Source of the DNA: Propionispora vibrioides
GTDB lineage: Bacteria > Bacillota > Negativicutes > Propionisporales > Propionisporaceae
NCBI RefSeq assembly: GCF_900110485.1
Contig: NZ_FODY01000021.1
Span: forward strand, 1-64,000
DNA length: 64,000 nucleotides
Reading direction: 5' to 3'
Under the pieces are notes generated by a model. The model saw nothing but the letters and a program-made list of their open reading frames with translations, searched no databases and had not been told where the DNA came from. Numbering within the stretch: position 1 is the stretch's first letter; the number at the start of each line of letters is the position of its first letter. Shown piece after piece: positions 1 through 64,000 of the stretch. A program made the position numbers and the translations under genes.

Positions 1-108
1 TTAGTCAATTGTATCATGGGCATTTTCAAGCCGATTGATTGGCTGGTGAAGCAGGAGCACCTAAATTCCATCCTGCAAAACTTATTATACGAGGGGGAAA
101 GCGTATGA
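1..108 (+). CDS. C-terminal end of an unidentified gene (partial)
   Basis: Frame 1 is open from the window edge to a TGA at 106-108. It gives a 35-residue tail that is hydrophobic at first (LVNCIMGIFKPIDWL) and polar at the end. The stop overlaps the start of the next gene in an ATGA arrangement, so the two are translationally coupled. MupG/DUF871 genes often sit in sugar PTS operons, so a PTS EIIC tail is possible, but I do not recognise the sequence and this is inference only. Confidence 0.5.
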   Translation, partial: LVNCIMGIFKPIDWLVKQEHLNSILQNLLYEGESV

Positions 109-1196
109 GAAAATTAGGAGTATCTGTTTATCCAAGCCAGGCCCGGCTGGAAGATAACCTGGCTTATCTGGAGCAGGCTGCCCGCTATGGCTACCAGCGT
201 ATTTTTACCTGCCTGATTTCCGAGGAAGACAAGCCTCTGGAAACGGTGATCGACGAGTTTAAACGGCTTACCGCTGTGGCCAAGCGCTGCGGCATGGAGA
301 TCATCGGCGATGTGGAGCCGGCGGTGTTTAAGAAGTTCGGGGTGTCTTTCGACAATTTGCGTTTCTTTAAAGACCTGGGACTGGACGGAATCCGGCTGGA
401 TTTGGGTTTTGGCGGCATGGAAGAGTCGGTCATGAGCTTCAACCCGTACGGGTTGAAAATCGAGCTGAATGCCAGCAATGGCACAAAGTATGTGGACAAT
501 ATTTTGTCCCACCGGCCTAATAAGGAGAATATTCTGGGCTGCCATAACTTTTATCCCCATATCTATACCGGTCTGGGCTATGAACATTTCATCCGGTGCA
601 GCCGGCAGTTCAAAGACCTGGGTATCCGGACAGCCGCCTTTGTCAACGCACCGGGGGCACAGCATGGACCCTGGCCGGTGACCGAGGGCTTGTGCACGCT
701 GGAGGAACACCGCAGCCTGCCGTTGACCGTGCAGGCCAAGCATTTATTTGCCACCAATCTGATTGACGATGTCATCATTGCCAATGCCTTTGCCACGGAA
801 AGCGAGCTGGCGGAACTCAGCCGGATCGACAAATATATGCCCGAGTTCGCCATTACCTTCATCGACGGAATATCCGAGCTGGAGAAGAAAATCGTTCTGG
901 AGGAAATCCATTTCAACCGGGGCGATGTATCGGACTATGTTATCCGGTCCACCCAATCGCGGGTAAAATATAAAGGCCATGATTTTCCGCCGTTTCATAC
1001 GCCTGATATCAAACCGGGTGACGTGCTTATTGAATCCTCACTGTATCAACGGTATGCCGGTGAATTGCAAATTGCCCGCCGGCCGATGAAGAACGGCGGC
1101 AAAACCAATGTGGTCGCCCGGATCGTGCCGGAGGAATGGTTCCTGCTCGACTATCTGGAGCCTTGGATGAAGTTTAAGTTCAGTGAAGTCAAATAG
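105..1196 (+). CDS. MupG/DUF871 family TIM-barrel protein
   Basis: This 363-residue protein begins MRKLGVSVYPSQ, the typical N-terminus of the DUF871 family. One member, MupG, is a 6-phospho-N-acetylmuramidase that cleaves MurNAc-6P-GlcNAc during recycling of the organism's own wall. The family has an N-terminal TIM barrel (about residues 1-240) and a small C-terminal cyclophilin-like domain, and the length here fits both. I chose ATG 105, not the in-frame ATG at 39, because it overlaps the upstream stop (ATGA) and follows GAGGGGGAAAG. The family is commonly encoded with PTS permeases. A perfect 14-bp terminator hairpin follows. The exact substrate is inferred, since other DUF871 proteins are uncharacterised. 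Confidence 0.85.
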   Translation: MRKLGVSVYPSQARLEDNLAYLEQAARYGYQRIFTCLISEEDKPLETVIDEFKRLTAVAKRCGMEIIGDVEPAVFKKFGVSFDNLRFFKDLGLDGIRLDLGFGGMEESVMSFNPYGLKIELNASNGTKYVDNILSHRPNKENILGCHNFYPHIYTGLGYEHFIRCSRQFKDLGIRTAAFVNAPGAQHGPWPVTEGLCTLEEHRSLPLTVQAKHLFATNLIDDVIIANAFATESELAELSRIDKYMPEFAITFIDGISELEKKIVLEEIHFNRGDVSDYVIRSTQSRVKYKGHDFPPFHTPDIKPGDVLIESSLYQRYAGELQIARRPMKNGGKTNVVARIVPEEWFLLDYLEPWMKFKFSEVK

Positions 1197-1211
1197 CTGG
1201 CACAAACAGGT

Positions 1212-1250
1212 AAACCCGGCAGCAAGAGTTTTGCTGCCGGGTTTCTATTT
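1212..1250 (+). terminator. Rho-independent terminator after the MupG-family gene
   Basis: The 14-bp arms AAACCCGGCAGCAA and TTGCTGCCGGGTTT pair perfectly around a 5-nt loop. A short T-rich tail (TTTCTATTTT) follows. Confidence 0.85.
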
Positions 1251-1427
1251 TGAGCTGCTGTTGTGTGCAGGAAAATCAGTTGGATTGTGTGATGAAATAA
1301 AAACTGTGCAGTGAAAATTACACACTGACGAGCTCTTCTTTTCAGAAAAAATAGAGCTTGCGTTGCCGAAAGGCAGATAAATAGCGGCCTGGCGGGATTT
1401 TCAATAATTTTTTTAAACGGGCATGCG

Positions 1428-1456
1428 TTGGTATGAGTCTTGCATTTATATATGAT
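1428..1456 (+). promoter_or_regulatory. Predicted sigma-A promoter of the SLH porin gene
   Basis: TTGGTA (1428-1433), a 17-bp spacer and TATGAT (1451-1456) precede the porin. They imply a 5' untranslated region of about 105 nt. The rest of the 1251-1569 gap shows no gene that I can support. Confidence 0.5.
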
Positions 1457-1569
1457 TGCAATACAAAGTACAAGCAGAGAAAACGGACTAAGGAAACATG
1501 GTAACTTACGAAAGGCTTTCTCTTGCCGGCACTTTGTAGCGCGACTATATGATATTGAGGAGAGAGAGC

Positions 1570-2898
1570 ATGCGAGTAAACAAAAAGTTAGTGCTAAGCC
1601 TGATTGCCGCCGGTATCTTGACGACCGGCACCGCCCTGGCTAATCCCTTCGACGATGTACCGAAAGGACACTGGGCTTATGACGCCGTGCAGAAGCTGGC
1701 CGATGCCGGTATTGCCGACGGGTACAATGACAACACCTTCCGTGGTGACCGGCCTATGACCCGGTACGAAATGGCTCAGGTGGTCGGCCGGGCTATTTCT
1801 CACGAAAAAATGGCCAACCAGGAGCAGAAAGCGTTGATTGACAAACTATCAGCCGAATATAGCGAGGAATTAAATAGTCTGGGCATTCGCGTAAACAATC
1901 TGGAAAAACAGACGGCCGGTGTAAAAGACCTGAAAATCAGCCATTGGTTCCAGACGGAAAATACCTATGGCAATACTACGGCCAAAGCCAACGATTCCAT
2001 GCATGAATACGAGCTGGAATACCGGATGACTTTTGAAAAGCAGATCAGTGACAAATTGTCTATCTTGCACCAATTGGAAACCAAAACCTACTGGGATGAT
2101 TTCAGCGCCCAAAACAATAACAACTTTGGCCGGGCCTATAACAACGGCAACCAGGAGAGTGTCTTCACCCGTCTGGCTTATGTGACCTATAAGCCGGATA
2201 CCAAGAACACCCTGAACTTCGGTAAAGAGGCCGTCTGGCTGGCCGGTGGCTTCCTGGGCGATGACTACCTGCGGGCCGTTGACTACACGACCAAGCTGGA
2301 CGATAAAACCAGTCTGCAGATGATCCATGGCCGGTATGAAACCAATGCCAACTGGCCGGGCTTGCAGGCGACAGTGGATGCCGGCGGCAATGTCAATTTC
2401 AGTCGCAGCACCCAGGATACCCAGATCAATTATGTCGGGATCAACTCCAAACTGGGTACGGTGGATGTAGGAGCTCATTACCTGACGGGTAATCACGCGC
2501 TGGCCAGCAATAAAGAAACTAAAATCCTTGCGGTAACAGCCGGCGCCAATTTGGGCGACAGCGGCGTCAACCTGTCGGGCGGTTTCGGCCGGAACAGCGA
2601 AGCCGATAAAGACAACGAAATGTATAAACTGCAGCTCTACAAAAAGCTGAATAAGACCGATGTATTCCTGCAATACTGGAAACAGGAAGCCAATATTGAT
2701 CTGCCGATCGAAAATGGCAACCATACCACCTTCTGGGGCGATGAATACAATAACTTCGGTCATAAGGGCTATCGCCTGATTCTCGGTCATCCGGTAAGCA
2801 CCAATTGCTATGCCGAAGCCTGGTACGGCGATTATAAAAACCTGAAAAGCGATGAGAAAGGGCAAAAATTCGGCTGGGATCTGACGTTTAGCTATTAA
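1570..2898 (+). CDS. SLH-domain outer-membrane porin (OmpM/Mep45-like)
   Basis: This 442-residue exported protein has a signal peptide ending near TALA. One S-layer homology domain follows at about residues 21-75 (NPFDDVPKGHWAYDAVQKLA, then TRYEMAQVVGRAI). A short coiled-coil segment is at about 85-115, and the rest, to about 442, is rich in aromatic and polar alternating residues and ends in a phenylalanine-tyrosine pair (FSY), as beta-barrel outer-membrane proteins do. In Negativicutes the SLH domain holds the outer membrane to peptidoglycan by binding cell-wall-linked polyamine, while the barrel is a diffusion channel. ATG 1570 follows GAGGAGAGAG; the ATG at 1549 lacks a ribosome-binding site. 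The gene is monocistronic, with its own promoter and terminator. A Selenomonas-type lysine decarboxylase at 42452 may supply the polyamine. Confidence 0.88.
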   Translation: MRVNKKLVLSLIAAGILTTGTALANPFDDVPKGHWAYDAVQKLADAGIADGYNDNTFRGDRPMTRYEMAQVVGRAISHEKMANQEQKALIDKLSAEYSEELNSLGIRVNNLEKQTAGVKDLKISHWFQTENTYGNTTAKANDSMHEYELEYRMTFEKQISDKLSILHQLETKTYWDDFSAQNNNNFGRAYNNGNQESVFTRLAYVTYKPDTKNTLNFGKEAVWLAGGFLGDDYLRAVDYTTKLDDKTSLQMIHGRYETNANWPGLQATVDAGGNVNFSRSTQDTQINYVGINSKLGTVDVGAHYLTGNHALASNKETKILAVTAGANLGDSGVNLSGGFGRNSEADKDNEMYKLQLYKKLNKTDVFLQYWKQEANIDLPIENGNHTTFWGDEYNNFGHKGYRLILGHPVSTNCYAEAWYGDYKNLKSDEKGQKFGWDLTFSY

Positions 2899-2991
2899 GC
2901 CCAGAGGTCTGGGATTCTCCGGCCTGTCAGCTACAAGCAAGTACACTCCATGGCAATTATCTCATACTGGAACCCCATACATGGCTAAAGG

Positions 2992-3031
2992 AAATGCGGC
3001 TGTCCCGTGACGGGCAGCCGCATTTCTTTTT
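2992..3031 (+). terminator. Terminator after the SLH porin gene
   Basis: AAATGCGGCTG plus CCCG pairs with CGGG plus CAGCCGCATTT, with one bulged T and a 3-nt loop. TTCTTTTT follows. Confidence 0.85.
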
Positions 3032-3101
3032 GGTAATAATTATTTATTGACAATTAACTATGGCAAGAATATAATATAGAAGTTGGTGTTACACAATACC
3101 T

Positions 3102-3184
3102 GCGGGAGTGGCGGAATTGGCAGACGCACCAGACTTAGGATCTGGCGGGTGACCGTGGGGGTTCAAGTCCCTTCTCCCGCACCA
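3102..3184 (+). tRNA. tRNA-Leu (anticodon TAG)
   Basis: The acceptor arms GCGGGAG and CTCCCGC pair, and the CCA end is encoded. The anticodon stem CCAGA/TCTGG encloses the loop CTTAGGA, which gives TAG (codon CUA). The T-arm GTTCAAGTC is present, and the long variable arm typical of tRNA-Leu lies between the anticodon and T arms. Confidence 0.96.
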
Positions 3185-3189
3185 TATTT

Positions 3190-3276
3190 GCCGGAGTGAC
3201 GTAATTGGCAGACGTAGCAGACTCAAAATCTGCCGGGGGCAACTCCGTGTCGGTTCGAGTCCGACCTCCGGCACCA
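3190..3276 (+). tRNA. tRNA-Leu (anticodon CAA)
   Basis: The acceptor arms GCCGGAG and CTCCGGC pair and the CCA end is encoded. The anticodon loop CTCAAAA sits in the stem GCAGA/TCTGC and gives CAA (codon UUG). A long variable arm and the T-loop GGTTCGAGTCC are present. It lies 5 nt after the first tRNA-Leu, so both are likely processed from one transcript. Confidence 0.96.
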
Positions 3277-3415
3277 ACTTCAAAAGATGAGACTCATAGC
3301 TGCGGCTGTGGGTTTTTTGTTTTCTTCCAGTCAGGTTCATTAATCGGCTCCCTGGATTTTCCCGTGCTGATTTGACAAACAGGGACCCCGGAAGGGGACA
3401 AGTTGTGCTATAATA

Positions 3416-3424
3416 CAGATATAA
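3416..3424 (+). promoter_or_regulatory. Extended -10 promoter before the 78-residue gene
   Basis: TGCTATAAT is an extended -10 element (TG, one base, TATAAT) about 30 nt before the start codon. No good -35 is present at the usual distance. Confidence 0.5.
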
Positions 3425-3451
3425 ACTATCAAGCAAGGAGGGGAGCCATCG

Positions 3452-3688
3452 ATGAAACGGGCAACCTTTATCCGCATTCTGACTGGGATTAAGCTGGTAT
3501 CCAATAATGTCAGTGTTGTTGAAAATTTTAATAATAAAGCACTTATCACCATTCGGGTTCCTGAGGTTGTTGGTGAATCTCCCAAGCAAATCCGGTCGTT
3601 TCAAAAGCTTATTTCCCATTGTTCCTACTATAATATCCGTCCCGATGGCGATGAACTGACGCTTACGCTTGAGTTTCAATGGGAATAG
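3452..3688 (+). CDS. Small conserved-looking protein of unknown function
   Basis: This 78-residue protein starts at ATG 3452 behind AAGGAGGGG. It has no signal peptide or membrane segment. The sequence alternates hydrophobic and charged residues (KALITIRVPEVVG near residues 30-42, ELTLTLEFQWE at the end), which suggests a small alpha/beta fold. It is monocistronic: an extended -10 promoter lies upstream and a terminator follows within 20 nt. I do not recognise a family. The minus-strand frame over the same DNA is a translation of the tRNA-Leu genes and is rejected. Confidence 0.7.
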   Translation: MKRATFIRILTGIKLVSNNVSVVENFNNKALITIRVPEVVGESPKQIRSFQKLISHCSYYNIRPDGDELTLTLEFQWE

Positions 3689-3704
3689 TACTGTTTGCGT
3701 GCCG

Positions 3705-3728
3705 AAAAGAGCCTACGGGCTCTTTTTT
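3705..3728 (+). terminator. Terminator after the 78-residue gene
   Basis: AAAAGAGCC and GGCTCTTTT arms flank a short loop and run into TTTTTT. Confidence 0.8.
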
Positions 3729-3768
3729 ATTTTGGGAGACGCAAGCGGCCTTGGGGAACTGAAAAATG

Positions 3769-3938
3769 CTAGGTAAGCACTGATTAATTCACGCTGTGCG
3801 TCCTGACGGAGCTTTTTCCGCCTGGCTGTGTCAGCAAAACCTTGCAATAGGGGCCGCTATTCCTGCGGTTTTTCTTCCTTGCCAGACGAAAAAATCTCTC
3901 GCCAGCCCGACAGGTTCATTTAATCAGTGCTTACCTAG
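3769..3938. repeat. Palindromic repeat family R1, copy A (170 bp)
   Basis: Perfect 18-bp terminal inverted repeats (CTAGGTAAGCACTGATTA and TAATCAGTGCTTACCTAG) bound a 170-bp non-coding element with CTAG at both outer ends. Related copies are at 14370-14538, 31922-32090 (opposite orientation) and 47649-47736 (internally deleted). It has no coding capacity. The form is that of a miniature inverted-repeat element moved by a transposase encoded elsewhere. Confidence 0.9.
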
Positions 3939-3969
3939 GGAAATTTTGCCGGAGAATGGGAAAAAATAG

Positions 3970-3998
3970 TTGACATTATATGGCAAAATGACTATAAT
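3970..3998 (+). promoter_or_regulatory. Consensus sigma-A promoter of the Spo0E-like gene
   Basis: TTGACA (3970-3975), exactly 17 bp, then TATAAT (3993-3998). Both hexamers match the sigma-A consensus perfectly. The start codon is 46 nt after the -10. Confidence 0.88.
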
Positions 3999-4044
3999 AA
4001 GACATGTTTTTGTTGTAAATGTGGAAGGAAGAGGAACGAAAGCT

Positions 4045-4197
4045 ATGTTAGCCGAAGAAATTGAAAGAATGCGTCGAAAATTGGTCAAACTGGGGATGGA
4101 GAAAGGGTTGCAGCATCCGGAGGTTCTGGCGGAAAGCCGGAATTTGGATGTTTTAATCGTTAAATTTCTGGTACGGACCGTGGCAGCGACGAACTGA
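4045..4197 (+). CDS. Spo0E-like aspartyl-phosphate phosphatase
   Basis: This 50-residue protein matches the Spo0E family, small two-helix phosphatases that remove phosphate from Spo0A~P and so hold back sporulation. The features visible are helix 1 (IERMRRKLVKLGMEKGL), the connecting HPEVL, and the signature SRNLDVLIVKF, corresponding to SxxLDxLIxxY with Phe for the usual Tyr. ATG 4045 fits the family length; the longer frame from 3970 would begin inside the -35 box. A perfect consensus promoter drives it alone. In many spore-formers such genes tune entry into sporulation, and no partner kinase is nearby. Confidence 0.85.
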   Translation: MLAEEIERMRRKLVKLGMEKGLQHPEVLAESRNLDVLIVKFLVRTVAATN

Positions 4198-4315
4198 CCG
4201 GTTCGTGTGAGGCCTTCATAGTGGTAAGACCACAGTTATCTTAGTGGAAAAATAATTAGCAGTACTTGACGATATGATACGGGAAGCAGTAGCTGAAAAA
4301 GTGTAAGCAGCCGGG

Positions 4316-4372
4316 ATAAGCCTATACATAAAAACAAGCGCTCTGGGCGCTTGTTTTTATGTATAGGCTTAT
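4316..4372. terminator. 26-bp bidirectional terminator between convergent genes
   Basis: Two perfectly complementary 26-nt arms (4316-4341 and 4347-4372) enclose a 5-nt loop. An internal T-run on each strand lets the hairpin serve both converging genes. The left arm begins ATAAGCCTATACAT. Confidence 0.85.
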
Positions 4373-4373
4373 G

Positions 4374-4724
4374 TTATTCGTCAATGATTTCGGAGAAGTA
4401 AATGACGGTGACGATATCTTCCAGGCTGATGGATTTTTGATATACTTTTTCAAAGAAGACCGCCAGCTCGTCAACGGTTTCAATTTCCGGATTTTGATGA
4501 TCTAGGTCATGGGTGGTCAGTTCGGAGAATTTTTTGGTCAGCACCCGGTCAATAATGGCGGTATATAATTTGCGTTTGGATTGAAAAGGCTTGCCTACAG
4601 TAATCCAGACAACCGAATTTTCCAAATATACGTCACTCACATCGCCCAGGCGGACAGTACAGTTCTTTTTGCGTTCCAGCAACAGCTTTTTGTGATTAGG
4701 TGACTGAAAGTTAAGTGCATACAT
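4374..4724 (-). CDS. ASCH/PUA-like domain protein
   Basis: This 116-residue protein opens MYALNFQSPNHKKLLLERKK and continues CTVRLGD near residue 23. That is the ASCH pattern, a PUA-like beta-barrel thought to bind RNA (a lysine-rich helix, then T-x-R-L/x-G-D). Start 4724 follows AAGGAGC on the minus strand; the upstream ATG at 4763 has no ribosome-binding site. A good minus-strand promoter lies at 4777-4805. It is monocistronic and convergent with the Spo0E-like gene. The cellular role is unknown, and the family assignment rests on the N-terminal motif. Confidence 0.72.
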   Translation of the reverse strand: MYALNFQSPNHKKLLLERKKNCTVRLGDVSDVYLENSVVWITVGKPFQSKRKLYTAIIDRVLTKKFSELTTHDLDHQNPEIETVDELAVFFEKVYQKSISLEDIVTVIYFSEIIDE

Positions 4725-4776
4725 AAACTTTGCTCCTTTTAAGTAGAATTGAAAAATTTCCATAAACTACAACTTT

Positions 4777-4805
4777 ATTATATGATATTTCCCCCGGTTT
4801 ATCAA
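4777..4805 (-). promoter_or_regulatory. Predicted sigma-A promoter of the ASCH gene
   Basis: On the minus strand TTGATA (4800-4805) and TATAAT (4777-4782) are separated by exactly 17 bp and point toward the ASCH gene. Confidence 0.75.
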
Positions 4806-4852
4806 AGGGAAATGCGGCAACGGGGAAAAATAAGCTGGACACCGCAGGAGGA

Positions 4853-4892
4853 GCATGCTACTATTTAATCAAATGATTAAATAGTAGCATGC
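4853..4892. promoter_or_regulatory. 19-bp perfect palindrome before the efflux operon
   Basis: The arms GCATGCTACTATTTAATCA and its exact complement are separated by AA and end 30 nt before the first efflux gene. No T-run follows, so this looks like an operator, of TetR or MarR size, or a leader hairpin, and not a terminator. No regulator gene adjoins the operon. Confidence 0.6.
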
Positions 4893-4922
4893 TTGATTGA
4901 CGTATAGTTAGGAGGTGCTGAG

Positions 4923-5897
4923 ATGATCAACCGTAAATTTCTTGCCGGTTTGCTTTGCTTTGCGCTGCTTGCCGGAGCGGCAGGCTATAAGCTGATGCGA
5001 CAGACGGAAAAGGGCATCACGGCTACCGGAACGATTGAGGTCACCCGGGCGGATATTACTCCTAAGGTAGGCGGCTATCTTACCGAGCTATTGTTAGAGG
5101 CCGGTGATTCGGTGGAAAACGGCAAGGTAGTGGCCCGCATCTCCCGGTCCGATCTGGAAGCCCAGCTTTTACGGGATGAGGCGGCGCTGACCAAAGCCCA
5201 AGTACAGCTTCAGGATTTGGTGAAGGGGTCCCGGGAGCAGGAGAAAACCGCGTCGACAGCCGATATGGCTGCCGCCCAGTCGGTATTTGACAAGGCGAAG
5301 CATGATCTGGAACGCTATACCGTTCTCTACCACCAGGGTGCTATTGCCGCCCAGCAATTGGAGAGCATCCGTTCCGCTTATGACGTGGCCTACAATTCGC
5401 TGGTGGCGGCCCAGGCCAAGAGCAGCCTGACCGAGGAAGGCAACCGGCCGGACGAAATCCAGGCGCAGCAGGAAGAGGTCAAACGGTGTCAGGCCATTGT
5501 CGACGCCAGCCGGTCAGCGGTAGCCGACACAGTGATCACCAGTCCGTTAACGGGGCTGGTGTTAACCAAGAACTTTGAACAGGGCGAGTATGTTAACGCA
5601 GGAGCACCCATTGCGACAGTGGGGGATATGAACGACTGCTGGGTCAAAGTATATGTTCCTTCGGCCCAGTTGGCGCTGATTGCCGTGGGGCAGGCGGCCG
5701 AGGTCAAAGTGGACGCCTTTCCCGACCGGGTGTTTGCGGGCACCATCAAGGAGATCAGCAGCAATGCTGAATTTAATCCCCGCCAAAGCATCACACAGCG
5801 GGAGCGGGCCAATCTGGTTTTTGCCGTCAAGGTCAAAGTGGATAACGCCGAGGGCATTTTAAAGCCGGGGCTGCCGGCAGATGTGATCATCCCATGA
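4923..5897 (+). CDS. HlyD-family membrane fusion protein of an ABC efflux pump
   Basis: This 324-residue periplasmic adaptor has one N-terminal membrane anchor (about residues 5-23) and a split biotinyl-lipoyl domain (TGTIEVTRADITPKVGGYL near 36-55 and SPLTGLVLTKNFEQGEYV near 205). An alpha-helical hairpin at about 80-190 is rich in Ala, Gln and Glu, and a C-terminal beta domain follows. It resembles YbhG. The adaptor would link the inner-membrane pump to an outer-membrane channel, which makes sense in a diderm Firmicute. ATG 4923 follows TAGGAGG. Its stop overlaps the next start by 4 nt (ATGA), and it is the first gene of a four-gene operon behind a large palindrome. Confidence 0.9.
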   Translation: MINRKFLAGLLCFALLAGAAGYKLMRQTEKGITATGTIEVTRADITPKVGGYLTELLLEAGDSVENGKVVARISRSDLEAQLLRDEAALTKAQVQLQDLVKGSREQEKTASTADMAAAQSVFDKAKHDLERYTVLYHQGAIAAQQLESIRSAYDVAYNSLVAAQAKSSLTEEGNRPDEIQAQQEEVKRCQAIVDASRSAVADTVITSPLTGLVLTKNFEQGEYVNAGAPIATVGDMNDCWVKVYVPSAQLALIAVGQAAEVKVDAFPDRVFAGTIKEISSNAEFNPRQSITQRERANLVFAVKVKVDNAEGILKPGLPADVIIP

Positions 5898-6796
5898 TCA
5901 GGTTGGAGGCGGTCGGCAAGGTGTTCGGGGGCCGGCAAGCTGTCGATGCGATTTCTCTTGCGGTACAGCCCGGCGAGATTTTCGGGCTGGTCGGTCCCGA
6001 CGGGGCCGGCAAGACGACGACCATCCGGATGATGACAGGAGTGATGACACCGTCGGCGGGACGCATTACCGTATTGGGCGAACAGGATATGGAACGGGTA
6101 AAAGCTCATATCGGTTATGTGCCGCAGCGGTTCAGCCTGTACGGCGATCTGACGGTAATGGAGAATATCCGGCTGATGGGCGCTTTATACGGTTCCTCCG
6201 GCCGGGAAATCGAGCTATTGGCAAATGACATCCTGGCCATGACCCAGTTGCTGCCGTTTAAGGAGCGGCTGGCAGCCAACCTGTCGGGCGGCATGAAGCA
6301 AAAGCTGGCACTGGCTGCCGGGTTGATGCACCAGCCTAAGCTGCTGTTTCTTGATGAGCCGACCACCGGCGTTGATCCGGTGTCGCGCCGGGAGTTTTGG
6401 CAAGTGCTGTACCGGCTGAACCAGACAGGAACGACGGTGTTTGTGTCAACGCCATACATGGATGAAGCCGAGCTTTGCAGCCGGATTGCCTTTATGCATA
6501 ACGGTTCGCTGACGGCGGTGGGTACGCCGCAGCAGTTAAAGGAACAGTATCCGTACCGAATCATAGAACTGGAGACAAACAGTAAAGCCCTAAAAAGACA
6601 GTTGGCAGGTGTGGCTATTCGCGATATTAATTCGTTTGGCGACAAATATCACATTGTGGTGGATGAATATGAGACAGTCGCTGCGGCCATTAAGCAGGTG
6701 CTGGACTCTGCCGGCATTCCGATTCTGGCGATGCGGGAAGTAAAGCCGGTCCTGGAGGACGTCTTTGTTTCCTTAGCCGGTGAGGGGGGCTCATGA
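5894..6796 (+). CDS. ABC-2 efflux ATPase, subunit 1
   Basis: This 300-residue nucleotide-binding protein has Walker A GPDGAGKTTT (about residue 34), signature LSGGMKQKLALAAGLM (about 133) and Walker B LLFLDEPTTGVDP (about 153). The C-terminal 80 residues resemble the regulatory tail of DrrA/YbhF-type ATPases. Together with the next gene it corresponds to the two halves of fused YbhF-like ATPases. It overlaps both neighbours by ATGA, so the operon is translationally coupled. It powers export through the ABC-2 permease at 7698; the substrate is unknown. Confidence 0.9.
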   Translation: MIRLEAVGKVFGGRQAVDAISLAVQPGEIFGLVGPDGAGKTTTIRMMTGVMTPSAGRITVLGEQDMERVKAHIGYVPQRFSLYGDLTVMENIRLMGALYGSSGREIELLANDILAMTQLLPFKERLAANLSGGMKQKLALAAGLMHQPKLLFLDEPTTGVDPVSRREFWQVLYRLNQTGTTVFVSTPYMDEAELCSRIAFMHNGSLTAVGTPQQLKEQYPYRIIELETNSKALKRQLAGVAIRDINSFGDKYHIVVDEYETVAAAIKQVLDSAGIPILAMREVKPVLEDVFVSLAGEGGS

Positions 6797-7701
6797 TGTA
6801 TGCCGTAACAACACACGGATTAACCAAGCGGTTTGGCGATTTTACTGCAGTGCGGGATTTGAATTTACAGATTGAAAAAGGCAGTATTTACGGTTTTCTG
6901 GGTCCCAACGGTTCGGGAAAGTCAACAACCATTAAAATGCTATGCGGTATTTTAGAGCCTTCAGCCGGTTATGGGGAAATTCTGGGAATTGACCTTAGAA
7001 AAAATCGCGATGCGGTTAAGAGCCAGTTGGGCTACATGTCACAAAAATTCAGCTTGTATGATGACCTCGCTGTAGAGGAAAATCTGCAATTTTATGCTGG
7101 GCTGTATAGTTTGTCCACGGGCGAACGGAAGAAGCGTATAGAGGAAATGCTGGACATGGCCGGGCTCACCGGACGCAGACAGGATCTGACAGCCAGTTTG
7201 TCCGGCGGCTGGAAACAGCGTCTGGCCTTAGGGTGTGCCATACTGCACAAGCCTTCCCTGCTGTTTCTGGATGAACCTACCGGCGGGGTTGATCCCCGTT
7301 CCCGGCGCCTGTTCTGGGATATTATTTATCAGCTTGCTGCAGAGGGTACCACCATTATGGTTACAACCCATTTTATGGATGAGGCGGAACATTGTGACCG
7401 GATTGGTTTTATCTTCGAAGGAGATCTGATTGCCGATGACAGTCCGGGAAATTTAAAGGGCGCTTTGCCCGGACGGCTGTTGGAAATTCCCACCGATGAT
7501 CCGATTGCGCTGGTGCAGCAAATGGCAAAGGACAATGTACCCTGCCTGGACCGCTATCCCTATGGTTTAACGGTACATGTGCTGGTCACGCCGGAGGACC
7601 TGATACGGTATGAGTCTTTTGCTTACCGTATCATTAACCCTTCGTTGGAGGATGTATTTGTCTATTATGTTCAGTCCCGGCGAAAGGAGGGGGCACGATG
7701 A
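6793..7701 (+). CDS. ABC-2 efflux ATPase, subunit 2
   Basis: A second, distinct 302-residue ATPase with Walker A GPNGSGKSTT (about residue 39), signature LSGGWKQRLALGCAIL (about 136) and Walker B LLFLDEPTGGVDP (about 156). A H-loop follows in VTTHFMDEAEHC. Two different ATPases with a single permease gene suggest an ATPase heterodimer on a permease homodimer. Starts at 6793 and 6796 are both possible (ATGATG). The stop overlaps the permease start by 4 nt. Confidence 0.9.
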   Translation: MMYAVTTHGLTKRFGDFTAVRDLNLQIEKGSIYGFLGPNGSGKSTTIKMLCGILEPSAGYGEILGIDLRKNRDAVKSQLGYMSQKFSLYDDLAVEENLQFYAGLYSLSTGERKKRIEEMLDMAGLTGRRQDLTASLSGGWKQRLALGCAILHKPSLLFLDEPTGGVDPRSRRLFWDIIYQLAAEGTTIMVTTHFMDEAEHCDRIGFIFEGDLIADDSPGNLKGALPGRLLEIPTDDPIALVQQMAKDNVPCLDRYPYGLTVHVLVTPEDLIRYESFAYRIINPSLEDVFVYYVQSRRKEGAR

Positions 7702-8822
7702 AACGCCTCTGGGCTATTTTGCTGAAAGAATTTATTCAAATGCGGCGTGACCGGCTCACCTTTGCTATGATGGTCGGGCTGCCGGTCATTCAGCTGCTGG
7801 TGTTTGGCTTTGCCATCAACACGGATGTCAAGCATCTGCCAACCATTGTGTTTGATCAGTCCCACCGTCAGGAGGGGCGCGATTTGCTGGCGTCGTTTAC
7901 GGCCAGTGATTATTTTGACATCAAATATGTGGCGGACAGTTTCCAGGATGTGAACGATACGATTGAGGCCGGCAAGGCCAAGGTGGGGATTGTCCTGCCG
8001 CCGGATTTCAGTGAAAATGCCAAGCATGGCCGCAGCGCCGCCGTACAGGTGATTGTCGACGCTTCCGACTCGATGGCCGCTTCGTCGGCGATCAGCACGG
8101 CGCAGATGATCGGCCAGCTTAAATCGCAGGAGATTTTGCTGCGCAAAATGGCGAATAACGGCATTACCGGAATGGAACAGCCCTATGATATCCGGATTAG
8201 ACCCTGGTACAATCCCGATTTTGTTTCCGCTTTTTATATGGTGCCGGGGATTTTGGGCATTATCCTGACGATGACCATGGTGATGATTACGTCAATGGCG
8301 ATTGTCCGGGAACGGGAGCAGGGGACACTGGAACAGCTTATTGTCACGCCGATGAAATCCTATGAGCTGATGCTGGGGAAAATAATCCCTTATGTATTTG
8401 TCGGCTATGTGCAGGCGACACTGGCCCTGTTGGTGGGCATCCTGGTCTTCGACCTGCCGCTGCGGGGCAGCATTGGCCTCTTATATGCCCTGACGACGCT
8501 CTTTATCATTGCCTCCCTGGCGTTGGGCGTGCTGATTTCCACGATGGCCAGAACGCAGATGCAGGCCATGCAGATGTCTTTTTTCATTTTTTTGCCCAGC
8601 GTTTTGTTGTCGGGCTTTATGTTTCCCCGCGAGGCCATGCCGACCTTGTTTTACTGCCTGGGTGAAGTGATTCCCCTGACTTTCTATCTGGAAATCATGC
8701 GTGGTATCGTGCTGAAGGGGATTGGCCTCTCCTTCCTCTGGAGCCAGACCTTGGCGCTCATTACTTTTATTGGCCTGGCGTTGACGGCGAGCATCATCAA
8801 GTTCCAGAAGAAGCTGGGTTGA
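7698..8822 (+). CDS. ABC-2 type permease of the efflux pump
   Basis: This 374-residue membrane protein has one N-terminal membrane segment (about 22-42) and a large extracytoplasmic domain (about 45-170). Five further segments in the C-terminal half include the conserved ABC-2 stretch REREQGTLEQLIVTPMKSYE near residue 202. It resembles YbhR/YbhS. It is the last gene of the HlyD-ATPase-ATPase-permease operon, and no second permease follows. Export of toxic organic compounds is the usual role of this architecture, but the substrate cannot be read from sequence. Confidence 0.9.
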   Translation: MKRLWAILLKEFIQMRRDRLTFAMMVGLPVIQLLVFGFAINTDVKHLPTIVFDQSHRQEGRDLLASFTASDYFDIKYVADSFQDVNDTIEAGKAKVGIVLPPDFSENAKHGRSAAVQVIVDASDSMAASSAISTAQMIGQLKSQEILLRKMANNGITGMEQPYDIRIRPWYNPDFVSAFYMVPGILGIILTMTMVMITSMAIVREREQGTLEQLIVTPMKSYELMLGKIIPYVFVGYVQATLALLVGILVFDLPLRGSIGLLYALTTLFIIASLALGVLISTMARTQMQAMQMSFFIFLPSVLLSGFMFPREAMPTLFYCLGEVIPLTFYLEIMRGIVLKGIGLSFLWSQTLALITFIGLALTASIIKFQKKLG

Positions 8823-8826
8823 TTAC

Positions 8827-8880
8827 AAAAAAATCCCTGTTCGCAGCCTGTTGATTCAAGCTGCGGACAGGGATTTTTGC
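8827..8880. terminator. Bidirectional terminator between the efflux operon and lepB
   Basis: A 19-bp stem (AAAAATCCCTGTTCGCAGC with GCTGCGGACAGGGATTTTT, one wobble) has a T-run on each strand. It separates converging genes. Confidence 0.85.
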
Positions 8881-8939
8881 GGGTTGAATATTGGCAGAGC
8901 CGGCGGGCGCAAGATTTGCCGTCAGCCGGCTAAGGGCAG

Positions 8940-9503
8940 CTAAAGTCCAAAGACCATAGTGCCGAGGACATGATTGCGGGGAATGGGACCGATCACGCGG
9001 CTGTCACTGCTGTTGTTGCGATTATCGCCCAGCACGAAGAGCTGGCCGTCGGGAACGGTAATCTGCTTGTCGGCCACATTGCGCATGGGTTCTTTGATGT
9101 AGGGTTCGTCCAGCAGCGCGCCGTTGCGATAAATGTGTCCCTGCTTAAATTCCAGGGTGTCACCGGGCTTGCCGATAACCCGTTTCACCCAGACGGTATG
9201 ACTGGGCTGTTTGCCTGTTAAAAGATTGACCCAGTTCATTAACGGATCGGTCATATCGTCTTGCCAGTCCCGTTCACGGAGGACGCGGCTGTCGATGGTG
9301 ACGATATCGCCGTAGTTGGGCAGCTTACCCAGCGTGTGAGAGAGCTTGGACAGAAAGATGCGCTGACCGTCGTGCAGCGTCGGCTCCATGGACTGTCCGA
9401 CGACCAAAGACGGCTGAAACAGGAATATGTTGATGAATAGGGCGAGGGCTAGTGCGACCAGAATGCTGTACAGCCAGTCGCCGAGTTCAGTTAGTAATTT
9501 CAT
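8940..9503 (-). CDS. lepB: Signal peptidase I
   Basis: This 187-residue type I signal peptidase cleaves signal peptides from exported proteins at the outer face of the inner membrane. An N-terminal membrane anchor spans about 10-30. The catalytic Ser38 lies in GQSMEPTL and the catalytic Lys107 in VWVKRVIGKPGD. The box GDNRNNSSDSR near residue 160 is also present. About 35 residues sit between boxes B and C (DDMTDPLMNWVNLLTGKQPS), a little more than in Bacillus SipS. The start at 9503 follows AGGAGG. It may share a transcript with the exported-protein gene at 10106, 42 nt upstream. Confidence 0.95.
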   Translation of the reverse strand: MKLLTELGDWLYSILVALALALFINIFLFQPSLVVGQSMEPTLHDGQRIFLSKLSHTLGKLPNYGDIVTIDSRVLRERDWQDDMTDPLMNWVNLLTGKQPSHTVWVKRVIGKPGDTLEFKQGHIYRNGALLDEPYIKEPMRNVADKQITVPDGQLFVLGDNRNNSSDSRVIGPIPRNHVLGTMVFGL

Positions 9504-9545
9504 ATGGTTCCTCCTAGTTTGTAGGGTAGCTTTCTCCGCGCATGA

Positions 9546-10106
9546 TCAGCCGGCTGCCGGTTCGGGTGTGCCGGCCAGTGAGGTCCGGATGGTTTGCAGG
9601 ACATCGGTTAGGCCGCCGCCTACCAGATTGGACAAGGCGTCCAGGGTAGACAAGGCTTCAGTGCCGTCCGGGCGGGTGAGTGTTTTGTCAATAATGTAGC
9701 TGTGGTCGACGGTGGAATAGGCTTTTAAATCCATCGATATGTCCAGGGGATGGACGGACAGCAGCAGGATATAATTGACATGGCGGGCGTCGCCGTAGGC
9801 CGACAGCGATTCGGGACTGGCGTCGGCGGCCGTGGCAATGCCGCAGCGGTCTAAGTCACGCAGCACTTCATTGCCGGACTGCACCTCGCTGCCGAGGAAC
9901 AGGGCGTTGATTTTAAAGCGGATCACTTCGTTGAGCGCTTTATTCAGCATGTCGATGCCGGGGATATAATGTCCCGAGGTATCGATATACAGGGCTACGG
10001 CGGCCAGAGAGTTGCTTTCCGGCGAAGCCGCCAGGCAAGCCGGCGAGGCCAGTAATAGCAGCATCAGCAGCAGGCCGACACAGGCAAATGATTTCAAAGC
10101 GAACAC
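9546..10106 (-). CDS. Exported protein of unknown function
   Basis: This 186-residue protein has a clear signal peptide (hydrophobic residues 9-24, likely cleavage after CLAA). The mature part alternates short strands and helices (VNYILLLSVHPLDISMDLKAYSTVDHSYIIDKT), as in small periplasmic or envelope proteins that resemble the N-terminal part of TolB or CsgG-like proteins; that resemblance is weak. A Shine-Dalgarno (AAGAAGGTG) precedes the start. It lies 42 nt upstream of lepB on the same strand and may be cotranscribed. No family is assigned. Confidence 0.7.
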   Translation of the reverse strand: MFALKSFACVGLLLMLLLLASPACLAASPESNSLAAVALYIDTSGHYIPGIDMLNKALNEVIRFKINALFLGSEVQSGNEVLRDLDRCGIATAADASPESLSAYGDARHVNYILLLSVHPLDISMDLKAYSTVDHSYIIDKTLTRPDGTEALSTLDALSNLVGGGLTDVLQTIRTSLAGTPEPAAG

Positions 10107-10314
10107 CTTCTTTAAGACATTTTTTTGCGTACAGCCATATTATAGCACACGGCAGGCAGCGGGGAAGTGAAAATTTACCGATAATCCGGCAGCCAGCTTT
10201 TTCTGCCGCCAAGGAGGAATTTGCCGGAAAGACGGTGTACTTACTCTAAGAAGCCGGGAATTATTGCTGCTTGCACTGATTTCCCGATGAATAAGTAAAG
10301 GAGCGCTAACCGGT

Positions 10315-11028
10315 ATGAAAGAAATGCAAAAACGGGTGGACGGTGCTGCCCTGCGGCTGGCGCTGCAGGCGACGCTGCCCGTGTTTTTCGGCTATATTGC
10401 CATTGGCATCGCCTTTGGCCTGCTGTTGTATAATGCCGGCTATACCTGGCCGGTGGCCCTGCTGATGAGTGTGGTGATCTACGCCGGGGCGGCCCAGTTT
10501 ATCGCGGTAGGTTTTTTTATCCAGAACGCCGGGCTGGCCGAAATTGCCACTGTAACCTTTCTGGTTAATTTCCGCCATATGGTCTACGGCCTGTCACTGT
10601 TTAATATTTTCCGGGCAACCGGCAAGCTCAGACCATACATGATTTTTTCCCTAACCGATGAAACCTATGCATTGCTGACTGGACTAAAGGAGCCGCAGGG
10701 GGTGCGCAAAGATCTGTTCTATTTTTATGTGTCTTTGCTGAATCAGAGTTACTGGGTGCTGGGCAGCGTGCTCGGCGCCGCCGCGGGCAGCCTGATAGCC
10801 TTTGACACCACCGGACTGGAGTTTTCCCTGACGGCACTGTTCATCGTGCTTCTCTATGAGCAGTTTACCGGTTACTCCACTAAAATTCCGTTCTGGATCG
10901 GCGGTGGCTGTGCCCTGCTGTCCATCATCTTCATTGGTAAGAGCAACATGCTGCTGGCAGCCATTGTCCTGTCGATTGGCTTGCTGCTGGCTTTCCGGGG
11001 GAGGATTACGCAAGATGAGTCTAAATAA
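10315..11028 (+). CDS. azlC: AzlC-family branched-chain amino-acid exporter, large subunit
   Basis: This 237-residue polytopic protein has the family N-terminus (ALQATLPVFFGYIAIGIAFGLLL), the conserved YAGAAQFIAVG near residue 60 and NFRHMVYGLSL near 84. AzlC with AzlD forms an exporter of branched-chain amino acids and analogues (BrnFE/YgaZH type). ATG 10315 follows AAAGGAG. Its last 14 nt overlap azlD. The pathway for leucine and isoleucine synthesis lies at 23.7-28.2 kb. Confidence 0.92.
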   Translation: MKEMQKRVDGAALRLALQATLPVFFGYIAIGIAFGLLLYNAGYTWPVALLMSVVIYAGAAQFIAVGFFIQNAGLAEIATVTFLVNFRHMVYGLSLFNIFRATGKLRPYMIFSLTDETYALLTGLKEPQGVRKDLFYFYVSLLNQSYWVLGSVLGAAAGSLIAFDTTGLEFSLTALFIVLLYEQFTGYSTKIPFWIGGGCALLSIIFIGKSNMLLAAIVLSIGLLLAFRGRITQDESK

Positions 11029-11356
11029 CGTATATGTGGCTATTGCGGTGATTGCCGCGATTACCTTGTTTACCAGGGCGTTTCCTTTTCTGTTTTTTGA
11101 TCGTAGTCAGCCGCCGGAGCTATTGCTCTTTGTCGGCAAATATATACCGCCGGTTATTATGACCATTCTGGTGTTGTATTGTTTGAAAGATATTCAGTGG
11201 GGCAGTGTGCCGCACGGTTTGAATGAGGTGCTGGCCGTGTTGGCCGTTGTGCTGCTGCATGCCTGGAAGCGCAATCCGCTGCTGAGTATTTTCGGTTCCA
11301 CCGTACTATATATGCTGCTGGTGCAGACACGGATTCTGACGGCCCTGTTTATTTAG
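11015..11356 (+). CDS. azlD: AzlD-family branched-chain amino-acid exporter, small subunit
   Basis: This 113-residue protein with four predicted membrane segments matches AzlD: TLFTRAFPFLFFD near residue 18 and KYIPPVIMTILVLYCLKD near 43. I chose ATG 11015 because it follows GGGGGAGGA and gives the usual length; the longer frame from 10856 is inside azlC. It overlaps azlC by 14 nt. Confidence 0.9.
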   Translation: MSLNNVYVAIAVIAAITLFTRAFPFLFFDRSQPPELLLFVGKYIPPVIMTILVLYCLKDIQWGSVPHGLNEVLAVLAVVLLHAWKRNPLLSIFGSTVLYMLLVQTRILTALFI

Positions 11357-11422
11357 AAGCGATAAGCGATGACAGGAAAATAGGCGGGAACTATGGTATA
11401 ATTATGCATAATAGTCAATGAT

Positions 11423-11455
11423 GACTCCTGGCGGGCCGGGAGTCTGTTTTTTTAT
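11423..11455 (+). terminator. Terminator after azlCD
   Basis: GACTCCTGGC and GCCGGGAGTC form a stem with a 2-nt loop, followed by TGTTTTTTTATTT. It lies just before the EAL gene, so that gene either has a promoter in this short interval or depends on read-through. Confidence 0.8.
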
Positions 11456-11463
11456 TTGTAAAT

Positions 11464-12711
11464 ATGAATACTGGCGGTGTTATTTTGGAAAAAGTGATGG
11501 AGCAGGGAAACAGTATATTCATTGAAGAGATCATCGAAAAAAAGCAAATTGAAACACAATTTCAGCCGATTTTGTCCGCGAAGAAAAACAAAGTTGCCGG
11601 CCTGGAGGCGCTGTCCCGGGGCTATCACGCAGCGGCAGGCTGGATCAGCCCGGTTACGCTATTTTCCCAGGCTGCCGCCGCCGGGCTTAGTCTGGAGCTG
11701 GACCGGCTGTGCCGGGCCAAAGCACTGGAGGCCTTTGCCGGTTTACATAGCGAGGAGTTGCTTTTTTTGAACATCGATACCGGCGTGATTGCCGCCGATA
11801 CGGTCGGGTCGAAGCATTTGCTGGAGGCGGTACAGGAAGCGGGGATCAAGCCGCAGCAAGTGGTTATCGAAATTGTTGAGGCCAAAGCGAGCGATGTGGC
11901 TGCTTTGAAACAATTTATCCATAATTATAAAGAGTACGGCTTTACCATCGCCATTGATGACATTGGCAACGGTTATTCCAATCTGGACCGGATTTTGCAG
12001 ATTAAGCCGGATATTTTGAAAATTGACCGCGGTTTGTGCCGGGATATTGGCAATGATTATTACAAGCAGGAAATATTCACCTCGTTGGTCAGCTTATCCC
12101 GGCGCATCGGAGCGCTGGTGGTGGCTGAGGGCGTGGAGACCAAGGAAGAGGTCATGATGAGCTTTGAGCTGGGGGCGGATTTGCTGCAAGGCTATTATTT
12201 TGCCAAACCGCAAAAACTAAACGGAGCGGTGACATACGCCAACGGGAGTATTTTCGCGGAGTTTAAAAAAAGCAAGATTGACAAAATACGGCAGGGCGTC
12301 AAACGGCAGCGGGTCTGCGAGTCGGTTATGACCTGTATGCTGCAGGTTCTGGAAGGCTGTGCCGCCGAGAATTTCAGCAAAAGGCTGCAGGCCCTGGCCG
12401 AACAGTATAACCATATGGAATACCTTTATATTGTCGATGCGGCCGGGGTGCAGGTAACCGACAGCATTTGCAGTTCCCGGCATCCGGCCTGTAAAAATCA
12501 TTCACTGTTTCAAGTAGCCGGCAAAGGGGCCGATCAGTCGTTAAAGGATTACTATTTGCATATGATGGCCGGCAAGGACTGCTATATCAGCGAACCCTAT
12601 CTGTCGCTGGCTACAGGCAACGTCTGCATCACCAGTTCGGCGGCCTTTACCGACCGGGAGGGGCGGCGCTTTATCGTCTGTGCCGATTTTGAACCGCGCA
12701 GTGATTTTTGA
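11464..12711 (+). CDS. EAL-domain c-di-GMP phosphodiesterase with C-terminal sensor domain
   Basis: This protein of about 415 residues has an EAL domain at about residues 30-265. The catalytic features are intact: E48-A49-L50 in GLEALSRG, NIDT near 103, IEIVEAKA near 138, the DD pair in AIDDIGNGYSNLD near 166, LKIDRG near 190 and VVAEGVET near 220. It should hydrolyse c-di-GMP to pGpG. The C-terminal 130 residues (YLYIVDAAGVQVTD, CKNHSLFQ, CYISEPYLS, ICITSS-type pattern) look like a Cache/YkuI_C-type sensor domain. The start is uncertain: ATG 11464 lacks a clear ribosome-binding site and ATG 11497 is an alternative. A c-di-GMP riboswitch occurs at 38753. Confidence 0.88.
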   Translation: MNTGGVILEKVMEQGNSIFIEEIIEKKQIETQFQPILSAKKNKVAGLEALSRGYHAAAGWISPVTLFSQAAAAGLSLELDRLCRAKALEAFAGLHSEELLFLNIDTGVIAADTVGSKHLLEAVQEAGIKPQQVVIEIVEAKASDVAALKQFIHNYKEYGFTIAIDDIGNGYSNLDRILQIKPDILKIDRGLCRDIGNDYYKQEIFTSLVSLSRRIGALVVAEGVETKEEVMMSFELGADLLQGYYFAKPQKLNGAVTYANGSIFAEFKKSKIDKIRQGVKRQRVCESVMTCMLQVLEGCAAENFSKRLQALAEQYNHMEYLYIVDAAGVQVTDSICSSRHPACKNHSLFQVAGKGADQSLKDYYLHMMAGKDCYISEPYLSLATGNVCITSSAAFTDREGRRFIVCADFEPRSDF

Positions 12712-12810
12712 GGGCCTATTTCCGGCTTTGACGCCGCCAGGCAGGTTTGCGTTACTTCGTCGAAAGTCCGAAGCGGCAGCGTGGCAGGGCGGAATTAAAA
12801 AAACGGATAT

Positions 12811-12892
12811 AGTGCTCCAACAACTTGAAAGCAGAAATTGCTGACGGACAAAATTTCGTCATCATCTTTCAGTTTCAAAGTTGACGGAGCAC
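12811..12892. repeat. Palindromic repeat family R2, short copy
   Basis: The ends AGTGCTCCAACAACTTGAAA and TTTCAAAGTTGACGGAGCAC are inverted repeats matching the full-length copy at 29360-29525. The middle is deleted. It occupies part of the 270-bp gap between the EAL and FAD dehydrogenase genes; I see no gene in the rest of that gap. Confidence 0.8.
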
Positions 12893-12980
12893 CAGTAGCA
12901 AAAAAAATGCTATACATACTCCGCCAGATACAGTATAATAGCTTTTGGTTTTCGATCTAATATAGGTAAAGTGAGGGAAT

Positions 12981-14372
12981 ATGATGACTGCAAAGTATGA
13001 TGTAGCCATTATTGGCGGTGGGCCGGCAGGGATTTTTGCGGCCTATGAGTTAAGCAAAATGAAGCCTGGTCTGCAGGTGGTTATGATCGAGGAAGGTCAG
13101 GACATCTATACCCGCAAATGCCCGATTGCCGAAAAAAAAGTAGACAACTGTATTCACTGTAAACCCTGTGGCATTATGCGCGGGTTTGGTGGTGCCGGCG
13201 CTTTTTCGGACGGAAAATATAATTTTACCACCGAATTTGGCGGCTGGCTGAACGAATACCTGCCTGACCAAAAGGTTCTGGATTTAATTTCCTATGTGGA
13301 CGATATCAACATGGATTTTGGGGCGCCGGCCGAGGATTTCAGTACGGCGAACAGTTCGATTGGCAAGCAGGCGCTGGCCTTTGACCTACACCTCTTAAAT
13401 GCCCGGGTTCGTCACCTGGGCACCGAAAACAACCTGCAAATCCTGAAGAAAATATATGAAGTATTAAAGGAACGGATTACTTTTATTTTTAACCGTCATG
13501 TAGCCGAGATCAAGCCGGAGGGAGAAGGCCGGGGCTTTTCCATCACGGTGGATAATGCCGAAGATATCCGCTGCGATTATCTGATTGCCGCACCGGGCCG
13601 GGCCGGTTCTGAATGGTTTTCCGGACAGTGCAAGAAGCTGAAACTGCCGCTGTTCAACAATCAGGTTGATGTCGGTGTGCGGGTGGAGATTCCGGCGGAA
13701 GTGTTCCAGCATATCACCGATGAAGTGTATGAGGCTAAGCTGGTGTACCGCACCAAGCAGTACGGCGATCTGGTGCGTACCTTCTGCATGAATCCCAAAG
13801 GCTACGTGGTAGCTGAAAATACCGACGGGATTGTTACGGCCAACGGCCATAGCTACCGTGACGAAAAACTGCACAGCAAAAATACCAATTTTGCCCTGCT
13901 GGTCAGCAACCGGTTTACCGAGCCGTTCAACGAGCCTCACCAGTACGGTAAGCGCATTGCGTCGTTCTCCAACATGCTGGGCGGTGGCGTGCTGGTGCAA
14001 CGGTTTGGCGATTTAGTTAAAGGCCGCCGGACTAACGAGCACCGGCTGGAGCAGAGCTTTACCAAGCCGACGCTAAAAGCAGTTCCCGGCGATTTGAGTC
14101 TGGTACTGCCCAAACGTCATCTGGATAATATTATTGAAATGATTTACGCTCTCGACAAGCTGGCGCCGGGTACGGCCAATGACGACACACTGCTTTACGG
14201 GGTGGAAGTCAAGTTCTACAGTTCCCGACTGAAATTGACCAGTGAGCTGGAAACGCAAATTACCAATATGTTCGCCATCGGTGACGGTGCCGGTGTCACC
14301 CGCGGCCTGTCTCAGGCCAGCGCCAGCGGTGTCCATGCGGCCCGGGCCATTGTCAAACGGCTGCAGGCTTAG
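12981..14372 (+). CDS. FAD-dependent dehydrogenase (COG2509-like)
   Basis: This 463-residue flavoprotein has an N-terminal Rossmann motif (DVAIIGGGPAGIFAAYELSK, about residues 6-25). A cysteine-rich insert follows (CPIAEKKVDNCIHCKPCGIMRGFGG, with C-x-x-C-x-x-C spacing, residues about 48-68). The C-terminal FAD-binding signature is LFAIGDGAGVTRGL-like (NMFAIGDGAGVTRGLSQAS, about 430). This matches the uncharacterised FAD-dependent dehydrogenase group COG2509. ATG 12981 follows GTGAGGGA. Its TAG stop is also the outer end of repeat R1 copy B. The redox partner and substrate are unknown. Confidence 0.85.
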   Translation: MMTAKYDVAIIGGGPAGIFAAYELSKMKPGLQVVMIEEGQDIYTRKCPIAEKKVDNCIHCKPCGIMRGFGGAGAFSDGKYNFTTEFGGWLNEYLPDQKVLDLISYVDDINMDFGAPAEDFSTANSSIGKQALAFDLHLLNARVRHLGTENNLQILKKIYEVLKERITFIFNRHVAEIKPEGEGRGFSITVDNAEDIRCDYLIAAPGRAGSEWFSGQCKKLKLPLFNNQVDVGVRVEIPAEVFQHITDEVYEAKLVYRTKQYGDLVRTFCMNPKGYVVAENTDGIVTANGHSYRDEKLHSKNTNFALLVSNRFTEPFNEPHQYGKRIASFSNMLGGGVLVQRFGDLVKGRRTNEHRLEQSFTKPTLKAVPGDLSLVLPKRHLDNIIEMIYALDKLAPGTANDDTLLYGVEVKFYSSRLKLTSELETQITNMFAIGDGAGVTRGLSQASASGVHAARAIVKRLQA

Positions 14373-14538
14373 GAAACCACTGATTCATTTGCACTGTGCG
14401 TCCTGACAGATCTTTTCCCGCCTGGCTGCGTCAGTAAAACCCTTGAAATAGCCCAACTATTTCTGCGGCTTTGCTTTCCTGCCAGACGAGAAAATCTCTC
14501 GCCAGGCCGACAGGTTCATTTAATCAGTGGTTACCTAG
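14370..14538. repeat. Palindromic repeat family R1, copy B
   Basis: The ends TAGGAAACCACTGATT and AATCAGTGGTTACCTA are inverted with one mismatch, and the interior matches copy A (for example CTGTGCGTCCTGAC and CGACAGGTTCATTTAATCAG). The first three bases TAG are the stop codon of the preceding flavoprotein gene. Its right end lies 22 nt before gluQ. Confidence 0.88.
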
Positions 14539-14560
14539 AACCTGTCAGACGGAGGAGGGG

Positions 14561-15517
14561 ATGACGGTGACTGCTACGATGCGCGGTCGCTTTGCGCCCA
14601 GCCCCACCGGCGAAATGCACCTGGGAAACGCCTGGGCGGCTTTGCTAGCCTGGCTGCAGGTGCGTGCTGCCGGCGGGACGATGGTGCTTAGAATGGAAGA
14701 TTTGGACCCTGACCGTTCGCGGTCCCGCTATGCGGAACTGCTGCAGGAGGACTTGCACTGGCTGGGACTGGACTGGGATGAAGGACCGGCAACGGGGGGA
14801 GAATACGGGCCGTATTTTCAGAGCGAGCGGACGGCGCTGTACCAGATGGCCTTTGACCGGTTGACGGCGGCTGATCTAGTGTATCCCTGCTTTTGTACCA
14901 GGGCGGAATTGGCAGCTGCCGCGCCGCACGGATCTGACCGGGAGACGCCCTACCCGGGAACCTGCCGGAACCGGCCGGGACTGCCGCCTAACCGCCGTCC
15001 GGCGGCGCGGCTCAGGGTGCCGGCCGGTATAGTGGCGTTTACCGATCAACTGCAGGGAGAACATTCTCAGGATGTGGCGGCTGAAATCGGTGATTTTGTC
15101 CTGCGGCGGGCTGATGGGACCTTTGCCTATCAACTGGCGGTGGTGGTCGATGATGCCCAGATGCGCATCACCCATGTGCTTCGCGGCGACGACCTGCTGG
15201 TTTCCACGCCACGGCAGCTTCTGCTGTACCGTCTGCTGGGCTGGGAGCCGCCGGTGTTTACTCATGTGCCCCTGCTGCTGGGCGAAGACGGTCACCGTCT
15301 GTCCAAGCGGCACGGTGACGTTTCTATCCGGTCGCTTCGGCAGCGCGGTGTCCGCCCGGAAACCATCGTGGGCAGTCTGGCCACTGCTGCTGGGCTGTTG
15401 AAAGCGTTCCGGCCGCTGCCGGCCAGTGAGTTGATTGCCCGGTTTGATCTAGCTAAAGTGAAAAAACAGCCGGTGATCATAACAGGGGAAAGCTGGCGCC
15501 GGCTGCTGAACGGATAA
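14561..15517 (+). CDS. gluQ: Glutamyl-Q tRNA(Asp) synthetase
   Basis: This 318-residue truncated glutamyl-tRNA synthetase paralogue attaches glutamate to the queuosine base of tRNA-Asp. It has the class I signature APSPTGEMHLGN (HLGN at about 20-23). A zinc-binding cluster follows (YPCFCTRAEL then YPGTCRN, about 108-140), and a KMSKS-like SKRHGD at about 248. It lacks the C-terminal anticodon-binding domain, as GluQ does. I chose ATG 14561 behind GGAGGAGGGG; the longer frame runs into repeat R1 copy B. GTG 14567 is an alternative start. A terminator follows at 15602. Confidence 0.92.
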   Translation: MTVTATMRGRFAPSPTGEMHLGNAWAALLAWLQVRAAGGTMVLRMEDLDPDRSRSRYAELLQEDLHWLGLDWDEGPATGGEYGPYFQSERTALYQMAFDRLTAADLVYPCFCTRAELAAAAPHGSDRETPYPGTCRNRPGLPPNRRPAARLRVPAGIVAFTDQLQGEHSQDVAAEIGDFVLRRADGTFAYQLAVVVDDAQMRITHVLRGDDLLVSTPRQLLLYRLLGWEPPVFTHVPLLLGEDGHRLSKRHGDVSIRSLRQRGVRPETIVGSLATAAGLLKAFRPLPASELIARFDLAKVKKQPVIITGESWRRLLNG

Positions 15518-15601
15518 GGTGAATAACAAATAAAAACGTCGGAGCAGCATTGTACGGCGTTGTCTAAAAAGGACGGTTCTTTCCGTTTTGCAACAAACAG
15601 G

Positions 15602-15656
15602 ACGAAGGCTTTCGCCGGCGCTAACGCGGTCTGGCAGAAGCCTTCGCTTTTTTTAT
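15602..15656 (+). terminator. Terminator after gluQ
   Basis: ACGAAGGCTT pairs with AAGCCTTCGC around a structured loop and is followed by TTTTTTTATTT. Confidence 0.8.
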
Positions 15657-15689
15657 TTACAAATAACCGTTTCTTGCTTATTATTGTAA

Positions 15690-15706
15690 TTGATTATTAT
15701 TATCAA
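15690..15706. promoter_or_regulatory. Fur box before the AraC regulator gene
   Basis: TGATTATTATTATCA (15691-15705) matches the 7-1-7 Fur consensus TGATAATnATTATCA at all but one defined position and is flanked by T and A. It lies 16 nt before the AraC-family start codon and would overlap a -10. Iron-dependent repression of the following operon is therefore likely. Confidence 0.8.
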
Positions 15707-15721
15707 TAAGTAGGTGCGGCA

Positions 15722-16678
15722 ATGAAGCAAACACAAGCGGCGGCTCTCCGCAATACTGAGCTAACCAGCAGCAGGCTGTCGGAAACCTGTACGGTTTACG
15801 AACTGAGGAATGCCGGTGGAACCGGACGGGTTACCAGCTATCAGGTTTTCCCCGGAGTCTGCCTGGCCTACAATGATTTTCATATGGACACTTGTCCGGA
15901 AAACCTGATCTGGGATCAAAACCTTCTGGAGATCAACCATTGCCGTGAGGGGCGATTTGAATGCGAGTTTTTAAACGGGTTGTACACCTACCTGAGTGAA
16001 GGCGATCTGGCGGTCAATACGGCGGTGAACAACCGGGTTGCCCATGCCGCCTTTCCACTGGAGCATTATCATGGCGTCTCTATTCTGATCGACCTGGCTA
16101 GGGCGGCCGACACGATTTCCACCGTGCTGCAGGATATTCCGATTGATCTGTACGCCTTGCGTGACAAGCTGTGCGGCGATGGCCGCTGCTTTATCGTCCG
16201 GGCCAAGGATTCGATTGAGCATATTTTCTCGGAGCTGTACACCATTCCTGATGCGGTAAAGTACGGTTATTTTAAGCTCAAGGTTCTGGAACTGCTGCTG
16301 TTTCTCAGCGCCATCGACCTGGCGGAGCAGGTGGAAGAGCGGTCCTATTTTGCCAGGCGCCAGGTCAATAAAATCAAGGCGATTAAGGAGCTGGTCACGC
16401 AGCATATGGAGCAGCATTTCACCTTGCGGGAGCTGTCACAGCGGTTCGATATATCGCTTACGGCAATGAATGCCTGCTTTAAGGCGGTGTATGGCGTATC
16501 TATCTACGCTTATATCCGGATCTACCGTATGCAAGCAGCGGCGGCCATGCTGCTGCAAACACAGGACAGCGTTACGATGATTGCCGGCCAGGTCGGCTAT
16601 GAGAATGCCAGCAAGTTCGCCAGCGCCTTTAAGTCGGTCATGCAGGTGGCTCCTTCGGCTTACCGGAAATCGCGCTGA
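15722..16678 (+). CDS. AraC-family regulator of an iron/siderophore locus
   Basis: This 318-residue regulator has an N-terminal ligand-type domain (about 1-210) and a C-terminal pair of helix-turn-helix motifs (LRELSQRFDISLTAMNACFK about 238-257, and MIAGQVGYENASKFASAFKS about 284-303). This is the layout of PchR/YbtA-type activators, which sense siderophore and switch on uptake. A near-consensus Fur box lies directly upstream, and two ABC transporter genes follow on the same strand. The inducer is not known. The 190-bp interval to the first ABC gene holds an AGTACCTT/AAGGTACT inverted pair (about 16754-16791) that may be its binding site. Confidence 0.85.
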   Translation: MKQTQAAALRNTELTSSRLSETCTVYELRNAGGTGRVTSYQVFPGVCLAYNDFHMDTCPENLIWDQNLLEINHCREGRFECEFLNGLYTYLSEGDLAVNTAVNNRVAHAAFPLEHYHGVSILIDLARAADTISTVLQDIPIDLYALRDKLCGDGRCFIVRAKDSIEHIFSELYTIPDAVKYGYFKLKVLELLLFLSAIDLAEQVEERSYFARRQVNKIKAIKELVTQHMEQHFTLRELSQRFDISLTAMNACFKAVYGVSIYAYIRIYRMQAAAAMLLQTQDSVTMIAGQVGYENASKFASAFKSVMQVAPSAYRKSR

Positions 16679-16870
16679 TCAAATGGAGCCAAACCGGTTG
16701 GGATGGAGTGTCCGGTTGATTGCAGATTCTTTACAATAGAAGTCAGTTGCAGTTAGTACCTTACCCTATGTTGTAAATGACGCAAGGTACTGCGGCGGGC
16801 TTCTTATTTTTTTGACGGCAAAGCCGCGAAAATGGCCGCCGCCTGCTGCCAACTGTTAGGAGGGATCGCT

Positions 16871-18661
16871 ATGGAGCTTCAGAAACAATCATTATTTTCC
16901 CGCTTGCTGGTCTTTGCCGGAGATTACCGGGCACTGCTGGTCTGGTCCTGGGTGTTAGCCGCTGGCAGTTCGGTGCTGTCACTGGGGCCTTTTCTCTGCA
17001 TCTGGCTGGTTATCCGAGACATTTTCGGTGCGCTGCCCGATGTCAGCCGGGCAATGGGAATCACCCGGTTTGGCTGGCTGGCGGTAGGCTTTGCCCTGGC
17101 CAGCATTACCTGCTATTTTGCCGCGCTGCTGTGCTCGCATTTGGCTGCCTTCCGGGTGGAAAAAAATATGCGAAAGGCCGCTATGCACGCCATTGTGGAA
17201 GCGCCGCTGGGCTATTTCGATGCCAACGCCAGCGGCAAATTGCGCAAGGTCATTGACGATAATGCCGGTATGACCCATGCTTTCCTGGCGCACCAACTGC
17301 CGGACCTGGCCGGCGCTGCCGTCCTGCCGCTGGCCATTTTAATTATTTTCTTTGCCTTTGATTGGCGGCTGGGTCTGATTTGTCTGATGCCGCCGCTGCT
17401 AAGCCTGGCCTTTTTGCGGCAGATGATGGGCGGCGAACGAAGCCATTCGATGCATCAGTACATGAACGCACTGGAGACGATGAATACGGCTGCCGTGGAA
17501 TATGTCAGAGGAATGCCGGTGGTGAAGGTATTTCAACAAACGGTGCATTCTTTCCGTAATTTCCGTGAATCAATCACCCGCTACTGGCAGTTTGCCTCAG
17601 AATTTGCCCTGACCTGCCGCTTGCCAATGGTCGGGTTTATGCTTACCATTCACGCTCCGTCCCTGCTGCTTTTGCCTGCCGGGCTGCTGCTGATCACCAC
17701 GACGCCCGACTATAAACGGTTCTTGCTGGATCTGATTTTCTACATGCTGTTTGTTCCGGTGTGTACGACACTAATGGGGAAAATTATGTATGTGGGGGAA
17801 AGCGTGATGGCGGCGCAGGAAGCGGTTGGCCGGGTAGAGGCGGTTCTGCAGACGCAGCCGCTGGCAGCCGGCAATTATCGCGGGACTTTGCGGCAGACCG
17901 GCCTTTGCTTTGAGCAGGTTAGCTTTACCTACCCCGGGAAGGCAACGCCGGCTGTTCGGCAAGTCAGTCTCACCATACCGCCGGGGAAAACCTATGCGCT
18001 GGTCGGCCCCTCCGGTGGAGGGAAAACCACGCTGGCTACTCTGGTGCCGCGCTTTTGGGATGTACAGGCCGGCAGTGTAAAGCTTGGCGGCGTGGATGTC
18101 CGGGAGTTGCCGGAGGAAGAACTGATGCGGCAAATTGCCTTTGTTTTTCAAAATACCAGGCTGTTTAAGGCCAGCCTGCTGGACAACATCCGCGCCGCCC
18201 GGCCCGGGGCTGGCCGGGGCGAAGTGCTTCGTGCGGCCCATCTGGCCCAGTGCGACGACATTCTGGCCAAGCTGCCGCAGGGACTGGATACGGTGGTAGG
18301 CAGCGGCGGTATATATCTTTCCGGCGGCGAGCAGCAGCGGATCGCCCTGGCGCGGGCCATCTTAAAGGACGCTCCTGTTGTTGTACTGGATGAGGCAACC
18401 GCTTTTGCCGACCCGGAGAATGAGTACCGGATTCAGCAGGCCTTTCGGCATTTGACCAAGGGTAAAACAGTACTGATGATCGCCCATCGTCTTTCTTCCG
18501 TTCGGCAGGTTGACTGCATCGCCGTCCTCCAGGCGGGCGAGATTGTTGAGCAAGGCTCCCACGAGCAGTTAGTAAAGCAAAACGGCGTATATGCCGGGCT
18601 GTGGCGGGAATATCAGACAGCCATAGCCTGGAAGGTAAGGAGGCAGGAACAGAATGCTTAG
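16871..18661 (+). CDS. ABC transporter ATPase/permease, heterodimer subunit 1 (YbtP/IrtA-like)
   Basis: This 596-residue fused protein has six membrane segments in residues about 20-300 and an ATPase domain at about 340-580. Walker A is GPSGGGKTTLA, the signature is LSGGEQQRIALARAIL and Walker B is VVVLDEAT, followed by the H-loop IAHRLSS. Transporters of exporter fold paired behind an AraC gene and a Fur box resemble YbtPQ and IrtAB, which import ferric siderophores. ATG 16871 follows AGGAGGG; the upstream ATG at 16832 has no ribosome-binding site. It overlaps the next gene by 8 nt. The Ser-Gly-Gly-Glu signatures in both subunits suggest two working sites. Confidence 0.88.
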   Translation: MELQKQSLFSRLLVFAGDYRALLVWSWVLAAGSSVLSLGPFLCIWLVIRDIFGALPDVSRAMGITRFGWLAVGFALASITCYFAALLCSHLAAFRVEKNMRKAAMHAIVEAPLGYFDANASGKLRKVIDDNAGMTHAFLAHQLPDLAGAAVLPLAILIIFFAFDWRLGLICLMPPLLSLAFLRQMMGGERSHSMHQYMNALETMNTAAVEYVRGMPVVKVFQQTVHSFRNFRESITRYWQFASEFALTCRLPMVGFMLTIHAPSLLLLPAGLLLITTTPDYKRFLLDLIFYMLFVPVCTTLMGKIMYVGESVMAAQEAVGRVEAVLQTQPLAAGNYRGTLRQTGLCFEQVSFTYPGKATPAVRQVSLTIPPGKTYALVGPSGGGKTTLATLVPRFWDVQAGSVKLGGVDVRELPEEELMRQIAFVFQNTRLFKASLLDNIRAARPGAGRGEVLRAAHLAQCDDILAKLPQGLDTVVGSGGIYLSGGEQQRIALARAILKDAPVVVLDEATAFADPENEYRIQQAFRHLTKGKTVLMIAHRLSSVRQVDCIAVLQAGEIVEQGSHEQLVKQNGVYAGLWREYQTAIAWKVRRQEQNA

Positions 18662-20393
18662 CTTTTTTCAAAAGCAATTTGCCCTTAGCGAAACAGGGGC
18701 CAGGGATTTGGTCAAAGGCAGCCTGTACAGCGGACTGGTTAATATTAGTCTGCTGCTGCCGGTGGGACTGTTTATTCTGCTGCTGGGTGAACTGCTGAGG
18801 CCACTCTTGGGAGAGGGGCAGCCGGCATATGGGCCGCTAACCTATGGCCTGTTGGCAGCCGCTACAGGGCTTGTTTTGTTTTTCTGTCATTATTTACAGT
18901 ATTCCAGCGTTTTTCTCGCCACCTACGCCGAAAGCGCCGCCCGACGGATTTCCCTGGCCGAAACGCTGCGCCGGCTGCCTTTGTCCTTTTTCGGGAAGAG
19001 GGACCTGGCCGATCTCACCAATACCATTATGGGTGACTGCACCGCGCTGGAGCATGCTTTTTCCCATGCCGTCCCCCAGTTGTTCGGCGCCATCCTGTCC
19101 ACTTTGGCGGTTGCCGCGGGACTTTTATATACCGACTGGCGCTTAGGACTGGCTCTGCTATGGGTCATTCCGGTGGCTTTTTTGCTGATTATCGGCTCGA
19201 AGTATTGGCAGAACCGGGCGGAACGCAAGCATTATCTGGCCAAAAGAACTTGTGCCGACGGAATCCAGGAGTGCCTGGAAACGGTCAGAGAAATCAAGGC
19301 TTGCGGGATGAAGGAGCGGTATCTGGCCGGGTTGGACGCCAAGTTCGATCAAGCGGAGCAGGCCCAGATTCACTCCGAACTGATTGCCGCGACGCTGGTT
19401 ACCGGCGCGCAGGCAGTACTACGGCTGGGGCTTGCTTCGGTTGTGCTGGTGGGTGCCCAGTTGCTGGTGGCAGGGAAGACCGGTCTCTTAACCTACCTGA
19501 TTTTTCTGGTGGCGGCGTCCAGGCTATACGAGCCGTTGGCGGAGACGCTGTCCCGGATCGCCGAAATTTTTATGGTGGAGATTCCGCTCGACCGGATGAA
19601 GGAACTGGCGGCACAACCTGTCCAGTCGGGGCAAAGCGGTTGTACGCTGGTGAGTTATGATATCGTATTTGAGCAGGTCGCTTTTTCCTATGAAAAGAGC
19701 GAACCGGTTTTGCAAGAGGTGTCTTTCGCAGCCAGGCAGGGTGAAGTGACCGCACTGGTAGGACCTTCAGGCGGCGGCAAGAGCACGGCGGCCAAACTGG
19801 CGGCCCGTTTCTGGGATGCCACAGCCGGCCGGATTACACTGGGCGGACAGGATGTAACGGCCATCGACCCGGAAGCCTTACTGCAGAATTACGCGATTGT
19901 TTTTCAGGATGTATTGTTGTTTAACGATACGGTGCTGGAAAATATCCGGCTGGGAAAACGAAACGCCAGTGACGAAGCCGTGAAGGAAGCCGCCAGACTG
20001 GCCCTGTGCGACGAGTTCGTTGAGCGGCTGCCCCAGGGTTATCATACCGTCATCGGTGAAAATGGTTCGCTGCTGTCCGGCGGCGAGCGGCAGCGCATTT
20101 CTATCGCCAGAGCCATATTAAAAGACGCGCCGGTCATTTTATTGGATGAAGCTACCGCTTCGTTGGATGTGGAAAATGAGACCAAGCTGCAAAAAGCGTT
20201 AACGGCATTGATTAAAAATAAAACGGTGTTGATGATCGCCCACCGGATGAGAACGGTGGCCGATGCCGATCAGATTATCGTTCTGGATGGCGGCTATGTG
20301 GTTCAGGCGGGAACTCCCGCCGAACTGCTGCGGCAGGATGGGCCTTACCGACGGATGGTAGCCCTGCAAAAGCAGCAGGCAGAGAATCACTGA
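18654..20393 (+). CDS. ABC transporter ATPase/permease, heterodimer subunit 2 (YbtQ/IrtB-like)
   Basis: A 579-residue partner of the previous gene with the same order: membrane domain (about 1-310), Walker A GPSGGGKSTAAK (about 367), signature LSGGERQRISIARAIL (about 470), Walker B VILLDEAT (about 490) and H-loop IAHRMRT. It starts inside the end of subunit 1. No siderophore synthesis genes or outer-membrane receptor lie in the window, so the cell probably uses siderophores or iron complexes made by others, or encodes the rest elsewhere. A terminator follows at 20520. Confidence 0.88.
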   Translation: MLSFFQKQFALSETGARDLVKGSLYSGLVNISLLLPVGLFILLLGELLRPLLGEGQPAYGPLTYGLLAAATGLVLFFCHYLQYSSVFLATYAESAARRISLAETLRRLPLSFFGKRDLADLTNTIMGDCTALEHAFSHAVPQLFGAILSTLAVAAGLLYTDWRLGLALLWVIPVAFLLIIGSKYWQNRAERKHYLAKRTCADGIQECLETVREIKACGMKERYLAGLDAKFDQAEQAQIHSELIAATLVTGAQAVLRLGLASVVLVGAQLLVAGKTGLLTYLIFLVAASRLYEPLAETLSRIAEIFMVEIPLDRMKELAAQPVQSGQSGCTLVSYDIVFEQVAFSYEKSEPVLQEVSFAARQGEVTALVGPSGGGKSTAAKLAARFWDATAGRITLGGQDVTAIDPEALLQNYAIVFQDVLLFNDTVLENIRLGKRNASDEAVKEAARLALCDEFVERLPQGYHTVIGENGSLLSGGERQRISIARAILKDAPVILLDEATASLDVENETKLQKALTALIKNKTVLMIAHRMRTVADADQIIVLDGGYVVQAGTPAELLRQDGPYRRMVALQKQQAENH

Positions 20394-20519
20394 TTAGTGA
20401 TTGCCGAGAAAAAAAGTTATTGATATAACGAAAAAATACTTGCCTTTTTCCCTTTTTCCCGATACTATATAGTATATAAATCGCATAGGGAAAGTTCATA
20501 TTTTTTAAATATGAGAAGC

Positions 20520-20562
20520 AATGGCGCTTTTAAAGAGAAATGTCTTTAAAAGCGCCATTTTT
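20520..20562 (+). terminator. Terminator after the ABC transporter pair
   Basis: A perfect 16-bp stem (AATGGCGCTTTTAAAG with CTTTAAAAGCGCCATT) has an 8-nt loop and a T-run. Confidence 0.85.
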
Positions 20563-20688
20563 GCATCTTATCGACAGTATTTTGCTTTTACTACCTGTTT
20601 TTGATAGAAGAAGAGCTGAGGGGAAGGAAGGGATACTCACACCATTTCTTGATAGGTTTTCCGGCAATTATATTGGAGGAGGAGAAAT

Positions 20689-21861
20689 ATGAAAAAGCGT
20701 GGGATCAAATGGATTGCTTCCGTAACAATGAGCGTTATGCTGATGGGCGGCCTTTTGGCAGGCTGCGGCAGCGCCGGCGACAGTAAGGTTATCAAAATCG
20801 GTGCCGTATACGAGTTGACTGGCGGTACAGCCACTTTTGGCAATTCGGCGCTTAACGGTGCTAAACTGGCGGTAAAAGAAATGAACGCCAAGGGCGGCGT
20901 CCTGGGCAAACAAGTGGAACTGGCGATTGCCGATAATAAGGGCGAACCGTCGGAAGCCACCAATGCCATGACAAAAGTTATCACTCAGGATAAGGTTGTT
21001 GCCGTAACCGGCTTCACCACCAGTTCCAATGCCATTGCCGCATCGACGGTAGCGGAATCCAACGGAATTCCCTTTATCACCGCCGCGGCTACCAACCCAA
21101 AAGTAACGGTAGATGAAAAAACCGGCGAGGTAAAAAAGAATATCTTCCGCGTTTGTTTTATTGACCCGTTCCAAGGTACTGTAGGCGCCAACTTCGTGCT
21201 TAACAGTTTGAAAGCGAAAAAAGCCGTTATTTTAATTGATAACAGCAGCGACTATAGCAAAGGTCTTGCCCAGTTCTTCAAAGAAGCCTTTACCAAAGGC
21301 GGCGGGGAAATTGTAGGCGAAGAAGCATATCTGCAAAAAGACCAGGACTTCAAAACCATCCTGACGAAAATTAAAGGATCCAATCCTGATGTGATTTATG
21401 TTCCCGGCTACTATGAAGAAGTCGGCAAGATCATTAAACAGGCCCGTGAACTGGATATCAATGCAGCCTTTGTTGGCGGCGATGGCTGGGATTCGCCGAA
21501 ACTGCTGGAAATTGCCGGCGCGCCTGCTCTGAACAACACCTATTTCACCAACCACTATTCGGTGGAAGATACCAGTCCGGCCTCGAAAGCCTTTGTTGAT
21601 GCCTATAAGAAAGAATATAACGAAACTCCCGATGCGATGGCCGTACTTGGTTATGACGCGGCCAATGTTATGATGGACGCTATTAAGCGGGCCAACAGCG
21701 AAGACCCGTCTAAAATCCGGGACGCCCTGGCTGCCACTAAGGATTTTGCCGCCGTAACCGGTAAAATCACGCTCAATGATAAGCATGACGCAGTAAAAGG
21801 CGCCGTTATCATCGAATTTAAAGATGGTAAACAATCGTATAGAGAAACAGTAAATCCGTAA
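20689..21861 (+). CDS. Branched-chain amino-acid ABC transporter substrate-binding lipoprotein
   Basis: This 390-residue LivJ-type binding protein has a lipoprotein signal (LLAGC, lipid-modified Cys near 25). The periplasmic-binding fold type I follows (IKIGAVYELTGGTATFG, NGAKLAVKEMNAKGGVLGK, VVAVTGFTTSSNAIA, PFITAAATN). The family binds Leu/Ile/Val or related acids for an ABC importer. No LivHMGF permease or ATPase genes follow; the gene stands alone between terminators. It lies in the same region as cimA-leuCDB. ATG 20689 follows GGAGGAGGAG. The exact ligand is unknown. Confidence 0.9.
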   Translation: MKKRGIKWIASVTMSVMLMGGLLAGCGSAGDSKVIKIGAVYELTGGTATFGNSALNGAKLAVKEMNAKGGVLGKQVELAIADNKGEPSEATNAMTKVITQDKVVAVTGFTTSSNAIAASTVAESNGIPFITAAATNPKVTVDEKTGEVKKNIFRVCFIDPFQGTVGANFVLNSLKAKKAVILIDNSSDYSKGLAQFFKEAFTKGGGEIVGEEAYLQKDQDFKTILTKIKGSNPDVIYVPGYYEEVGKIIKQARELDINAAFVGGDGWDSPKLLEIAGAPALNNTYFTNHYSVEDTSPASKAFVDAYKKEYNETPDAMAVLGYDAANVMMDAIKRANSEDPSKIRDALAATKDFAAVTGKITLNDKHDAVKGAVIIEFKDGKQSYRETVNP

Positions 21862-21873
21862 GAAACGGACGAT

Positions 21874-21926
21874 AGTACCTTGTCAATCCTAAACTGTAGA
21901 CACGGGATTAGGGTTGATAAGGTACT
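21874..21926 (+). terminator. Hairpin after the binding-protein gene
   Basis: The 19-bp arms AGTACCTTGTCAATCCTAA and TTAGGGTTGATAAGGTACT pair with one wobble. Only a weak T-tail follows, so it may stabilise the mRNA end and not terminate by itself. Confidence 0.55.
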
Positions 21927-21934
21927 ATATTATT

Positions 21935-21973
21935 GCCGGACTTTGGCTGCCTGCCAGAGTCCGGCATTTTATT
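21935..21973 (+). terminator. Terminator downstream of the binding-protein gene
   Basis: GCCGGACTTTGGC pairs with GCCAGAGTCCGGC around a 5-nt loop and is followed by ATTTTATT. Confidence 0.75.
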
Positions 21974-22081
21974 ATGGCGGCAGGACGGTATTTGACGAGC
22001 CTTGGCGCCGCCCCGGTTTTTGACAAAGGGGATTGACGCTGCCGGCAAGAATTGCTATTATAGAAATAGAGTACTAGAAAA

Positions 22082-22227
22082 CTAGTACAGTATCAGACTT
22101 AATCTGACGAGGTATTTTTCGTAGCACAAGGCGGCGAAAGGCGGCATACCGGGAGTATGCCAACTAACGGCGAAGGGTTACGGAAAATAACCGTCAGTAT
22201 TTACCGGGTAGATCTGACACTGTACTA
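22082..22227. repeat. Palindromic repeat family R4
   Basis: CTAGTACAGTATCAGACTTA at the left mirrors AGATCTGACACTGTACTA at the right, and the interior is self-complementary and non-coding. It ends 36 nt before the GntR-family gene, so it fills the 5' region of that gene. The CTAG end is shared with families R1-R3. Confidence 0.75.
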
Positions 22228-22263
22228 ATTATCTATATATTAGCTTTTAGGAGATTCGTCGTA

Positions 22264-23238
22264 ATGGAATTTCGTATTAATAAAGCTTCTGAGTTTCCCA
22301 TTTATCAGCAGCTTAAGGAACAAATCAAATACTTTATCTTAAGTGACGAACTGGCAAAGGGTGACAGGCTGCCTTCCCCCAAGGATTTGGCGGCGGTTTT
22401 GTGCATCAATCGCAATACGGTGACGGCCGCTTACAAAGAACTGGAGGGCGAGGGCCTGATTGAGATGAAGCATGGTCAAGGCACTTATGTCGCTGAGCGG
22501 CTGCCGCTCATTCCAGGAACCGAACGGCGTCAGGAACTGCTGACGCTGGCCCAGGAGATGATTCAGCGTTCGCGGGAGCTGGGCTTTAGCCCGGAGGATT
22601 TGTTTACAGTGGTATTCGGGCAGGCTATCTTAGGTTTTGATCAGCCCGCGGCCGGTGAAAAGGTGCTGTTCGTGGAATGCAACCAGCATGATATTGCCTA
22701 CTACAGTCAGGAACTGGAGCAGGAGATCGAACTGCCGGTGGAAGGTTGCTTACTGGACGAACTGCGTGCCAGGCTGGATAATGAGCTGGCCGGTACAGTG
22801 CAGTTTGCGGTGACCACCTTCAGTCATGTAGAGGCGGTGAAACAGATTATGGAGCCTTACGGCAAAGCCGTGATTGCCGTCATGGCGGTGCCGCAGATCA
22901 AAACGCTGTTTCAGATCGGTCAGTTGCCACCGGGAACACGGGTCGGTCTGGTCTGTGCCACCGAGGCAGGAGCCGAGCGGATGGAAGCGTCGTTAAAGTC
23001 AACGGGTATGGATAATGTGATTCTCTGTCATGCCGGGCTGAATAATGAAGGTTCCCTGCGCCGCCTGCTGGGCGAGGTCGATGTAGTTGTCAGCTCGCGG
23101 GCCGTGGTTGACCGCATCCGGGCGATGGTGCCTCCCGGCATCCGGGTACTGGAATTCATCAACGCGCTGGATCAGGCTGGCATCAGCCTGATCAAGCAGT
23201 ATCTGGCACCGCAGTTAGCAGCACTGCAGCGTCAATAG
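22264..23238 (+). CDS. GntR-family transcriptional regulator
   Basis: This 324-residue protein has a GntR winged helix at residues about 1-75 (FPIYQQLKEQIKYFILSDEL, LPSPKDLAAVLCINRNTVTAAYKELEGEGLI, GQGTYVAE). The N-terminus is of the YtrA/MocR type. The C-terminal 240 residues are not an aminotransferase fold and have no FCD or UTRA motif I recognise. They show alternating strands and helices, like a periplasmic-binding-type sensor (KAVIAVMAVPQIKTLFQIGQ, RVGLVCATEAG). The ATG follows TAGGAGATTCG. The target genes are unknown. It is convergent with the small gene at 23530, with a 1-bp gap. Confidence 0.85.
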   Translation: MEFRINKASEFPIYQQLKEQIKYFILSDELAKGDRLPSPKDLAAVLCINRNTVTAAYKELEGEGLIEMKHGQGTYVAERLPLIPGTERRQELLTLAQEMIQRSRELGFSPEDLFTVVFGQAILGFDQPAAGEKVLFVECNQHDIAYYSQELEQEIELPVEGCLLDELRARLDNELAGTVQFAVTTFSHVEAVKQIMEPYGKAVIAVMAVPQIKTLFQIGQLPPGTRVGLVCATEAGAERMEASLKSTGMDNVILCHAGLNNEGSLRRLLGEVDVVVSSRAVVDRIRAMVPPGIRVLEFINALDQAGISLIKQYLAPQLAALQRQ

Positions 23239-23239
23239 A

Positions 23240-23530
23240 TCAATAGGGCTCACGAATAAGCAGGCCTTCCTCCAGCAGCGTTTCATCGCTGGCCCAGGTC
23301 TTGACGATGGTACAGGCGGTGCGGTAGTCAAAGCCCATGCCCATCAGGTAACTGATTAAGGCAACCTCAATGAGAACCTGCTTGGAATCGACATCCTTTT
23401 CCAGCTCTTTCAGGCCGCGGTTAACGACAGGCCGCAACTGGAGCAGGAAGAAATAGGCATTATTGGTCTGATTGGTGGGCGTCACTGAAATAATGGTTTG
23501 GCGGGGAGCTGGTTTGAAGAAGTTATGCAT
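23240..23530 (-). CDS. Small protein of unknown function
   Basis: This 96-residue protein starts at ATG 23530 behind AAGGAGGAG on the minus strand. It has no signal peptide. It is mostly helical with a central LKELEKDVDSKQVLIEVALISYLMGMGFDY stretch. I do not recognise a family. The stop lies 1 bp from the stop of the converging GntR gene, with no terminator between them, so the two transcripts must overlap. Confidence 0.65.
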   Translation of the reverse strand: MHNFFKPAPRQTIISVTPTNQTNNAYFFLLQLRPVVNRGLKELEKDVDSKQVLIEVALISYLMGMGFDYRTACTIVKTWASDETLLEEGLLIREPY

Positions 23531-23734
23531 ATGGTAAAAACTCCTCCTTTTTTATTATCTATTACATAATATGATGGTAAAAATATTATGTGAAATTATT
23601 GGCTCCCTGGAGTATGTTTTCGAGCTAAAGGAATGATCCATAGTAAGTGATTTTTGTGCTGTAGGGGCAAATGTTTTGCAGGAATCAATCATGGCTCTTA
23701 TTTTCAAAAACGCCCTAAGAGAAGAGGTGAGGCA

Positions 23735-25309
23735 ATGAATGGTAAAGTACATATCTTTGACAGTACGCTCCGGGACGGTTCCCAGGCGCAGGGTATTTCG
23801 TTCAGCGTCCATGACAAGCTGAAAATTGCGGCTAAGCTGGACGAAATTGGTGTTAGTTATATTGAAGCCGGTAATCCCGGCTCCAACCGCAAGGATTTGG
23901 AATTTTTTATGTTGGCCAGGGAGGAATTGAAGCTCACGCAGGCTAAATTGTGCGCCTTCGGCAGCACGCGCCGGCCGGGCAGCCGGGTGGAGGAAGACGC
24001 CGGCCTGCTGGCGCTGGTCAGTGCCGGTGCGCCGGTAACGGCTATCTTTGGCAAGAGCTGGGACTTTCATGTGACCGATATTATCAAGACCACCCTGGAA
24101 GAAAATCTGGCGATGATCAAAGACAGCATTGCCTATCTTAAGTTGCTGGGTAAAGAGGTGATCTTTGACGCCGAGCACTTCTTTGACGGCTATAAGCACA
24201 ATCCCGCTTATGCCCTTACCGTCCTGGCGACGGCGCAGAACGCCGGGGCCGACTGGCTGGTGCTGTGCGACACCAATGGCGGCACGCTGCCTTTGGAGAT
24301 TTATTCGATTGTCAGCGAACTGAGCGGCCGCCATGGTTATACCAACCTGGGCATTCACTGCCACAACGACGCGGGAACGGCGGTGGCCAATTCGGTGCTG
24401 GCGGTGCAGGCCGGCGCCCGGCAGGTGCAGGGCACCTTCAACGGCTTCGGCGAGCGATGCGGCAATGCCAACTTAAGCAGCATTATTGCCGACCTGATGC
24501 TAAAGCTCGGTTATGACTGTATCCCGGCCGACAATCTTAAGCAACTGTCGGCGGCCTACCGCTATATCAGTGAAGTCAGCAATGTCATTCCCTATGAACG
24601 GGAGGCCTATGTGGGCTACTGTGCTTTTGCTCATAAGGGCGGCATGCACATTGACGCCGTCAACAAGAACAGCGCCTCCTTCGAACATGTGCCGCCGGAG
24701 GCGGTCGGCAATGAACGGCGCATTCTGATGTCGGAAGTGTCGGGCCGCAGTACACTGATGGCGATTATCAATAAAATCGCACCCCATATTACCCGCGACT
24801 CTGAGGAGACGCAGCGTATTCTTGATAAACTGAAGGATAAGGAATATCACGGCTATCAGTTTGAGGGGGCCGAGCACAGTCTGGAGCTGTTGGCCCGCAA
24901 GGAACTGGGGCTGTTCCAGCACTCCTTTGAGCTTTTGGACTACAAGGTGATTATTGAAAAAGGTAATGGCAGCGGCAAAAGTCCGTCGTTGGCCTTTATT
25001 AAAATCAGAGTGGACGATATGATCGAGGAAGTCGGCGTGTCCGATGAGATAGGCCCGGTCAATGCCCTGGATGAAGCGCTGCGGCGGGCGCTGCATAAAT
25101 TCTATGAAGCCATTTCCCAGATGCATTTAGCCGATTACAAAGTACGGGTGATTGACAGCGACAGCGCGACCCAGGCCAAGGTCCGGGTTATGATTGAGTC
25201 CACCGACGGTGTGACAAACTGGTCCACTGTCGGGGTTTCGACCAACATCATTGAGGCGAGCCTGCAGGCGCTGATTGATTCCGTTGAATATAGATTGATC
25301 AACAAATAG
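23735..25309 (+). CDS. cimA: (R)-citramalate synthase
   Basis: This 524-residue enzyme condenses pyruvate with acetyl-CoA to citramalate, the first step of the threonine-independent isoleucine route. The HMGL-like barrel starts FDSTLRDGSQAQGISFSV (about residue 8), with catalytic features DTNGGTLP (about 182), GIHCHNDAGTAVANS (about 207) and GTFNGFGERCGN (about 236). A LeuA-type allosteric regulatory domain follows at about 400-524. The sequence FDSTLRDGSQ and a length of about 525 residues favour the CimA group over 2-isopropylmalate synthase. ATG 23735 follows AGAGGTGAGG. It heads the cimA-leuC-leuD-leuB operon. Confidence 0.92.
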   Translation: MNGKVHIFDSTLRDGSQAQGISFSVHDKLKIAAKLDEIGVSYIEAGNPGSNRKDLEFFMLAREELKLTQAKLCAFGSTRRPGSRVEEDAGLLALVSAGAPVTAIFGKSWDFHVTDIIKTTLEENLAMIKDSIAYLKLLGKEVIFDAEHFFDGYKHNPAYALTVLATAQNAGADWLVLCDTNGGTLPLEIYSIVSELSGRHGYTNLGIHCHNDAGTAVANSVLAVQAGARQVQGTFNGFGERCGNANLSSIIADLMLKLGYDCIPADNLKQLSAAYRYISEVSNVIPYEREAYVGYCAFAHKGGMHIDAVNKNSASFEHVPPEAVGNERRILMSEVSGRSTLMAIINKIAPHITRDSEETQRILDKLKDKEYHGYQFEGAEHSLELLARKELGLFQHSFELLDYKVIIEKGNGSGKSPSLAFIKIRVDDMIEEVGVSDEIGPVNALDEALRRALHKFYEAISQMHLADYKVRVIDSDSATQAKVRVMIESTDGVTNWSTVGVSTNIIEASLQALIDSVEYRLINK

Positions 25310-25336
25310 CAAGACAATATGAAGGGAGATATCGTA

Positions 25337-26605
25337 ATGGGAAAACCAATGACAATGACGCAAAAGATATTCGCCGCTGCCGCCGGTCTGGAGTATGTGG
25401 AGGCAGGCCAGTTAATCAGTGCCAAGCTGGATCTGGTGCTGGGCAACGACGTAACCACGCCGGTAGCGATCAAAGCCTTTCAGGCGATGAAAACACCGAC
25501 GGTGTTTGATAAGGATAAGGTAGCCCTGGTGCCCGACCATTTTACACCGAACAAGGATATCAAGTCGGCCGAACACGCCAAAATGGTGCGTGAATTTGCT
25601 TATAAACACGAAATTACCAACTATTTTGAAGTGGGAGAAATGGGTATCGAGCACTGTCTGCTGCCGGAAAAAGGCCTGGCCATTCCTGGCGATGTCATTA
25701 TCGGCGCCGACTCCCACACCTGTACTTACGGTGCCTTAGGCGCTTTCTCCACCGGGGTGGGCAGCACCGACATGGCTGCCGGTATGGCTACCGGCTATGC
25801 CTGGTTTAAAGTTCCCGAAGCCATTCAGTTTGTCTTGAAAGGCAAACCCAGCAAATGGGTCAGCGGCAAGGATGTAATTTTACATATTATCGGCATGATC
25901 GGCGTCGACGGCGCGTTATACCAGTCGATGGAATTTACCGGCGAAGGTGTCGCCGCCTTAACGATGGACGACCGCTTTACCATTGCCAATATGGCAATTG
26001 AAGCCGGCGCTAAAAACGGTATTTTCCCGGTGGATGAAAAGACACTGGACTATATCAAAGGCCGCACCGACCGGGCGCCTAAGGCTTTTGCCGCCGATTC
26101 CGACGCCGTGTACAGCCGGGTTATTGAAATTGACCTGAGCACGCTGCAGCCAACGGTCGCCTTCCCGCACCTGCCGGAAAATACCCGGACCATCGACCAG
26201 GTGGGTGAGGTGGCCATCGACCAGGTGGTTATCGGCTCCTGCACCAACGGCCGCATGGACGATCTGCGGATTGCCGCTTCCATCCTGAAAGGCAAAAAAG
26301 TCAAAAAAGGCGTGCGGCTCATTATTTTCCCCGGCACGCAAAACATCTTCGTGCAGGCAATGGAAGAGGGACTGGCCAAAATTTTCGTCGAAGCCGGCGG
26401 CGTATTTAGCACACCTACCTGCGGACCCTGCCTGGGTGGTCACATGGGCATTCTGGCCGAAGGCGAACGGGCCTTGGCTACAACTAACCGCAATTTTGTC
26501 GGCCGGATGGGCCATCCCAACAGTGAAGTATATTTGTCCAGCCCGGCGGTGGCGGCTGCTTCGGCCGTAGCCGGTAAAATCGTATCCCCTGAGGAGGTAA
26601 TGTAA
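25337..26605 (+). CDS. leuC: 3-isopropylmalate/citramalate dehydratase, large subunit
   Basis: This 422-residue aconitase-family subunit isomerises 2- to 3-isopropylmalate and, in this setting, citramalate to 3-methylmalate. The 4Fe-4S cysteines are visible in [12 protein letters not shown] (about 300) and [15 protein letters not shown] (about 360). The substrate motif [15 protein letters not shown] is near 125. The length matches the short bacterial/archaeal LeuC type that works with a separate LeuD. ATG 25337 follows GAAGGGAGA; ATG 25319 lacks a site. It is separated from leuD by 2 bp. Confidence 0.95.
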
Positions 26606-26607
26606 AC

Positions 26608-27114
26608 ATGAAAGCTGTGGGCGACGTTTTAAAATATGGTGACAATATTGATACCGATGTAATTATTCCGGCCCGGTACTTAAACTCTTCGGACCCGGCC
26701 GATTTGGCCAAGCATTGCATGGAAGACCTGGACGTGGATTTTCTTAAGAAACTAAAAAAGGGCGATATCGTGGTTGGCGGCCGTAACTTTGGCTGCGGCT
26801 CTTCCCGCGAGCATGCTCCGATTGCTATTAAGGCGGCCGGCGTATCCTGCGTCATTGCCAAAAGCTTTGCCCGCATTTTTTACCGCAACTCGATTAATAT
26901 CGGCTTTCCCATCCTGGAATGCGCCGCAGCGGTTGACGACGCCCAAACAGGTCATTCCCTGGAGGTTGATTTTACGGCCGGCATGATTAAGAACGTGACG
27001 CTGGGCAAGGAATATAAGGCCCAGGCCTTCCCGGAATTTATGATCAACATTATGGATAATGACGGTTTGGTCAACTGCGTCAAAGATAACAAAGTGGCAT
27101 GGGGGAAAAACTGA
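26608..27114 (+). CDS. leuD: 3-isopropylmalate/citramalate dehydratase, small subunit
   Basis: This 168-residue LeuD partner of LeuC forms the swivel domain that closes on the active site. Signature residues include [14 protein letters not shown] near 11-24 and [19 protein letters not shown] near 56-74. GAGGAGG within the end of leuC serves as its ribosome-binding site. The next start (leuB) follows its stop after 1 nt. Confidence 0.95.
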
Positions 27115-27115
27115 C

Positions 27116-28192
27116 ATGAAAGAATTCGATATTGCCGTGATTCCCGGCGACGGAATCGGCGTGGAAGTTACGGCCATTGCGCTGAAGGTCATGGAAAAGG
27201 TGGCGGCCAAGTACGATGTGCGGCTGGCCTTTACCGAAGTGCTGGCAGGCGGCTGCGCTATTGACACTTATGGGGAACCGCTGCCGGACAGTACGCTGGA
27301 AACCTGTCAGAATTCCGATGCCGTGCTGTTAGGGGCGGTGGGCGGTCCGAAGTGGGACCACCTGGGCGGCAACCAGCGTCCGGAAAAGGCACTACTGGGC
27401 CTGCGCAGCGGCCTTGGCCTGTATGCCAATCTGCGGCCGGTCAAGATTTACGATGAATTAAAAGGTGCCTCGCCGCTGAAAGATTCCATTATCGAACAAG
27501 GGGTGGACCTCTTAATCGTTCGTGAACTGACAGGCGGCATCTATTTCGGCGAACGGGGCCGTACGACTACGGATGAGGGCTATGCGTCAGCCTTTGACAG
27601 TGAAGTGTACAACGAATTTGAAATTGCCCGCATTGCGAAAAACGCTTTTGAGGCGGCCCGCCTGCGGCAAAAGAAGGTAACCCTTGTCGATAAGGCCAAT
27701 ATTCTGGAATCGTCCCGGCTGTGGCGGGAAGTGGTGGTCAAAGTGGCCAAGCACTATCCCGACGTGGAGCTGAATTACATGTATGTGGACAATGCCGCCA
27801 TGCAGTTGGTAAAAAATCCGGCTCAGTTTGACGTCATTGTAACCAGCAATATGTTCGGCGATATTTTGTCGGATGAAGCTTCGATGATAACCGGTTCGAT
27901 CGGCATGCTGGCTTCCTCCAGCGTCCGCCAGGACAGCTTCGGCATGTACGAACCCATTCACGGTTCGGCGCCGGATATTGCCGGCAAGGACCTGGCTAAC
28001 CCGCTGGCCCAGATTCTGTCGGCGGCCATGTTATTTGAATACTCATTAGGAATGAGCGAAGCGGCCCGTGACATCGAAAACGCCGTGCAATCGGTTTTAA
28101 AACAAGGCTACCGCACCGGCGATATCTGGACCGAAGGCACGGAAAAAGTCGGCACCACCCGCATGGGCGATCTGGTCCTGGCCGCGCTATAA
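27116..28192 (+). CDS. leuB: 3-isopropylmalate (3-methylmalate) dehydrogenase
   Basis: This 358-residue NAD-dependent beta-decarboxylating dehydrogenase begins [14 protein letters not shown]. It carries NLRPVKIY (about 104), [31 protein letters not shown] (about 222-252) and [18 protein letters not shown] (about 282). It oxidises 3-isopropylmalate for leucine and 3-methylmalate for isoleucine. ATG 27116 follows GGGGGA; the frame from 27059 is inside leuD. It ends the operon, with a terminator at 28202. No leuA is present in the window. Confidence 0.95.
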
Positions 28193-28201
28193 GAAAAGAT
28201 C

Positions 28202-28232
28202 AAAAAGATCCAGCTTGCTGGGTCTTTTTTTT
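28202..28232 (+). terminator. Terminator of the cimA-leuCDB operon
   Basis: AAAAAGATCCAGC pairs with GCTGGGTCTTTTT (one wobble, 2-nt loop) and a run of T follows. Confidence 0.85.
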
Positions 28233-28800
28233 GTGGCAGTGAAAAAGGGAATAGAGATTGGAAGATGACTTATTTCATCAGGGAGCAGCAGATGCGGATC
28301 ATATTGTAACAAATACCTCAAAGCTCTCAATGATTAGGATACGACCAGTATCTAAAGAATAAGTAGGGTTAGTCTTTCCTAACTATTACTTTGCAGAGTC
28401 CATATACTTGCTATGTGGCAGTTATCTTACTTACAGTGAGTGCTCCCCTGTGGCCTTTACGGAAAAAGACGGTCCGCAGGATGCCGGAAGAGGCAGCTTC
28501 CGTTAAGAAATTCGTTTGTTTGAGCGAAGCGAGTTTCGGATTTTAGGAAGCTGCCTCTTCCGGCAAGTCTTTTGGAGTATTAGGCCTAGATCTTTTGCTT
28601 ACTTTTGTAGCGATGACAAAAGTAAGGTAGTCAATCAGAGAAAACTGTGCTAAACTGTGTTAATTGTATATGGGAAGAAGGTTGAAAGTAGGCGCTCGCA
28701 ATTTGCAACCCAACGAAACCACGATAAACAGCCGGCAACAGAATGCAGACAGTGATAGGGCAGGTATGCTCGGCGGGACGCAGGCTTAATGAAATAATGC
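28233..28800. other. Gene-free interval with two strong hairpins
   Basis: No credible gene is seen. GCCGGAAGAGGCAGCTTCC (about 28482-28500) pairs perfectly with a complement ending near 28563, enclosing GAGCGAAGCGAG. CTTACTTTTGT and ACAAAAGTAAG form a second hairpin at about 28598-28627. Neither has a clean T-run. A minus-strand frame at 28631-28837 has no supported start. Confidence 0.6.
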
Positions 28801-28804
28801 GCTC

Positions 28805-28833
28805 TTGCGGTAAGCTGGCCGGCGTGGTATCAT
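28805..28833 (+). promoter_or_regulatory. Predicted promoter of the 6S RNA
   Basis: TTGCGG (28805-28810), 17 bp, TATCAT (28828-28833). This puts the RNA start near 28841, a few bases before the closing stem of the 6S fold. Confidence 0.55.
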
Positions 28834-28840
28834 ACAACCA

Positions 28841-29030
28841 GTCAAGTGAATGGCTGTTAGCCTGTGGTATTCGTCACCTTTACATGTTCAACCTACAAAT
28901 TTCTAAGGGAGTCTAACGGTAGCTCTGCTGTCAAGCCGCTATAAGTGGAAGGCAAAGGCCCTGCCCGGGACACCCACCTGCCAAAAGCGGGTTTTGAACA
29001 TCGCGGGAACGGTACTATGGGCTTTTATTT
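28841..29030 (+). ncRNA. ssrS: Probable 6S RNA
   Basis: The closing stem pairs AGCCTGTGGTATTCGT (from 28859) with ACGGTACTATGGGCT (29009-29023), using several G-U pairs. A second stem pairs ATGTTCAA (28884-28891) with TTGAACAT (28994-29001). The 3' side carries GGACACCCACCTG, close to the conserved 6S segment. The long imperfect rod with a large central bulge is the shape by which 6S RNA mimics an open promoter and binds sigma-A RNA polymerase. The length of about 180 nt fits. It stands alone, with a promoter upstream and a terminator at 29059. I recognised it from stems and short conserved blocks, not from a covariance search. Confidence 0.72.
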
Positions 29031-29058
29031 ATCGACACAAATACCAAACGCTAACATA

Positions 29059-29097
29059 CAGGGGGCCTGCTCATAGCAAGCCGCCTGGTTTTTTATT
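29059..29097 (+). terminator. Terminator downstream of the 6S RNA
   Basis: CAGG-GGCCTGCT and AGCAAGCC-CCTG arms pair with one mismatch and are followed by TTTTTTATTT. Confidence 0.65.
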
Positions 29098-29198
29098 TGC
29101 TTGCCGTCGGACGAGGGTATAGACTTTTTATATAAAGCTCTTTCGGCATTGTTTTTATGGATTGCCGGGGCGGCAACGATGTATAATAAAGCTATATG

Positions 29199-29363
29199 CT
29201 AGTGTAGTGGCACATTCACATTTCGCTAAATTACTTGTCTACATTTCCATCTGCGTCGTTGTCGTCAATCGGCGTAGGAACCACTATGCCTCACTTCTCC
29301 GCCTTGCAGATGAAAATGTATCCTGCGTCCTTTAGTTGAAATGTGAACATGTCACTACACTAG
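29199..29363. repeat. Palindromic repeat family R3, copy 1 (165 bp)
   Basis: The ends CTAGTGTAGTGGCACATTCA and TGTGAACATGTCACTACACTAG (last 20 bases shown in part) are inverted repeats. The interior is imperfectly self-complementary and non-coding. A second copy in the opposite orientation is at 38223-38389. Its right-hand CTAG is shared with the adjoining R2 copy. Confidence 0.88.
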
Positions 29364-29525
29364 TGCTCCACCAACTCTGAAACTACAATTTTTTCACGGA
29401 TCTTTTTCCGTAAGGCTTCGTTATCGTCGGCTTATCTATGTCCGATAGGTGCGCCTCCTCCGCCTTGCCTTACGAAAAAATCTCCGCAAATTTAATTTGC
29501 ACTTTCAAAGTTGATGGAGCACTAG
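29360..29525. repeat. Palindromic repeat family R2, full copy (166 bp)
   Basis: CTAGTGCTCCACCAACTCTG and TTTCAAAGTTGATGGAGCAC followed by CTAG-type end TAG form the terminal inverted repeats. The element begins in the same CTAG (29360-29363) that ends R3 copy 1. This implies that one element inserted at the border of the other. Confidence 0.88.
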
Positions 29526-29570
29526 GATGAGCCGGTTAGCCGGATAAGATGATATACTAAAGGAGCACAG

Positions 29571-30206
29571 ATGATGAAAGAATTGGAATTTATTTATAAA
29601 CGACACAGCGTACGGCGCTATCAGGATACGCCTGTCCCGGCGGAAGACCTGCGACAGATTCTGGCGGCAGCTACCCAGGCGCCTTCAGGCAAGAATCTGC
29701 AGAGCTGGCATTTTGTCGTTGTAAAAAATACGGCACTCATTGCCAAAATGGCGGCGGCAGTACGGGAGAAAAACAGGCAGTTGGCCGAGTATCTGCCGGA
29801 AGAGGAGCGAAAGCCCTTTACCGGCATGGTGGAATATCATACGGTGTTTAAACAGGCACCCGTGGTGATTTTGGCTTATGCCGGACCCTATCCCACTGTG
29901 GCTGAGAGCCTGCTGAAAGGCGGCCGGATGCCTGAGCAGGAGGCACGCCAGTATGCCAAGGCCAATCCGGCGATTCAGAATGTGGCGGCGGCGATGGAAA
30001 ACCTGACGCTGGCAGCGGCAGCCCTGGGTTATGGCACCTGCTGGATGACCGGTCCGACTTATGCGGCGGAGGAAATTGGCGCCATGATCGGTCCGGTGAA
30101 GGAGAGCTACTTCCTGGCAGCCATGACGCCGCTTGGTGTTCCCTTGACTGCTGGCAGCAGCCCGCAGCGTAAGCCTTTAGAGGAAGTTGTTACTATTATT
30201 GAATAA
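29571..30206 (+). CDS. Nitroreductase-family flavoprotein
   Basis: This 211-residue FMN enzyme begins with the family N-terminus (FIYKRHSVRRYQDTPVPAEDLRQILAAA). It has PSGKNLQSWHFVVV near 37-50 (FMN-phosphate contacts) and ALGYGTCWMTGP near 145. Such enzymes reduce nitro compounds, quinones or flavins with NAD(P)H; the physiological substrate is not predictable. AAAGGAGCACAG precedes a tandem ATGATG start, so 29571 and 29574 are both possible. It lies 27 nt before the phosphoesterase gene and may be cotranscribed. Confidence 0.9.
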   Translation: MMKELEFIYKRHSVRRYQDTPVPAEDLRQILAAATQAPSGKNLQSWHFVVVKNTALIAKMAAAVREKNRQLAEYLPEEERKPFTGMVEYHTVFKQAPVVILAYAGPYPTVAESLLKGGRMPEQEARQYAKANPAIQNVAAAMENLTLAAAALGYGTCWMTGPTYAAEEIGAMIGPVKESYFLAAMTPLGVPLTAGSSPQRKPLEEVVTIIE

Positions 30207-30232
30207 ACAGGCAAGATGAACAGGAGGTTACC

Positions 30233-31402
30233 GTGCACGGACCCAGCTATGTATTTTTGATTGGAACATTATTGTTATTGACTGGTATCACTTATCTGAT
30301 TTACCGGATAGTAAAGGCCCGTACGGCGGCGTTTGATCGGCCATGGGCCGTATGGGCCTATTGGGCGATTGCGGTGCTGATGGTTGGCGGGCTGTACACC
30401 AGCCGCTGGCTGTATGCGGCCGGTGTGCCTGCCAACTGGTTTGCGCTCCCCGTTTTGTGGATTGTGACGCTGCTGCTATTACTACCTTTACTGTTGATTT
30501 TATCAGGTGTTGATTATACGCAAAGACGTTTGCTTGGCCGCAGCGGTGGTGGCGAGATGAGCCGGCGCGGTTTTCTGCGGCGGGCCTTTGCCGCCGCGCC
30601 GCTACTTGCCTTGGGCGGCAGTGCCCGCGGTGTCTATAACGCTGAACAGCAGTTGCTGGTACAACGGTACACTTTGCAGTGGCCAGAGCTGCCGCCGGCT
30701 TTGGACGGGTTTAAAATAGTCCAGCTAAGCGACACTCATGTGGGCACCTTTTTCGGCCTGGACAAGCTGGACCGGGCTTTGGCGGTGGTACGTCAGGAGC
30801 GGCCGCATTTGCTGGTTATTACCGGTGATTTAATTGACGATCTGGAGCTGCTGGAGGAGACGATAGCCAGATTGACTGCGTTGAGCGGCCAGATTCCCTA
30901 TGGCATTTATTTTTGCTGGGGTAACCATGAGTATTTCCGTAATTTCGATCAAATTGAAGCCGCTTTGAAGCAAAGTCCGGTGAAGATTCTACGCAATAGC
31001 AGCGCTCTGGTACTGGACGGGGAGAAGCCGTTCTATCTGGCCGGTGTGGATTACCCATGGGCTCAAAACGGACAGGAGCAGGAAGCGGTCCGGAAGGACT
31101 TGTTTCAGCAGGCCTTGCAGTCGGTTCCGGCCAAAGCCTTTACCGTACTCTTAAGTCACCATCCCGACTTTATCGAAAATGCCTTTGCTGCCGGGCTTCC
31201 ACTAACGTTGTCCGGCCATACCCATGGCGGTCAGATTGGTTTGTTTGGACATTCGCTATTGCCGTTAAGCTATCGGTATATGCGCGGTTTTTACCGCCAG
31301 GGAGACCGGCAAGGCTATGTCAGTACCGGGACGGGGCATTGGCTGCCCTTCCGGCTGGGCTGCCCCGCCGAAGTCGGTGTATTTACCTTCCGGCTGCCTT
31401 AA
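30233..31402 (+). CDS. Membrane-anchored metallophosphoesterase (YkuE/YaeI-like)
   Basis: This 389-residue protein has three N-terminal membrane segments (about 5-27, 40-58, 70-90). An RRGFLRRAF twin-arginine-like segment follows near 112, then a calcineurin-like domain at about 150-389. All metal-binding motifs are present: QLSDTHVGTFFG, VITGDLIDD, CWGNHEYF, LLSHHPDF and LSGHTHGGQIG. Relatives hydrolyse UDP-diacylglucosamine or other phosphoesters; the substrate here is unknown. The start is GTG 30233, 6 nt after CAGGAGG. A second arginine-rich signal behind existing membrane segments is unusual and suggests an old fusion. Confidence 0.87.
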   Translation: MHGPSYVFLIGTLLLLTGITYLIYRIVKARTAAFDRPWAVWAYWAIAVLMVGGLYTSRWLYAAGVPANWFALPVLWIVTLLLLLPLLLILSGVDYTQRRLLGRSGGGEMSRRGFLRRAFAAAPLLALGGSARGVYNAEQQLLVQRYTLQWPELPPALDGFKIVQLSDTHVGTFFGLDKLDRALAVVRQERPHLLVITGDLIDDLELLEETIARLTALSGQIPYGIYFCWGNHEYFRNFDQIEAALKQSPVKILRNSSALVLDGEKPFYLAGVDYPWAQNGQEQEAVRKDLFQQALQSVPAKAFTVLLSHHPDFIENAFAAGLPLTLSGHTHGGQIGLFGHSLLPLSYRYMRGFYRQGDRQGYVSTGTGHWLPFRLGCPAEVGVFTFRLP

Positions 31403-31425
31403 AATCATATTAAATTTTACATATT

Positions 31426-31458
31426 TTTCTACCTCTCTGTAGAAATACATGATATAAT
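31426..31458 (+). promoter_or_regulatory. Promoter with inverted repeat before the hemerythrin gene
   Basis: TGATATAAT is an extended -10 (31450-31458). Just upstream TTTCTAC and GTAGAAA form a perfect 7-bp inverted pair (31426-31432 and 31439-31445) over the -35 position, which may be an operator. Confidence 0.5.
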
Positions 31459-31505
31459 GTAAAGTAATTATCTGTTACTATACAATGTTATTTGGGGGAG
31501 AAAGT

Positions 31506-31925
31506 ATGTTTGAATGGAAAGCGGAATATAGCTGTCAAATTGCCGAAATTGACAAACAGCATAAGCGTTTGTTTGAACTGGCCAGTGACTTGTATGACAT
31601 TGCCACTCTGGACGATGACTATGATCATTATGATGAAATTATGGGTATCTTCCAGGAACTAAGCGATTATACGGTTTATCATTTCCAGTATGAAGAAAAG
31701 CTGCTGGATGAGTACGGCTATGATCCGCTGCAGGGGAAACTGCATAAACTGGAGCACGGTTCCTTTGTTAAAAAGGTAACAAAAATTATGCAGGAGGATC
31801 TGGACAAAAATGAGCAACAGCTGCTTAAGGACACCATTACCTTTATTGGCGGCTGGGTAGCGCAGCATATTCTGGAAACAGATAAAAACTACAGTGAATT
31901 TCTCAACCAAAAAGGAATACGCTAG
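31506..31925 (+). CDS. Bacteriohemerythrin
   Basis: This 139-residue four-helix protein binds oxygen or NO at a di-iron site. The ligands are visible in order: H19 (IDKQH), H59 and E63 (HFQYE), H80 and H84 (HKLEH), H121 and D126 (HILETD). In anaerobes these proteins sense or buffer oxygen. ATG 31506 follows GGGGGAG; ATG 31485 is too early. The TAG stop is also the first TAG of repeat R1 copy C, and the gene's own terminator lies beyond that repeat, at 32094. Confidence 0.93.
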   Translation: MFEWKAEYSCQIAEIDKQHKRLFELASDLYDIATLDDDYDHYDEIMGIFQELSDYTVYHFQYEEKLLDEYGYDPLQGKLHKLEHGSFVKKVTKIMQEDLDKNEQQLLKDTITFIGGWVAQHILETDKNYSEFLNQKGIR

Positions 31926-32090
31926 GTAAGCACTGATTAAATGAACCTGTCGGGCTGGCGAGAGATTTTTTCGTCTGGTAGGAAGTAAAACCGCAGGAAT
32001 AGTGGCCCCTATTGCAAAGTTTTGCTGACGCAGCCAGGCGGAAAAAGCTCCGTCAGGACGCGCAGCGTGAATTAATCAGTGCTTACCTAG
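31922..32090. repeat. Palindromic repeat family R1, copy C
   Basis: Perfect CTAGGTAAGCACTGATTA and TAATCAGTGCTTACCTAG ends, 169 bp, with the interior in reverse orientation relative to copy A. The element lies exactly between the hemerythrin stop codon, which uses its TAG, and the hemerythrin terminator. Confidence 0.9.
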
Positions 32091-32093
32091 ATA

Positions 32094-32121
32094 AGGCCCG
32101 GGTGCGGACCCGGGCTTTGCT
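32094..32121 (+). terminator. Terminator of the hemerythrin gene, displaced by repeat R1
   Basis: GCCCGGGT (32096-32103) and ACCCGGGC (32108-32115) pair around GCGG. The T-tail is weak (TTTGCTATT). Confidence 0.6.
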
Positions 32122-32243
32122 ATTAGTTTGCTTTAGCTTAGGAGTGAACGGCCGGGAGGCTAAGGCTAGATAAAAACGGATATTCCGTATATTTCTAACT
32201 ATTTACCAACAAACTGAAAACAAAAAATGAGAGGATGAGAGCT

Positions 32244-33254
32244 ATGTTGTTTTCCCCTTTTTCCCTGAAAAAACTGTCTTTGCGCAATCGGATTGTTATG
32301 CCGCCTATGTGCATGTACATGGCCGGCCGGGATGGGTTGCCCAATGACTGGCATGCCACTCATTACGCCAGCCGGGCGGTGGGCCAGGTAGGGCTGATCA
32401 TTGTGGAGGCTACCGGAGTTGAGGACCGGGGCCGGATTTCGGCACGGGACCTGGGTTTGTGGAATGATGCCCAACGGGATGGTCTAAAGAAAATAGTAGA
32501 GCTGGTTCATGCCCAGGGGGCAAGTATTGCCATTCAGTTAAATCATGCCGGGCGCAAGAGCGAGGTGGAGTATTTGGAGCCGGTGGCGCCGTCGGCGCTG
32601 CCTTTCAGCGAGGAGTACCGCGTTCCGAAAAGCCTGAGTGTGTCCGAGATTAGAGAGATTGTAGCGCATTTTGCGGCGGCGGCGCGGCGGGCGGTGGAGG
32701 CCGGGTTTGATGCCATCGAGATTCATGGTGCCCATGGCTATTTGATCAATCAGTTTATGTCGCCCCTGGTCAATCAGCGTACCGACGAGTATGGCGGCAG
32801 CAGCGCCAACCGTGGACGGCTGCTGGGCGAAGTGCTGGAAGCGGTCAAAGCGGTCACGCCAACCGATATGCCGGTATGGGTGAGGGTATCGGCCGAGGAA
32901 TATGAGCCGCAGGGCAACGGGCCGGAAACGGTGGCGGAAATCATTAACCAGGTAAAAGCGAAAGGGCTGGATGCCGTTCATGTAAGCTCCGGCGGGGTAA
33001 CTTCCTTCCGGGTGAAAGCCTATCCGGGCTATCAGGTGGATATGGCCTGGCGGATCAAGGCGCAGACCGGTCTGCCGGTAATCGGCGGCGGACTCGTTAC
33101 CGGGGCGCGGGAAGCCGAACATATATTGAAGGCCGATGTGGATCTGGTGTTTTTAGGGCGGGAACTGCTGCGCAATCCTTACTGGCCGCTGCAGGCAGCC
33201 GGCGCATTAGGTGAGGAGATTGCCTGGCCTGAGCCGTATCTGCGGGGGAAATAA
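32244..33254 (+). CDS. namA: NADPH dehydrogenase of the old yellow enzyme family (YqjM type)
   Basis: This 336-residue FMN enzyme matches Bacillus YqjM/NamA closely from the start (LFSPFSLKKLSLRNRIVMPPMCMY). It carries the thermophilic-like OYE cysteine in PPMCMY and the active-site pair in LNHAGRKSE. The substrate/FMN features EIHGAHGYLINQFMSPLVNQRTDEYGGS and VHVSSGG are also present. It reduces activated C=C bonds and nitro compounds with NADPH. ATG 32244 lies 6-9 nt after GAGGATGAG; ATG 32235 lies within that site. It is monocistronic or at the head of the tcdA group. Confidence 0.93.
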   Translation: MLFSPFSLKKLSLRNRIVMPPMCMYMAGRDGLPNDWHATHYASRAVGQVGLIIVEATGVEDRGRISARDLGLWNDAQRDGLKKIVELVHAQGASIAIQLNHAGRKSEVEYLEPVAPSALPFSEEYRVPKSLSVSEIREIVAHFAAAARRAVEAGFDAIEIHGAHGYLINQFMSPLVNQRTDEYGGSSANRGRLLGEVLEAVKAVTPTDMPVWVRVSAEEYEPQGNGPETVAEIINQVKAKGLDAVHVSSGGVTSFRVKAYPGYQVDMAWRIKAQTGLPVIGGGLVTGAREAEHILKADVDLVFLGRELLRNPYWPLQAAGALGEEIAWPEPYLRGK

Positions 33255-33359
33255 GTGATGCGTCTTGACTTATGTATCTGGTTCTGCTAAGTTAAAGATT
33301 GTATTGTTAAATGACATAGTGCTTTAACAGGCGAATTGTTAAAAATAAAGGGTGAAGTT

Positions 33360-34133
33360 ATGCTGCATGCATTTTCCCGGACCGAGCTCTTAATCGGAAC
33401 GGAAGCGTTAGAAAAATTATCCCAGTCGAAGGTGGCTGTCTTCGGCATTGGCGGTGTGGGAACCTTTGTGGTGGAAGGGTTGGTCCGTTCAGGTGTAGGC
33501 AAGTTTGTACTGATTGACGACGATTGTATTTGTTTGACCAATATCAACCGTCAGCTTCACGCTACCCGGAAAACGGTGGGCAGACCGAAGGTAGAGGTCA
33601 TGCGTGACCGCATTCTGGAGATTAATCCCCAGGCCGAGGTTACCGTATTCCAGCAGTTTTATCTGCCGGACAATGCCGAGCAATTGATTCAGGATGATTA
33701 TGACTATATCGTCGATGCCATTGACACGGTAACGGCCAAACTGGATTTGGTGGTTCGTGCCCATGCCCGGCAAATACCGATCATCAGTTGCATGGGAGCC
33801 GGCAATAAGCTGGACCCGACCCGGCTGGAAGTAACCGATATTTTCCGTACTTCCGTCTGCCCACTGGCCAAGGTAATGCGCCAGGAGCTTAGAAAACGGG
33901 GAATTCCGTCGCTGAAAGTGGTGTATTCCAAGGAGGAACCGTTAAAGCCACGCGAATCGGAAGGGGGAAGCTGCAGCACCGGCTGCATTTGCCCGTCCGG
34001 TACGACCAGGAAATGTACGACCAGAAACCAAATCCCCGGCAGTATTGCTTTCGTTCCCTCGGTTGCCGGCCTGATTATTGCCGGTGAAGTCATCAAAGAT
34101 ATTATCTTTGACCGGGTGGCGGCCAAGTCATAA
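33360..34133 (+). CDS. tcdA: tRNA threonylcarbamoyladenosine dehydratase
   Basis: This 257-residue E1-like enzyme cyclises the t6A base of ANN-decoding tRNAs to ct6A with ATP. It starts HAFSRTELLIGTEALEKL, then the nucleotide-binding GIGGVGTFVVEGLVRSG (about 30-46). DDDCICLTNINRQLHATRKTVG is near 55, and YDYIVDAIDTVTAKLDLV near 115. A cysteine-rich stretch (GGSCSTGCICPSGTTRKC) near 205 is unusual for the E. coli enzyme and may bind metal. ATG 33360 follows AAGGGTGAAG. Confidence 0.92.
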   Translation: MLHAFSRTELLIGTEALEKLSQSKVAVFGIGGVGTFVVEGLVRSGVGKFVLIDDDCICLTNINRQLHATRKTVGRPKVEVMRDRILEINPQAEVTVFQQFYLPDNAEQLIQDDYDYIVDAIDTVTAKLDLVVRAHARQIPIISCMGAGNKLDPTRLEVTDIFRTSVCPLAKVMRQELRKRGIPSLKVVYSKEEPLKPRESEGGSCSTGCICPSGTTRKCTTRNQIPGSIAFVPSVAGLIIAGEVIKDIIFDRVAAKS

Positions 34134-34186
34134 GGATCGTTGGCGGGGGCTGACCGTTAATCCCCTTAAGGTGTAAGGAGTTTTGT

Positions 34187-35131
34187 ATGGATACAGGCGT
34201 TAGACTGCTTTACTTTGCCGCTGATCTGCTGCTGCCGTTAGTGGCCGGCTATCTTTGCTGCCGGCGCGGCTGGCTGAGCGAGCGTGTGATTGATCGGATT
34301 GTTTCGTTTAATATTGTGGTGGTCAGCACCTTGCTGGCAGCGCTCAGCTTTTGGGGGTTGACGCTGGATGCCGGCCTGGTTTGGCTGCCGGTGCTGGGGG
34401 TCGGGGTCAGCCTGATCCCCGGTCTTCTTGCTTATTACCGGTCAGGCCGGAAGTACGGCAGCGAACTGGATCAGGGCAGCTACCTGCTGGCGGCAGCCTT
34501 GTCCAATATGGGCACGGTCGGCGGGCTGTGCGTCTTTTTTATGTACGGGGAGACCGGGTTTGCCTATACCCAGTTGATGACTATGTTCTTTAATGTGGTG
34601 GTTTTCGCCGTCTGCTTTCCCCTGGCGCAATACTATTATATAAAAGGGCAGTCAGCGGCTAAACCGGTTATTTGCTGGTCGGCTGTCTTATTCAGCCGGA
34701 ACCAGTTGCCGGTTGTTGGCCTGCTGGCGGGGATGGGCTTGACGCTTGGCGGCCTGCCCAAACCGGTAGCGGTCAGTGAGTTTTTTAGTGTCCTGATTCA
34801 TTTCGGAGCCTGGACCGCGCTGCTGCCGGTCGGGTTTTCCATTAACTTCGGTGAAATGAAGAAGTATTACGTGGATATTCTCGATTTGATTCCTATTAAA
34901 TTCGTGGTGACGCCGCTGGTCATTTATTGGCTGGCCCAGGTCACGATCGGCGACACGGTGGCCGATCATACGGCGCTGGTGCTGGCCAGCACGCCGCCGG
35001 CTATTAATTCAGTGCTTACCGCTAAGATTCACAATCTGAATGTGGATATTGCCATGGCCTCTTTCGTGGTTTTGACCGTGCTGTTTTTGGCAGTTGTCTA
35101 CCCGGTGCTGTTTTTCTGGATCATGTACTGA
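34187..35131 (+). CDS. AEC-family transporter (auxin efflux carrier/malate permease type)
   Basis: This 314-residue membrane protein has about ten hydrophobic segments, in the two five-segment repeats of the AEC family. The N-terminus LLPLVAGYLCCRRGWLSERVIDRIVSFNIVVVSTLLAAL and the C-terminal LVLASTPPAINSVLTAKIHN are typical. Members carry organic acids or efflux small molecules. ATG 34187 follows TAAGGAG. No linked gene indicates the substrate. Confidence 0.85.
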   Translation: MDTGVRLLYFAADLLLPLVAGYLCCRRGWLSERVIDRIVSFNIVVVSTLLAALSFWGLTLDAGLVWLPVLGVGVSLIPGLLAYYRSGRKYGSELDQGSYLLAAALSNMGTVGGLCVFFMYGETGFAYTQLMTMFFNVVVFAVCFPLAQYYYIKGQSAAKPVICWSAVLFSRNQLPVVGLLAGMGLTLGGLPKPVAVSEFFSVLIHFGAWTALLPVGFSINFGEMKKYYVDILDLIPIKFVVTPLVIYWLAQVTIGDTVADHTALVLASTPPAINSVLTAKIHNLNVDIAMASFVVLTVLFLAVVYPVLFFWIMY

Positions 35132-35253
35132 CAGGGTGTGAGTTTAGGGAAAAAGTCAGCCAATGGCGGACTTACACAGAAAATTAAGAAAAATAACACA
35201 TAAAGTTTGTATTTGGGGTAGTAATTTATATAGAAAATTGATATAATATTAAC

Positions 35254-35462
35254 GAAGCAACGGAGCACAAAAGGGGGGTTAGCCAGTGTTTTGGCGGACG
35301 CTGGTTAATTAGGGCGAAGCTCCGTTGCGCGGTTAACTTGTAAAAAGCGTACAACCTTTAACCGGTTGGCGTTTCCGTCATCTAACGATGACCATAGATA
35401 AACCATTTCTTTTACCAATCAAGAAGTAAGCCTTGGCGGCAGCCGAGGCTTATTTTGATTTT
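35254..35462 (+). ncRNA. Unassigned structured RNA (about 210 nt)
   Basis: A TATAAT at 35242-35247 precedes a densely folded, non-coding stretch. Stem 1, GCAACGGAGC (35257-35266) with GCTCCGTTGC (35319-35328), encloses hairpin TTAGCCAG/CTGGTTAA. Stem 2 is CGGTTAA (35330-35336) with TTAACCG (35358-35364), enclosing TTGTA/TACAA. Stem 3 is GTCATC/GATGAC around TAAC (35377-35392). A terminator stem AAGCCTTGGC/GCCGAGGCTT ends at 35451. The layout is that of a free-standing small RNA, since 137 nt separate it from the next gene. It matches no tRNA, T-box, TPP, SAM, FMN, lysine, cobalamin or c-di-GMP motif that I know. The raiA-type RNA is one size-compatible candidate. Confidence 0.6.
35428..35462 (+). 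terminator. Terminator of the structured RNA
   Basis: AAGCCTTGGC and GCCGAGGCTT pair around GGCA and are followed by ATTTTGATTTT. Confidence 0.75.
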
Positions 35463-35598
35463 CCGGCGGCAACTGACTGCGGCGGGGTTCAGGTGGAATA
35501 GTACACCGCTCTGTTACTGGCGGTCGCGGGATGATACAATATAGCTATACCTGTAAGTAAAGATGATTTTAGAATGGCGGCAGAAGGAGGCTGAAACG

Positions 35599-36375
35599 AT
35601 GTTGATAGATACCCATATGCATACCCGTTATTCCACCGATTCGGAAATGACCCTGGCGGAGGCGATGGCGCGCTCGCAGGAGCTAGGCATCGGCATTACA
35701 ATTACCGATCATATGGATTTGAACTATCCCAATCCGGGGGAGTTTGTTTTTGACCTGGGGGATTACTGCAGCGAGTATGGGCCTTACCGGAGTGAAAAGC
35801 TGCTGCTGGGTGTAGAGTTCGGTCTGCGCATGGATTGTTTGGAAGCGACGCGGGAACTGGCGGGGAGCTATCCGCTGGACTATATGATTGGCTCGATTCA
35901 TGTGATTAATGACATTGATTTATACTGGGAATCCTTTTATCGCGGCCATAGCAAGCAGGAGGTCTATTCTCTTTATTTTGCCACCATGCTGGAATGTGTC
36001 AAAGCTCACGACTTTATTCACAGCCTGGCCCATATCGATTACATTTCCCGCTATGCCCGGTTTGCCGATACCCATGTCTACTATGACGAATTTAAGGAAG
36101 TCATTGATCCGGTGCTGGCGGTGCTGGCCGAGCGCGGGCAGGCTCTGGAGATCAATACCAAGCGGGTGCTGACACCGGAGTATATGGCGCTGTTGCTGCC
36201 GGTTTACCGGCGGTTTGCCGAGCTGGGCGGACGCCATGTAACCGTCGGTTCCGATGCTCACCGGGCCAGCGAAATCGGCCGGGATATGAAGACGGCTTTT
36301 GACTTTGCCGATTGCTGCGGTTTAAGACCGGTTTATTTCAAAACGGGAAAGCCGGAATACCAGGCTCGCGATTAA
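35599..36375 (+). CDS. PHP-domain histidinol-phosphatase family protein (HisJ/HisK type)
   Basis: This 258-residue metal-dependent phosphatase has the PHP motifs DTHMHTRYSTDSEM (residues 4-17), TITDHMD (about 38), GVEFGLR (about 73), IGSIHVI (about 97), HSLAHIDYISR (about 148) and VTVGSDAH (about 222). In Gram-positive bacteria this family hydrolyses histidinol phosphate in histidine synthesis, though no other his gene is near. ATG 35599 follows GGAGGCTGAAACG; the upstream frame start at 35563 has no site. No T-box leader is visible. Confidence 0.85.
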   Translation: MLIDTHMHTRYSTDSEMTLAEAMARSQELGIGITITDHMDLNYPNPGEFVFDLGDYCSEYGPYRSEKLLLGVEFGLRMDCLEATRELAGSYPLDYMIGSIHVINDIDLYWESFYRGHSKQEVYSLYFATMLECVKAHDFIHSLAHIDYISRYARFADTHVYYDEFKEVIDPVLAVLAERGQALEINTKRVLTPEYMALLLPVYRRFAELGGRHVTVGSDAHRASEIGRDMKTAFDFADCCGLRPVYFKTGKPEYQARD

Positions 36376-36428
36376 AGGCTCCGTTTACCGGATTCATTTA
36401 TCGGGTATGATACATATCACATGGCTGA

Positions 36429-36442
36429 TTGATGCAGATCAC
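36429..36442. promoter_or_regulatory. FNR/CRP-family activator site at -41.5
   Basis: TTGATGCAGATCAC differs from the FNR consensus TTGATnnnnATCAA at one defined base. Its centre (36435.5) lies 41.5 bp before the start predicted from an extended -10 TGGTATGAT (36462-36470). That is the class II activator position. Control by an FNR- or HcpR-like regulator of the next two genes is inferred. Confidence 0.7.
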
Positions 36443-36496
36443 ATTTTTTAGATAGAGAACCTGGTATGATAAGAGCAGATACAGGAGGATGATACT

Positions 36497-37453
36497 ATGC
36501 TACCAACAGGTGCCAACCTACAGAAGATATGGAACGGAAAGAAAACCTACGCTGTCACGCCGCATATTCCGGGCGGCTTTGTGAAAGCCGACGCCTTACG
36601 CAAATATGCCGATGTGGCGGAAAAATATGGTGCTACCTTAAAACTGACCTCGGCGCAGCGCATTATGCTCACCGGCTTAAAGGCCGAGGACGTGGAGCAG
36701 GTTTGGGCCGATCTGGAAATGCAGCCGGCGATCGGCTTTGCCAATTGCGTGCGCAGTGTGAAAATATGTCCGGGCATCGCCTTTTGCAAGCGAGGCAAGC
36801 AGGACAGCATCAAGCTGGGGCTCGAACTGGATAAACGGTATCACAAGAAGGAAATGCCCTCCCGCATGAAAATGGGAGTGGCCGGCTGTCCCAACTCCTG
36901 TGCCGAAGTGTATGTAAAGGATGTCGGACTGCTGGCGACCGATGCGGGCTGGAATGTATATGTGGGCGGTAGCGCCGGCTCGCATCCCCGTCTGGCCGAT
37001 TTGCTGATTGAGGACCTGACGGCGGAGGAAGCGCTGCACATAGTGGACATTATTGTGCGGTATTATCAAAAGAATGCCGATATTGAACGGGTTGGACAAT
37101 TTATTGACCGGATTGGCTTAAAAAAATTCAAGGCCGATGTGCTGGCCGAATTCTACAAGGGCGTCAGCGAAACCACCGAACCGCTGGTCAGCCAGTCGGC
37201 TGCCGGAGAAAAAATCATTCCTGTGGCGGGCGGCCTGACCGAAGGGACGCTGGTACTGGGTGACAAGATCACCGCCGACAGCGTGATCAGCGATATTATC
37301 CGGGTGTATCCGCAAACGGTGCCTGTCTTCCGCTCATTTGGCATGGGCTGCCTGGGCTGTCCGTCCTCGACGGGGGAAGCGGTCCAGAAGGCGGCGGAAA
37401 TCCATGGGATCAAGGTGGATGAAATTCTGGCGGCACTGAACAAGGTCATATAG
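36497..37453 (+). CDS. Siroheme-type nitrite/sulfite reductase-like protein fused to DUF1858
   Basis: This 318-residue protein combines two domains. Residues about 1-220 resemble a minimal half of siroheme 4Fe-4S nitrite/sulfite reductases, with the ferredoxin-like part (GGFVKADALRKYADVAEKYGATLKLTSAQRIMLTGL). The cluster cysteines are CVRSVKICPG (about 77-86) and GCPNSC (about 131-136). Residues about 250-318 form a DUF1858 domain (ISDIIRVYPQTVPVFRSFGMGCLGCPSS), which carries a C-x-x-C and is found in iron-sulfur and NO-related proteins such as ScdA/RIC relatives. The protein is far shorter than an assimilatory reductase, so it may be an electron-transfer or sensor form. ATG 36497 follows CAGGAGGATG. 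An FNR-type site lies upstream. Confidence 0.8.
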   Translation: MLPTGANLQKIWNGKKTYAVTPHIPGGFVKADALRKYADVAEKYGATLKLTSAQRIMLTGLKAEDVEQVWADLEMQPAIGFANCVRSVKICPGIAFCKRGKQDSIKLGLELDKRYHKKEMPSRMKMGVAGCPNSCAEVYVKDVGLLATDAGWNVYVGGSAGSHPRLADLLIEDLTAEEALHIVDIIVRYYQKNADIERVGQFIDRIGLKKFKADVLAEFYKGVSETTEPLVSQSAAGEKIIPVAGGLTEGTLVLGDKITADSVISDIIRVYPQTVPVFRSFGMGCLGCPSSTGEAVQKAAEIHGIKVDEILAALNKVI

Positions 37454-37491
37454 TCTTTTTTACTACATTTATTACAGCAGGAGGAATACAG

Positions 37492-38160
37492 ATGAGTGCA
37501 TTTTTAGGACATATTCACTATTGGCTATACAATAAGATCCGCTTGGTTATCAACCGGGAGGAACTGGTCTTTGCCAAAGCCCAGGAAAGCTGCGGTGATA
37601 CGGCAGAAGAACTGCGGGACCAGGTGTGGCAGACTTACGGGCAGCCGCTGCCTGATGCCGATCTGGGTGATTTGATTGAGCACGGCAATATTCATGGCTG
37701 GCTACAGCGGCAGATCAATCTGGCCGAATCGAGAGAAGCCGCCTTAATCAAGGAGTTGCTTGAGGTTTGCGGCGGTGACGCCGAGACGGTGATTCTCCGG
37801 GCTTTTGCCGAACATGGCGAGAGCTGCGGCCGTCATGCCGCCGAACAAAATAAATATGAAACCGACCGGGCCGACGGCATCTATCAGGCGCTGAATGATT
37901 ACCTGCTGAACGGCATGCCCTGCGATCAGGCCGATGTCATGGTTGCGAGCAGCGCTGATCAGGTTATCTGGGAGAGCGGCACCTGTCTGCAGGAGCCTAA
38001 CTGGAAACGGGTCGGCATCAGCGCAAAACCCATGAAAAAGTTATATCAGGAATGGACCCAAAACTTTGTCCGGGCCATGAACCCAGCCATGGAATACAGC
38101 CAGACTGCCGATACCGCTCAGGGCGGCGCCGTTAACCGCTACGAGATTAAACGGGTTTGA
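37492..38160 (+). CDS. Unknown protein cotranscribed with the siroheme/DUF1858 gene
   Basis: This 222-residue soluble protein begins SAFLGHIHYWLYNKIRLVINREE. It is predicted to be largely helical, with cysteines at GESCGRHAA (about 122), NGMPCDQAD (about 143) and SGTCLQEPNW (about 162). Repeated His and Cys residues suggest metal or heme binding. It lies 38 nt after the reductase-like gene, behind CAGGAGGAA, with no terminator between, so both share the FNR-type promoter. I do not assign a family. A role in nitrogen-oxide or sulfur-oxide handling follows only from its neighbour. Confidence 0.75.
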   Translation: MSAFLGHIHYWLYNKIRLVINREELVFAKAQESCGDTAEELRDQVWQTYGQPLPDADLGDLIEHGNIHGWLQRQINLAESREAALIKELLEVCGGDAETVILRAFAEHGESCGRHAAEQNKYETDRADGIYQALNDYLLNGMPCDQADVMVASSADQVIWESGTCLQEPNWKRVGISAKPMKKLYQEWTQNFVRAMNPAMEYSQTADTAQGGAVNRYEIKRV

Positions 38161-38222
38161 TGGGCGACCTGGTGTCTTGTAACCCCTGAGACTAAATTGG
38201 CTGGCACGGAATTTTTCCAAGA

Positions 38223-38389
38223 CTAGGGGAGTGACACGTTCATATTTCAACTAAAGGACGCAGGATACATTTTCATCTGCAAGGCGGAGGAGTGAGGCAT
38301 AGCGCGGTTCCTACGCCGATTGACGACAACGACACAGATGGAAATGTAGACAAGTAATTTAGCGAAATGTGAATGGGCCACTACACTAG
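38223..38389. repeat. Palindromic repeat family R3, copy 2 (167 bp)
   Basis: The ends CTAGGGGAGTGACACGTTCA and AATGGGCCACTACACTAG are inverted repeats bounded by CTAG. The interior matches the reverse complement of the copy at 29199-29363 (ACTTGTCTACATTTCCATCT in that copy). Confidence 0.87.
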
Positions 38390-38492
38390 GGGAGTATGCT
38401 GACTGACGACAACGCAGTATTGTGGAAAATCTACCGCAAGAATAGTGCAGAATCAGGGTTACAAGGGACTAAAAAAGAATCGCTGAAACAGG

Positions 38493-38518
38493 AAAACAGC
38501 CACCAGGCTGTTTTTTTA
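38493..38518 (+). terminator. Terminator downstream of repeat R3 copy 2
   Basis: AAAACAGCC and GGCTGTTTT pair around ACCA and run into seven T. It probably ends the 36.5-38.2 kb operon. Confidence 0.8.
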
Positions 38519-38752
38519 TGATTATTATGCAGTCTGTTGGGCGTGCACAAAATAATTCCGATGATTCCTTCCAAGATACGGATAAAACGAGTATAATAAA
38601 ACATAGAAAGCGTAGATAATTGGCAAAAGAGAAATCTTTTTGTCGAATCACCGGCAGTAGGAGTCGGATTGCTTACTTTTTCTGGTGATTGTTCAGGCGG
38701 TGTCCGAAGTAAGCAGTTATGAAGTGATCATATAGATAACCTTATAAGCATT

Positions 38753-38855
38753 CTTTAGCAAACCTTTTTAAAGGAAGGGACGCAAAGCCATGGGTCTAAG
38801 GATGTAAATCTATGATAGCCAGGTTGCATAACGCACCGGCTTTTTTTGTTTTTTT
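38753..38855 (+). promoter_or_regulatory. Cyclic di-GMP-I (GEMM) riboswitch with terminator
   Basis: The aptamer (38753-38831) has the conserved blocks TAGCAAACC, GGGACGCAAAGCC, GGGTCTAAGG and TAGCCAGGTTGC, which identify the class I c-di-GMP riboswitch. The 3' block is reused. GCC-GGT-GC (38818-38827) can instead pair with GCACCGGC (38833-38840), directly before TTTTTTTGTTTTTTT. Binding of c-di-GMP would hold the 3' strand in the aptamer and prevent the terminator, so this looks like an ON switch. The next genes are a zinc-ribbon protein and an unknown protein. Confidence 0.93.
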
Positions 38856-38904
38856 ACCAGCCGCGAGGGAAGCTTGTTCCCCATATGATAAGGAGATGGA
38901 AACA

Positions 38905-39120
38905 TTGGCTGTAGGAAAATGTTCTTGTGGCAGCAAGCAGTATGAAGAGGTTGACATAACGCCGGCGGGGGCCCAGGAGAAGAGATCGTTCACCCGTTGC
39001 AAGCGCTGCGGCTTAGTTGTGGCGGGACAGGGAAACTGGCCGGAGGAAGAGGAGACCGGGCTGGTAAGCCATTGGGCAAGAGTCCTGCGGGATGGTATGG
39101 GCTCTATCCTGCGGGCATGA
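38905..39120 (+). CDS. Small zinc-ribbon-like protein under c-di-GMP riboswitch control
   Basis: This 71-residue protein has paired cysteines CSCGS (near residue 5) and CKRCGLVV (near 31), the pattern of a zinc ribbon. A polar C-terminal tail with two Trp follows. I place the start at TTG 38905, 9 nt after AAGGAG (38890-38895). The ATG at 38896 abuts that site, and the frame from 38812 lies in the riboswitch. The function is unknown. Its position behind an ON-type c-di-GMP riboswitch suggests a role in surface attachment, matrix or motility control. Confidence 0.7.
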   Translation: MAVGKCSCGSKQYEEVDITPAGAQEKRSFTRCKRCGLVVAGQGNWPEEEETGLVSHWARVLRDGMGSILRA

Positions 39121-39412
39121 TCGCCCGGATTTGGACAAGGGGACGGTTCAGGCGATTCTCATGAACTGCTGCAGAAATCAGTGGCCAGGGCAGCTTTGCC
39201 AGTGGGCAGGCTGAGTCTTAGTGTAGCAGGAAAACGGCAGCAAACAGGGAACTATTACTAGTGGTCCATTAACATGGGCCATGCTGTTAGTTTGAAAACA
39301 TACCTGAAGCAAACGGATACTTAGCCTGTCTGTTTGTGCCGGACTTTTCCGGTCCGGCTGTGGTGGGGGCTGAATCAGCGGTTCCCCGGGAAAATCAAAG
39401 GAGATGGATAGC
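39121..39412. other. Interval between the zinc-ribbon gene and the next gene
   Basis: No gene, terminator or promoter is clear in these 290 bp. GTTAGTTTGAAAACATACCT near 39287-39306 resembles GTTTGAAAACATACCCC in the R5 repeat at 42150. Confidence 0.4.
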
Positions 39413-40087
39413 TTGGATATGCCTGCGATAATACAGGATGCGTTCAGCAGCGGTTTCTCGCTGCCGTCGGCGGCCAGCGCGGTGCCGGACATGACGCAGA
39501 CAGTTGCTACAATAAAGGAAGTATGGGATGCACAAACTTTTTCCGACCTGGTCAGCGGACAGGTCCACGTACCGGATGATGTGATCAATCAGGCGCTGGC
39601 CTCAATGCTGGAGCCCGGCGGACCGGTTACGGAAATGAAGGTTACCTCGCTAAAAAACCACCAGCTTAGAATTGAAGCGAAGACGGCCAAGGAAGGGCGG
39701 GTCGTGCTGGTCTGCACGGTGGAGCAATTAGTACATAATCAGGATCAGTCGTTGCTAACACTGAAGGTAACCGATAAAAAGCTGCCGGACAAGCCTTTCG
39801 TGTCATGGATTTTTTCCCGGGTCAGTCTGGCGATGGTGAGCAAGGTTGTGGGACACCTGGATCCCTCTTACGGGTTAGATGTCAATATTCATGGGAATAC
39901 TGTCACCATTGATTTTCGTCAGGCGCTATACAATTCCCGGCTTGGCAATTTGGAACTGTTCGGTTACCGGCCGGTGGATTATCTTACCGTGTATTCGCTT
40001 ACGCCGCAGGACGGCTTTTCCGATATCAGCACTAACCTTGCGTTGCCGGAGCAGATAAAAACAATGATTAAAAATGTTTGGTTATAG
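39413..40087 (+). CDS. Protein of unknown function downstream of the zinc-ribbon gene
   Basis: This 224-residue protein has no signal peptide. It contains beta-rich segments ([64 protein letters not shown]), resembling a lipid-binding or DUF-type beta barrel, but I assign no family. I place the start at TTG 39413, 9 nt after AAGGAG. The ATG at 39404 abuts that site, just as in the zinc-ribbon gene, and this shared layout supports both TTG starts. No terminator lies between the two genes, so it may also be under the riboswitch. Confidence 0.7.
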
Positions 40088-40115
40088 GATGTGCTTTTAA
40101 ATGAACGGAATGATT

Positions 40116-40170
40116 TATGGCACAAAAAGCGCTGTCAGGGGTCGTTTCGGATCGTTTACAAACACACCCT
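40116..40170. repeat. Short repeat family R5, copy 1
   Basis: TATGGCACAAAAAGCGCTGT followed by CAGGGGTCGTTTCGGATCGT resembles 42150-42204 over about 55 bp with few mismatches. It lies directly before thiD and is non-coding. Confidence 0.6.
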
Positions 40171-40191
40171 AAGACGGGAGGACAACCTGGT

Positions 40192-40992
40192 ATGAAAAAA
40201 GTATTAACCATTGCCGGCTCGGATAGCAGCGGCGGCGCCGGCATCCAGGCCGACTTAAAAGCCTTTTCCGCGCAGGGCGTGTTCGGCATGAGTGTCATCA
40301 CTGCCGTAACAGCGCAAAATACGCAGGGCGTACTGGCGGTGCAGGACATTGAGCCGGAAATCATCGCCAAGCAGATTGAAGCGATTTTCGAAGATATTGA
40401 GGTGGATGCCGTTAAAATAGGCATGGTTTCCCGGCCTGTCACCATCCATACCATTGCCGCCAAGCTGCGTCAGTACCAGGCGGTCAACGTGGTGGTCGAC
40501 CCGGTCATGGTATCCAAAAGCGGCTATCATTTGCTGCAGCCGGAAGCCGAAGCAGCCCTGGTGCAGGAACTGCTGCCCCTGGCGGCACTGGTTACACCCA
40601 ACATTCCCGAGGCGGAAGTGATTGCCGGGATGACTATTCATAATCTGACGGATATGGAGGAAGCCGCCCGGCGGATACACCGGCTGGGGGCGGCCTGCGT
40701 CCTGGTGAAGGGCGGTCATCTGCCGGATGACGCCACCGATATCCTGTACGACGGCAGTCACTTCGAATATTTGGCGGCCAAACGGATTGCCACCAAGAAT
40801 ACCCACGGCACCGGTTGTACATTATCTTCAGCGATTGCCGCCAATCTGGGCAAGGGCTGCACGGTGACCGAAGCGGTGAAACGGGCCAAGGCGTATATTA
40901 CTATAGCCATTGAACATTCGCTGGCTATTGGCAAAGGGGTAGGGCCGACCCATCATTTTTACGAGTTATACCGGAAGGCGGGGCTGGAATGA
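40192..40992 (+). CDS. thiD: Hydroxymethylpyrimidine/phosphomethylpyrimidine kinase
   Basis: This 266-residue ribokinase-family enzyme phosphorylates HMP and then HMP-P in thiamine synthesis. It begins [22 protein letters not shown], with [16 protein letters not shown] (about 104) and the catalytic [18 protein letters not shown] (about 203-220; Asp replaced by His-Gly-Thr-Gly-Cys as usual in ThiD). ATG 40192 follows GGGAGG; the longer frame from 40117 is a repeat. The stop overlaps thiE (ATGA). No TPP riboswitch is visible. Confidence 0.94.
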
Positions 40993-41615
40993 ACGCCATT
41001 GACTATTCTTTGTATCTGGTGACTGACCGCCGGCTGGTCGGCGGGAAGGACTTTTATCGGAGTTTGGAAGAAGCCCTGGCCGGTGGGGTAACGCTGCTGC
41101 AGCTTAGGGAAAAGGAAGCCTCGTCGGCCGAATTTTACCAGATTGCGCTTAAGGTCAAGGAAATCTGCGGCCGTTACGACGTGCCGCTCATTATTAATGA
41201 CCGGCTGGATATTGCCCTGGCCGTTGATGCCGACGGACTGCACATTGGTCAGCAGGACCTGCCGCTGCCTGTGGCCAGAAGGCTGCTGGGCCGGGACAAG
41301 CTGATTGGTGTGTCGGCGACTACACTGGCCGAGGCGCAACTGGCCGAAGCAGGTGGTGCCGATTATCTGGGGATTGGGGCCATGTACCCGACAGGCACCA
41401 AAACGGATGCCCGGGCGGTGAGTCTGTCAGAACTGACCGCCATCCGGCAAAATGTAACCATTCCGGTTGTGGCGATCGGCGGGATTGGAACGGCCAATGT
41501 GACGGAAGTCATGGGTACCGGCATTGCCGGCGTCTCAGTTGTTTCAGCCATATTGGCCCAGGACGATGTCCGGGCGGCAGCGCAGCACCTGCGCCAGTTG
41601 ATCATAACGGCATAA
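40989..41615 (+). CDS. thiE: Thiamine-phosphate synthase
   Basis: This 208-residue TIM barrel joins HMP-PP and thiazole phosphate to thiamine phosphate. Motifs include YLVTDRRL (about 8), GVTLLQLREKEAS (about 34), PLIINDRLDIALAVDADGLHIGQQDL (about 63-88), GADYLGIGAMYPTGTKTDA (about 122) and VVAIGGIG (about 160). It overlaps thiD by 4 nt and ends at a terminator, so thiD-thiE is a two-gene salvage-type unit. Confidence 0.95.
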   Translation: MNAIDYSLYLVTDRRLVGGKDFYRSLEEALAGGVTLLQLREKEASSAEFYQIALKVKEICGRYDVPLIINDRLDIALAVDADGLHIGQQDLPLPVARRLLGRDKLIGVSATTLAEAQLAEAGGADYLGIGAMYPTGTKTDARAVSLSELTAIRQNVTIPVVAIGGIGTANVTEVMGTGIAGVSVVSAILAQDDVRAAAQHLRQLIITA

Positions 41616-41619
41616 TAAC

Positions 41620-41655
41620 AAAAAGGCTGTTGCGCTAAAGCGTAACAGCCTTTTT
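41620..41655. terminator. Terminator after thiE
   Basis: AAAAAGGCTGTTGCGCT pairs with AGCGTAACAGCCTTTTT (one wobble). A and T runs on both sides let it act in both directions, for thiE and for the converging DUF4870 gene. Confidence 0.85.
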
Positions 41656-41751
41656 AGTTCTGTTGGGGCAATGTCAAAAGAACGACAAGCTATTTTTCCT
41701 ACATGCAGGCTGTTGTAAATAAAAGCATTTTTGCGACAGCCTCCTTTATGG

Positions 41752-42102
41752 CTACAGTTTGTTGACAAAGCGCTGGATTAAGGGATATTCATACAACTGT
41801 CCGTCAACCGCCCGGACGGCGGCGATGATCGAGGTGACAAGCAGTAACAGCCAGAAGATGGCCAGGACGGGCACCAGTAGAAAACCAATCAGCAAAGTGC
41901 ATAATAAGCCGGTAATTGCCGAAAATACCAAAATAACCAGATGAGCCACCAGGGCTTGTTTGGCATGCTCGTAAACAAAGCGGTCCTCCCGTTTAAGCAG
42001 AAAGATCACCAGGGGAGCGACGATAAAACCCAGGCCGCCAAGCAGGTAGGCCAGATGGGATAATACAGCCAGCAGTTTTTGTTCGCCGGTAATATCGTTC
42101 AT
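41752..42102 (-). CDS. DUF4870 membrane protein
   Basis: This 116-residue protein has the DUF4870 pattern: EQKLLAVLSHLAYLLGGLGFIVAPLVIFLLKRED, then FVYEHAKQALVAHL (about 42-56) and two further hydrophobic segments (about 55-100). The C-terminal YEYPLIQRFV is also typical. It is an inner-membrane protein of unknown function. TTAGGAGG precedes ATG 42102. It is convergent with thiE. Confidence 0.85.
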   Translation of the reverse strand: MNDITGEQKLLAVLSHLAYLLGGLGFIVAPLVIFLLKREDRFVYEHAKQALVAHLVILVFSAITGLLCTLLIGFLLVPVLAIFWLLLLVTSIIAAVRAVDGQLYEYPLIQRFVNKL

Positions 42103-42149
42103 CGGAAAACACCTCCTAATTAGTTCCTATTCCCCAAGAATTAACGAAG

Positions 42150-42204
42150 TATGGCACAAAAAGTGCCGTCAGGGAACGTTTCGGATCGTTTGAAAACATA
42201 CCCC
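42150..42204. repeat. Short repeat family R5, copy 2
   Basis: TATGGCACAAAAAGTGCCGT followed by CAGGGAACGTTTCGGATCGT closely resembles the segment before thiD (40116-40170). The fragment CTGACGGCGCTTCTTATGCC near 51633 may be a third, worn, reverse copy. Confidence 0.6.
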
Positions 42205-42451
42205 GGGCGGAGCTGTTTACTATATAGTATGGCAAATTAGCCGCCGGTTGTATAGTGGTCTGTACAAAAAACGGCAATGCCGTGAGAACCCAGCGGCGGC
42301 GCGGCGACAAGACCTGCATATTTAGTGAGTATGCTGCATAAATAATTATTTTTATTTTTACTTAATTTATTATTGCACTTTCACCTGATTATGATAAAAT
42401 CATATCGTTGCGTTTTAGCGCGTCGTACAATACGAAAGGTAGGAGAGGATA

Positions 42452-43618
42452 ATGGAAAAAACATTCAAATTGTCCCAGACGGCAGTGGAAAGGCTGGCGG
42501 AGAGTTATGGGACGCCGCTCTTAATTCTGTCGTCAGAGCAGATTAAGCGAAATTACAATATGCTGGCAGAATATCTGCCGGGAGTACATCTGTATTATGC
42601 AGTTAAATCAAATCCTAATGAGACTATTGTCCGGACACTGGCAGAGCTAGGATCCTGCTTCGATGTGGCTTCAGATGGCGAGATGCAGGCGCTGACCGCC
42701 ATGGGTATTGAACCGCATCGCATGGTTTATGCGAATCCTGTTAAGACGGCAGGCGGGCTGGCTACGGCCAGATGTACCGGTATAAATAAATTTACCTTTG
42801 ACAGTGAAAGTGAAATTGGCAAGATGGCCAAGGCTGTGCCCGGCGGTGCGGTACTGCTCCGGATACGGGTGGACAACCCCAAGGCGTTGGTCGATTTGAA
42901 TAAAAAGTTTGGTGCCCATCCCGATGATGCCCTGCGTTTGTTGCGGCTGGCCCGGGAGCAGGGACTGGATGTGGCCGGGCTATGCTTCCATGTTGGCAGC
43001 CAGTCGGTCAGCTCCGAAGCGTATTACGATGCGCTTAGAATTTGCCGCCGCTTATTTGATCAGGCGGCAGCCGAGGGCTTTAACCTGCGGGTCCTGGACA
43101 TCGGCGGCGGGTTCCCCATCCCGGCCCTTAACGAAACAATTGATATTCCCGGCATTCTTACCGAAATCAACACGGGGGTCCAAAAATATTTCCCCCACAC
43201 CGAAATTTGGGCTGAACCGGGCCGTTTTATCTGCGGCACAGCAATGAATCTTATCACCCGGGTCATTGGCACCCAGGAACGTAACCATCAGCAATGGTAT
43301 TTCCTGGATGACGGCCTGTATGGAACTTTTTCGGCTGTGATTTTCGATCACTGGGAGTTTGAACTGGAAACCTTTAAAAAGGGTGAACTCATTCCGGCCA
43401 CCTTTGCCGGTCCGAGCTGTGATTCCCTGGATATCATGTTCCGGGACAAGCTGACGCAGCGGCTGGAACTGGACGATCTTATCCTGGTGCCCAACTGTGG
43501 TTCCTATACTTCGGCTTCGGCTACCGTATTCAACGGTTTTGCCAAGACGCCGATCATTGTCTGGGAAGAAGTGCAGCACTTGTTTGATGCTTCCGAACAA
43601 CTGGCGGCGGCCGTCTAA
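42452..43618 (+). CDS. ldc: Lysine/ornithine decarboxylase, PLP fold type III
   Basis: This 388-residue enzyme closely resembles the Selenomonas ruminantium lysine/ornithine decarboxylase, which makes the cadaverine or putrescine linked to peptidoglycan. The PLP lysine is K52 (YYAVKSNPNE). Other motifs are CFHVGSQS (about 178-185), DIGGGFP (about 216-222), EPGR (255-258) and the catalytic Cys323 (GPSCDSLD) from the partner subunit, plus NCGSYTSASATVFNGF. The decarboxylase acts on L-lysine and L-ornithine in the cytoplasm. ATG 42452 follows GGTAGGAGAGG. The SLH porin at 1570 is the protein type that binds the resulting wall polyamine. Confidence 0.88.
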   Translation: MEKTFKLSQTAVERLAESYGTPLLILSSEQIKRNYNMLAEYLPGVHLYYAVKSNPNETIVRTLAELGSCFDVASDGEMQALTAMGIEPHRMVYANPVKTAGGLATARCTGINKFTFDSESEIGKMAKAVPGGAVLLRIRVDNPKALVDLNKKFGAHPDDALRLLRLAREQGLDVAGLCFHVGSQSVSSEAYYDALRICRRLFDQAAAEGFNLRVLDIGGGFPIPALNETIDIPGILTEINTGVQKYFPHTEIWAEPGRFICGTAMNLITRVIGTQERNHQQWYFLDDGLYGTFSAVIFDHWEFELETFKKGELIPATFAGPSCDSLDIMFRDKLTQRLELDDLILVPNCGSYTSASATVFNGFAKTPIIVWEEVQHLFDASEQLAAAV

Positions 43619-43635
43619 CCGGCAGCCGGCTTACA

Positions 43636-43687
43636 ATAAAGACGCGACGGTCTCTCCTGAGGGAGAAGCCGTCGCGTCTTTTTATGG
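43636..43687. terminator. Bidirectional terminator between ldc and the TPR gene
   Basis: AAAGACGCGACGG with an inner TCTCTCC pairs with GGGAGAA and GCCGTCGCGTCTTT around TGA. It has T-runs on both strands and overlaps the stop of the minus-strand gene. Confidence 0.85.
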
Positions 43688-45664
43688 TTTTTTTCTGGTG
43701 ACGGAAGCTGCAGTTTCGTCGGGTAAAGCCGTCATAACCTGCTCCAGCACTGCCTGCCAGTCGCCGGTCCGGCACTGCCGGAAGAGGCGGGCCGAGGGAT
43801 ACCAGGGACTGTCCTGCCGTGCTAACTGCCAACGCCAGTCGGGATCGAGGGGCAATAAAATCCAGACTGGTTTGCCCAAGGCACCGGCCAGGTGGGCTAC
43901 GGCGGAATCAACGGTGATCACCAGATCAAGCTGGCTGATTAAGCCGGCCGTTTCGGTGAAATCATTTAGTTCTGCCGAGACGTTAAGAATAGCCAAACCA
44001 CTGTCGGTCAGATCCGCCGCCCGTTTGCCCACCTGCAGGCTGATCCAGTGAACCTGGGGATGCCGCTCCGGTAAAGTCCGGAAGACAGAAAACGGGATGG
44101 AACGGTTATGGTCGTTGTCATGCCGGGGATTGCCGGCCCAGACAATGCCGATTCTGGGATGGTCTGGTTTCAGGGCGGCAAGGCGCTTGCGCCATTTGGT
44201 TACTAATGTGGCCGGCGGTTTGAGATAGGGGATGACGGAGGGAATGCTTGCTTCTTCCGTGCCGAACCGATAGGGCAGGCTGTGGAGCGAGCAGGCAATA
44301 TCGTACTCCTCCAGCGGAACCTGCCCCTCCGCATATACCGGACAGTCCAGGGAGTGAGCAAGCAGCCGCTGCAGGGGCGTTTGAACCACCACCCCGACAG
44401 TGGCTGCCAAACCGGTGAACAGTGTGGCATAGCGGATAAAATGCAGGGTGTCGCCAAAGCCCTGCTCGAAGAATAAAAGCAGGCGGCGATCGCTAATATC
44501 CTCTCCCTGCCAGGAGGGCAGAGGGGGCTGTGAATAGGTAAAGGCAATGAGGCGCTTTTCGTAATAATCCCAGCCGGGCAGGTAGCGGCCCTGGAGCAGG
44601 TAAAGGGTGCCGAGACCGAAAACCGCTTCCGCCGTTTTTGCCGGTGCCCCGTTTTGAATCGCCTGTTGGTAGTAGTCTTCAGCTTCTGCGTAGCGTTCCT
44701 GTTTACGGAGGATGAGAGCCAGCCGGCGCAAAAGGCCCGGCTTACCGGGATGATAGGTAAGGGCCCGGCGAAGGCAGGCTTCCGCTTCGTTGTGGCGGTT
44801 TAGTTTGTTTAAAACGGAAACTAAATTGGTTGCGGCCAGGACAAAGTCCGGTTTTAACGCAAGGGCCTGGTTCAAGTGGGTGACCGCCTCAACCGGACGG
44901 TTCAGCTCATGCAGGATGAGCCCCAGGTTGTTGTGAGCCTCGACATAATGGGGCTGCAACCCCAGCGCCGCTTGAAAACAGCTTAGGGCCTCCGGCAGCC
45001 GTCGCAGTTTCTGGTAGGTCAGCCCTAGATTATTGTGGGTGACAGGATTGCCCGGTTCCAGCTGGAGTGCCTGCTGAAAAGCCCTGACGGCCTCTTCCGG
45101 CAATTGGGCCTGTGAAAGAATGATGCCGCGATTATTGTAGGCCTCCGTATAATTGGGGCACACGGCAAGCGCCTGGTCCAGATAAAACTGCGCCCGGTGC
45201 AATTCGCCGGCTGCAGCCACGACCAAGGCCAGGTTGTTGTAGGCTTCGGCAAAGTCGGGTTTCCGGTCCAGGGCCATGGTAAAGCAGGTTTTAGCGCCGT
45301 CCGGGTGCTTGAGGGTATGAAGTACCAGGCCGAGCTGAAAATACGTATAAGGTGAGTCTGGGTTTAGTTTAGCGGCGCGGGATAGGGCATCGGCCGCTCC
45401 CTCCGGACGGTGACTGTCTTTTAGCAGCACTCCCAGCGTATAGAGAGCTTCGGCATAATCGGGTTTGAGGGCAAGCGCACGGCGCAGATGAACTTCGGCC
45501 TCATCCAGCCGTTTTTCCCGCTGAGCCAGCAGGCCCAGATTATAGTGGCCTTCCGGCCGGTCAGGGTATAGATGGATCAGATCTTGAAAAGCCTGCCGGG
45601 CTTCTTGCTGCTTACCGGCCAGGGCCAGAGTGATTCCCTCTTTCAGGTAGGTTTCAGGCAGCAT
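43682..45664 (-). CDS. TPR-repeat protein with C-terminal glycosyltransferase-like domain
   Basis: This 660-residue protein has about eleven to twelve tetratricopeptide repeats over residues about 1-380 (for example YNLGLLAQREKRLDEAEVHLRRALALKPDYAEA, AYNNLALVVAAAGELHRAQFYLDQAL). The C-terminal domain (about 390-640) has GT-B/GT9-like motifs such as LFFEQGFGDTLHFIRY, RIGIVWAGNPRHDNDHNRSI and LVITVDSAVAHLAGALGKPVWILLP. Similar TPR-transferase proteins modify proteins or envelope glycans. ATG 45664 follows GAAGGAAC; the frame start at 45688 has no site. It stands alone, so the acceptor is unknown. Confidence 0.85.
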   Translation of the reverse strand: MLPETYLKEGITLALAGKQQEARQAFQDLIHLYPDRPEGHYNLGLLAQREKRLDEAEVHLRRALALKPDYAEALYTLGVLLKDSHRPEGAADALSRAAKLNPDSPYTYFQLGLVLHTLKHPDGAKTCFTMALDRKPDFAEAYNNLALVVAAAGELHRAQFYLDQALAVCPNYTEAYNNRGIILSQAQLPEEAVRAFQQALQLEPGNPVTHNNLGLTYQKLRRLPEALSCFQAALGLQPHYVEAHNNLGLILHELNRPVEAVTHLNQALALKPDFVLAATNLVSVLNKLNRHNEAEACLRRALTYHPGKPGLLRRLALILRKQERYAEAEDYYQQAIQNGAPAKTAEAVFGLGTLYLLQGRYLPGWDYYEKRLIAFTYSQPPLPSWQGEDISDRRLLLFFEQGFGDTLHFIRYATLFTGLAATVGVVVQTPLQRLLAHSLDCPVYAEGQVPLEEYDIACSLHSLPYRFGTEEASIPSVIPYLKPPATLVTKWRKRLAALKPDHPRIGIVWAGNPRHDNDHNRSIPFSVFRTLPERHPQVHWISLQVGKRAADLTDSGLAILNVSAELNDFTETAGLISQLDLVITVDSAVAHLAGALGKPVWILLPLDPDWRWQLARQDSPWYPSARLFRQCRTGDWQAVLEQVMTALPDETAASVTRKKP

Positions 45665-45917
45665 GGTGTTCCTTCTTTCTGCAGACATAGATATACGACC
45701 TGTTTAGCATCTATCATATAGAGATAACCTTGGAATTTTATTTGGAAATGAGGGACTGTAAAATAGGCAGGTGACATAAAAGAAACAGGAAATAGAGGGA
45801 TTTAATGGAATACAAAGAATATATTACAAGCAGTTTTGGTGCACATTTGTCAAAGTAGGCAAAAGTGCGGTTAAACCGGTACATTGTGTGATATCAAACC
45901 GGAAAAGGAGGAGCAGA

Positions 45918-46565
45918 TTGCGAAGGATTGTTGCACTTATAAGTGGTTTTTTATTTTTGTTATTGGCTGTGAGCCCCGTGCTGGCAGAACCGGCCGGTCC
46001 GGCGGGAGTGCCGGGATTGGGGCAGGTTGCGGAGGGCCATGCCTATCTGCCCAAGGGTATCAAGCTGCAGGCCCGGTTGTTGGGCACGTTGGACTCGAAA
46101 ACCAGTAAGCCGGGAGATAAGTTTTCATTTAAGCTTTTGCAGAACGTGATTATTGCCGATACCGTGATTATCGCGCAAGGGACGACCGGCGAGGGCATCG
46201 TAAAAACTGTAAAGCGGGCAGGCTTGTTTGGCCGGGGAGGTATGATTGAATTGGAAGGCGTCGGCCTTAAGACCGTTAACGGCATTCAAGTCCCGGTAAC
46301 CCTGCGGCAGCGCAGTGCTGACGGCGGGCACACGGCGGATTTGGATTGGTATGATGATGCATCCAGCGCCACCCCGGCCTTAACTGTTGGTGTCATGAGC
46401 GGCATCACGAGCGGTTCGGAGGTGCAAATCGGTGCCGGCACCAAATTGATTTTGGAGTTACCCTATGCTGTAGATCTGCAGGTCACGCCGGAACAGTTGC
46501 GGGAGCAAACGGAGCCGCCGGCACCGGAAGCGGCGGAACCCATAAAACCGGAGCTTGTTAATTAG
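45918..46565 (+). CDS. Exported protein, first of two tandem paralogues
   Basis: This 215-residue protein has a signal peptide (RRIVALISGFLFLLLAVSPVLA). The start is TTG 45918, 5 nt after AAAGGAGGAG; the ATG at 45888 has no site. The mature domain shares GHAYLPKGIKLQARLL, KPGDKFSFKLLQNV, IAQGTTGEGIVKTVKRAGLFGRGGMIELEGV and GIQVPV with the next gene, so the two arose by duplication. A proline/glutamate-rich tail ends it. The fold looks like a beta-sandwich envelope protein. The family is not recognised. Confidence 0.78.
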   Translation: MRRIVALISGFLFLLLAVSPVLAEPAGPAGVPGLGQVAEGHAYLPKGIKLQARLLGTLDSKTSKPGDKFSFKLLQNVIIADTVIIAQGTTGEGIVKTVKRAGLFGRGGMIELEGVGLKTVNGIQVPVTLRQRSADGGHTADLDWYDDASSATPALTVGVMSGITSGSEVQIGAGTKLILELPYAVDLQVTPEQLREQTEPPAPEAAEPIKPELVN

Positions 46566-46700
46566 CCCTTTTTATAGCAAGATCATCTTTCGGTTTGTTT
46601 GTAAAATAACCGAAATGTCCCCTGACGGTGCTGGCGCAAATCTCTCGCCATGATTCCGTTAATTTACAAGCAGCCTTAGTCAGAAAAGGAGAAGTTGTCG
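46566..46700. other. Inverted repeat between the two paralogues
   Basis: TGTAAAATAAC and GTTAATTTACA are inverted around a GC-richer centre (CCCCTGACGGTGCTGGCGCAA) that resembles part of repeat R5. No gene is present. Confidence 0.4.
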
Positions 46701-47651
46701 ATGAAAAAGATTTTTATGTTCGTTTTGTTTATTATGCTGACGGTTTCACTGGTGAGTGCCAATCCAAGTCAGGAGCCGGCCAATGCCGGTGTTACGGAAG
46801 TGTTGCCTGGTCATGCCTATGTTCCCCGGGGAACGATGATACCCTGCGAACTGTTGACGGAGGTCAGTTCCGGCAAGAATAAGGCCGGTGATAAAATTAA
46901 CTTTAAGGTGCTGGAGGATGTTGCCGTAGGTAACGTCATCGTCATTGCCAAGGGAACCACCGGCGAAGGCTATGTTAAAACCGCCAAGAAGGCCGGCCTG
47001 TTTGGCAAGGGCGGCTCCATTCAGTTGGATGCAACGAATGTAAACACCGCCAGCGGGATAGAAGTTCCTTTAACGATGGATGTTTCTAAAATAGGCGGCG
47101 ATCATTCGGTGGAAATAAATTATAACAATTCCATTGCTGGGGCCGCGATATCCAGCTTATTTCCGGGCAGCAATCAGAAAATTGCCGCAGGTACCAAGTT
47201 AACGGTGTTTGTGCCGGTTAATGTGGACTTGCAGATGAAACCTGAGCAATTACCTACTAGCAGCAAAGAGGGGGCGGCCGCTCAGCCTGGTAAGGCTGTG
47301 TTTGTCCAAACGGCTCCGGTGACCGATATTGCCGTAGCGGCCGGTGATGCCTGGTTCTATGAGGGAAGTAAAGGGACGATTCATGTTACCATTGATGAAA
47401 TCGGGAAAAAGACAATCAAGGGAAAAATTTCGTCCAGCGGTCCAGGCTTGCTGACCTTTGAACAGGCCTATGAGACCGCCAAGAGCAATCAGTATTTTTC
47501 CTTTAAGGCCAAAGACAAGGAGAAGGGAAAAAGCTATATGGTGCAGCTTTACGTGAGAGCCGATAATACCGTACAGTACACCATCACCGATTCGCCCAAG
47601 GCTGATCAGGAATCGGTCATTTTGGTAAAACAACCGGGCAAAAAATTTTAG
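46701..47651 (+). CDS. Exported protein, second of two tandem paralogues
   Basis: This 316-residue protein has a signal peptide (MKKIFMFVLFIMLTVSLVSA) and ATG 46701 behind AAAGGAGAAG. Residues about 30-185 are homologous to the whole of the preceding protein (GHAYVPRGTMIPCELL, KAGDKINFKVLEDV, IAKGTTGEGYVKTAKKAGLFGKGGSIQLD). Residues about 200-316 form an added domain (VAAGDAWFYEGSKGTIHVTIDEIGKKTIKG) not found in the first copy. Its TAG stop is the edge of repeat R1 copy D. The function is unknown; both proteins are probably periplasmic or surface-exposed. Confidence 0.78.
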   Translation: MKKIFMFVLFIMLTVSLVSANPSQEPANAGVTEVLPGHAYVPRGTMIPCELLTEVSSGKNKAGDKINFKVLEDVAVGNVIVIAKGTTGEGYVKTAKKAGLFGKGGSIQLDATNVNTASGIEVPLTMDVSKIGGDHSVEINYNNSIAGAAISSLFPGSNQKIAAGTKLTVFVPVNVDLQMKPEQLPTSSKEGAAAQPGKAVFVQTAPVTDIAVAAGDAWFYEGSKGTIHVTIDEIGKKTIKGKISSSGPGLLTFEQAYETAKSNQYFSFKAKDKEKGKSYMVQLYVRADNTVQYTITDSPKADQESVILVKQPGKKF

Positions 47652-47736
47652 GGGAACCGCTGATTCAATGAGCCTGCCGGTCTGGCGGAAAAGATCCGCC
47701 AGGCCGCATAGCGCCAAGTAATCACTGGCTCATTAG
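47649..47736. repeat. Palindromic repeat family R1, copy D (deleted, 88 bp)
   Basis: The left end TAGGGGAACCGCTGATTCAA and right end TAATCACTGGCTCATTAG match R1 ends with several changes. The interior TGAGCCTGCCGGTCTGGCGG resembles copy C, and about 80 bp of the interior are missing. The first TAG is the stop codon of the preceding gene, and that gene's terminator begins just after the element. Confidence 0.75.
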
Positions 47737-47739
47737 CGT

Positions 47740-47781
47740 AAAGCCTTACTATCCTGCTGATAGGATAGTAAGGCTTTTTTT
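47740..47781 (+). terminator. Terminator of the paralogue pair
   Basis: AAGCCTTACTATCCT pairs perfectly with AGGATAGTAAGGCTT, followed by TTTTT. Confidence 0.85.
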
Positions 47782-47902
47782 GCGCGGCCTGCGAAGCTAC
47801 CCCGTTTGCTCAGCAGCCGGCCAGATGATACAATACTTGTAAAAGGCAATAAAAAAACAAAGATTTGGTAATTATCTATACAGCGAGAGAGGATGATGAC
47901 AA

Positions 47903-49090
47903 ATGAACTATACGCCAGTGGCAGAAATAGAAGGAAGAGTTAGGAAGTTTCAGGCGAAGCTGGCCGCTCAGGAGATGGATGGCGCATTGCTCCTGTTAAA
48001 CGCCGATCTGTATTACTTTACCGGTACGGTGCAAAATTCGTTTTTATATATCCCGGCCGGCGGCGAGCCGGTACTCATGGTCAGACGCAGTGTCAGCCGG
48101 GGACGGACGGAATCACCGTTGAAGAACATTGTGCCCATCAGAAGTCCGAAGGAAATGCCGGATATTCTTGCTTCCTTCGGCTATCGGGATAGTAAGCGCA
48201 TCGGCATGGAGCTGGATGTACTGCCCTTTAACCTTTACCAGACCTACAGAAAGCTGTTTCCCCAGGCGGAGCTTAGCGATGTTTCGCCGCTCATTAAGGA
48301 AATCCGCGCCATTAAGTCGCCCCATGAGATCGGCCTTCTCCGGCAGGCTCTGCAGGTGGTGGACAAGGCATTTCAAGCTGTGCCGGCTTTTTTAAAGGAA
48401 GGTATGACCGAGCTGGAAGCGGCGGCTTTATTTGAAGCCGAACTGCGGCAACGGGGCTATGCGGGCTGCTGCAAAATGAGATCGTTTAACCAGGAGTTCT
48501 TTTACGGCAATGTCTGCAGCGGCAGCAGTGGCTTTGATCCCAGCTTCTTTGACGGGCCGGTGGGCGGTTCGGGGGCGTGCCCTTCCCATCCCCAGGGAGC
48601 CGGCTGGAAAAAGATCAGCCGCAATGAAGTGGTGTATATTGACTATACCTCGCTTATCGAGGGCTATACGGGCGATCAGTCGCGGGTGTTCTGTATCGGT
48701 GAACTGAGTCCGCAACTGGTCAAAGCTTTTGAGGCGGCGCTTACCATTCAAAAAGCAGTGCTGGCCAGCATGAAGCCGGGGACTCTGGCGGAAGAACCGT
48801 ATCTTTTAGCGCTTAAGCTGGCCGAGGAACTGGGCTACAAGGATCATTTCATGGGCTATAAAGATCACCAGGTTAAGTTCCTGGGCCATGGTATCGGTCT
48901 GGAACTGGATGAATGGCCGATTTTTGCCAAAGGGATGAAGACACCGCTGCAGCCGGGCATGACGTTCGCCCTGGAGCCTAAATTCGTCTTCCCCGAAGGG
49001 GCTATCGGCACCGAGAACAGCTTTGTCATGACGGATACAGGACCGGAGTATCTGAGTGTTACACCGGAAGTGATTACTTATTTGCCCTAA
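47903..49090 (+). CDS. M24-family metallopeptidase (Xaa-Pro aminopeptidase-like)
   Basis: This 395-residue protein has a creatinase-type N-terminal domain (about 1-145) and a pita-bread M24 domain (about 150-390). Possible metal-site residues are in VVYIDYTSLIEGYTGDQSRVF (Asp pair about 250 and 261), FLGHGIGLELDEWP (His about 333) and FALEPKFVFPEGAIGTENSFV (two Glu). It probably removes N-terminal residues before proline or cleaves a related dipeptide. RBS GAGAGAGGA precedes ATG 47903. It lies 15 nt before fosX and is probably cotranscribed with it. Confidence 0.88.
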   Translation: MNYTPVAEIEGRVRKFQAKLAAQEMDGALLLLNADLYYFTGTVQNSFLYIPAGGEPVLMVRRSVSRGRTESPLKNIVPIRSPKEMPDILASFGYRDSKRIGMELDVLPFNLYQTYRKLFPQAELSDVSPLIKEIRAIKSPHEIGLLRQALQVVDKAFQAVPAFLKEGMTELEAAALFEAELRQRGYAGCCKMRSFNQEFFYGNVCSGSSGFDPSFFDGPVGGSGACPSHPQGAGWKKISRNEVVYIDYTSLIEGYTGDQSRVFCIGELSPQLVKAFEAALTIQKAVLASMKPGTLAEEPYLLALKLAEELGYKDHFMGYKDHQVKFLGHGIGLELDEWPIFAKGMKTPLQPGMTFALEPKFVFPEGAIGTENSFVMTDTGPEYLSVTPEVITYLP

Positions 49091-49105
49091 TAGGAGCTGA
49101 ATACT

Positions 49106-49561
49106 ATGATTGAGGGAATCAGCCACATTACTTTCATTGTCAAGGACCTGGCAAAGGCTACGGAGTTTTTTGAAAAGATATTTGATGCAAAAGAGGTCTA
49201 CTCCAGTGGAGATGATACCTTTTCGTTGTCACGGGAAAAGTTTTTCCTGATTCACGATCAATGGATCGCCGTGATGGAGGGAGAAGCGCTGCCGGTGCGC
49301 AGCTATAACCATATGGCTTTTAAAATCGCCGAAGACGATGTGGAACTGTATCAGGCGCGGATTCAAGCATTGGGGCTGGAATGCCGGGCGCCCAGGCCGC
49401 GGGTACCGGGAGAAGGCCAGTCGATTTACTTTTATGATTTCGACAATCATTTATTTGAGCTGCATACCGGGACGCTGGCGGAACGGCTGGCACGTTACCG
49501 GCAGGAAAATCGGATTACGGCAGGCGACAGCGGTGGACCTGCTGAGGGAAATAAAATATGA
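49106..49561 (+). CDS. fosX: Fosfomycin hydrolase FosX
   Basis: This 151-residue glyoxalase-fold enzyme opens the fosfomycin epoxide with water using Mn2+. The residues known from Listeria FosX are all at matching positions: metal ligands H7, H69 and E118, and the general base E44 (LSREKFFLI). The sequence IYFYDFDNHLFELHTGTLAERL is nearly the family consensus. The C-terminus is about 18 residues longer than usual (GDSGGPAEGNKI). It is chromosomal, follows a peptidase gene by 15 nt, and shows no sign of recent transfer. Confidence 0.93.
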   Translation: MIEGISHITFIVKDLAKATEFFEKIFDAKEVYSSGDDTFSLSREKFFLIHDQWIAVMEGEALPVRSYNHMAFKIAEDDVELYQARIQALGLECRAPRPRVPGEGQSIYFYDFDNHLFELHTGTLAERLARYRQENRITAGDSGGPAEGNKI

Positions 49562-49579
49562 ATAAACCTCCGGCGCTTT

Positions 49580-49621
49580 GCCCGCCTGCCTGTTGAGGGC
49601 AGGACGGGCGAATTGTTTTTC
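49580..49621 (+). terminator. Terminator after fosX
   Basis: GCCCGCCTGCC pairs with GGCAGGACGGGC (one bulge) and is followed by GAATTGTTTTTCTT. Confidence 0.7.
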
Positions 49622-49697
49622 TTGAGTAGGCGCATATTCCATTTGTTTACATAGTATATAGTAGGTTGCTATTACTATTAGGTAAAGGAGTAGGGAT

Positions 49698-50027
49698 ATG
49701 AGATTAAAAGGACATGGTTTGAATTTTACCGGCGGCGTCAGTCTGTCGGTGGTATTAACCGACGGCAGCACGATTCAGGGGACGTTCTTAGGCATCATTG
49801 ACCCGCAGAGCAATAACTTTGGTTGCTCCCAGACGTTGTCCGCCAACAATGGCCTTTCGCCGCTGATTGGCTCCCTGTCGCCGTTTATCAATGTGTCCGG
49901 CGCCGATGAGTTTTTGGTTATCCAGTTGACTTGCTCGTTTGGCAGCTTCCTGCCGGGTAATTTGGTGGCTATTAATGCCAGAAACATTGCGGCCATTGGC
50001 CCCAATTCCGGCACTTGCGTTGTCTGA
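49698..50027 (+). CDS. Small protein of unknown function
   Basis: This 109-residue protein has ATG 49698 behind AAAGGAGTAGGG. It lacks a signal peptide. It is rich in Gly, Ser, Asn and beta-branched residues (LNFTGGVSLSVVLTDGSTIQGTFLGIID, EFLVIQLTCSFGSFLPGNLVAINARNIAAIG), which suggests a compact beta barrel similar to Sm/SH3-like folds or a spore-surface protein. No family is recognised. It is monocistronic with a terminator at 50038. Confidence 0.7.
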   Translation: MRLKGHGLNFTGGVSLSVVLTDGSTIQGTFLGIIDPQSNNFGCSQTLSANNGLSPLIGSLSPFINVSGADEFLVIQLTCSFGSFLPGNLVAINARNIAAIGPNSGTCVV

Positions 50028-50037
50028 AACGGAGCAA

Positions 50038-50086
50038 AGCCCTGGCTGGCGAGACATGGTTTCGCCGGTCAGGGCCTATTTTTTTC
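50038..50086 (+). terminator. Terminator of the 109-residue gene
   Basis: GCCCTGGCTGGCGA pairs with TCGCCGGTCAGGGC, followed by CTATTTTTTT. Confidence 0.8.
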
Positions 50087-50117
50087 GCCAAAGATAATAC
50101 GGTGCTGTAACAGTCCA

Positions 50118-50126
50118 TGGTATAAT
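50118..50126 (+). promoter_or_regulatory. Extended -10 promoter abutting the ung start
   Basis: TGGTATAAT (extended -10) ends at 50126. Transcription would start near 50133, only 4-10 nt before the ung start codon. Confidence 0.6.
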
Positions 50127-50136
50127 AATACTGGTG

Positions 50137-50826
50137 ATGAAGATGAGCATATTAAAAAACGACTGGCAGGAACTGCTGGAAGAAGAGTTTAACCAGGAGT
50201 ATTACCTGCAGTTAAGACAATGGTTAATCAGAGAATATCAAACCAAGCGAATCTATCCTGACAAATACGATATTTTTAATGCCCTTCATTTCACGGCGTA
50301 CCGGGATGTAAAGGTGGTCATTTTAGGACAAGACCCCTATCATGGACCGAACCAGGCCCATGGCCTTAGCTTCTCCGTTAAGCCGGGGATTGTTCCGCCG
50401 CCTTCGCTTTTGAATATCTATAAAGAACTGCAGGACGATCTAGGGTGCTACATACCGAATAACGGGTATTTGAAAAAGTGGGCCGAGCAGGGAGTGCTGC
50501 TGCTAAACACCGTTCTAACAGTAATAGCCGGTCAGGCGGCTTCCCACAAGAGCCGTGGCTGGGAGATGTTCACCGATAAAGTGATTCGCCTCTTAAACGA
50601 CCGTACCGATCCGCTGGTGTTTATCCTCTGGGGCAGCCATGCCCAGTCGAAACGGGCGCTGATTACTAATCCCCGCCATCGGATTCTGGCTTCCCCCCAT
50701 CCCAGTCCCCTGTCGGCTACCAAGGGTTTCTTTGGAAGCAAGCCCTTTTCCAAGACTAATCAGCTTTTGGTGTCCATGGGCAAGACGCCGATTGACTGGC
50801 AGATTGAAAATCTGGGGAACCGCTGA
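50137..50826 (+). CDS. ung: Uracil-DNA glycosylase, family 1
   Basis: This enzyme of about 229 residues removes uracil from DNA. It has the water-activating motif [18 protein letters not shown] (catalytic Asp at residue 64 if counted from ATG 50143), LLLNTVLTV, and [11 protein letters not shown]. The His-containing [24 protein letters not shown] closes the active site. GTG 50134, ATG 50137 and ATG 50143 are all possible, and no Shine-Dalgarno precedes any of them. An extended -10 lies just upstream, so the mRNA is probably leaderless or nearly so. Confidence 0.94.
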
Positions 50827-50916
50827 GGGTTGATGACCGCTTTTTCCGGGGATAGTTTCACCTTGTACAGGTGCTGCATATAATACAGTAGACCTGTTAT
50901 GAAAAGAGGTGATTCC

Positions 50917-51519
50917 ATGAACAGACACTGGATCAGGCATTTCCCTCACCCCGGCTATGGCTACGGTTATCCATACTATGCCCGGCCGATGCTGACCGAG
51001 CAACTGATAGGCCGTAGAACCGATTCCAAGTCAATGGACATTTGTATTGTTGTCCCCCGCCGCCGGCCTGCCATTGAACAGGTCATCGAGGCCTATGTGC
51101 ACCGGTTGCGGGTTACCTGTGTAGACGTGGTGATGAATGAAGTCATTGTCCGCGGCCATTTCGATGTGAAGCTGTTATATGTTGGCTGTGTGCCCAGCCA
51201 GTCGGTACACGCCGTGGCATCGCGGCGCGTCCGGTTTACTGCCGCCGTATATGTGCCGGGAGCCTGTTATGGCATGACAGCTACGGCTCGGGTATATGCG
51301 GATTATGTCGATGCGGACTGTGATTACTGGCGGAATTACTGCGAAGAAGATGACAGTGAGATACCGTATCTGTATGAATATGATGACTGGTTGCGGCACA
51401 AATGCTGTACCCGGCGGTGCAACGTCAGCATCTCGCTGGGCATCACAGCCAGCGTGTTTGGCAACAGACCTTTGTGGCCGCAGATTCCCCCGTCAATGCC
51501 GTACCATCCGAAGGGATAA
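50917..51519 (+). CDS. DUF3794 (SPOCS) domain protein, spore coat/cortex related
   Basis: This 200-residue protein has a tyrosine/glycine-rich N-terminus (FPHPGYGYGYPYYARP). A DUF3794 domain follows at about 40-135 (VTCVDVVMNEVIVRGHFDVKLLYVGCVPSQSVHAV, RRVRFTAAVYVPGA). The domain is known from SipL and other spore-envelope proteins. The C-terminal third is rich in Tyr, Asp and Cys (DYVDADCDYWRNYCEEDDSE, KCCTRRCNVS), as in spore surface proteins that crosslink. ATG 50917 follows GAGGTGATTCC. It is monocistronic with a terminator at 51526. Confidence 0.82.
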   Translation: MNRHWIRHFPHPGYGYGYPYYARPMLTEQLIGRRTDSKSMDICIVVPRRRPAIEQVIEAYVHRLRVTCVDVVMNEVIVRGHFDVKLLYVGCVPSQSVHAVASRRVRFTAAVYVPGACYGMTATARVYADYVDADCDYWRNYCEEDDSEIPYLYEYDDWLRHKCCTRRCNVSISLGITASVFGNRPLWPQIPPSMPYHPKG

Positions 51520-51525
51520 GAACAC

Positions 51526-51569
51526 AAATCCGGTATACGCTTTGCAAGCAGCGTATACCGGATTTTTTC
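51526..51569 (+). terminator. Terminator of the DUF3794 gene
   Basis: A perfect 16-bp stem (AAATCCGGTATACGCT with AGCGTATACCGGATTT) and a T-run. Confidence 0.88.
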
Positions 51570-51789
51570 TTGCTTAAAACGTCGTAGCAGGCAAGGGGGA
51601 GTGCGGCGCGGTTTTAAATTATTCCAGTTCTGACGGCGCTTCTTATGCCATTATTTCGCCCCTATGTTGTCTCGTCTGGCGCAAGAATCACTCGTTATGA
51701 ATCATTCCGCTAGTTTGAAAACACGCTCTGGCTGATAAGGGAATGACGCCGCCGGCTTTGGAATATACAAGTAAAGAGGTGAGTGCGGT

Positions 51790-53517
51790 ATGCGGCGTGG
51801 TATTGTGCTGAAACGGGCATGGCGAATTGCCAGGGCTTTCTGGTTGTCCGAAGAAAAGTGGGCGGCCTGGAGGCTGCTCCTGGTGGTTGTGGTGTTGAAT
51901 CTGGGAACCGTATATATTTCGACGCGGATTAACGTATGGCACAGCGCCTTTTATCAGTCTATTCAGAGCTATGATGAACAGGGCTTTATTCATTCCATTA
52001 TCACCTTTTGTGTATTGTCGCTGATATTGGTTGTACTGCGGGGTTATCAACTGTACGCCCGCATGCTGCTGCATATTCGTTGGCGGCGTTGGCTGACCAA
52101 GGAATATTTGTCGCACTGGCTGCAGGGGCAGACCTATTACCGGCTCCAATTGCTGGCAGGGAATGAGGCGGATAACCCGGACCAGCGGATCAGCGAAGAC
52201 GTGGAACAGTTCGTTCAGCTTACGCTCCGGTTGTCGCTTGATCTCCTGCAGGATCTGGTCACCGTATCGTCGTTTGTCTATATTTTATGGAACCTGTCAG
52301 GCGTGTTAACGCTACGGCTGGGTGATACGGTCATCCCCGTTTACGGGTATCTGGTGTGGATGGCCTTTCTCTACGCCGGCGCCGGTACCTATTGGACCGT
52401 CAAGCTGGGGCGGCCGTTGGTGCGGCTTGATTATGACCAGCAGCGTTTTGAGGCCGATTTTCGGTTTTTCCTGTCCCGCCTGCGGGAAAATGCTGAAAGC
52501 ATCGCCTTTTACCAGGGCGAGCGTCAGGAAGAACTGCATGCCCTGGGTAAATTCCGGTACATTATGGATAATTTCCTGCAGATTCGCAGTGTGCGCCGCA
52601 AACTGCTGTGGCTGACCAGCGGCTACTCGCAGACGGCGGTGATTTTTGCCGTGCTGGTGGCCGCTCCCCGCTATTTCAGCAATCAGATCCATCTGGGACA
52701 GATGTTTCAGATTGCCGATGCTTATGGCCATGTGCAAAGCGGCTTTTCCTTTGTGGTCGACAGCTTTACGCGGCTGGCTCAGTGGCGGGCAGTCATTAAC
52801 CGGCTCAATCATTTTCTGGTGTATATGGAGCTGGTACATATGGCGCCATCTGCCTATGAGCGGATCGAACGGACGCAGGGATCGCAAGCCGGTTTTGCCA
52901 TCGACGCGCTGGACGTCCAGAAGCCGGACGGCCAGCTTTTGGTGCGACAGCTCACGGCTATGTTCAAGCCAGGCGACCGGGTGCTGATCAGCGGTCCGTC
53001 GGGCTGTGGCAAAAGTACGCTGCTGCGGACTTTGACGGGAATCTGGCCTTATGCTGCCGGACACATCGGGCAGCCCCGGGCGGCGGCCGTCATGTTTATT
53101 CCGCAAAAATCGTATATGCCGATCGGCACGCTGCGCCAGGCACTGCTTTATCCGGGAACAGCAAGGACGGTCAACGGGCAGGAACTGGCAGCGATGCTGG
53201 AGCTGTGCCGCCTGTCGCATTTAAGCGGGCGCCTGGAGGAGGTGCTGGAGTGGGATAAGGTGCTGTCACTGGGCGAGCAGCAACGGGTAGCCTTTGCCCG
53301 GGTGCTGCTGCAAAGGCCCGACTGGCTGTTCCTGGACGAGGCGACCTCCGCCCTGGATGAGGAAACCGAGCGGTTTATGTACGAGACAGTCGGAAGGCGG
53401 CTGCCGCGAACCACCCTGATCAGTGTCGGCCACCGCCGGACTCTGCTGACTTATCACAGGCGCCGGCTGGAACTGGACGGACGGGGTGGCTGGCGTTTAA
53501 GTGCCATAGGGCCCTGA
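51790..53517 (+). CDS. SbmA/BacA-like ABC transporter with fused ATPase (YddA type)
   Basis: This 575-residue protein has an SbmA/BacA-like membrane domain at about 1-370 (WRLLLVVVVLNLGTVYISTRINVWHSAFYQSIQSYD, then RWRRWLTKEYLSHWLQGQTYYRLQ). The ATPase at about 380-575 has Walker A SGPSGCGKSTLLRTLTGIWPYAAG and a weakly conserved LSLGEQQRVAFARVLL in place of LSGGQ. Walker B is WLFLDEATSALDEE. Relatives of this ABC_D group import peptides, B12-like molecules or acyl-CoAs. ATG 51790 follows GAGGTGAGTGC. It is convergent with uvsE. No substrate clue is nearby. Confidence 0.87.
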   Translation: MRRGIVLKRAWRIARAFWLSEEKWAAWRLLLVVVVLNLGTVYISTRINVWHSAFYQSIQSYDEQGFIHSIITFCVLSLILVVLRGYQLYARMLLHIRWRRWLTKEYLSHWLQGQTYYRLQLLAGNEADNPDQRISEDVEQFVQLTLRLSLDLLQDLVTVSSFVYILWNLSGVLTLRLGDTVIPVYGYLVWMAFLYAGAGTYWTVKLGRPLVRLDYDQQRFEADFRFFLSRLRENAESIAFYQGERQEELHALGKFRYIMDNFLQIRSVRRKLLWLTSGYSQTAVIFAVLVAAPRYFSNQIHLGQMFQIADAYGHVQSGFSFVVDSFTRLAQWRAVINRLNHFLVYMELVHMAPSAYERIERTQGSQAGFAIDALDVQKPDGQLLVRQLTAMFKPGDRVLISGPSGCGKSTLLRTLTGIWPYAAGHIGQPRAAAVMFIPQKSYMPIGTLRQALLYPGTARTVNGQELAAMLELCRLSHLSGRLEEVLEWDKVLSLGEQQRVAFARVLLQRPDWLFLDEATSALDEETERFMYETVGRRLPRTTLISVGHRRTLLTYHRRRLELDGRGGWRLSAIGP

Positions 53518-53560
53518 ACAGGCAACCCGGCAAACAGAAAGAAGGCGGTCCCTGGCCGGC

Positions 53561-54514
53561 CTACAGTTCCAGCGCCGCCGGTTCCACCCGGGTTATGCCG
53601 GGCAGCCGGGCCAAGTCTTCCACCAGACGGAAGAGGGCCAGGTCCTTTTGCTTAGCCTCCACCATGATGTCAATGTCTTGGCCGCAGTCTTTGGCTACGG
53701 CGAGAAATTCAGTCAGATCGGCGGCATTGACAAAATCGGCATGGCTGCGAAAGTCCTTGGCGCTTTTTGGACTGGATATATGAATTTTGGGCCGGTTGCC
53801 CTGCCAGGTGGCTACGATGTCCGGCCAGAGCTTAGCCAACGGTGTATCGCAGGGCAGACAGGCGTGATGGTGGACATCGAGTATCATAGGACAGCCTGTC
53901 TTACGGCAGAGGGCCAACACGTCGGCCGCATGGTAGCTCTTGTCGTCGTTTTCCAGCATAAGCCGTTGCCCGAGGGTTGCCGGCAGCCGGGTGTATTGTT
54001 GGATAAAGCGGTCCATTGCCGCAGCCTTGTCTTTATACAGACCACCGATATGCAGGACAAGCTGTGGCCCCGGCGGCAGTCTCATGGCGTCAAACAGGCG
54101 GGCATGGTATTCGAGATCCTGCAGTGAGGCTGTCAGGACTTCAGGTTGCGGGCTGTTGAGCAGGGTAAAATGATCGGGATGGGCGCTTACCCGCAGGCCG
54201 GTCTGGCGGATGTAGTCGCCCAACTCTTCCCATTGCGGCCGGTATTCCTCAATATAGTCCCAGCCGGCCGTTAGTGGATGGGTGGCTAAAGGGACTGTCT
54301 TAGAGGTGAAACGGTAAAGATGGATTTGATTTTTGGCATTGTAGCGCAGCACGCGCAGCGTGGTTTCCAGGTTTTCCCGCAGGATGCGCCGCAGACGGTG
54401 CAGGCGTCCTACCGGGTCAGTGATTTTCTCCAGTACTTTTACAGTAACCGTTTTATTAGGCGAGCCCTGAGGCACATCCAGGGCTATGGCGACATATCCA
54501 AAGCGAAGCAGCAT
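53561..54514 (-). CDS. uvsE: UV damage endonuclease
   Basis: This 317-residue UvdE/UvsE TIM-barrel enzyme nicks DNA 5' to UV photoproducts and other lesions. It starts LLRFGYVAIALDVPQGSPNKTVTV. Metal-binding residues lie in VSAHPDHFTLLNSP (about 108), LVLHIGG (about 152), LMLENDDKSYHAADVL (about 184), PMILDVHHHACLP (about 210) and IHISSPK (about 246), ending with DIDIMVEAKQKDLALFRL. GGAGG precedes ATG 54514. Such enzymes are frequent in spore-formers. The C-terminal PAALEL tail closes the gene 43 bp from the convergent ABC gene. Confidence 0.92.
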   Translation of the reverse strand: MLLRFGYVAIALDVPQGSPNKTVTVKVLEKITDPVGRLHRLRRILRENLETTLRVLRYNAKNQIHLYRFTSKTVPLATHPLTAGWDYIEEYRPQWEELGDYIRQTGLRVSAHPDHFTLLNSPQPEVLTASLQDLEYHARLFDAMRLPPGPQLVLHIGGLYKDKAAAMDRFIQQYTRLPATLGQRLMLENDDKSYHAADVLALCRKTGCPMILDVHHHACLPCDTPLAKLWPDIVATWQGNRPKIHISSPKSAKDFRSHADFVNAADLTEFLAVAKDCGQDIDIMVEAKQKDLALFRLVEDLARLPGITRVEPAALEL

Positions 54515-54753
54515 ATAGGATCCTCCCTGTTTATAGTCGGTTTGGGGTAGTAAGCGGTTTTATAGCAGCCGTATTTTGTTGAGCAGTTGGTAACGGTTGA
54601 GAGAGTGGCCGGAAGGGTTGGTAATGGCTGGGGAAATGTGATACTATTAAAAGCGGGTCACGTCCGGCGGCTATGAAAGTGAAACCCGGATATGGCGCTG
54701 TCGCGGCTGTCAGAATTTTGGACAGGCGCGGCTTTACAAAGGAGGCGAAACAA

Positions 54754-55593
54754 ATGGTAAGTATGACACTGCAAATATTGCTATTTTCCGTATTTGCAGG
54801 TATGTTGGGGGCGGTATTAGGCCTGGGCGGCGGTATTATTGTGACGCCGGTGTTGACACTGCTGTTCGGGATCGATATCCAAATCGCCATCGGCGCTAGC
54901 CTGATTTCGGTCATTGCCACCTCCAGCGGGGCGGCCATTGCCTATATCCGGGATAAAATCACCAACATCCGGGTAGGCATGTTTTTAGAGATTGCTACGA
55001 CGGTGGGAGCTATCACCGGTGCGTTGATTGCCGGTATGATCGCGCCGCAACTGCTGTATATTATTTTCGGCTTGTTGCTTCTCTATTCGGCGTTGGCCAT
55101 GATGAAAAAGACTAAACAGGAGCTGCCGGAGAATGTTCCTTTGAGCGGGGCGGCTAAGACACTCAAATTACAGGGTGAATACTATGATAAAGCCCTGGAC
55201 AAGCAGGTCGTTTACAATGTGGACAATGTGCCGGGAGCCTTTGGGGTTATGTATCTGGCCGGCGTGATTTCCGGTTTGTTGGGGATTGGCAGCGGCAGCT
55301 TCAAAGTGATGGCCATGGATATGTTCATGAAGCTTCCTCTTAAAGTATCCAGTGCGACCAGTAATTTCATGATGGGAGTAACTGGTGCGGCCAGTGCGGT
55401 GATCTACTTATGTCGCGGTGATATCAACCCGGCGGTGTCGGCACCGGTGGCACTGGGCGTTTTGATGGGTTCGACCTTGGGGGCCAGAGTCATGCAGCGG
55501 TTAAAAAGCAAGACCATACGAAAGCTGTTTATTCCTGTACTGATCTACATCGCTCTGCAGATGATGGGACAGGGATTGGGGGTTAGAATATGA
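54754..55593 (+). CDS. TSUP-family (TauE/SafE) anion exporter
   Basis: This 279-residue membrane protein has about seven to eight hydrophobic segments and the two TSUP repeats (GMLGAVLGLGGGIIVTPVLTLLFG at about 15 and GVISGLLGIGSGSFKVMAMDMFMKLPLKVSSATSNFMMGVTG at about 175-215). The family exports sulfite, sulfoacetate or related organosulfur anions. ATG 54754 follows AAAGGAGG; the frame start at 54673 has no site. It overlaps the DUF1634 gene by 4 nt (ATGA). Confidence 0.9.
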   Translation: MVSMTLQILLFSVFAGMLGAVLGLGGGIIVTPVLTLLFGIDIQIAIGASLISVIATSSGAAIAYIRDKITNIRVGMFLEIATTVGAITGALIAGMIAPQLLYIIFGLLLLYSALAMMKKTKQELPENVPLSGAAKTLKLQGEYYDKALDKQVVYNVDNVPGAFGVMYLAGVISGLLGIGSGSFKVMAMDMFMKLPLKVSSATSNFMMGVTGAASAVIYLCRGDINPAVSAPVALGVLMGSTLGARVMQRLKSKTIRKLFIPVLIYIALQMMGQGLGVRI

Positions 55594-55973
55594 CGACGGA
55601 CGCAACAAATAGGCAAAAAGACGCCGAAGCTGAACTGCGTGAGGTGGAGCTGTTTGTAAGCAAGGCGCTGCGGTTTGGTGTATTAGTCAGTGCGGTGATT
55701 ATCCTGTTTGGACTAATCCGGTTCATTCATACCGGGGAAGGCGGTTATCCCGGTCACAGCTATCCGACCAATATCAAGGAGTTTTTTGCCGGAGCCTTGC
55801 AGTTAAAGCCTTTTGCCATCATTCAAAGCGGTCTGTTTTGCCTGATTTTGACGCCGGTGCTGCGGGTGGGCGTATCCATTCTGGTGTTTCTTAAGGAAAA
55901 AGACTGGCTGTACGTGGGAATTTCCTCGCTTGTTTTTCTGATTCTTCTCAGCAGCCTGCTGTTTGGCAAATAG
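55590..55973 (+). CDS. DUF1634 membrane protein, partner of the TSUP exporter
   Basis: This 127-residue protein has three membrane segments (about 30-50, 75-95, 105-125) and the DUF1634 pattern ALRFGVLVSAVIILFGLI, then SGLFCLILTPVLRVGVSILVFLKEKDW. It is translationally coupled to the TSUP gene, as often seen in this family, and probably forms part of the exporter. Confidence 0.88.
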   Translation: MTTDATNRQKDAEAELREVELFVSKALRFGVLVSAVIILFGLIRFIHTGEGGYPGHSYPTNIKEFFAGALQLKPFAIIQSGLFCLILTPVLRVGVSILVFLKEKDWLYVGISSLVFLILLSSLLFGK

Positions 55974-56022
55974 TATTTTAGGATACAAGAGAGGGATGGT
56001 AGCGTGATTCGGCACGAAATGG

Positions 56023-56066
56023 AAAGGACGGTTATTTCTCAAAACGAGAATAACCGTCCTTTTATA
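56023..56066. terminator. Terminator between the TSUP operon and the chemoreceptor gene
   Basis: AAAGGACGGTTATTTCTC and GAGAATAACCGTCCTTTT pair with one bulge around AAAAC. T-runs on both sides suit the convergent genes. Confidence 0.85.
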
Positions 56067-56087
56067 TTTTGCAGGTTGATTTTGTGA

Positions 56088-58067
56088 TCAGATTTTGAAT
56101 TTATGAACCAGTTGGTCCAGTTCATGGGCCAGCTTAGACAAGTGACTGCTGGAAGAGGCGATTTCCTCCATGGAAGCCGACTGTTGTTCGGCGGCAGCCG
56201 AGACATTGGCGATTTCTTCCACCGACTGGTTGCCGATTTCATCAATCCGGTTCACGGCGGTGACGACTTCCTGGCTGCCGGCGGCGATTTGCTGAATGGC
56301 GGCCGACATGTCGGTGACTTGGGCTGATACCTGACCGACCAGATCGGTAATTTCAGTAAAGGCCTGACCAGCGGTATGAACAGCGGCTGTACCGTTTTTC
56401 ACTTCATGGGTGCCGTTTTGCATAACCAGTACGGCATGGTCGGTTTCCTGCTGGATTTCGGTAATGAGTTCGGCAATTTGTTTAGCCGAATTCTGTGATT
56501 GCTCCGCCAGTTTGCGCACCTCGTCAGCTACCACGGCAAATCCTTTGCCCTGTTCGCCGGCCCGGGCCGCTTCAATGGCGGCATTGAGCGCCAGCAGGTT
56601 GGTCTGGCTGGCAATGCTGGCAATGGTGTCAACGATCTGGGTGATTTCTTTGGACCGTTCACCCAGCTTGCTGACCACGGCGGCTGATTCAGTAACTGTG
56701 TCAGATATTATTTCCATCTGTCTGATCGCCGCTGTCACTCTCTGACCGCCGTTTGTGGCTGCTGTGGCGGTAGCTTCGCTGGCGGCCGTCACAGCCTGGG
56801 TATTGGCGGCGATATGCTGGATGCCTGTGGCCATTTCATTAATGCTGGTCATGGCTGTATCAATGCTGTTAAGCTGATTCTCACTGCCTGCGGCCAGCTT
56901 CATGCTGCTTTCGGCAATATGGCCGGAAGCCTGAGCCGACTGCTCGGCGCTGGCGGTGAGCTGCTCGGATGAGGAAGCCACGATTTCGGCGTTAGTACGT
57001 AACTGACGGATAATGTCGCGTAAGTTATTTATCATGTAATTGAACCCTTTTGCCAGAGTGGCAAATTCGTCCTTACCTCTTACTTCGGTCTGAACAGTAA
57101 GATCGCCCTGCGATAAGGAATTGAATTTTACCGCCAGCTTCTCCAGCGGCCGGGTAATTTGTTTAGCACCAAAGTAGGTGACAGCAATGACGATCAAGAC
57201 GGACAGTACGGCGATCGCAATAAACAGCCGGCCCAGCGTGGTCAGCGGCTGGTAGATATAGTCCTCCGGTACGCTGATGGCCAAAGTCCAGTTAGTGGAT
57301 GGAATGGTGTTAAAAATGACCAGCATGTGTTGGCCATTTTCCTGATAGGTTTTAAAAACATTGTTCTTACCGAGAGCGTCCTTCGTCAGGTCGGCCAGGG
57401 CTTTAAACTGGCTGTCTTCCAAAATGTTCTTAGACACTACGTTCGGGTCAGGATGAGCCAGCATAAAGCCCTTGCTGTCCAGCAGGAAGGCGTAGCCCTG
57501 GCCGTTAACCTTAATTTCGTTAACTGTTTCTACCAGCGTTTGCAGCAGAATATCTTCCGCCATGACCGCCGTGCTTTGACCGTTCGGCGTGGTAAGCGGC
57601 AAGGCTACGGATACAACCATTTGTTTGGAATCGGCGTCTATGTAAGGATCGGTGAAGGTGAGTTTTTTATCTTGCATGGCCTGGGTATACCAGGAACGGG
57701 TCCGGGGATCGTAATCGGCCGGCGGCGTCCAGCCACTGCCGTCAATCATTTTTCCGTCACTGGTGCCCATATATACGGAGAGAATTCCCTTGTCAATTTT
57801 TTGATAGCCTGATAAATGAGGGCCGAGGACGGCGGCGGTTCCGGTTGTGCTTTCAATGGTAGAGGCGGTGGATTCTAAAATCTTGGTTTTGTTAATCAGC
57901 CAGCCATCCAGTTGGTGGATTTGCGATTGAGAGGCAAGCGCCAGTTCTTTATGAATTTCTTCATCCAATTGGCTTTTGGTAAAAAAATAGCCTGTGCTTG
58001 TGGCAATTAAGAGCATGGCGGCGGACAAAAGTGAAAAAATAAGAATAAGGCGGGTTCTTACAGTCAT
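56088..58067 (-). CDS. Methyl-accepting chemotaxis protein 1
   Basis: This 659-residue transmembrane chemoreceptor has membrane segments at about 7-27 and 280-300. A dCache sensor domain lies between them ([46 protein letters not shown]-type motif, [19 protein letters not shown]). HAMP (about 300-352) and the signalling domain with the conserved tip [51 protein letters not shown] follow. The WYxxA region ([20 protein letters not shown]) is typical of amino-acid-binding Cache domains. ATG 58067 follows AGAGGTGACTGTC. It is a close paralogue of the gene at 60774. Confidence 0.93.
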
Positions 58068-58249
58068 GACAGTCACCTCTGATATTTTTTTATACTTGCA
58101 AAATGTATTCCAAAGTATAGCTGTCTTGCTTATATGTTAGGGATTATTATAGTTCTTGCCAAAGAGATGTTCAAGGCAAAATATGTTATTTTCTGATTAA
58201 TGATGTCGAATTTTGTATAAAATAAGTCCCCCCCACAGTCGGTCATTAG

Positions 58250-58439
58250 CTGCTTCTACCAGTGTTTGCAGCAGGATATCCACACGATCGCTGTGCTTTG
58301 AGTGTTTGGCGTGGTAAGCGGCAAGGCCACGGATACAACTTTATTACTGGTCGCATCGGTCTGTAATATGTCCGATATGTTGGATGCCTAATCTTTGCAA
58401 TTCCTTTTTAGTTTCAGCTTCATTAATTAATATAGACAT
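58250..58439 (-). pseudogene. Recombination scar: 5' end of an unknown gene joined to a chemoreceptor fragment
   Basis: On the minus strand an AGGAGGTGAGAGCA ribosome-binding site precedes ATG 58439 and 31 codons (MSILINEAETKKELQRLGIQ, HIGHITDRCDQ) that stop at 58344. Immediately after, 58250-58339 is about 85 percent identical to part of the Cache-domain region of chemoreceptor 1 (57535-57625) but carries indels. A deletion or unequal exchange between chemoreceptor copies most likely left this junction. The promoter and leader of the truncated gene remain intact upstream. Confidence 0.75.
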
Positions 58440-58459
58440 TGCTCTCACCTCCTAATAAA

Positions 58460-58495
58460 AAGACCGGAATGATGACAAACGTCAATCATTCCGGC
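58460..58495 (-). terminator. Minus-strand terminator in the leader of the truncated gene
   Basis: On the minus strand CCGGAATGATTGAC and GTCATCATTCCGG pair (one bulge) before TCTTTTTATT. It lies between a promoter at 58598-58626 and the ribosome-binding site, the position of a riboswitch or attenuator terminator. Confidence 0.7.
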
Positions 58496-58597
58496 CTCCG
58501 GTTTTCCAGTTGGTCGTATGCATAAATACGATTTTGTACTGCCAGCAAAAGCGGTTTCTTTCATACGCTGCATGAGCTAGGAATATAAGTGATTCCT

Positions 58598-58626
58598 ATC
58601 ATATCGTCTATGTAATTGCCTGTCAA
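58598..58626 (-). promoter_or_regulatory. Predicted sigma-A promoter of the leader of the truncated gene
   Basis: On the minus strand TTGACA (58621-58626), 17 bp, TATGAT (58598-58603). Transcription would begin near 58591 and give a leader of about 150 nt with the hairpin CGTATG/CATACG and a terminator. Confidence 0.75.
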
Positions 58627-58751
58627 TAACTATTTGTAAACCTATCGCTCAATATGAAAATTATGTTGCATAAAGGATAAAGCGGTCTCCAATTTTGGAT
58701 TAATATTTTAACTTTTCCGATATATGATGCAGCTTATATAATTGTCTTAGA

Positions 58752-58793
58752 AAAAAATACATCCGTGTTTCCTAGGAATCACGGATGTATTTT
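58752..58793 (-). terminator. Terminator of chemoreceptor gene 2
   Basis: AAATACATCCGTG and CACGGATGTATTT form a perfect stem around TTTCCTAGGAAT. The minus strand ends in a run of T. Confidence 0.85.
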
Positions 58794-58797
58794 ACTG

Positions 58798-60774
58798 TTA
58801 AACTTTAAATTTATGAATCAATTGGTCAAGTTCTTGAGCCAGCTTGGCTAAATGACTGCTGGAAGAGGCGATTTCCTCCATAGAAGCCGACTGCTGTTCG
58901 GCAGCAGCCGAGACATTGGCGATTTCTTCTACCGACTGGTTGCCGATTTCGTCAATCCGGTTCACGGCGGTGACGACTTCCTGACTGCCGGCGGCGATTT
59001 GCTGAATGGCGGCCGACATGTCGGTGATTTGGGCCGATACCTGGCTGATCAGGCCGGTAATTTCGGTGAAGGACTGACCGGCGGTGTCAACGGCTTTGGA
59101 ACCGTTTTTCACTTCGCGGGTGCCGTCCTGCATGACCTGTACGGCCCGGTCGGTTTCCCGTTGAATTTCGGTAATCAGCTCGGCGATCTGTTTGGCCGAA
59201 TCCTGGGACTGTTCAGCCAGCTTACGAACTTCGTCGGCTACTACGGCAAAGCCGCGGCCCTGTTCACCGGCCCGGGCGGCTTCAATAGCGGCATTGAGGG
59301 CCAGCAGGTTGGTCTGACCGGCAATGCTGGAGATGGTGTCGACAATCTGAGTGATTTCCTTGGAGCGTTCGCCTAGCTTGCTAACCACTTCTGCCGACTC
59401 CATGACTGTCCGGGAAATGACGTCCATCTGCTGGACCGCGGCTTCCACCGTCTTGCCACCGCTTTGGGCGGCATTGGCAGTGGCTTCACTGGCAGCGGTT
59501 ACCGACTGGGTATTGGCGGCGATATGCTGAATACCTGCGGCCATTTCATTGATGCTGGTGGTTGCTGCGTCAATGCTGCTGATTTGCTTTTCACTGCCTT
59601 CAGCCAGCTTCATACTGCTTTCAGCGATATGAGAGGAAGCCTGAGCCGATTGCTCGGCACTGGCTGTAAGCTGTTCGGAAGAGGAAGCTACAGTTTCGGC
59701 ATTGGCCCGCAACTGACGGATAATATTATGTAAGTTATTTATCATATAATTAAAGCCCTTGGCTAAAACAGCGAATTCGTCCTCGCCTTTTACTACAGCC
59801 TGGACCGTCAAATCGCCTTCCGACAGTGCCTTGAAGTTTCCGGCCAGACTTTCCAGCGGTTGGGTGATTTGCTTGGCAATAAAGTAGGTAACGCCAATAA
59901 CGATCAGGATGGAGAGGAAGGCGATGCCAATAAACAGCCAGCGCAGCGTGGTCAGAGGCTGGTAGATAAAGTCTTCCGGCACACAAATGACCAGCGTCCA
60001 ATTGGTAGTGGGCACGGTGTTAAAAACAGCCAGCATGCTTTTGCCATTTTCCTGGTAGGATTTAAAGACATCGTTTTTACCAATAGCGTCTTTCGTCAGG
60101 TCGGCCAGGGTCTTGAACTGACTGTCTTCCAGAATATTTTTGGATACCACATTCGGATCGGGATGGGCCAGCATGAAGCCCTTGCTGTCTAACAAATAGG
60201 CGTAGCCCTGGCCGTCGAGGTTAATTTGCTTGACCGTATCGACTAAAGTCTGCAACAAAATATCTTCGGCGATGACGGCTTTGACCTGGCCAGTCTCTCC
60301 CTTAACCGGCTTGGCTACCGATACCGCCATTTGATTGGTGGTCATGTCCAGATAAGGATCGGTGAAAACCAGTTTGTTTTCGGTGAGGGCCTGTTTATAC
60401 CAGGGACGTTTGCGGGGATCGTAGTCGGCCGGCAGGGATGAACCGCTGCCGTCAATCATGACGCCGCCTGCTGTGCCGATGTACATGTCGGAAATCTCTT
60501 TATCAACCAGTTTGTAGCCCGACATGTGAGCCGGCTGAGCATTATCGCCAACGGTTTTTTGGATGGTCACATCCATATATTCTAAGATTTTGGCCTTGCT
60601 AATCAGCCAGCCATCAAGCTTATGTACTTGCGCTTTGGATACATTGTCCAAGGCCGTATATATCTCCTTGGTCAATTGATCCTTGGTAAAAAAATAGCCG
60701 GCCCCTGTGGACACAAGAAGAATAGCGGCCGCTAACAATGAAAAAATAAGGATGAGTTTGTTTCTTACGTTCAT
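58798..60774 (-). CDS. Methyl-accepting chemotaxis protein 2
   Basis: This 658-residue chemoreceptor has the same plan as the gene at 58067: membrane segment about 5-25, dCache ([21 protein letters not shown]-like PWYKQA motif), second membrane segment about 275-297, HAMP, and signalling domain with [51 protein letters not shown]. The two proteins are nearly identical in the last 200 residues and more divergent in the sensor, so they share output but may bind different ligands. AGAGGTGAACC precedes ATG 60774. Its own terminator follows. Confidence 0.93.
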
Positions 60775-61349
60775 GATGGTTCACCTCTAAAAATGATTTG
60801 TTCCAGTCCTCGTATTGCGGAATGCTTGGAAAGTAAAATTGCCGGTCAATTTGTGCACAGAAAATAGTGAACATAATCACCTCTTTTGTGATATGACCTC
60901 TATTATAATAAACCACCGGCAAGTAAACTGCAAAATGCAGTACACTTAGCCGGACGGATTGCTTGCTTTTGTGCAACAAAAAATCAGCCATATGTCCAAA
61001 CAACTGCGGTATTCTGGCTGATACGTCATTGTATACATGAAAGATATAAAGTTGAGGAAATGCCATAAAGGTATAGAAAACCTTACGTTAATCTTAATTG
61101 ATAATTCTCCGGCAGTCAACAAAAAATACTAACTTTTGACTGATTTTGTCAAAATATCGCTTCTTTTGTCTGCGTGTGTGCATGATGAGAAGACAGGAGA
61201 ACATCACGACAGTGTAGAAGTAAACAACAGAATTTACGAGGACTCGAAAAAGAGAGAGGATTTACTGCCCAAGAATATGTACGCAGCAGGACAGATTGAG
61301 CCGTAAGGACCGGGTATAGCAGTAGAGTTAGTTTGAGCAGGCCCAATAG
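60775..61349. other. Interval upstream of chemoreceptor 2
   Basis: A minus-strand TATAAT near 60899-60905 and AGAGGTGATT before a short frame (ATG 60874) are visible, but no gene is convincing. ACTGCAAAATGCAGT is a small palindrome near 60925-60940. From about 61130 the sequence looks like decayed coding DNA leading into the PRD remnant. Confidence 0.4.
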
Positions 61350-61514
61350 GGGGTCTTCGACAAGCTGGATAAAGAGGTATTATCCAAGATTGTCACGCCG
61401 GAGTTTGTCCGGATTGTGGAAGAAACCCTGCAAGAGGCGTCTGGAATGTTTTCTGTGCCGGTTGATGCCAAATTTGTCTACAGCCTGGCTTTTGCACATA
61501 GAGAGACTGTTTGA
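61350..61514 (+). pseudogene. Remnant of a PRD-domain (LevR-type) regulator gene
   Basis: The frame from 61350 reads GVFDKLDKEVLSKIVTPEFV, then RIVEETLQEASGMFSVPVDAKFVYSLAFAH, and stops at TGA 61512-61514. The pattern of PEFV, a glutamate-rich helix, and KFVYSLAFAH resembles the PTS regulation domain found at the C-terminus of sigma-54-dependent LevR-type activators. A stop at 61347 bounds it on the left and no start codon or upstream domain is present, so it is a fragment. Confidence 0.55.
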
Positions 61515-61599
61515 GCCTATATCGTCGAAATGATGGATGTCCATTTAAACACAACGACAGCAGAACAACCAATGTCCGTTATAATGGGAGGCGGAAGGC

Positions 61600-61959
61600 A
61601 TGAAGATTAGAGAAGCCTATACTTGTCCGTTGGAATTAACGCACGATCTGACCAAGGGGAAATGGAAACCGATCATCCTGTGGCTATTAGGCAAGGAACC
61701 GTCGTCCCTTGCCGGGCTTGAGAAAAACATACAGGGCATTAATCAGAAAATGCTGCTGGAACAATTAAAGGAACTTGCCGATATTGGGATGATTGATAAA
61801 AAGACCTTTGCCGGCTATCCGTTAAAGGTGGAATATTTTCTTCTGGAGCGGGGCCGGAGAATGCTGGAGGCTATTACCATCATGCAGGGCATCGGCGTCG
61901 ATCTCATGAGGGAAAACGGCATGGAAGAGGACTTGCGGGCTCAGGGCTTTATGGAATAG
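61600..61959 (+). CDS. HxlR-family transcriptional regulator
   Basis: This 119-residue winged-helix protein has the HxlR N-terminus with its single cysteine (CPLELTHDLTKGKWKPIILWLL, residues 9-30). The recognition region is INQKMLLEQLKELADIGMIDKKT (about 48-70) and the wing KVEYFLLERGRRM. HxlR proteins respond to aldehydes, quinones or disulfide stress. GGGAGGCGG precedes ATG 61600. It precedes the flavin split-barrel gene by 85 bp, with a palindrome between, so it may control that gene. Confidence 0.9.
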   Translation: MKIREAYTCPLELTHDLTKGKWKPIILWLLGKEPSSLAGLEKNIQGINQKMLLEQLKELADIGMIDKKTFAGYPLKVEYFLLERGRRMLEAITIMQGIGVDLMRENGMEEDLRAQGFME

Positions 61960-61961
61960 AC

Positions 61962-61983
61962 TTACCCACGAAAAAGTGGGTAA
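61962..61983. promoter_or_regulatory. Palindrome between the HxlR gene and the split-barrel gene
   Basis: TTACCCAC and GTGGGTAA are perfectly inverted around GAAAAA. TATAAT follows at 62007-62012. No T-run follows the palindrome, so it may be the HxlR operator upstream of the next promoter. Confidence 0.5.
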
Positions 61984-62044
61984 TATACCACTCTTGGCCA
62001 CAACGCTATAATGAAGATAACAATATAGTGTAGGAGTGGTTATC

Positions 62045-62464
62045 GTGCGTAATGTGGAAAAAACGATTGGTAATTTGATTGATAAGCAAAGCATTGCCTT
62101 TATCGGATCGGTAGATGACGAAGGGTTCCCCCATATGAAAGCCATGCTGGCACCCCGCCAGCGGGCCGGCCTTAAGGAGTTTTATTTAACGACCAATACC
62201 TCGTCCTTACGGGTACGGCAATACAGGGAAAACTCCAAAGCCAGCCTGTATTTTTGCGACAGGCGCTTTTTTCGCGGCGTCATGTTAAAAGGCAGGATGG
62301 AAGTACTGGAAGACGCGGCTGCCAAAGCAATGATCTGGCGCGAGGGAGATACGCTGTACTATCCGTTGGGCATCACCGATCCTGATTATTGTGTCCTGAG
62401 ATTTGTAGCGGAAGCAGGTCGGTATTACAGCAACTTTGCTTCGGAAAGTTTTGTTGTAGAGTAA
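62045..62464 (+). CDS. Pyridoxamine-phosphate-oxidase-like flavin split-barrel protein
   Basis: This 139-residue protein has the FMN-binding split-barrel layout of general stress protein 26-like proteins: QSIAFIGSVDDEGFPHMKAM (about 16-35), FYLTTNTSSLRVRQYRENSKASLYF (about 46-70), FRGVMLKGRMEVLED (about 75-89) and the C-terminal Tyr-rich DYCVLRFVAEAGRYY. It probably binds flavin or a related cofactor. The start is GTG 62045 after TAGGAG. It is the likely target of the adjacent HxlR regulator. Confidence 0.85.
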   Translation: MRNVEKTIGNLIDKQSIAFIGSVDDEGFPHMKAMLAPRQRAGLKEFYLTTNTSSLRVRQYRENSKASLYFCDRRFFRGVMLKGRMEVLEDAAAKAMIWREGDTLYYPLGITDPDYCVLRFVAEAGRYYSNFASESFVVE

Positions 62465-62524
62465 GATAAGGAGCTTAAGCTGTGGGGAACGGAAGCGATT
62501 TTTCGCGAATAAATATCGAAAGCT

Positions 62525-62552
62525 AAGGACCGGAGTGAATCCGGTCCTTTTT
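62525..62552 (+). terminator. Terminator of the split-barrel gene
   Basis: AAGGACCGGA pairs with TCCGGTCCTT around GTGAA and is followed by TTTT. Confidence 0.85.
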
Positions 62553-63248
62553 TGTCTGTGTAATTAAAAAACATACTTATCGTATCTGTGTTTTGATGAA
62601 GAAAGCTATTTGTAAACCTACTATTTTTCCATAAAGAAGAAATAAAACTATTTATAGGGAAAATATATAAAATCTCCTATACTTTTTAGGCATATTTTGT
62701 ACGGATAATAAATAGAGGGAGAATTAATTTCTTTTCCGGGAGGGATTTTAGTTAAATAAATCCTTTTCCATATTTGATAAATTTAGCGGGTTAAATTGTA
62801 AGGAAAGTATAAAATATACAAATTAATTTAAAATTTAGTAATATTTTACAAATATTACTAAATTATTTACTCTTTATTTAGATAGACTCTGATACTGGAA
62901 ATAGATTATTAAAATTTAAGGATTTTTCATTTATTTCAGTTTCAGTGAAATTCTGATGGTGACTCAGCCAAATAAGGGGGCGTGTATTGGGACTGGAATA
63001 TGGGGAACGAGGAACCTCATTAAATTAGAAAACTGAATATATCATGGGTGGTATATTGAATCGATGCTTTAATTGCCATTGAAATGATTGCCAGTATAAA
63101 AGACTGCAAGATAGCAGTTTTTTTGTTTTTTTAAGATAACTTTTAGTAGCGTCAGCTTGACATGGTAAGGGTGTAACCGGGAAAGTTCTTTACTAACGCA
63201 TGTTGGTAAAGCTGTTTCCACCTGTAGCTAGAACAGAGGAGGATTACT
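62553..63248. other. AT-rich gene-free interval
   Basis: This stretch of about 700 bp is much richer in A and T than its surroundings and has no supported gene. It holds a perfect 15-bp inverted repeat (AATTTAGTAATATTT at 62832-62846 with its complement at 62850-62864). A terminator-like hairpin ACTGCAAGATAGCAGT before TTTTTTT lies near 63104-63126. TTGACA at 63158-63163 may be a -35. It may be the border of inserted DNA. Confidence 0.55.
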
Positions 63249-63650
63249 ATGTATAGTAAATCACAGCCATGCTTGAATCAAAGTGTAGTTGCTACGCCAT
63301 ATGTTTTTTCTGAATATGACGGTCAAGGAATTTTGCATATCATCCGGCGCTATTATGAGCTCCGGAGTGCAGCTGAAATGACGGCGGCGCAATATGAGCA
63401 TATCAATTACAGCAGCAGCCATAACGGGGGCAAAGACGATATTTTATGCGTGCTGGCCGATATTGATCAGGGGGTGGCCGGGTTGCCGGCACGGCAGATG
63501 GCTGTAGTCAGACTATTAAAGCTGGGCTATCTGATTCAAGAGATTGGTAAAATTCTTGGGATTAGCCAGGTGACAGTAAACTATCATATCCGTCAGGCCG
63601 GTACTCGGTTAGCCGAATATCTGAATACTTCAGGTAGGGGGAATGGATAA
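63249..63650 (+). CDS. Sigma-70 region 4-like/ArpU-type DNA-binding protein
   Basis: This 133-residue protein has a C-terminal helix-turn-helix at about 80-125 (LPARQMAVVRLLKLGYLIQE then IGKILGISQVTVNYHIRQA), the pattern of sigma-70 region 4 or phage ArpU-like late regulators. The N-terminal part has YDGQGILHIIRRYYELRS and AQYEHINYSSSHNGGKDD, also seen in small phage transcription regulators. GAGGAGGATTACT precedes ATG 63249. It overlaps the next gene by 8 nt. Confidence 0.72.
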   Translation: MYSKSQPCLNQSVVATPYVFSEYDGQGILHIIRRYYELRSAAEMTAAQYEHINYSSSHNGGKDDILCVLADIDQGVAGLPARQMAVVRLLKLGYLIQEIGKILGISQVTVNYHIRQAGTRLAEYLNTSGRGNG

Positions 63651-63849
63651 GAATATGGGACGCTATTATACATTAGAAATGCTGGAAGAGTTTTATCGTT
63701 ATCAAGAGCCACAGCTCTCGGAAGAAGAAGTGCAGAAAAAGGCAAAAGAGTTAAAGCGGGCGTTAAATACATTGGAAATCAGTTGGTCCCGCAGCAATCG
63801 ACGGTTTTACGAGCACAATCAGCTTCAGGACTTCTTGAAAAATTTTTGA
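63643..63849 (+). CDS. Small charged protein of unknown function
   Basis: This 68-residue protein is highly charged and helical (LEMLEEFYRYQEPQLSEEEVQKKAKELKRALNTLE). The start may be ATG 63643, which overlaps the preceding gene and lies only 2 nt after GGTAGGGG, or ATG 63655. It is cotranscribed with the region-4-like gene. No family is recognised. Confidence 0.6.
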   Translation: MDKNMGRYYTLEMLEEFYRYQEPQLSEEEVQKKAKELKRALNTLEISWSRSNRRFYEHNQLQDFLKNF

Positions 63850-63908
63850 TCAATGATCCTAACCTTATTTGGTGTTTTATGTACGTATAAAGAATAGGAG
63901 GTGAAATT

Positions 63909-64000
63909 ATGTTTTGTCCATTACTCTGCATCAGACCTGATAACATGCTGGTTTCCGACAACCAGTGCCTAAAGGAGGCATGCTCCTGGTGGGTTGCCGA
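63909..64000 (+). CDS. Small cysteine-containing protein, 5' part only
   Basis: ATG 63909 follows TAGGAGGTGAAATT, and the frame is open to the window end: MFCPLLCIRPDNMLVSDNQC, LKEACSWWVA. The spacing of Cys and the ending CLKEACSWWV resemble small metal-binding proteins of phages and conjugative elements. The gene continues beyond the window. Confidence 0.6.
   Translation, partial: MFCPLLCIRPDNMLVSDNQCLKEACSWWVA

Follow-up and report, generated by a model that had tools for sequence, protein, structure and literature searches.

The gap downstream of position 35131 in the Propionispora vibrioides window, which is the whole 64,000-nucleotide stretch of DNA analyzed here, very probably contains a real and new gene for a small structured RNA, as judged from its sequence and that of its relatives. 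The predicted gene occupies positions 35254 to 35462 of the + strand (approximately 205 nt), and its 5' domain recurs in 27 of 380 Negativicutes genomes belonging to seven families, with one convincing copy per genome. The RNA appears to be a candidate trans-acting regulator.

The gap measures 467 bp (35132 to 35598), the length given in an earlier sequence-only reading, and separates the end of an upstream open reading frame (ORF; 34187 to 35131, + strand) from the start of a PHP-domain gene (35599 to 36375, + strand; Pfam, PHP domain E 1.5e-23). Both neighbors had been named in that reading, and the PHP assignment holds; Pfam gave nothing for the upstream ORF at E 1e-3, so its label as an AEC transporter is unconfirmed. 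No + strand ORF of at least 40 aa lies inside the element, in agreement with the claim that it has no reading frame. The start at approximately 35254 is predicted from an extended -10 promoter element (TGA-TATAAT, 35239 to 35247, + strand) that lacks a clear -35. The TATAAT and the terminator noticed earlier can both be read in the sequence, but a simple promoter/terminator scanner flagged neither of them and found no good -35. The PHP gene has a -10-like box of its own (TACAATA) upstream, and the promoter-like ATGATACAATA before it is common to the window and G001, a genome of the same genus, in their alignment; the gene is probably not a cis target of the RNA. The element is present as a single copy in its own genome.

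The RNA begins with a closing stem, P1, whose 5' arm (GCAACGGAGC, 35257 to 35266) is nearly frozen in its letters across the family and pairs with the 3' arm (GCTCCGTTGC, 35319 to 35328). Between the arms lie the 5' strand of an internal loop (ACAAAAGGGG, 35267 to 35276), variable and often G-rich; the covarying P2 hairpin with its G-rich apical region UUUUGGCGGA (35277 to 35310); and the opposite, 3' strand of that loop (AGGGCGAA, 35311 to 35318), which is G-rich family-wide and of the UUGGGGGA type in family f6. A second stem (CGGTTAA, 35330 to 35336, with TTAACCG, 35358 to 35364, and an inner TTGTA/TACAA) and a third (GTCATC, 35377 to 35382, with GATGAC, 35387 to 35392) follow, and the + strand ends in an intrinsic terminator (35427 to 35462) composed of a hairpin at 35427 to 35452 and an interrupted U run, TTTTGATTTT. 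The three stems listed earlier, the first of 10 bp, were thus confirmed by reading the sequence, and the description of the RNA as structured is borne out by a + strand fold of -81 kcal/mol against -56.6 (sd 4.85) for shuffled sequences (z -5.0), with none of 200 shuffles as stable. The minus strand also folds well, as inverted repeats would lead one to expect, though less so (z -3.4). The part conserved in the family is the 5' domain only (approximately 35254 to 35330), which the third covariance model described below, R3, matches with 75.6 bits at 35255 to 35329, the window being one of the model's own sequences. The second and third stems and the terminator sequence were found only in the window species and in G002, a second genome of the genus. 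The segment 35330 to 35426 holds these two extra hairpins between core and terminator, which were not seen in G001 or the other members.

Homologues were sought at several depths. DNA similarity recovered, besides the window's own genome, only G001 and G002 (3 of the 100 genomes searched); G002 is 98% identical to the window element throughout, and G001 is alike over the first ~100 nt only and then runs into its own terminator, a comparison that defined a conserved core of approximately 72 nt. The covariance model R1, made from three sequences, matched 21 of 300 class genomes at E <= 1, of which 14 were convincing on inspection. Its successor R2 matched 23 of 380 class genomes, with 22 accepted, and the closing-helix pattern GCARCGGAGN{35,65}CTCCGTTGC, searched separately as plain text, returned 23 of the 380, namely the same 22 and G042 of family f24, against one genome of 380 for the reversed control. 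R3, made from 18 sequences, was run on a chosen 63 of the 380 genomes (38 + 25), of which three were known carriers, and brought in four from f10 with E values of approximately 2e-8, although f10 had been left out of its building. By family, the carriers number three of four in f1 (the window's family), 10 of 10 in f6, four of four in f10, one of one in both f16 and f20, seven of 12 in f23, and one of two in f24; G003 of f1, five f23 genomes, and one f24 genome gave no match. The proposal of the sequence-only reading to look for homologues in related genomes was in this way answered positively, and the RNA family is almost certainly real. A phylum-wide draw of 398 genomes searched with R2 under strict filters yielded the window's own genome only, apparently having included no other carrier, and when 33 loci upstream of PHP genes were scanned with a fuzzy motif, the complete element turned up in f1 alone. 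Several low-scoring model matches (L048-L055, L065, L120-L122) were taken as chance by eye; of the weak matches L127 to L131 (G090; G022, one of 29.6 bits on C15), only the G022 match on C13 was looked at, in the closing-helix pattern search.

The two helices of the core are constrained in different manners. P1 is a 10-bp closing stem of almost frozen sequence (GCARCGGAG/CUCCGUUGY), with seven of its 10 pairs invariant across 20 distinct sequences and only one partner changing in each of the remaining three, apart from a double change at the innermost pair in one f6 comparison. Within the family, both partners have changed in 11 of the 12 P2 pairs. The alignment A6 has 98.0% of its cells paired, compared with 31-45% when the arms are slid, and 60 double-change cells where shuffles give 17.3 (none of 500 reaching 60); with f10 included, 97.7% are paired and 74 double-change cells are seen against 22.0. 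Since both alignments were fitted to the covariance model, the structure was checked in three other ways. All 18 cores tested fold singly into P1, internal loop, and P2. Gap-free within-family alignments gave four pairs with double changes in f6 (three sequences) and three such pairs in f23 (four sequences), where the pair count was reached by 183 of 500 shuffles and the cell count by eight. In 13 of 19 cases the inner segment, taken alone, was more stable than its dinucleotide-shuffled versions (p <= 0.01), and the mean z over the cases was -3.44. P2 of the f20 member, from G022, is no stabler than its shuffles (z -0.07), and RNAalifold on a sequence-only alignment of 20 recovered P1 and not P2. 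The covarying changes that had been suggested as a check are present in P2, whose pairing is kept while its letters change, including in the gap-free alignments. In all 20 cores G makes up 45-81% of the unpaired bases and C 0-16%. A G-quadruplex was considered as a further reading and set aside, since the GG tracts, common as they are, lie far apart along the rod.

The P1 arms also form a near-perfect inverted repeat in the DNA itself, as would be expected if the element were a DNA-level repeat or part of a mobile element and not an RNA. This explanation is very improbable: each genome has one convincing copy, always with promoter and terminator attached, the covariation of P2 tolerates G-U pairs, and neither the f6 member searched against plasmids nor the window element searched against phages (both by blastn) gave a match. 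A search of viral contigs for an exact loop pattern likewise gave no match. The P1 pattern had 12 matches in IMG/VR, near the chance number by a rough estimate, and these look unrelated by eye, being without a -10 box or matching G-rich loops and lying in some cases in coding sequence; their R2 scores, which go up to 26.5 bits, reflect the selection for P1 built into the pattern. The related viral contigs L107, L110, L111, L112, and L115 have in common an inverted repeat, GCAACGGAG...CTCCGTTGC, which looks unrelated to the RNA family.

The signals around the core are those of an independent gene. A TATAAT-like box ends 5-10 nt upstream of P1 in all 27 members, the hexamer being spaced by 8-10 nt in 23 of them and by 5 nt in the four of f10, many with a TGN extension; its position would place the start 2-3 nt before P1. 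A T-run terminator was called 3' of the RNA in 27 of 27, mostly 32-51 nt after P1, although the script mis-called those of the window and G002, and the window's was read by eye at 35427 to 35462. With the terminator following so soon after the core, most members would be 110-128 nt long and the window's approximately 205 nt. An own promoter and intrinsic terminator, as expected of a small RNA (sRNA), are therefore found, as far as sequence can tell.

A cis-regulatory leader, such as a riboswitch with a terminator controlling the downstream gene, would share some of these features, since the RNA ends in a terminator and the next gene lies on the same strand in the window, G001, G050, and G008. 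This alternative is largely refuted and retains very little probability. Flanking genes vary among the families, the downstream gene being PHP in f1, in f6 either a convergent gene of the NIR_SIR type or one for a PQ-loop/SemiSWEET protein, and others elsewhere, and these downstream genes are unrelated between families. At no fewer than 11 of the 27 loci (seven in f6, four in f10, counting ORFs of at least 75 aa and leaving out doubtful f23 ORFs) the following gene is convergent with the RNA, which makes cis-regulation unlikely. No conserved link with a same-strand downstream gene was found, the PHP gene has the separate -10-like box shared with G001, and the element has no match to a riboswitch of Rfam, as the earlier reading had stated. 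Its description as free-standing accords with the promoter and terminator that accompany the RNA in these varied contexts.

Some neighbors are shared nonetheless. Among 17 loci examined, a NIR_SIR-type gene occurs near the RNA in f1, f6, and the f23 genome G118, and six further gene families near the RNA are common to f6 and G118. The shared neighbors point to one ancestral locus from which the RNA was probably inherited vertically, and the NIR_SIR linkage may be either ancestral synteny or functional. In the window, the NIR_SIR (nitrite/sulfite reductase-type) gene lies at 36497 to 37453 (+ strand) and has a C-terminal DUF1858.

Comparison with known families placed the RNA in none of them. 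No Rfam 15 family, raiA included, reached its gathering score in the element, and a loose search of 35130 to 35610 (E <= 10) gave sub-threshold chance matches only (MicC, 21.4 bits against 90; isrJ, 17 against 37), with raiA absent; 20 homologue loci had no Rfam match on the element, and loose searches of one f6 and one f23 member gave sub-threshold matches only. The raiA RNA is a stand-alone structured RNA of Firmicutes of about 200 nt. It resembles the new RNA in being stand-alone and structured, but the conserved core here is only approximately 72 nt, and of the two identities offered earlier, a trans-acting RNA or raiA, the former agrees with the promoter and terminator in varied contexts while the latter was rejected. 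The 6S RNA is likewise a stand-alone rod-like hairpin with an internal bubble, but the core of the new RNA is much shorter and without a 6S match; RF00013 matches the window only at 28856 to 29027 (+ strand, 78.4 bits), where a separate, canonical 6S gene is located.

A literature search, including Negativicutes noncoding RNA and the P1 strings, found no paper on such an RNA. Passages of two structured-RNA surveys describe Negativicutes motifs (SLH, gltD, ldh2, and others) that are cis-acting leaders (PMC6429828, PMC8632094). The present result is a covariance model, ready for use, of an independent RNA gene conserved in the class. Lying outside Rfam 15 and differing from these cis-acting motifs, the RNA is a new family of a known kind, the stand-alone small RNA, which no source searched was seen to contain and which is here limited to seven Negativicutes families.

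The favored reading, held at about even odds, is a stand-alone trans-acting sRNA whose G-rich loops would be the working surface, with Hfq-assisted pairing preferred over protein binding. P1 closes a predicted rod that continues through a purine-rich, asymmetric internal loop into P2. P1 would protect the 5' end and itself be recognized by some partner, because its sequence, and not its pairing alone, is kept; P2 would be a spacer that needs only to pair. With the aid of Hfq, the apical loop and the 3' strand of the internal loop, both rich in G, would pair with C/U-rich stretches of target RNAs and so alter their translation or stability. The RNA resembles Hfq-dependent trans-acting sRNAs in its own promoter, intrinsic terminator, length of approximately 110-130 nt, single copy, variable neighborhood, and the presence of Hfq in its carriers, but it differs in that its best-conserved part is a closed helix and its exposed loops are G-rich. 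It is unusual for a pairing sRNA to have its most conserved letters in a stable helix rather than an open seed, and the loop sequence is conserved merely as "G-rich". This pattern of a frozen-letter helix, a free-letter helix, and G-rich loops is an uncommon one and predicts a specific partner.

Among the genomes tested, all 17 carriers encode Hfq, as do 12 of 15 non-carriers, and CsrA is encoded by 16 of 17 and 11 of 15, respectively; their presence is permissive and not decisive. Some f23 genomes have several Hfq matches, including five in G126 (one with an internal stop), three in G138 (one partial), and two each in G146 and G110.

Protein binding, the main rival, is a rather unlikely alternative in which GGA-bearing G-rich loops bind and titrate CsrA or another protein, as CsrB/RsmZ do. 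All 20 cores have at least one GGA outside P1 (range 1-4), 14 of them two or more, and a compact frozen P1 with composition-only loops suits protein recognition, as does the frequency of CsrA in carriers; sRNAs that act by base pairing reportedly bind CsrA when they have at least two GGA motifs (PMC7652899). However, six of the 20 cores, including that of the window, have a lone GGA, GGA is expected anyway in G-rich loops, CsrA is also frequent in non-carriers, and the known antagonist in Bacillus is the protein FliW (PMC7652899). CsrB, CsrC, and RsmZ share with the new RNA the loop GGA motifs, the stand-alone form, and CsrA in most carriers, but they are many-hairpin repeats, and the new RNA has no Rfam match. 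A new ribonucleoprotein-type class of regulatory RNA, in which the closing helix would be read sequence-specifically while the two G-rich loops titrate a protein such as CsrA, is less likely still; if true, it would mean that CsrA has an RNA antagonist in a lineage of Firmicutes, for which the known antagonist is the protein FliW. The frozen P1 letters are explained neither by loop-target pairing nor by protein titration.

Some loops are Shine-Dalgarno-like (GGAGGAG in G126, GGGGG in f6) and might pair with the 16S anti-Shine-Dalgarno sequence, which would make the RNA ribosome-directed. This is very improbable, since the duplex energies in 16 RNAs were no better than those of same-loop shuffles (mean z -0.14 for the apical and -0.61 for the 3' internal loop, with loop borders set by eye and an assumed 16S tail sequence), so that the pairing is not above composition. 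A conserved Shine-Dalgarno target of the P1 3' arm (GCAACGGAG-ATG) was also unsupported, as the pattern GCAACGGAGN{4,10}ATG had 21 matches in 10 carriers, with none in two of the 10 and one of the 21 lying in the RNA itself; its reversed form had 14. Two further candidates in f6 were discarded: a small leaderless ORF from an ATG before P1 is not kept, the window having ACG, and pairing of the tail CCCC with the loop GGGG is not kept in other families.

Returning to the wider locus, the window has a c-di-GMP-I riboswitch (38747 to 38831, + strand; Rfam, 70.4 bits) approximately 570 bp upstream of a 227-aa ORF (39404 to 40087) without a Pfam match. A c-di-GMP-I riboswitch likewise lies near the new RNA in the f23 relatives G126 and G146 (loci L057 and L058).

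What the first reader, a model, noticed from the sequence alone, without database searches (positions are those of the whole stretch)
38753..40087. c-di-GMP ON riboswitch controlling a tiny zinc-ribbon protein and an unknown protein
The aptamer is a clear class I c-di-GMP riboswitch whose 3' strand is shared with a terminator. The first downstream gene is a 71-residue C-x-C/C-x-x-C protein and the second a 224-residue protein of no known family. Neither is a usual member of the c-di-GMP regulon (flagella, pili, exopolysaccharide), so they may be undescribed effectors. An EAL phosphodiesterase at 11464 could lower the signal.
Basis: partly seen in the sequence, partly recalled or inferred. Interest (0 to 1): 0.72.

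Follow-up and report, generated by a model that had tools for sequence, protein, structure and literature searches.

The report
c-di-GMP riboswitch controlling tiny zinc protein
A standard RNA sensor for the bacterial signal c-di-GMP sits in front of a gene for a tiny, uncharacterised zinc-binding-type protein; the same sensor-gene pair recurs in four bacterial genera, so the small protein is probably a real but undescribed output of this signal, whereas the larger protein after it probably is not.

Summary
The riboswitch is real: window 38747-38831 matches Rfam c-di-GMP-I at 70.4 bits (cut-off 35). A terminator (38817-38841 plus T-run) uses the aptamer's 3' strand as its 5' arm, so the predicted logic is ON. 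The first gene (38905-39120, TTG start, 71 aa, CxC...CxxC) belongs to a small family in 19 of 380 Negativicutes genomes. Every member of one subgroup (7 of 7 loci, four genera, different neighbourhoods) has a c-di-GMP-I aptamer 43-74 nt upstream with the same terminator overlap; none of the 13 other loci does. The riboswitch-zinc-gene pairing is therefore conserved, and the zinc protein is a credible member of the c-di-GMP regulon with no described family. The second half of the reading does not hold: the 224-aa protein is a widespread single-copy Negativicutes protein (104 of 227 good genomes). Its relatives lack the riboswitch in 19 of 20 loci examined, the exception being the syntenic sister species, and in a congener it sits at the same place without zinc gene or riboswitch. 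ON switching, metal binding and function remain inferred. New target family for a known riboswitch class; moderate interest.

The parts
38747..38831 (+). c-di-GMP-I (GEMM-I) riboswitch aptamer
   Evidence: Rfam RF01051, 70.4 bits, E 9e-12, model 1-87 of 87; one base differs from the sister species in the core from about 38757 on
38817..38855 (+). Intrinsic terminator (stem 38817-38841, T-run after it) whose 5' arm is the aptamer's 3' strand (expression platform)
   Evidence: ViennaRNA -9.9 kcal/mol, 15-nt overlap with aptamer; equivalents with 15-18 nt overlap and -13.6 to -26.5 kcal/mol in six relatives
38890..38895 (+). Shine-Dalgarno AAGGAG, 9 nt before the TTG start
   Evidence: read directly from sequence
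38905..39120 (+). 71-aa Cys4 (CxC...CxxC) small zinc-ribbon-type protein, riboswitch-linked subgroup
   Evidence: translation, family alignment A1 with 12 invariant columns including the four Cys, family distribution
39413..40087 (+). 224-aa conserved Negativicutes protein of unknown function; neighbour, probably not a conserved riboswitch target
   Evidence: present in 124 of 300 class genomes, nearly always one match; riboswitch upstream only in own genome and sister species

Best explanation
A class I c-di-GMP riboswitch works as a transcriptional ON switch for a one-gene unit encoding a 71-aa Cys4 zinc-ribbon-type protein. Without ligand, the aptamer's 3' strand (AGCCAGGUUGC) pairs forward into a terminator and the transcript stops before the gene. 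With c-di-GMP bound, that strand is held in the aptamer, the terminator cannot form, and the small protein is made. Aptamer, overlap and conserved pairing with this protein subgroup are shown computationally; ligand response and direction are inferred from the anatomy. The protein most likely acts as a small cytoplasmic adaptor or regulator, binding a protein or nucleic acid through the ribbon and perhaps through an amphipathic C-terminal helix; this step is inference only. The 224-aa gene 283-292 nt downstream is most likely transcribed independently, with at most read-through from this unit.
For: Rfam match. Terminator overlap of 15-18 nt in all seven loci, with the terminator hairpin in the ligand-free MFE fold of each. 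All seven riboswitch-linked zinc genes fall on one side of a tree branch, though support is only 69/70; 0 of 13 other family loci has an aptamer upstream. The four genera belong to four families and the loci have different neighbours. In G142 the zinc gene follows an MCP gene that has its own riboswitch. The genomes carry only 4-16 such aptamers each. The same ON mechanism (aptamer and terminator mutually exclusive) is described for the closely related pilM riboswitch (PMC9262584). For the 224-aa gene: 19 of 20 other loci lack the aptamer, and congener G003 has the gene at the same site without it.
Against: No experiment. Most class I c-di-GMP riboswitches tested in C. difficile are OFF switches (PMC6200980), so the class alone does not give the sign. 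The window's own terminator is the weakest of the seven (-9.9 kcal/mol). Metal binding is inferred only from four invariant Cys; Pfam zinc-ribbon matches of the window protein are below cut-offs. No solid terminator was found between the zinc gene and the 224-aa gene, so read-through in this species is not excluded. The structure model of the small protein is weak and had no significant fold match.
Confidence: 0.78

Rival explanations
1. The riboswitch controls a two-gene operon: zinc protein plus 224-aa protein act together as c-di-GMP outputs.
For: Same strand and order in own genome and sister species G002; no strong terminator between them; similar ribosome-site arrangement at both starts.
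Against: The 224-aa protein is in 124 of 300 class genomes, while the zinc family is in only 18 of 300; its relatives have no riboswitch in 19 of 20 other loci; the other zinc genes with riboswitches lie elsewhere with no 224-aa neighbour. The gap between the genes is over 280 nt and holds a promoter-like site at 39292-39321, though such sites are not clearly more frequent than chance.
Confidence: 0.17
2. The switch is OFF: ligand binding favours termination, as in most C. difficile class I riboswitches.
For: OFF is the rule for the tested class I switches in C. difficile (PMC6200980).
Against: The terminator needs the aptamer's own 3' strand in all seven loci, so bound aptamer and terminator exclude each other, as in the ON switch pilM (PMC9262584); in the OFF switch Cd1 the two can coexist.
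Confidence: 0.06
3. The ligand is 3',3'-cGAMP rather than c-di-GMP.
For: cGAMP-type members of GEMM-I are highly similar and were first annotated as another class (PMC9262584).
Against: The selectivity position (G20 of Vc2; the G20A variant was crystallised with cGAMP, PMC6274999) appears to be G here and in the six relatives; the mapping of Vc2 numbering onto this alignment is from memory.
Confidence: 0.05
4. The small protein is an electron carrier or iron-binding rubredoxin-like protein of CSL zinc-finger type rather than an adaptor.
For: CxC...CxxC spacing and the CG / CGLV context resemble the CSL zinc finger; 9 of 18 family members match PF05207 weakly, best E 9e-4.
Against: The window protein is far below the curated cut-off (12.9 against 29.2 bits); the TFIIB-type ribbon matches as often (10 of 18); no redox partner gene is conserved next to it.
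Confidence: 0.15

Closest known systems
c-di-GMP-I (GEMM-I) riboswitch, RF01051
   Same: Full-length aptamer match well over cut-off; class found several times per genome in this lineage
   Different: Controls a zinc-ribbon-type protein family not linked to it in the literature searched
pilM GEMM-I ON riboswitch (PMC9262584)
   Same: Terminator built from the aptamer's own 3' strand, so aptamer and terminator are mutually exclusive
   Different: pilM senses cGAMP and controls a pilus gene; here the selectivity base appears to be G and the target is a small zinc-type protein
CSL zinc finger (Pfam PF05207)
   Same: CxC ... CxxC cysteine spacing with a similar Gly/Leu context
   Different: Weak matches only, best E 9e-4 in the family; 12.9 bits for the window protein; bacterial, about 70 aa, with an extra C-terminal tail
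TFIIB zinc ribbon (PF08271)
   Same: CG...CxxCGLV-like pattern, weak match in 10 of 18 members
   Different: First pair is CxC, not CxxC; best E 0.002, window protein below cut-off; no TFIIB core
ECs_2282 family putative zinc-binding protein (NCBIfam NF047912)
   Same: Short Cys-rich protein, weak match in 6 of 18 members
   Different: Best E 0.0018; window protein 12.9 bits against cut-off 37

Membership tests
c-di-GMP-I riboswitch (RF01051) | Covariance-model score above gathering threshold over the full aptamer | tested here: met
   70.4 bits against 35, model 1-87
c-di-GMP-I riboswitch (RF01051) | Expression platform coupled to the aptamer | tested here: met
   Terminator shares 15 nt with the aptamer; 15-18 nt in six relatives
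c-di-GMP-I riboswitch (RF01051) | Binds c-di-GMP and changes termination | not testable with these tools
   Needs in-line probing or transcription assays
CSL zinc finger (PF05207) | Score over the Pfam gathering cut-off | tested here: not met
   Window protein 12.9 bits against 29.2
CSL zinc finger (PF05207) | CxC ... CxxC metal site | tested here: met
   Cys 6, 8, 32, 35 invariant in 18 members; that CSL fingers have this spacing is from general knowledge
TFIIB zinc ribbon (PF08271) | Score over cut-off with CxxC...CxxC | tested here: not met
   14.7 bits against 29; first pair is CxC
LmeA-like phospholipid-binding (PF11209), for the 224-aa protein | Score over cut-off | tested here: not met
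   12.8 bits against 27.3, E 0.12; no family member matched it at E 0.1

The most novel reading that the evidence does not exclude
The zinc protein founds an undescribed family of small c-di-GMP output proteins: a riboswitch-controlled Cys4 adaptor, split from a paralogous riboswitch-free subgroup, that carries the high-c-di-GMP state to a target such as a chemotaxis, transcription or cell-envelope component in Negativicutes.
Probability: 0.45. Interest if true: 0.55.

Novelty: new member of a known kind. Interest (0 to 1): 0.42.

Why it matters
Known c-di-GMP riboswitch targets are mostly motility, chemotaxis, pili, adhesins and turnover enzymes. A tiny metal-site protein that keeps its own ON-type riboswitch across four genera, in unrelated genomic places, points to an output of the signal that seems not to have been assayed, and it is small enough to test by deletion, tagging and pull-down. 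The two-subgroup pattern (with and without riboswitch, both present in this genome) offers a built-in comparison.

Tried and rejected
Operon of zinc gene and 224-aa gene: rejected as a conserved feature. Homologues of the zinc protein in viral contigs or plasmids: none. Spread outside Negativicutes: one borderline match (E 6e-4) among 398 genomes drawn from the phylum, treated as chance. Solved-structure search with both family profiles: nothing significant. Structure predictions: mean pLDDT 49 for the 224-aa protein (three-row alignment) and 67 for the zinc protein (single sequence); fold searches gave no match at E 0.001, so no fold is claimed. Richer alignments made from genome-search loci were not handed to the structure tool, because its stated rule does not name that source. 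LmeA-like assignment of the 224-aa protein: rejected, below cut-off. Literature: no paper in the library links c-di-GMP riboswitches with zinc ribbons, Negativicutes or Sporomusa by the terms used. Promoter of the leader: several TATAAT-like boxes upstream, none decisive. Laying the whole genome in the Python box was not available.

Full report
What is there. Rfam finds a full-length class I c-di-GMP aptamer at 38747-38831 (+), 70.4 bits against a cut-off of 35. Inside its 3' end a hairpin begins, AGCCAGGTTGCATAACGCACCGGCT (38817-38841), followed by a long T-run. Its 5' arm is the aptamer's own 3' strand, 15 nt shared. Shuffling only the 9 nt between aptamer and T-run gave an equally stable hairpin in 1 of 60 tries; in the six relatives 0 of 60 each.

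First gene. A TTG codon at 38905, 9 nt after AAGGAG, opens a 71-codon frame ending at 39120 with cysteines 6, 8, 32 and 35. Family alignment A1 (18 members) has 12 invariant columns, among them all four cysteines. Between this genome and its sister species the frame shows 11 synonymous and 4 non-synonymous codon changes, as expected of a translated gene under some constraint. It reaches no curated family; weak matches go to the CSL zinc finger (CxC...CxxC), the TFIIB ribbon and a putative zinc-binding family. Metal binding is therefore an inference.

Distribution and pairing. With a profile the family is found in 19 of 380 Negativicutes genomes (one of the 19, G332, is a borderline and probably chance match) and, apart from the window genome, in one borderline case among 398 genomes drawn from the phylum. 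Twenty loci were examined. Seven have a c-di-GMP-I aptamer ending 43-74 nt before the start codon: own genome and sister species, G118 and G142 (one genus), G040, and G086 and G053 (one genus). On a protein tree these seven form one side of a branch, one change of label, with modest support 69/70. The other 13, including a second copy in this same genome (contig 2), have none. In all seven the terminator overlaps the aptamer by 15-18 nt. Neighbourhoods differ, and the zinc gene appears to stand alone. In G142 it follows an MCP gene that has its own riboswitch. With 4-16 aptamers per genome, such pairing by chance is very unlikely; but related genomes are not independent, so it is best read as an old pairing kept while the location changed.

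Second gene. The 224-aa protein (TTG 39413; relatives begin M-D-M-P) is in 124 of 300 genomes of the class, nearly always with one match. No aptamer lies near 19 of 20 other copies examined; the exception is the sister species with the same gene order. In congener G003 the gene follows the same upstream gene with neither zinc gene nor riboswitch between. In many genomes it has other neighbours. It begins 283-292 nt after the zinc gene's stop, in a stretch without a clear terminator or promoter. It is most likely an independent neighbour; read-through in this species cannot be excluded. Its family and fold remain unknown.

Mechanism. Bound aptamer and terminator need the same strand, so ligand should prevent termination: an ON switch, as described for pilM, where the two are mutually exclusive, and unlike Cd1, where they can coexist (PMC9262584). 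In C. difficile most class I switches are OFF (PMC6200980), so the sign rests on the anatomy here, not on the class. The base that sets c-di-GMP against cGAMP preference appears to be G (position mapped from memory; G20A variant with cGAMP, PMC6274999). The role of the small protein is not shown; a short amphipathic stretch in the C-terminal tail of many members and the ribbon-type cysteines suggest a binding or adaptor role, with redox or metal carriage as the main alternative.

Context. Own genome: eight aptamers, the others before a GGDEF protein, two MCPs, a V4R-domain protein followed by a sensor protein, a tandem pair before a secreted TPR protein, and one before proteins without a Pfam match. 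In relatives too, the genes after such aptamers include several MCP-like proteins. This is the usual c-di-GMP regulon, which makes the zinc protein the odd member. The EAL protein at 11464 is real, but nothing ties it to this unit in particular.

Verdict. Observation confirmed. Interpretation supported for the riboswitch and zinc gene, not for the 224-aa gene. Known riboswitch class, undescribed target family, function inferred.

Noticed in passing
window 38222-38391 and 29199-29364 (-): A dispersed intergenic repeat of about 170 bp; the 321-base query has 37 matches in the genome and 28 in the sister species. About 300 bp here (38178-38478) are absent at the same site in the sister species, so it looks like a mobile or MITE-like element.
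   Followed up: partly
G000:C10:42891-42975 and 43150-43234 (L003, L005): Two c-di-GMP-I aptamers in tandem before a secreted TPR protein in the same genome.
   Followed up: no
L001:1501-1587 and 1641-3086: A c-di-GMP-I aptamer directly before a GGDEF protein, suggesting feedback control of c-di-GMP synthesis.
   Followed up: no
window 39118-39160: An inverted repeat right after the zinc gene's stop, a perfect 11-bp match in the sister species, without a T-run; possibly an mRNA-end element (read by eye).
   Followed up: no
L031, L033, L034, L035, L036 (orthologues of the 224-aa gene): In several Negativicutes the 224-aa gene sits between the same two genes, a Cys-rich protein and a protein of about 490 aa with a PHDxRPIS motif, a conserved three-gene set of unknown role.
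   Followed up: no
window 28856-29027: 6S RNA, 78.4 bits.
   Followed up: no
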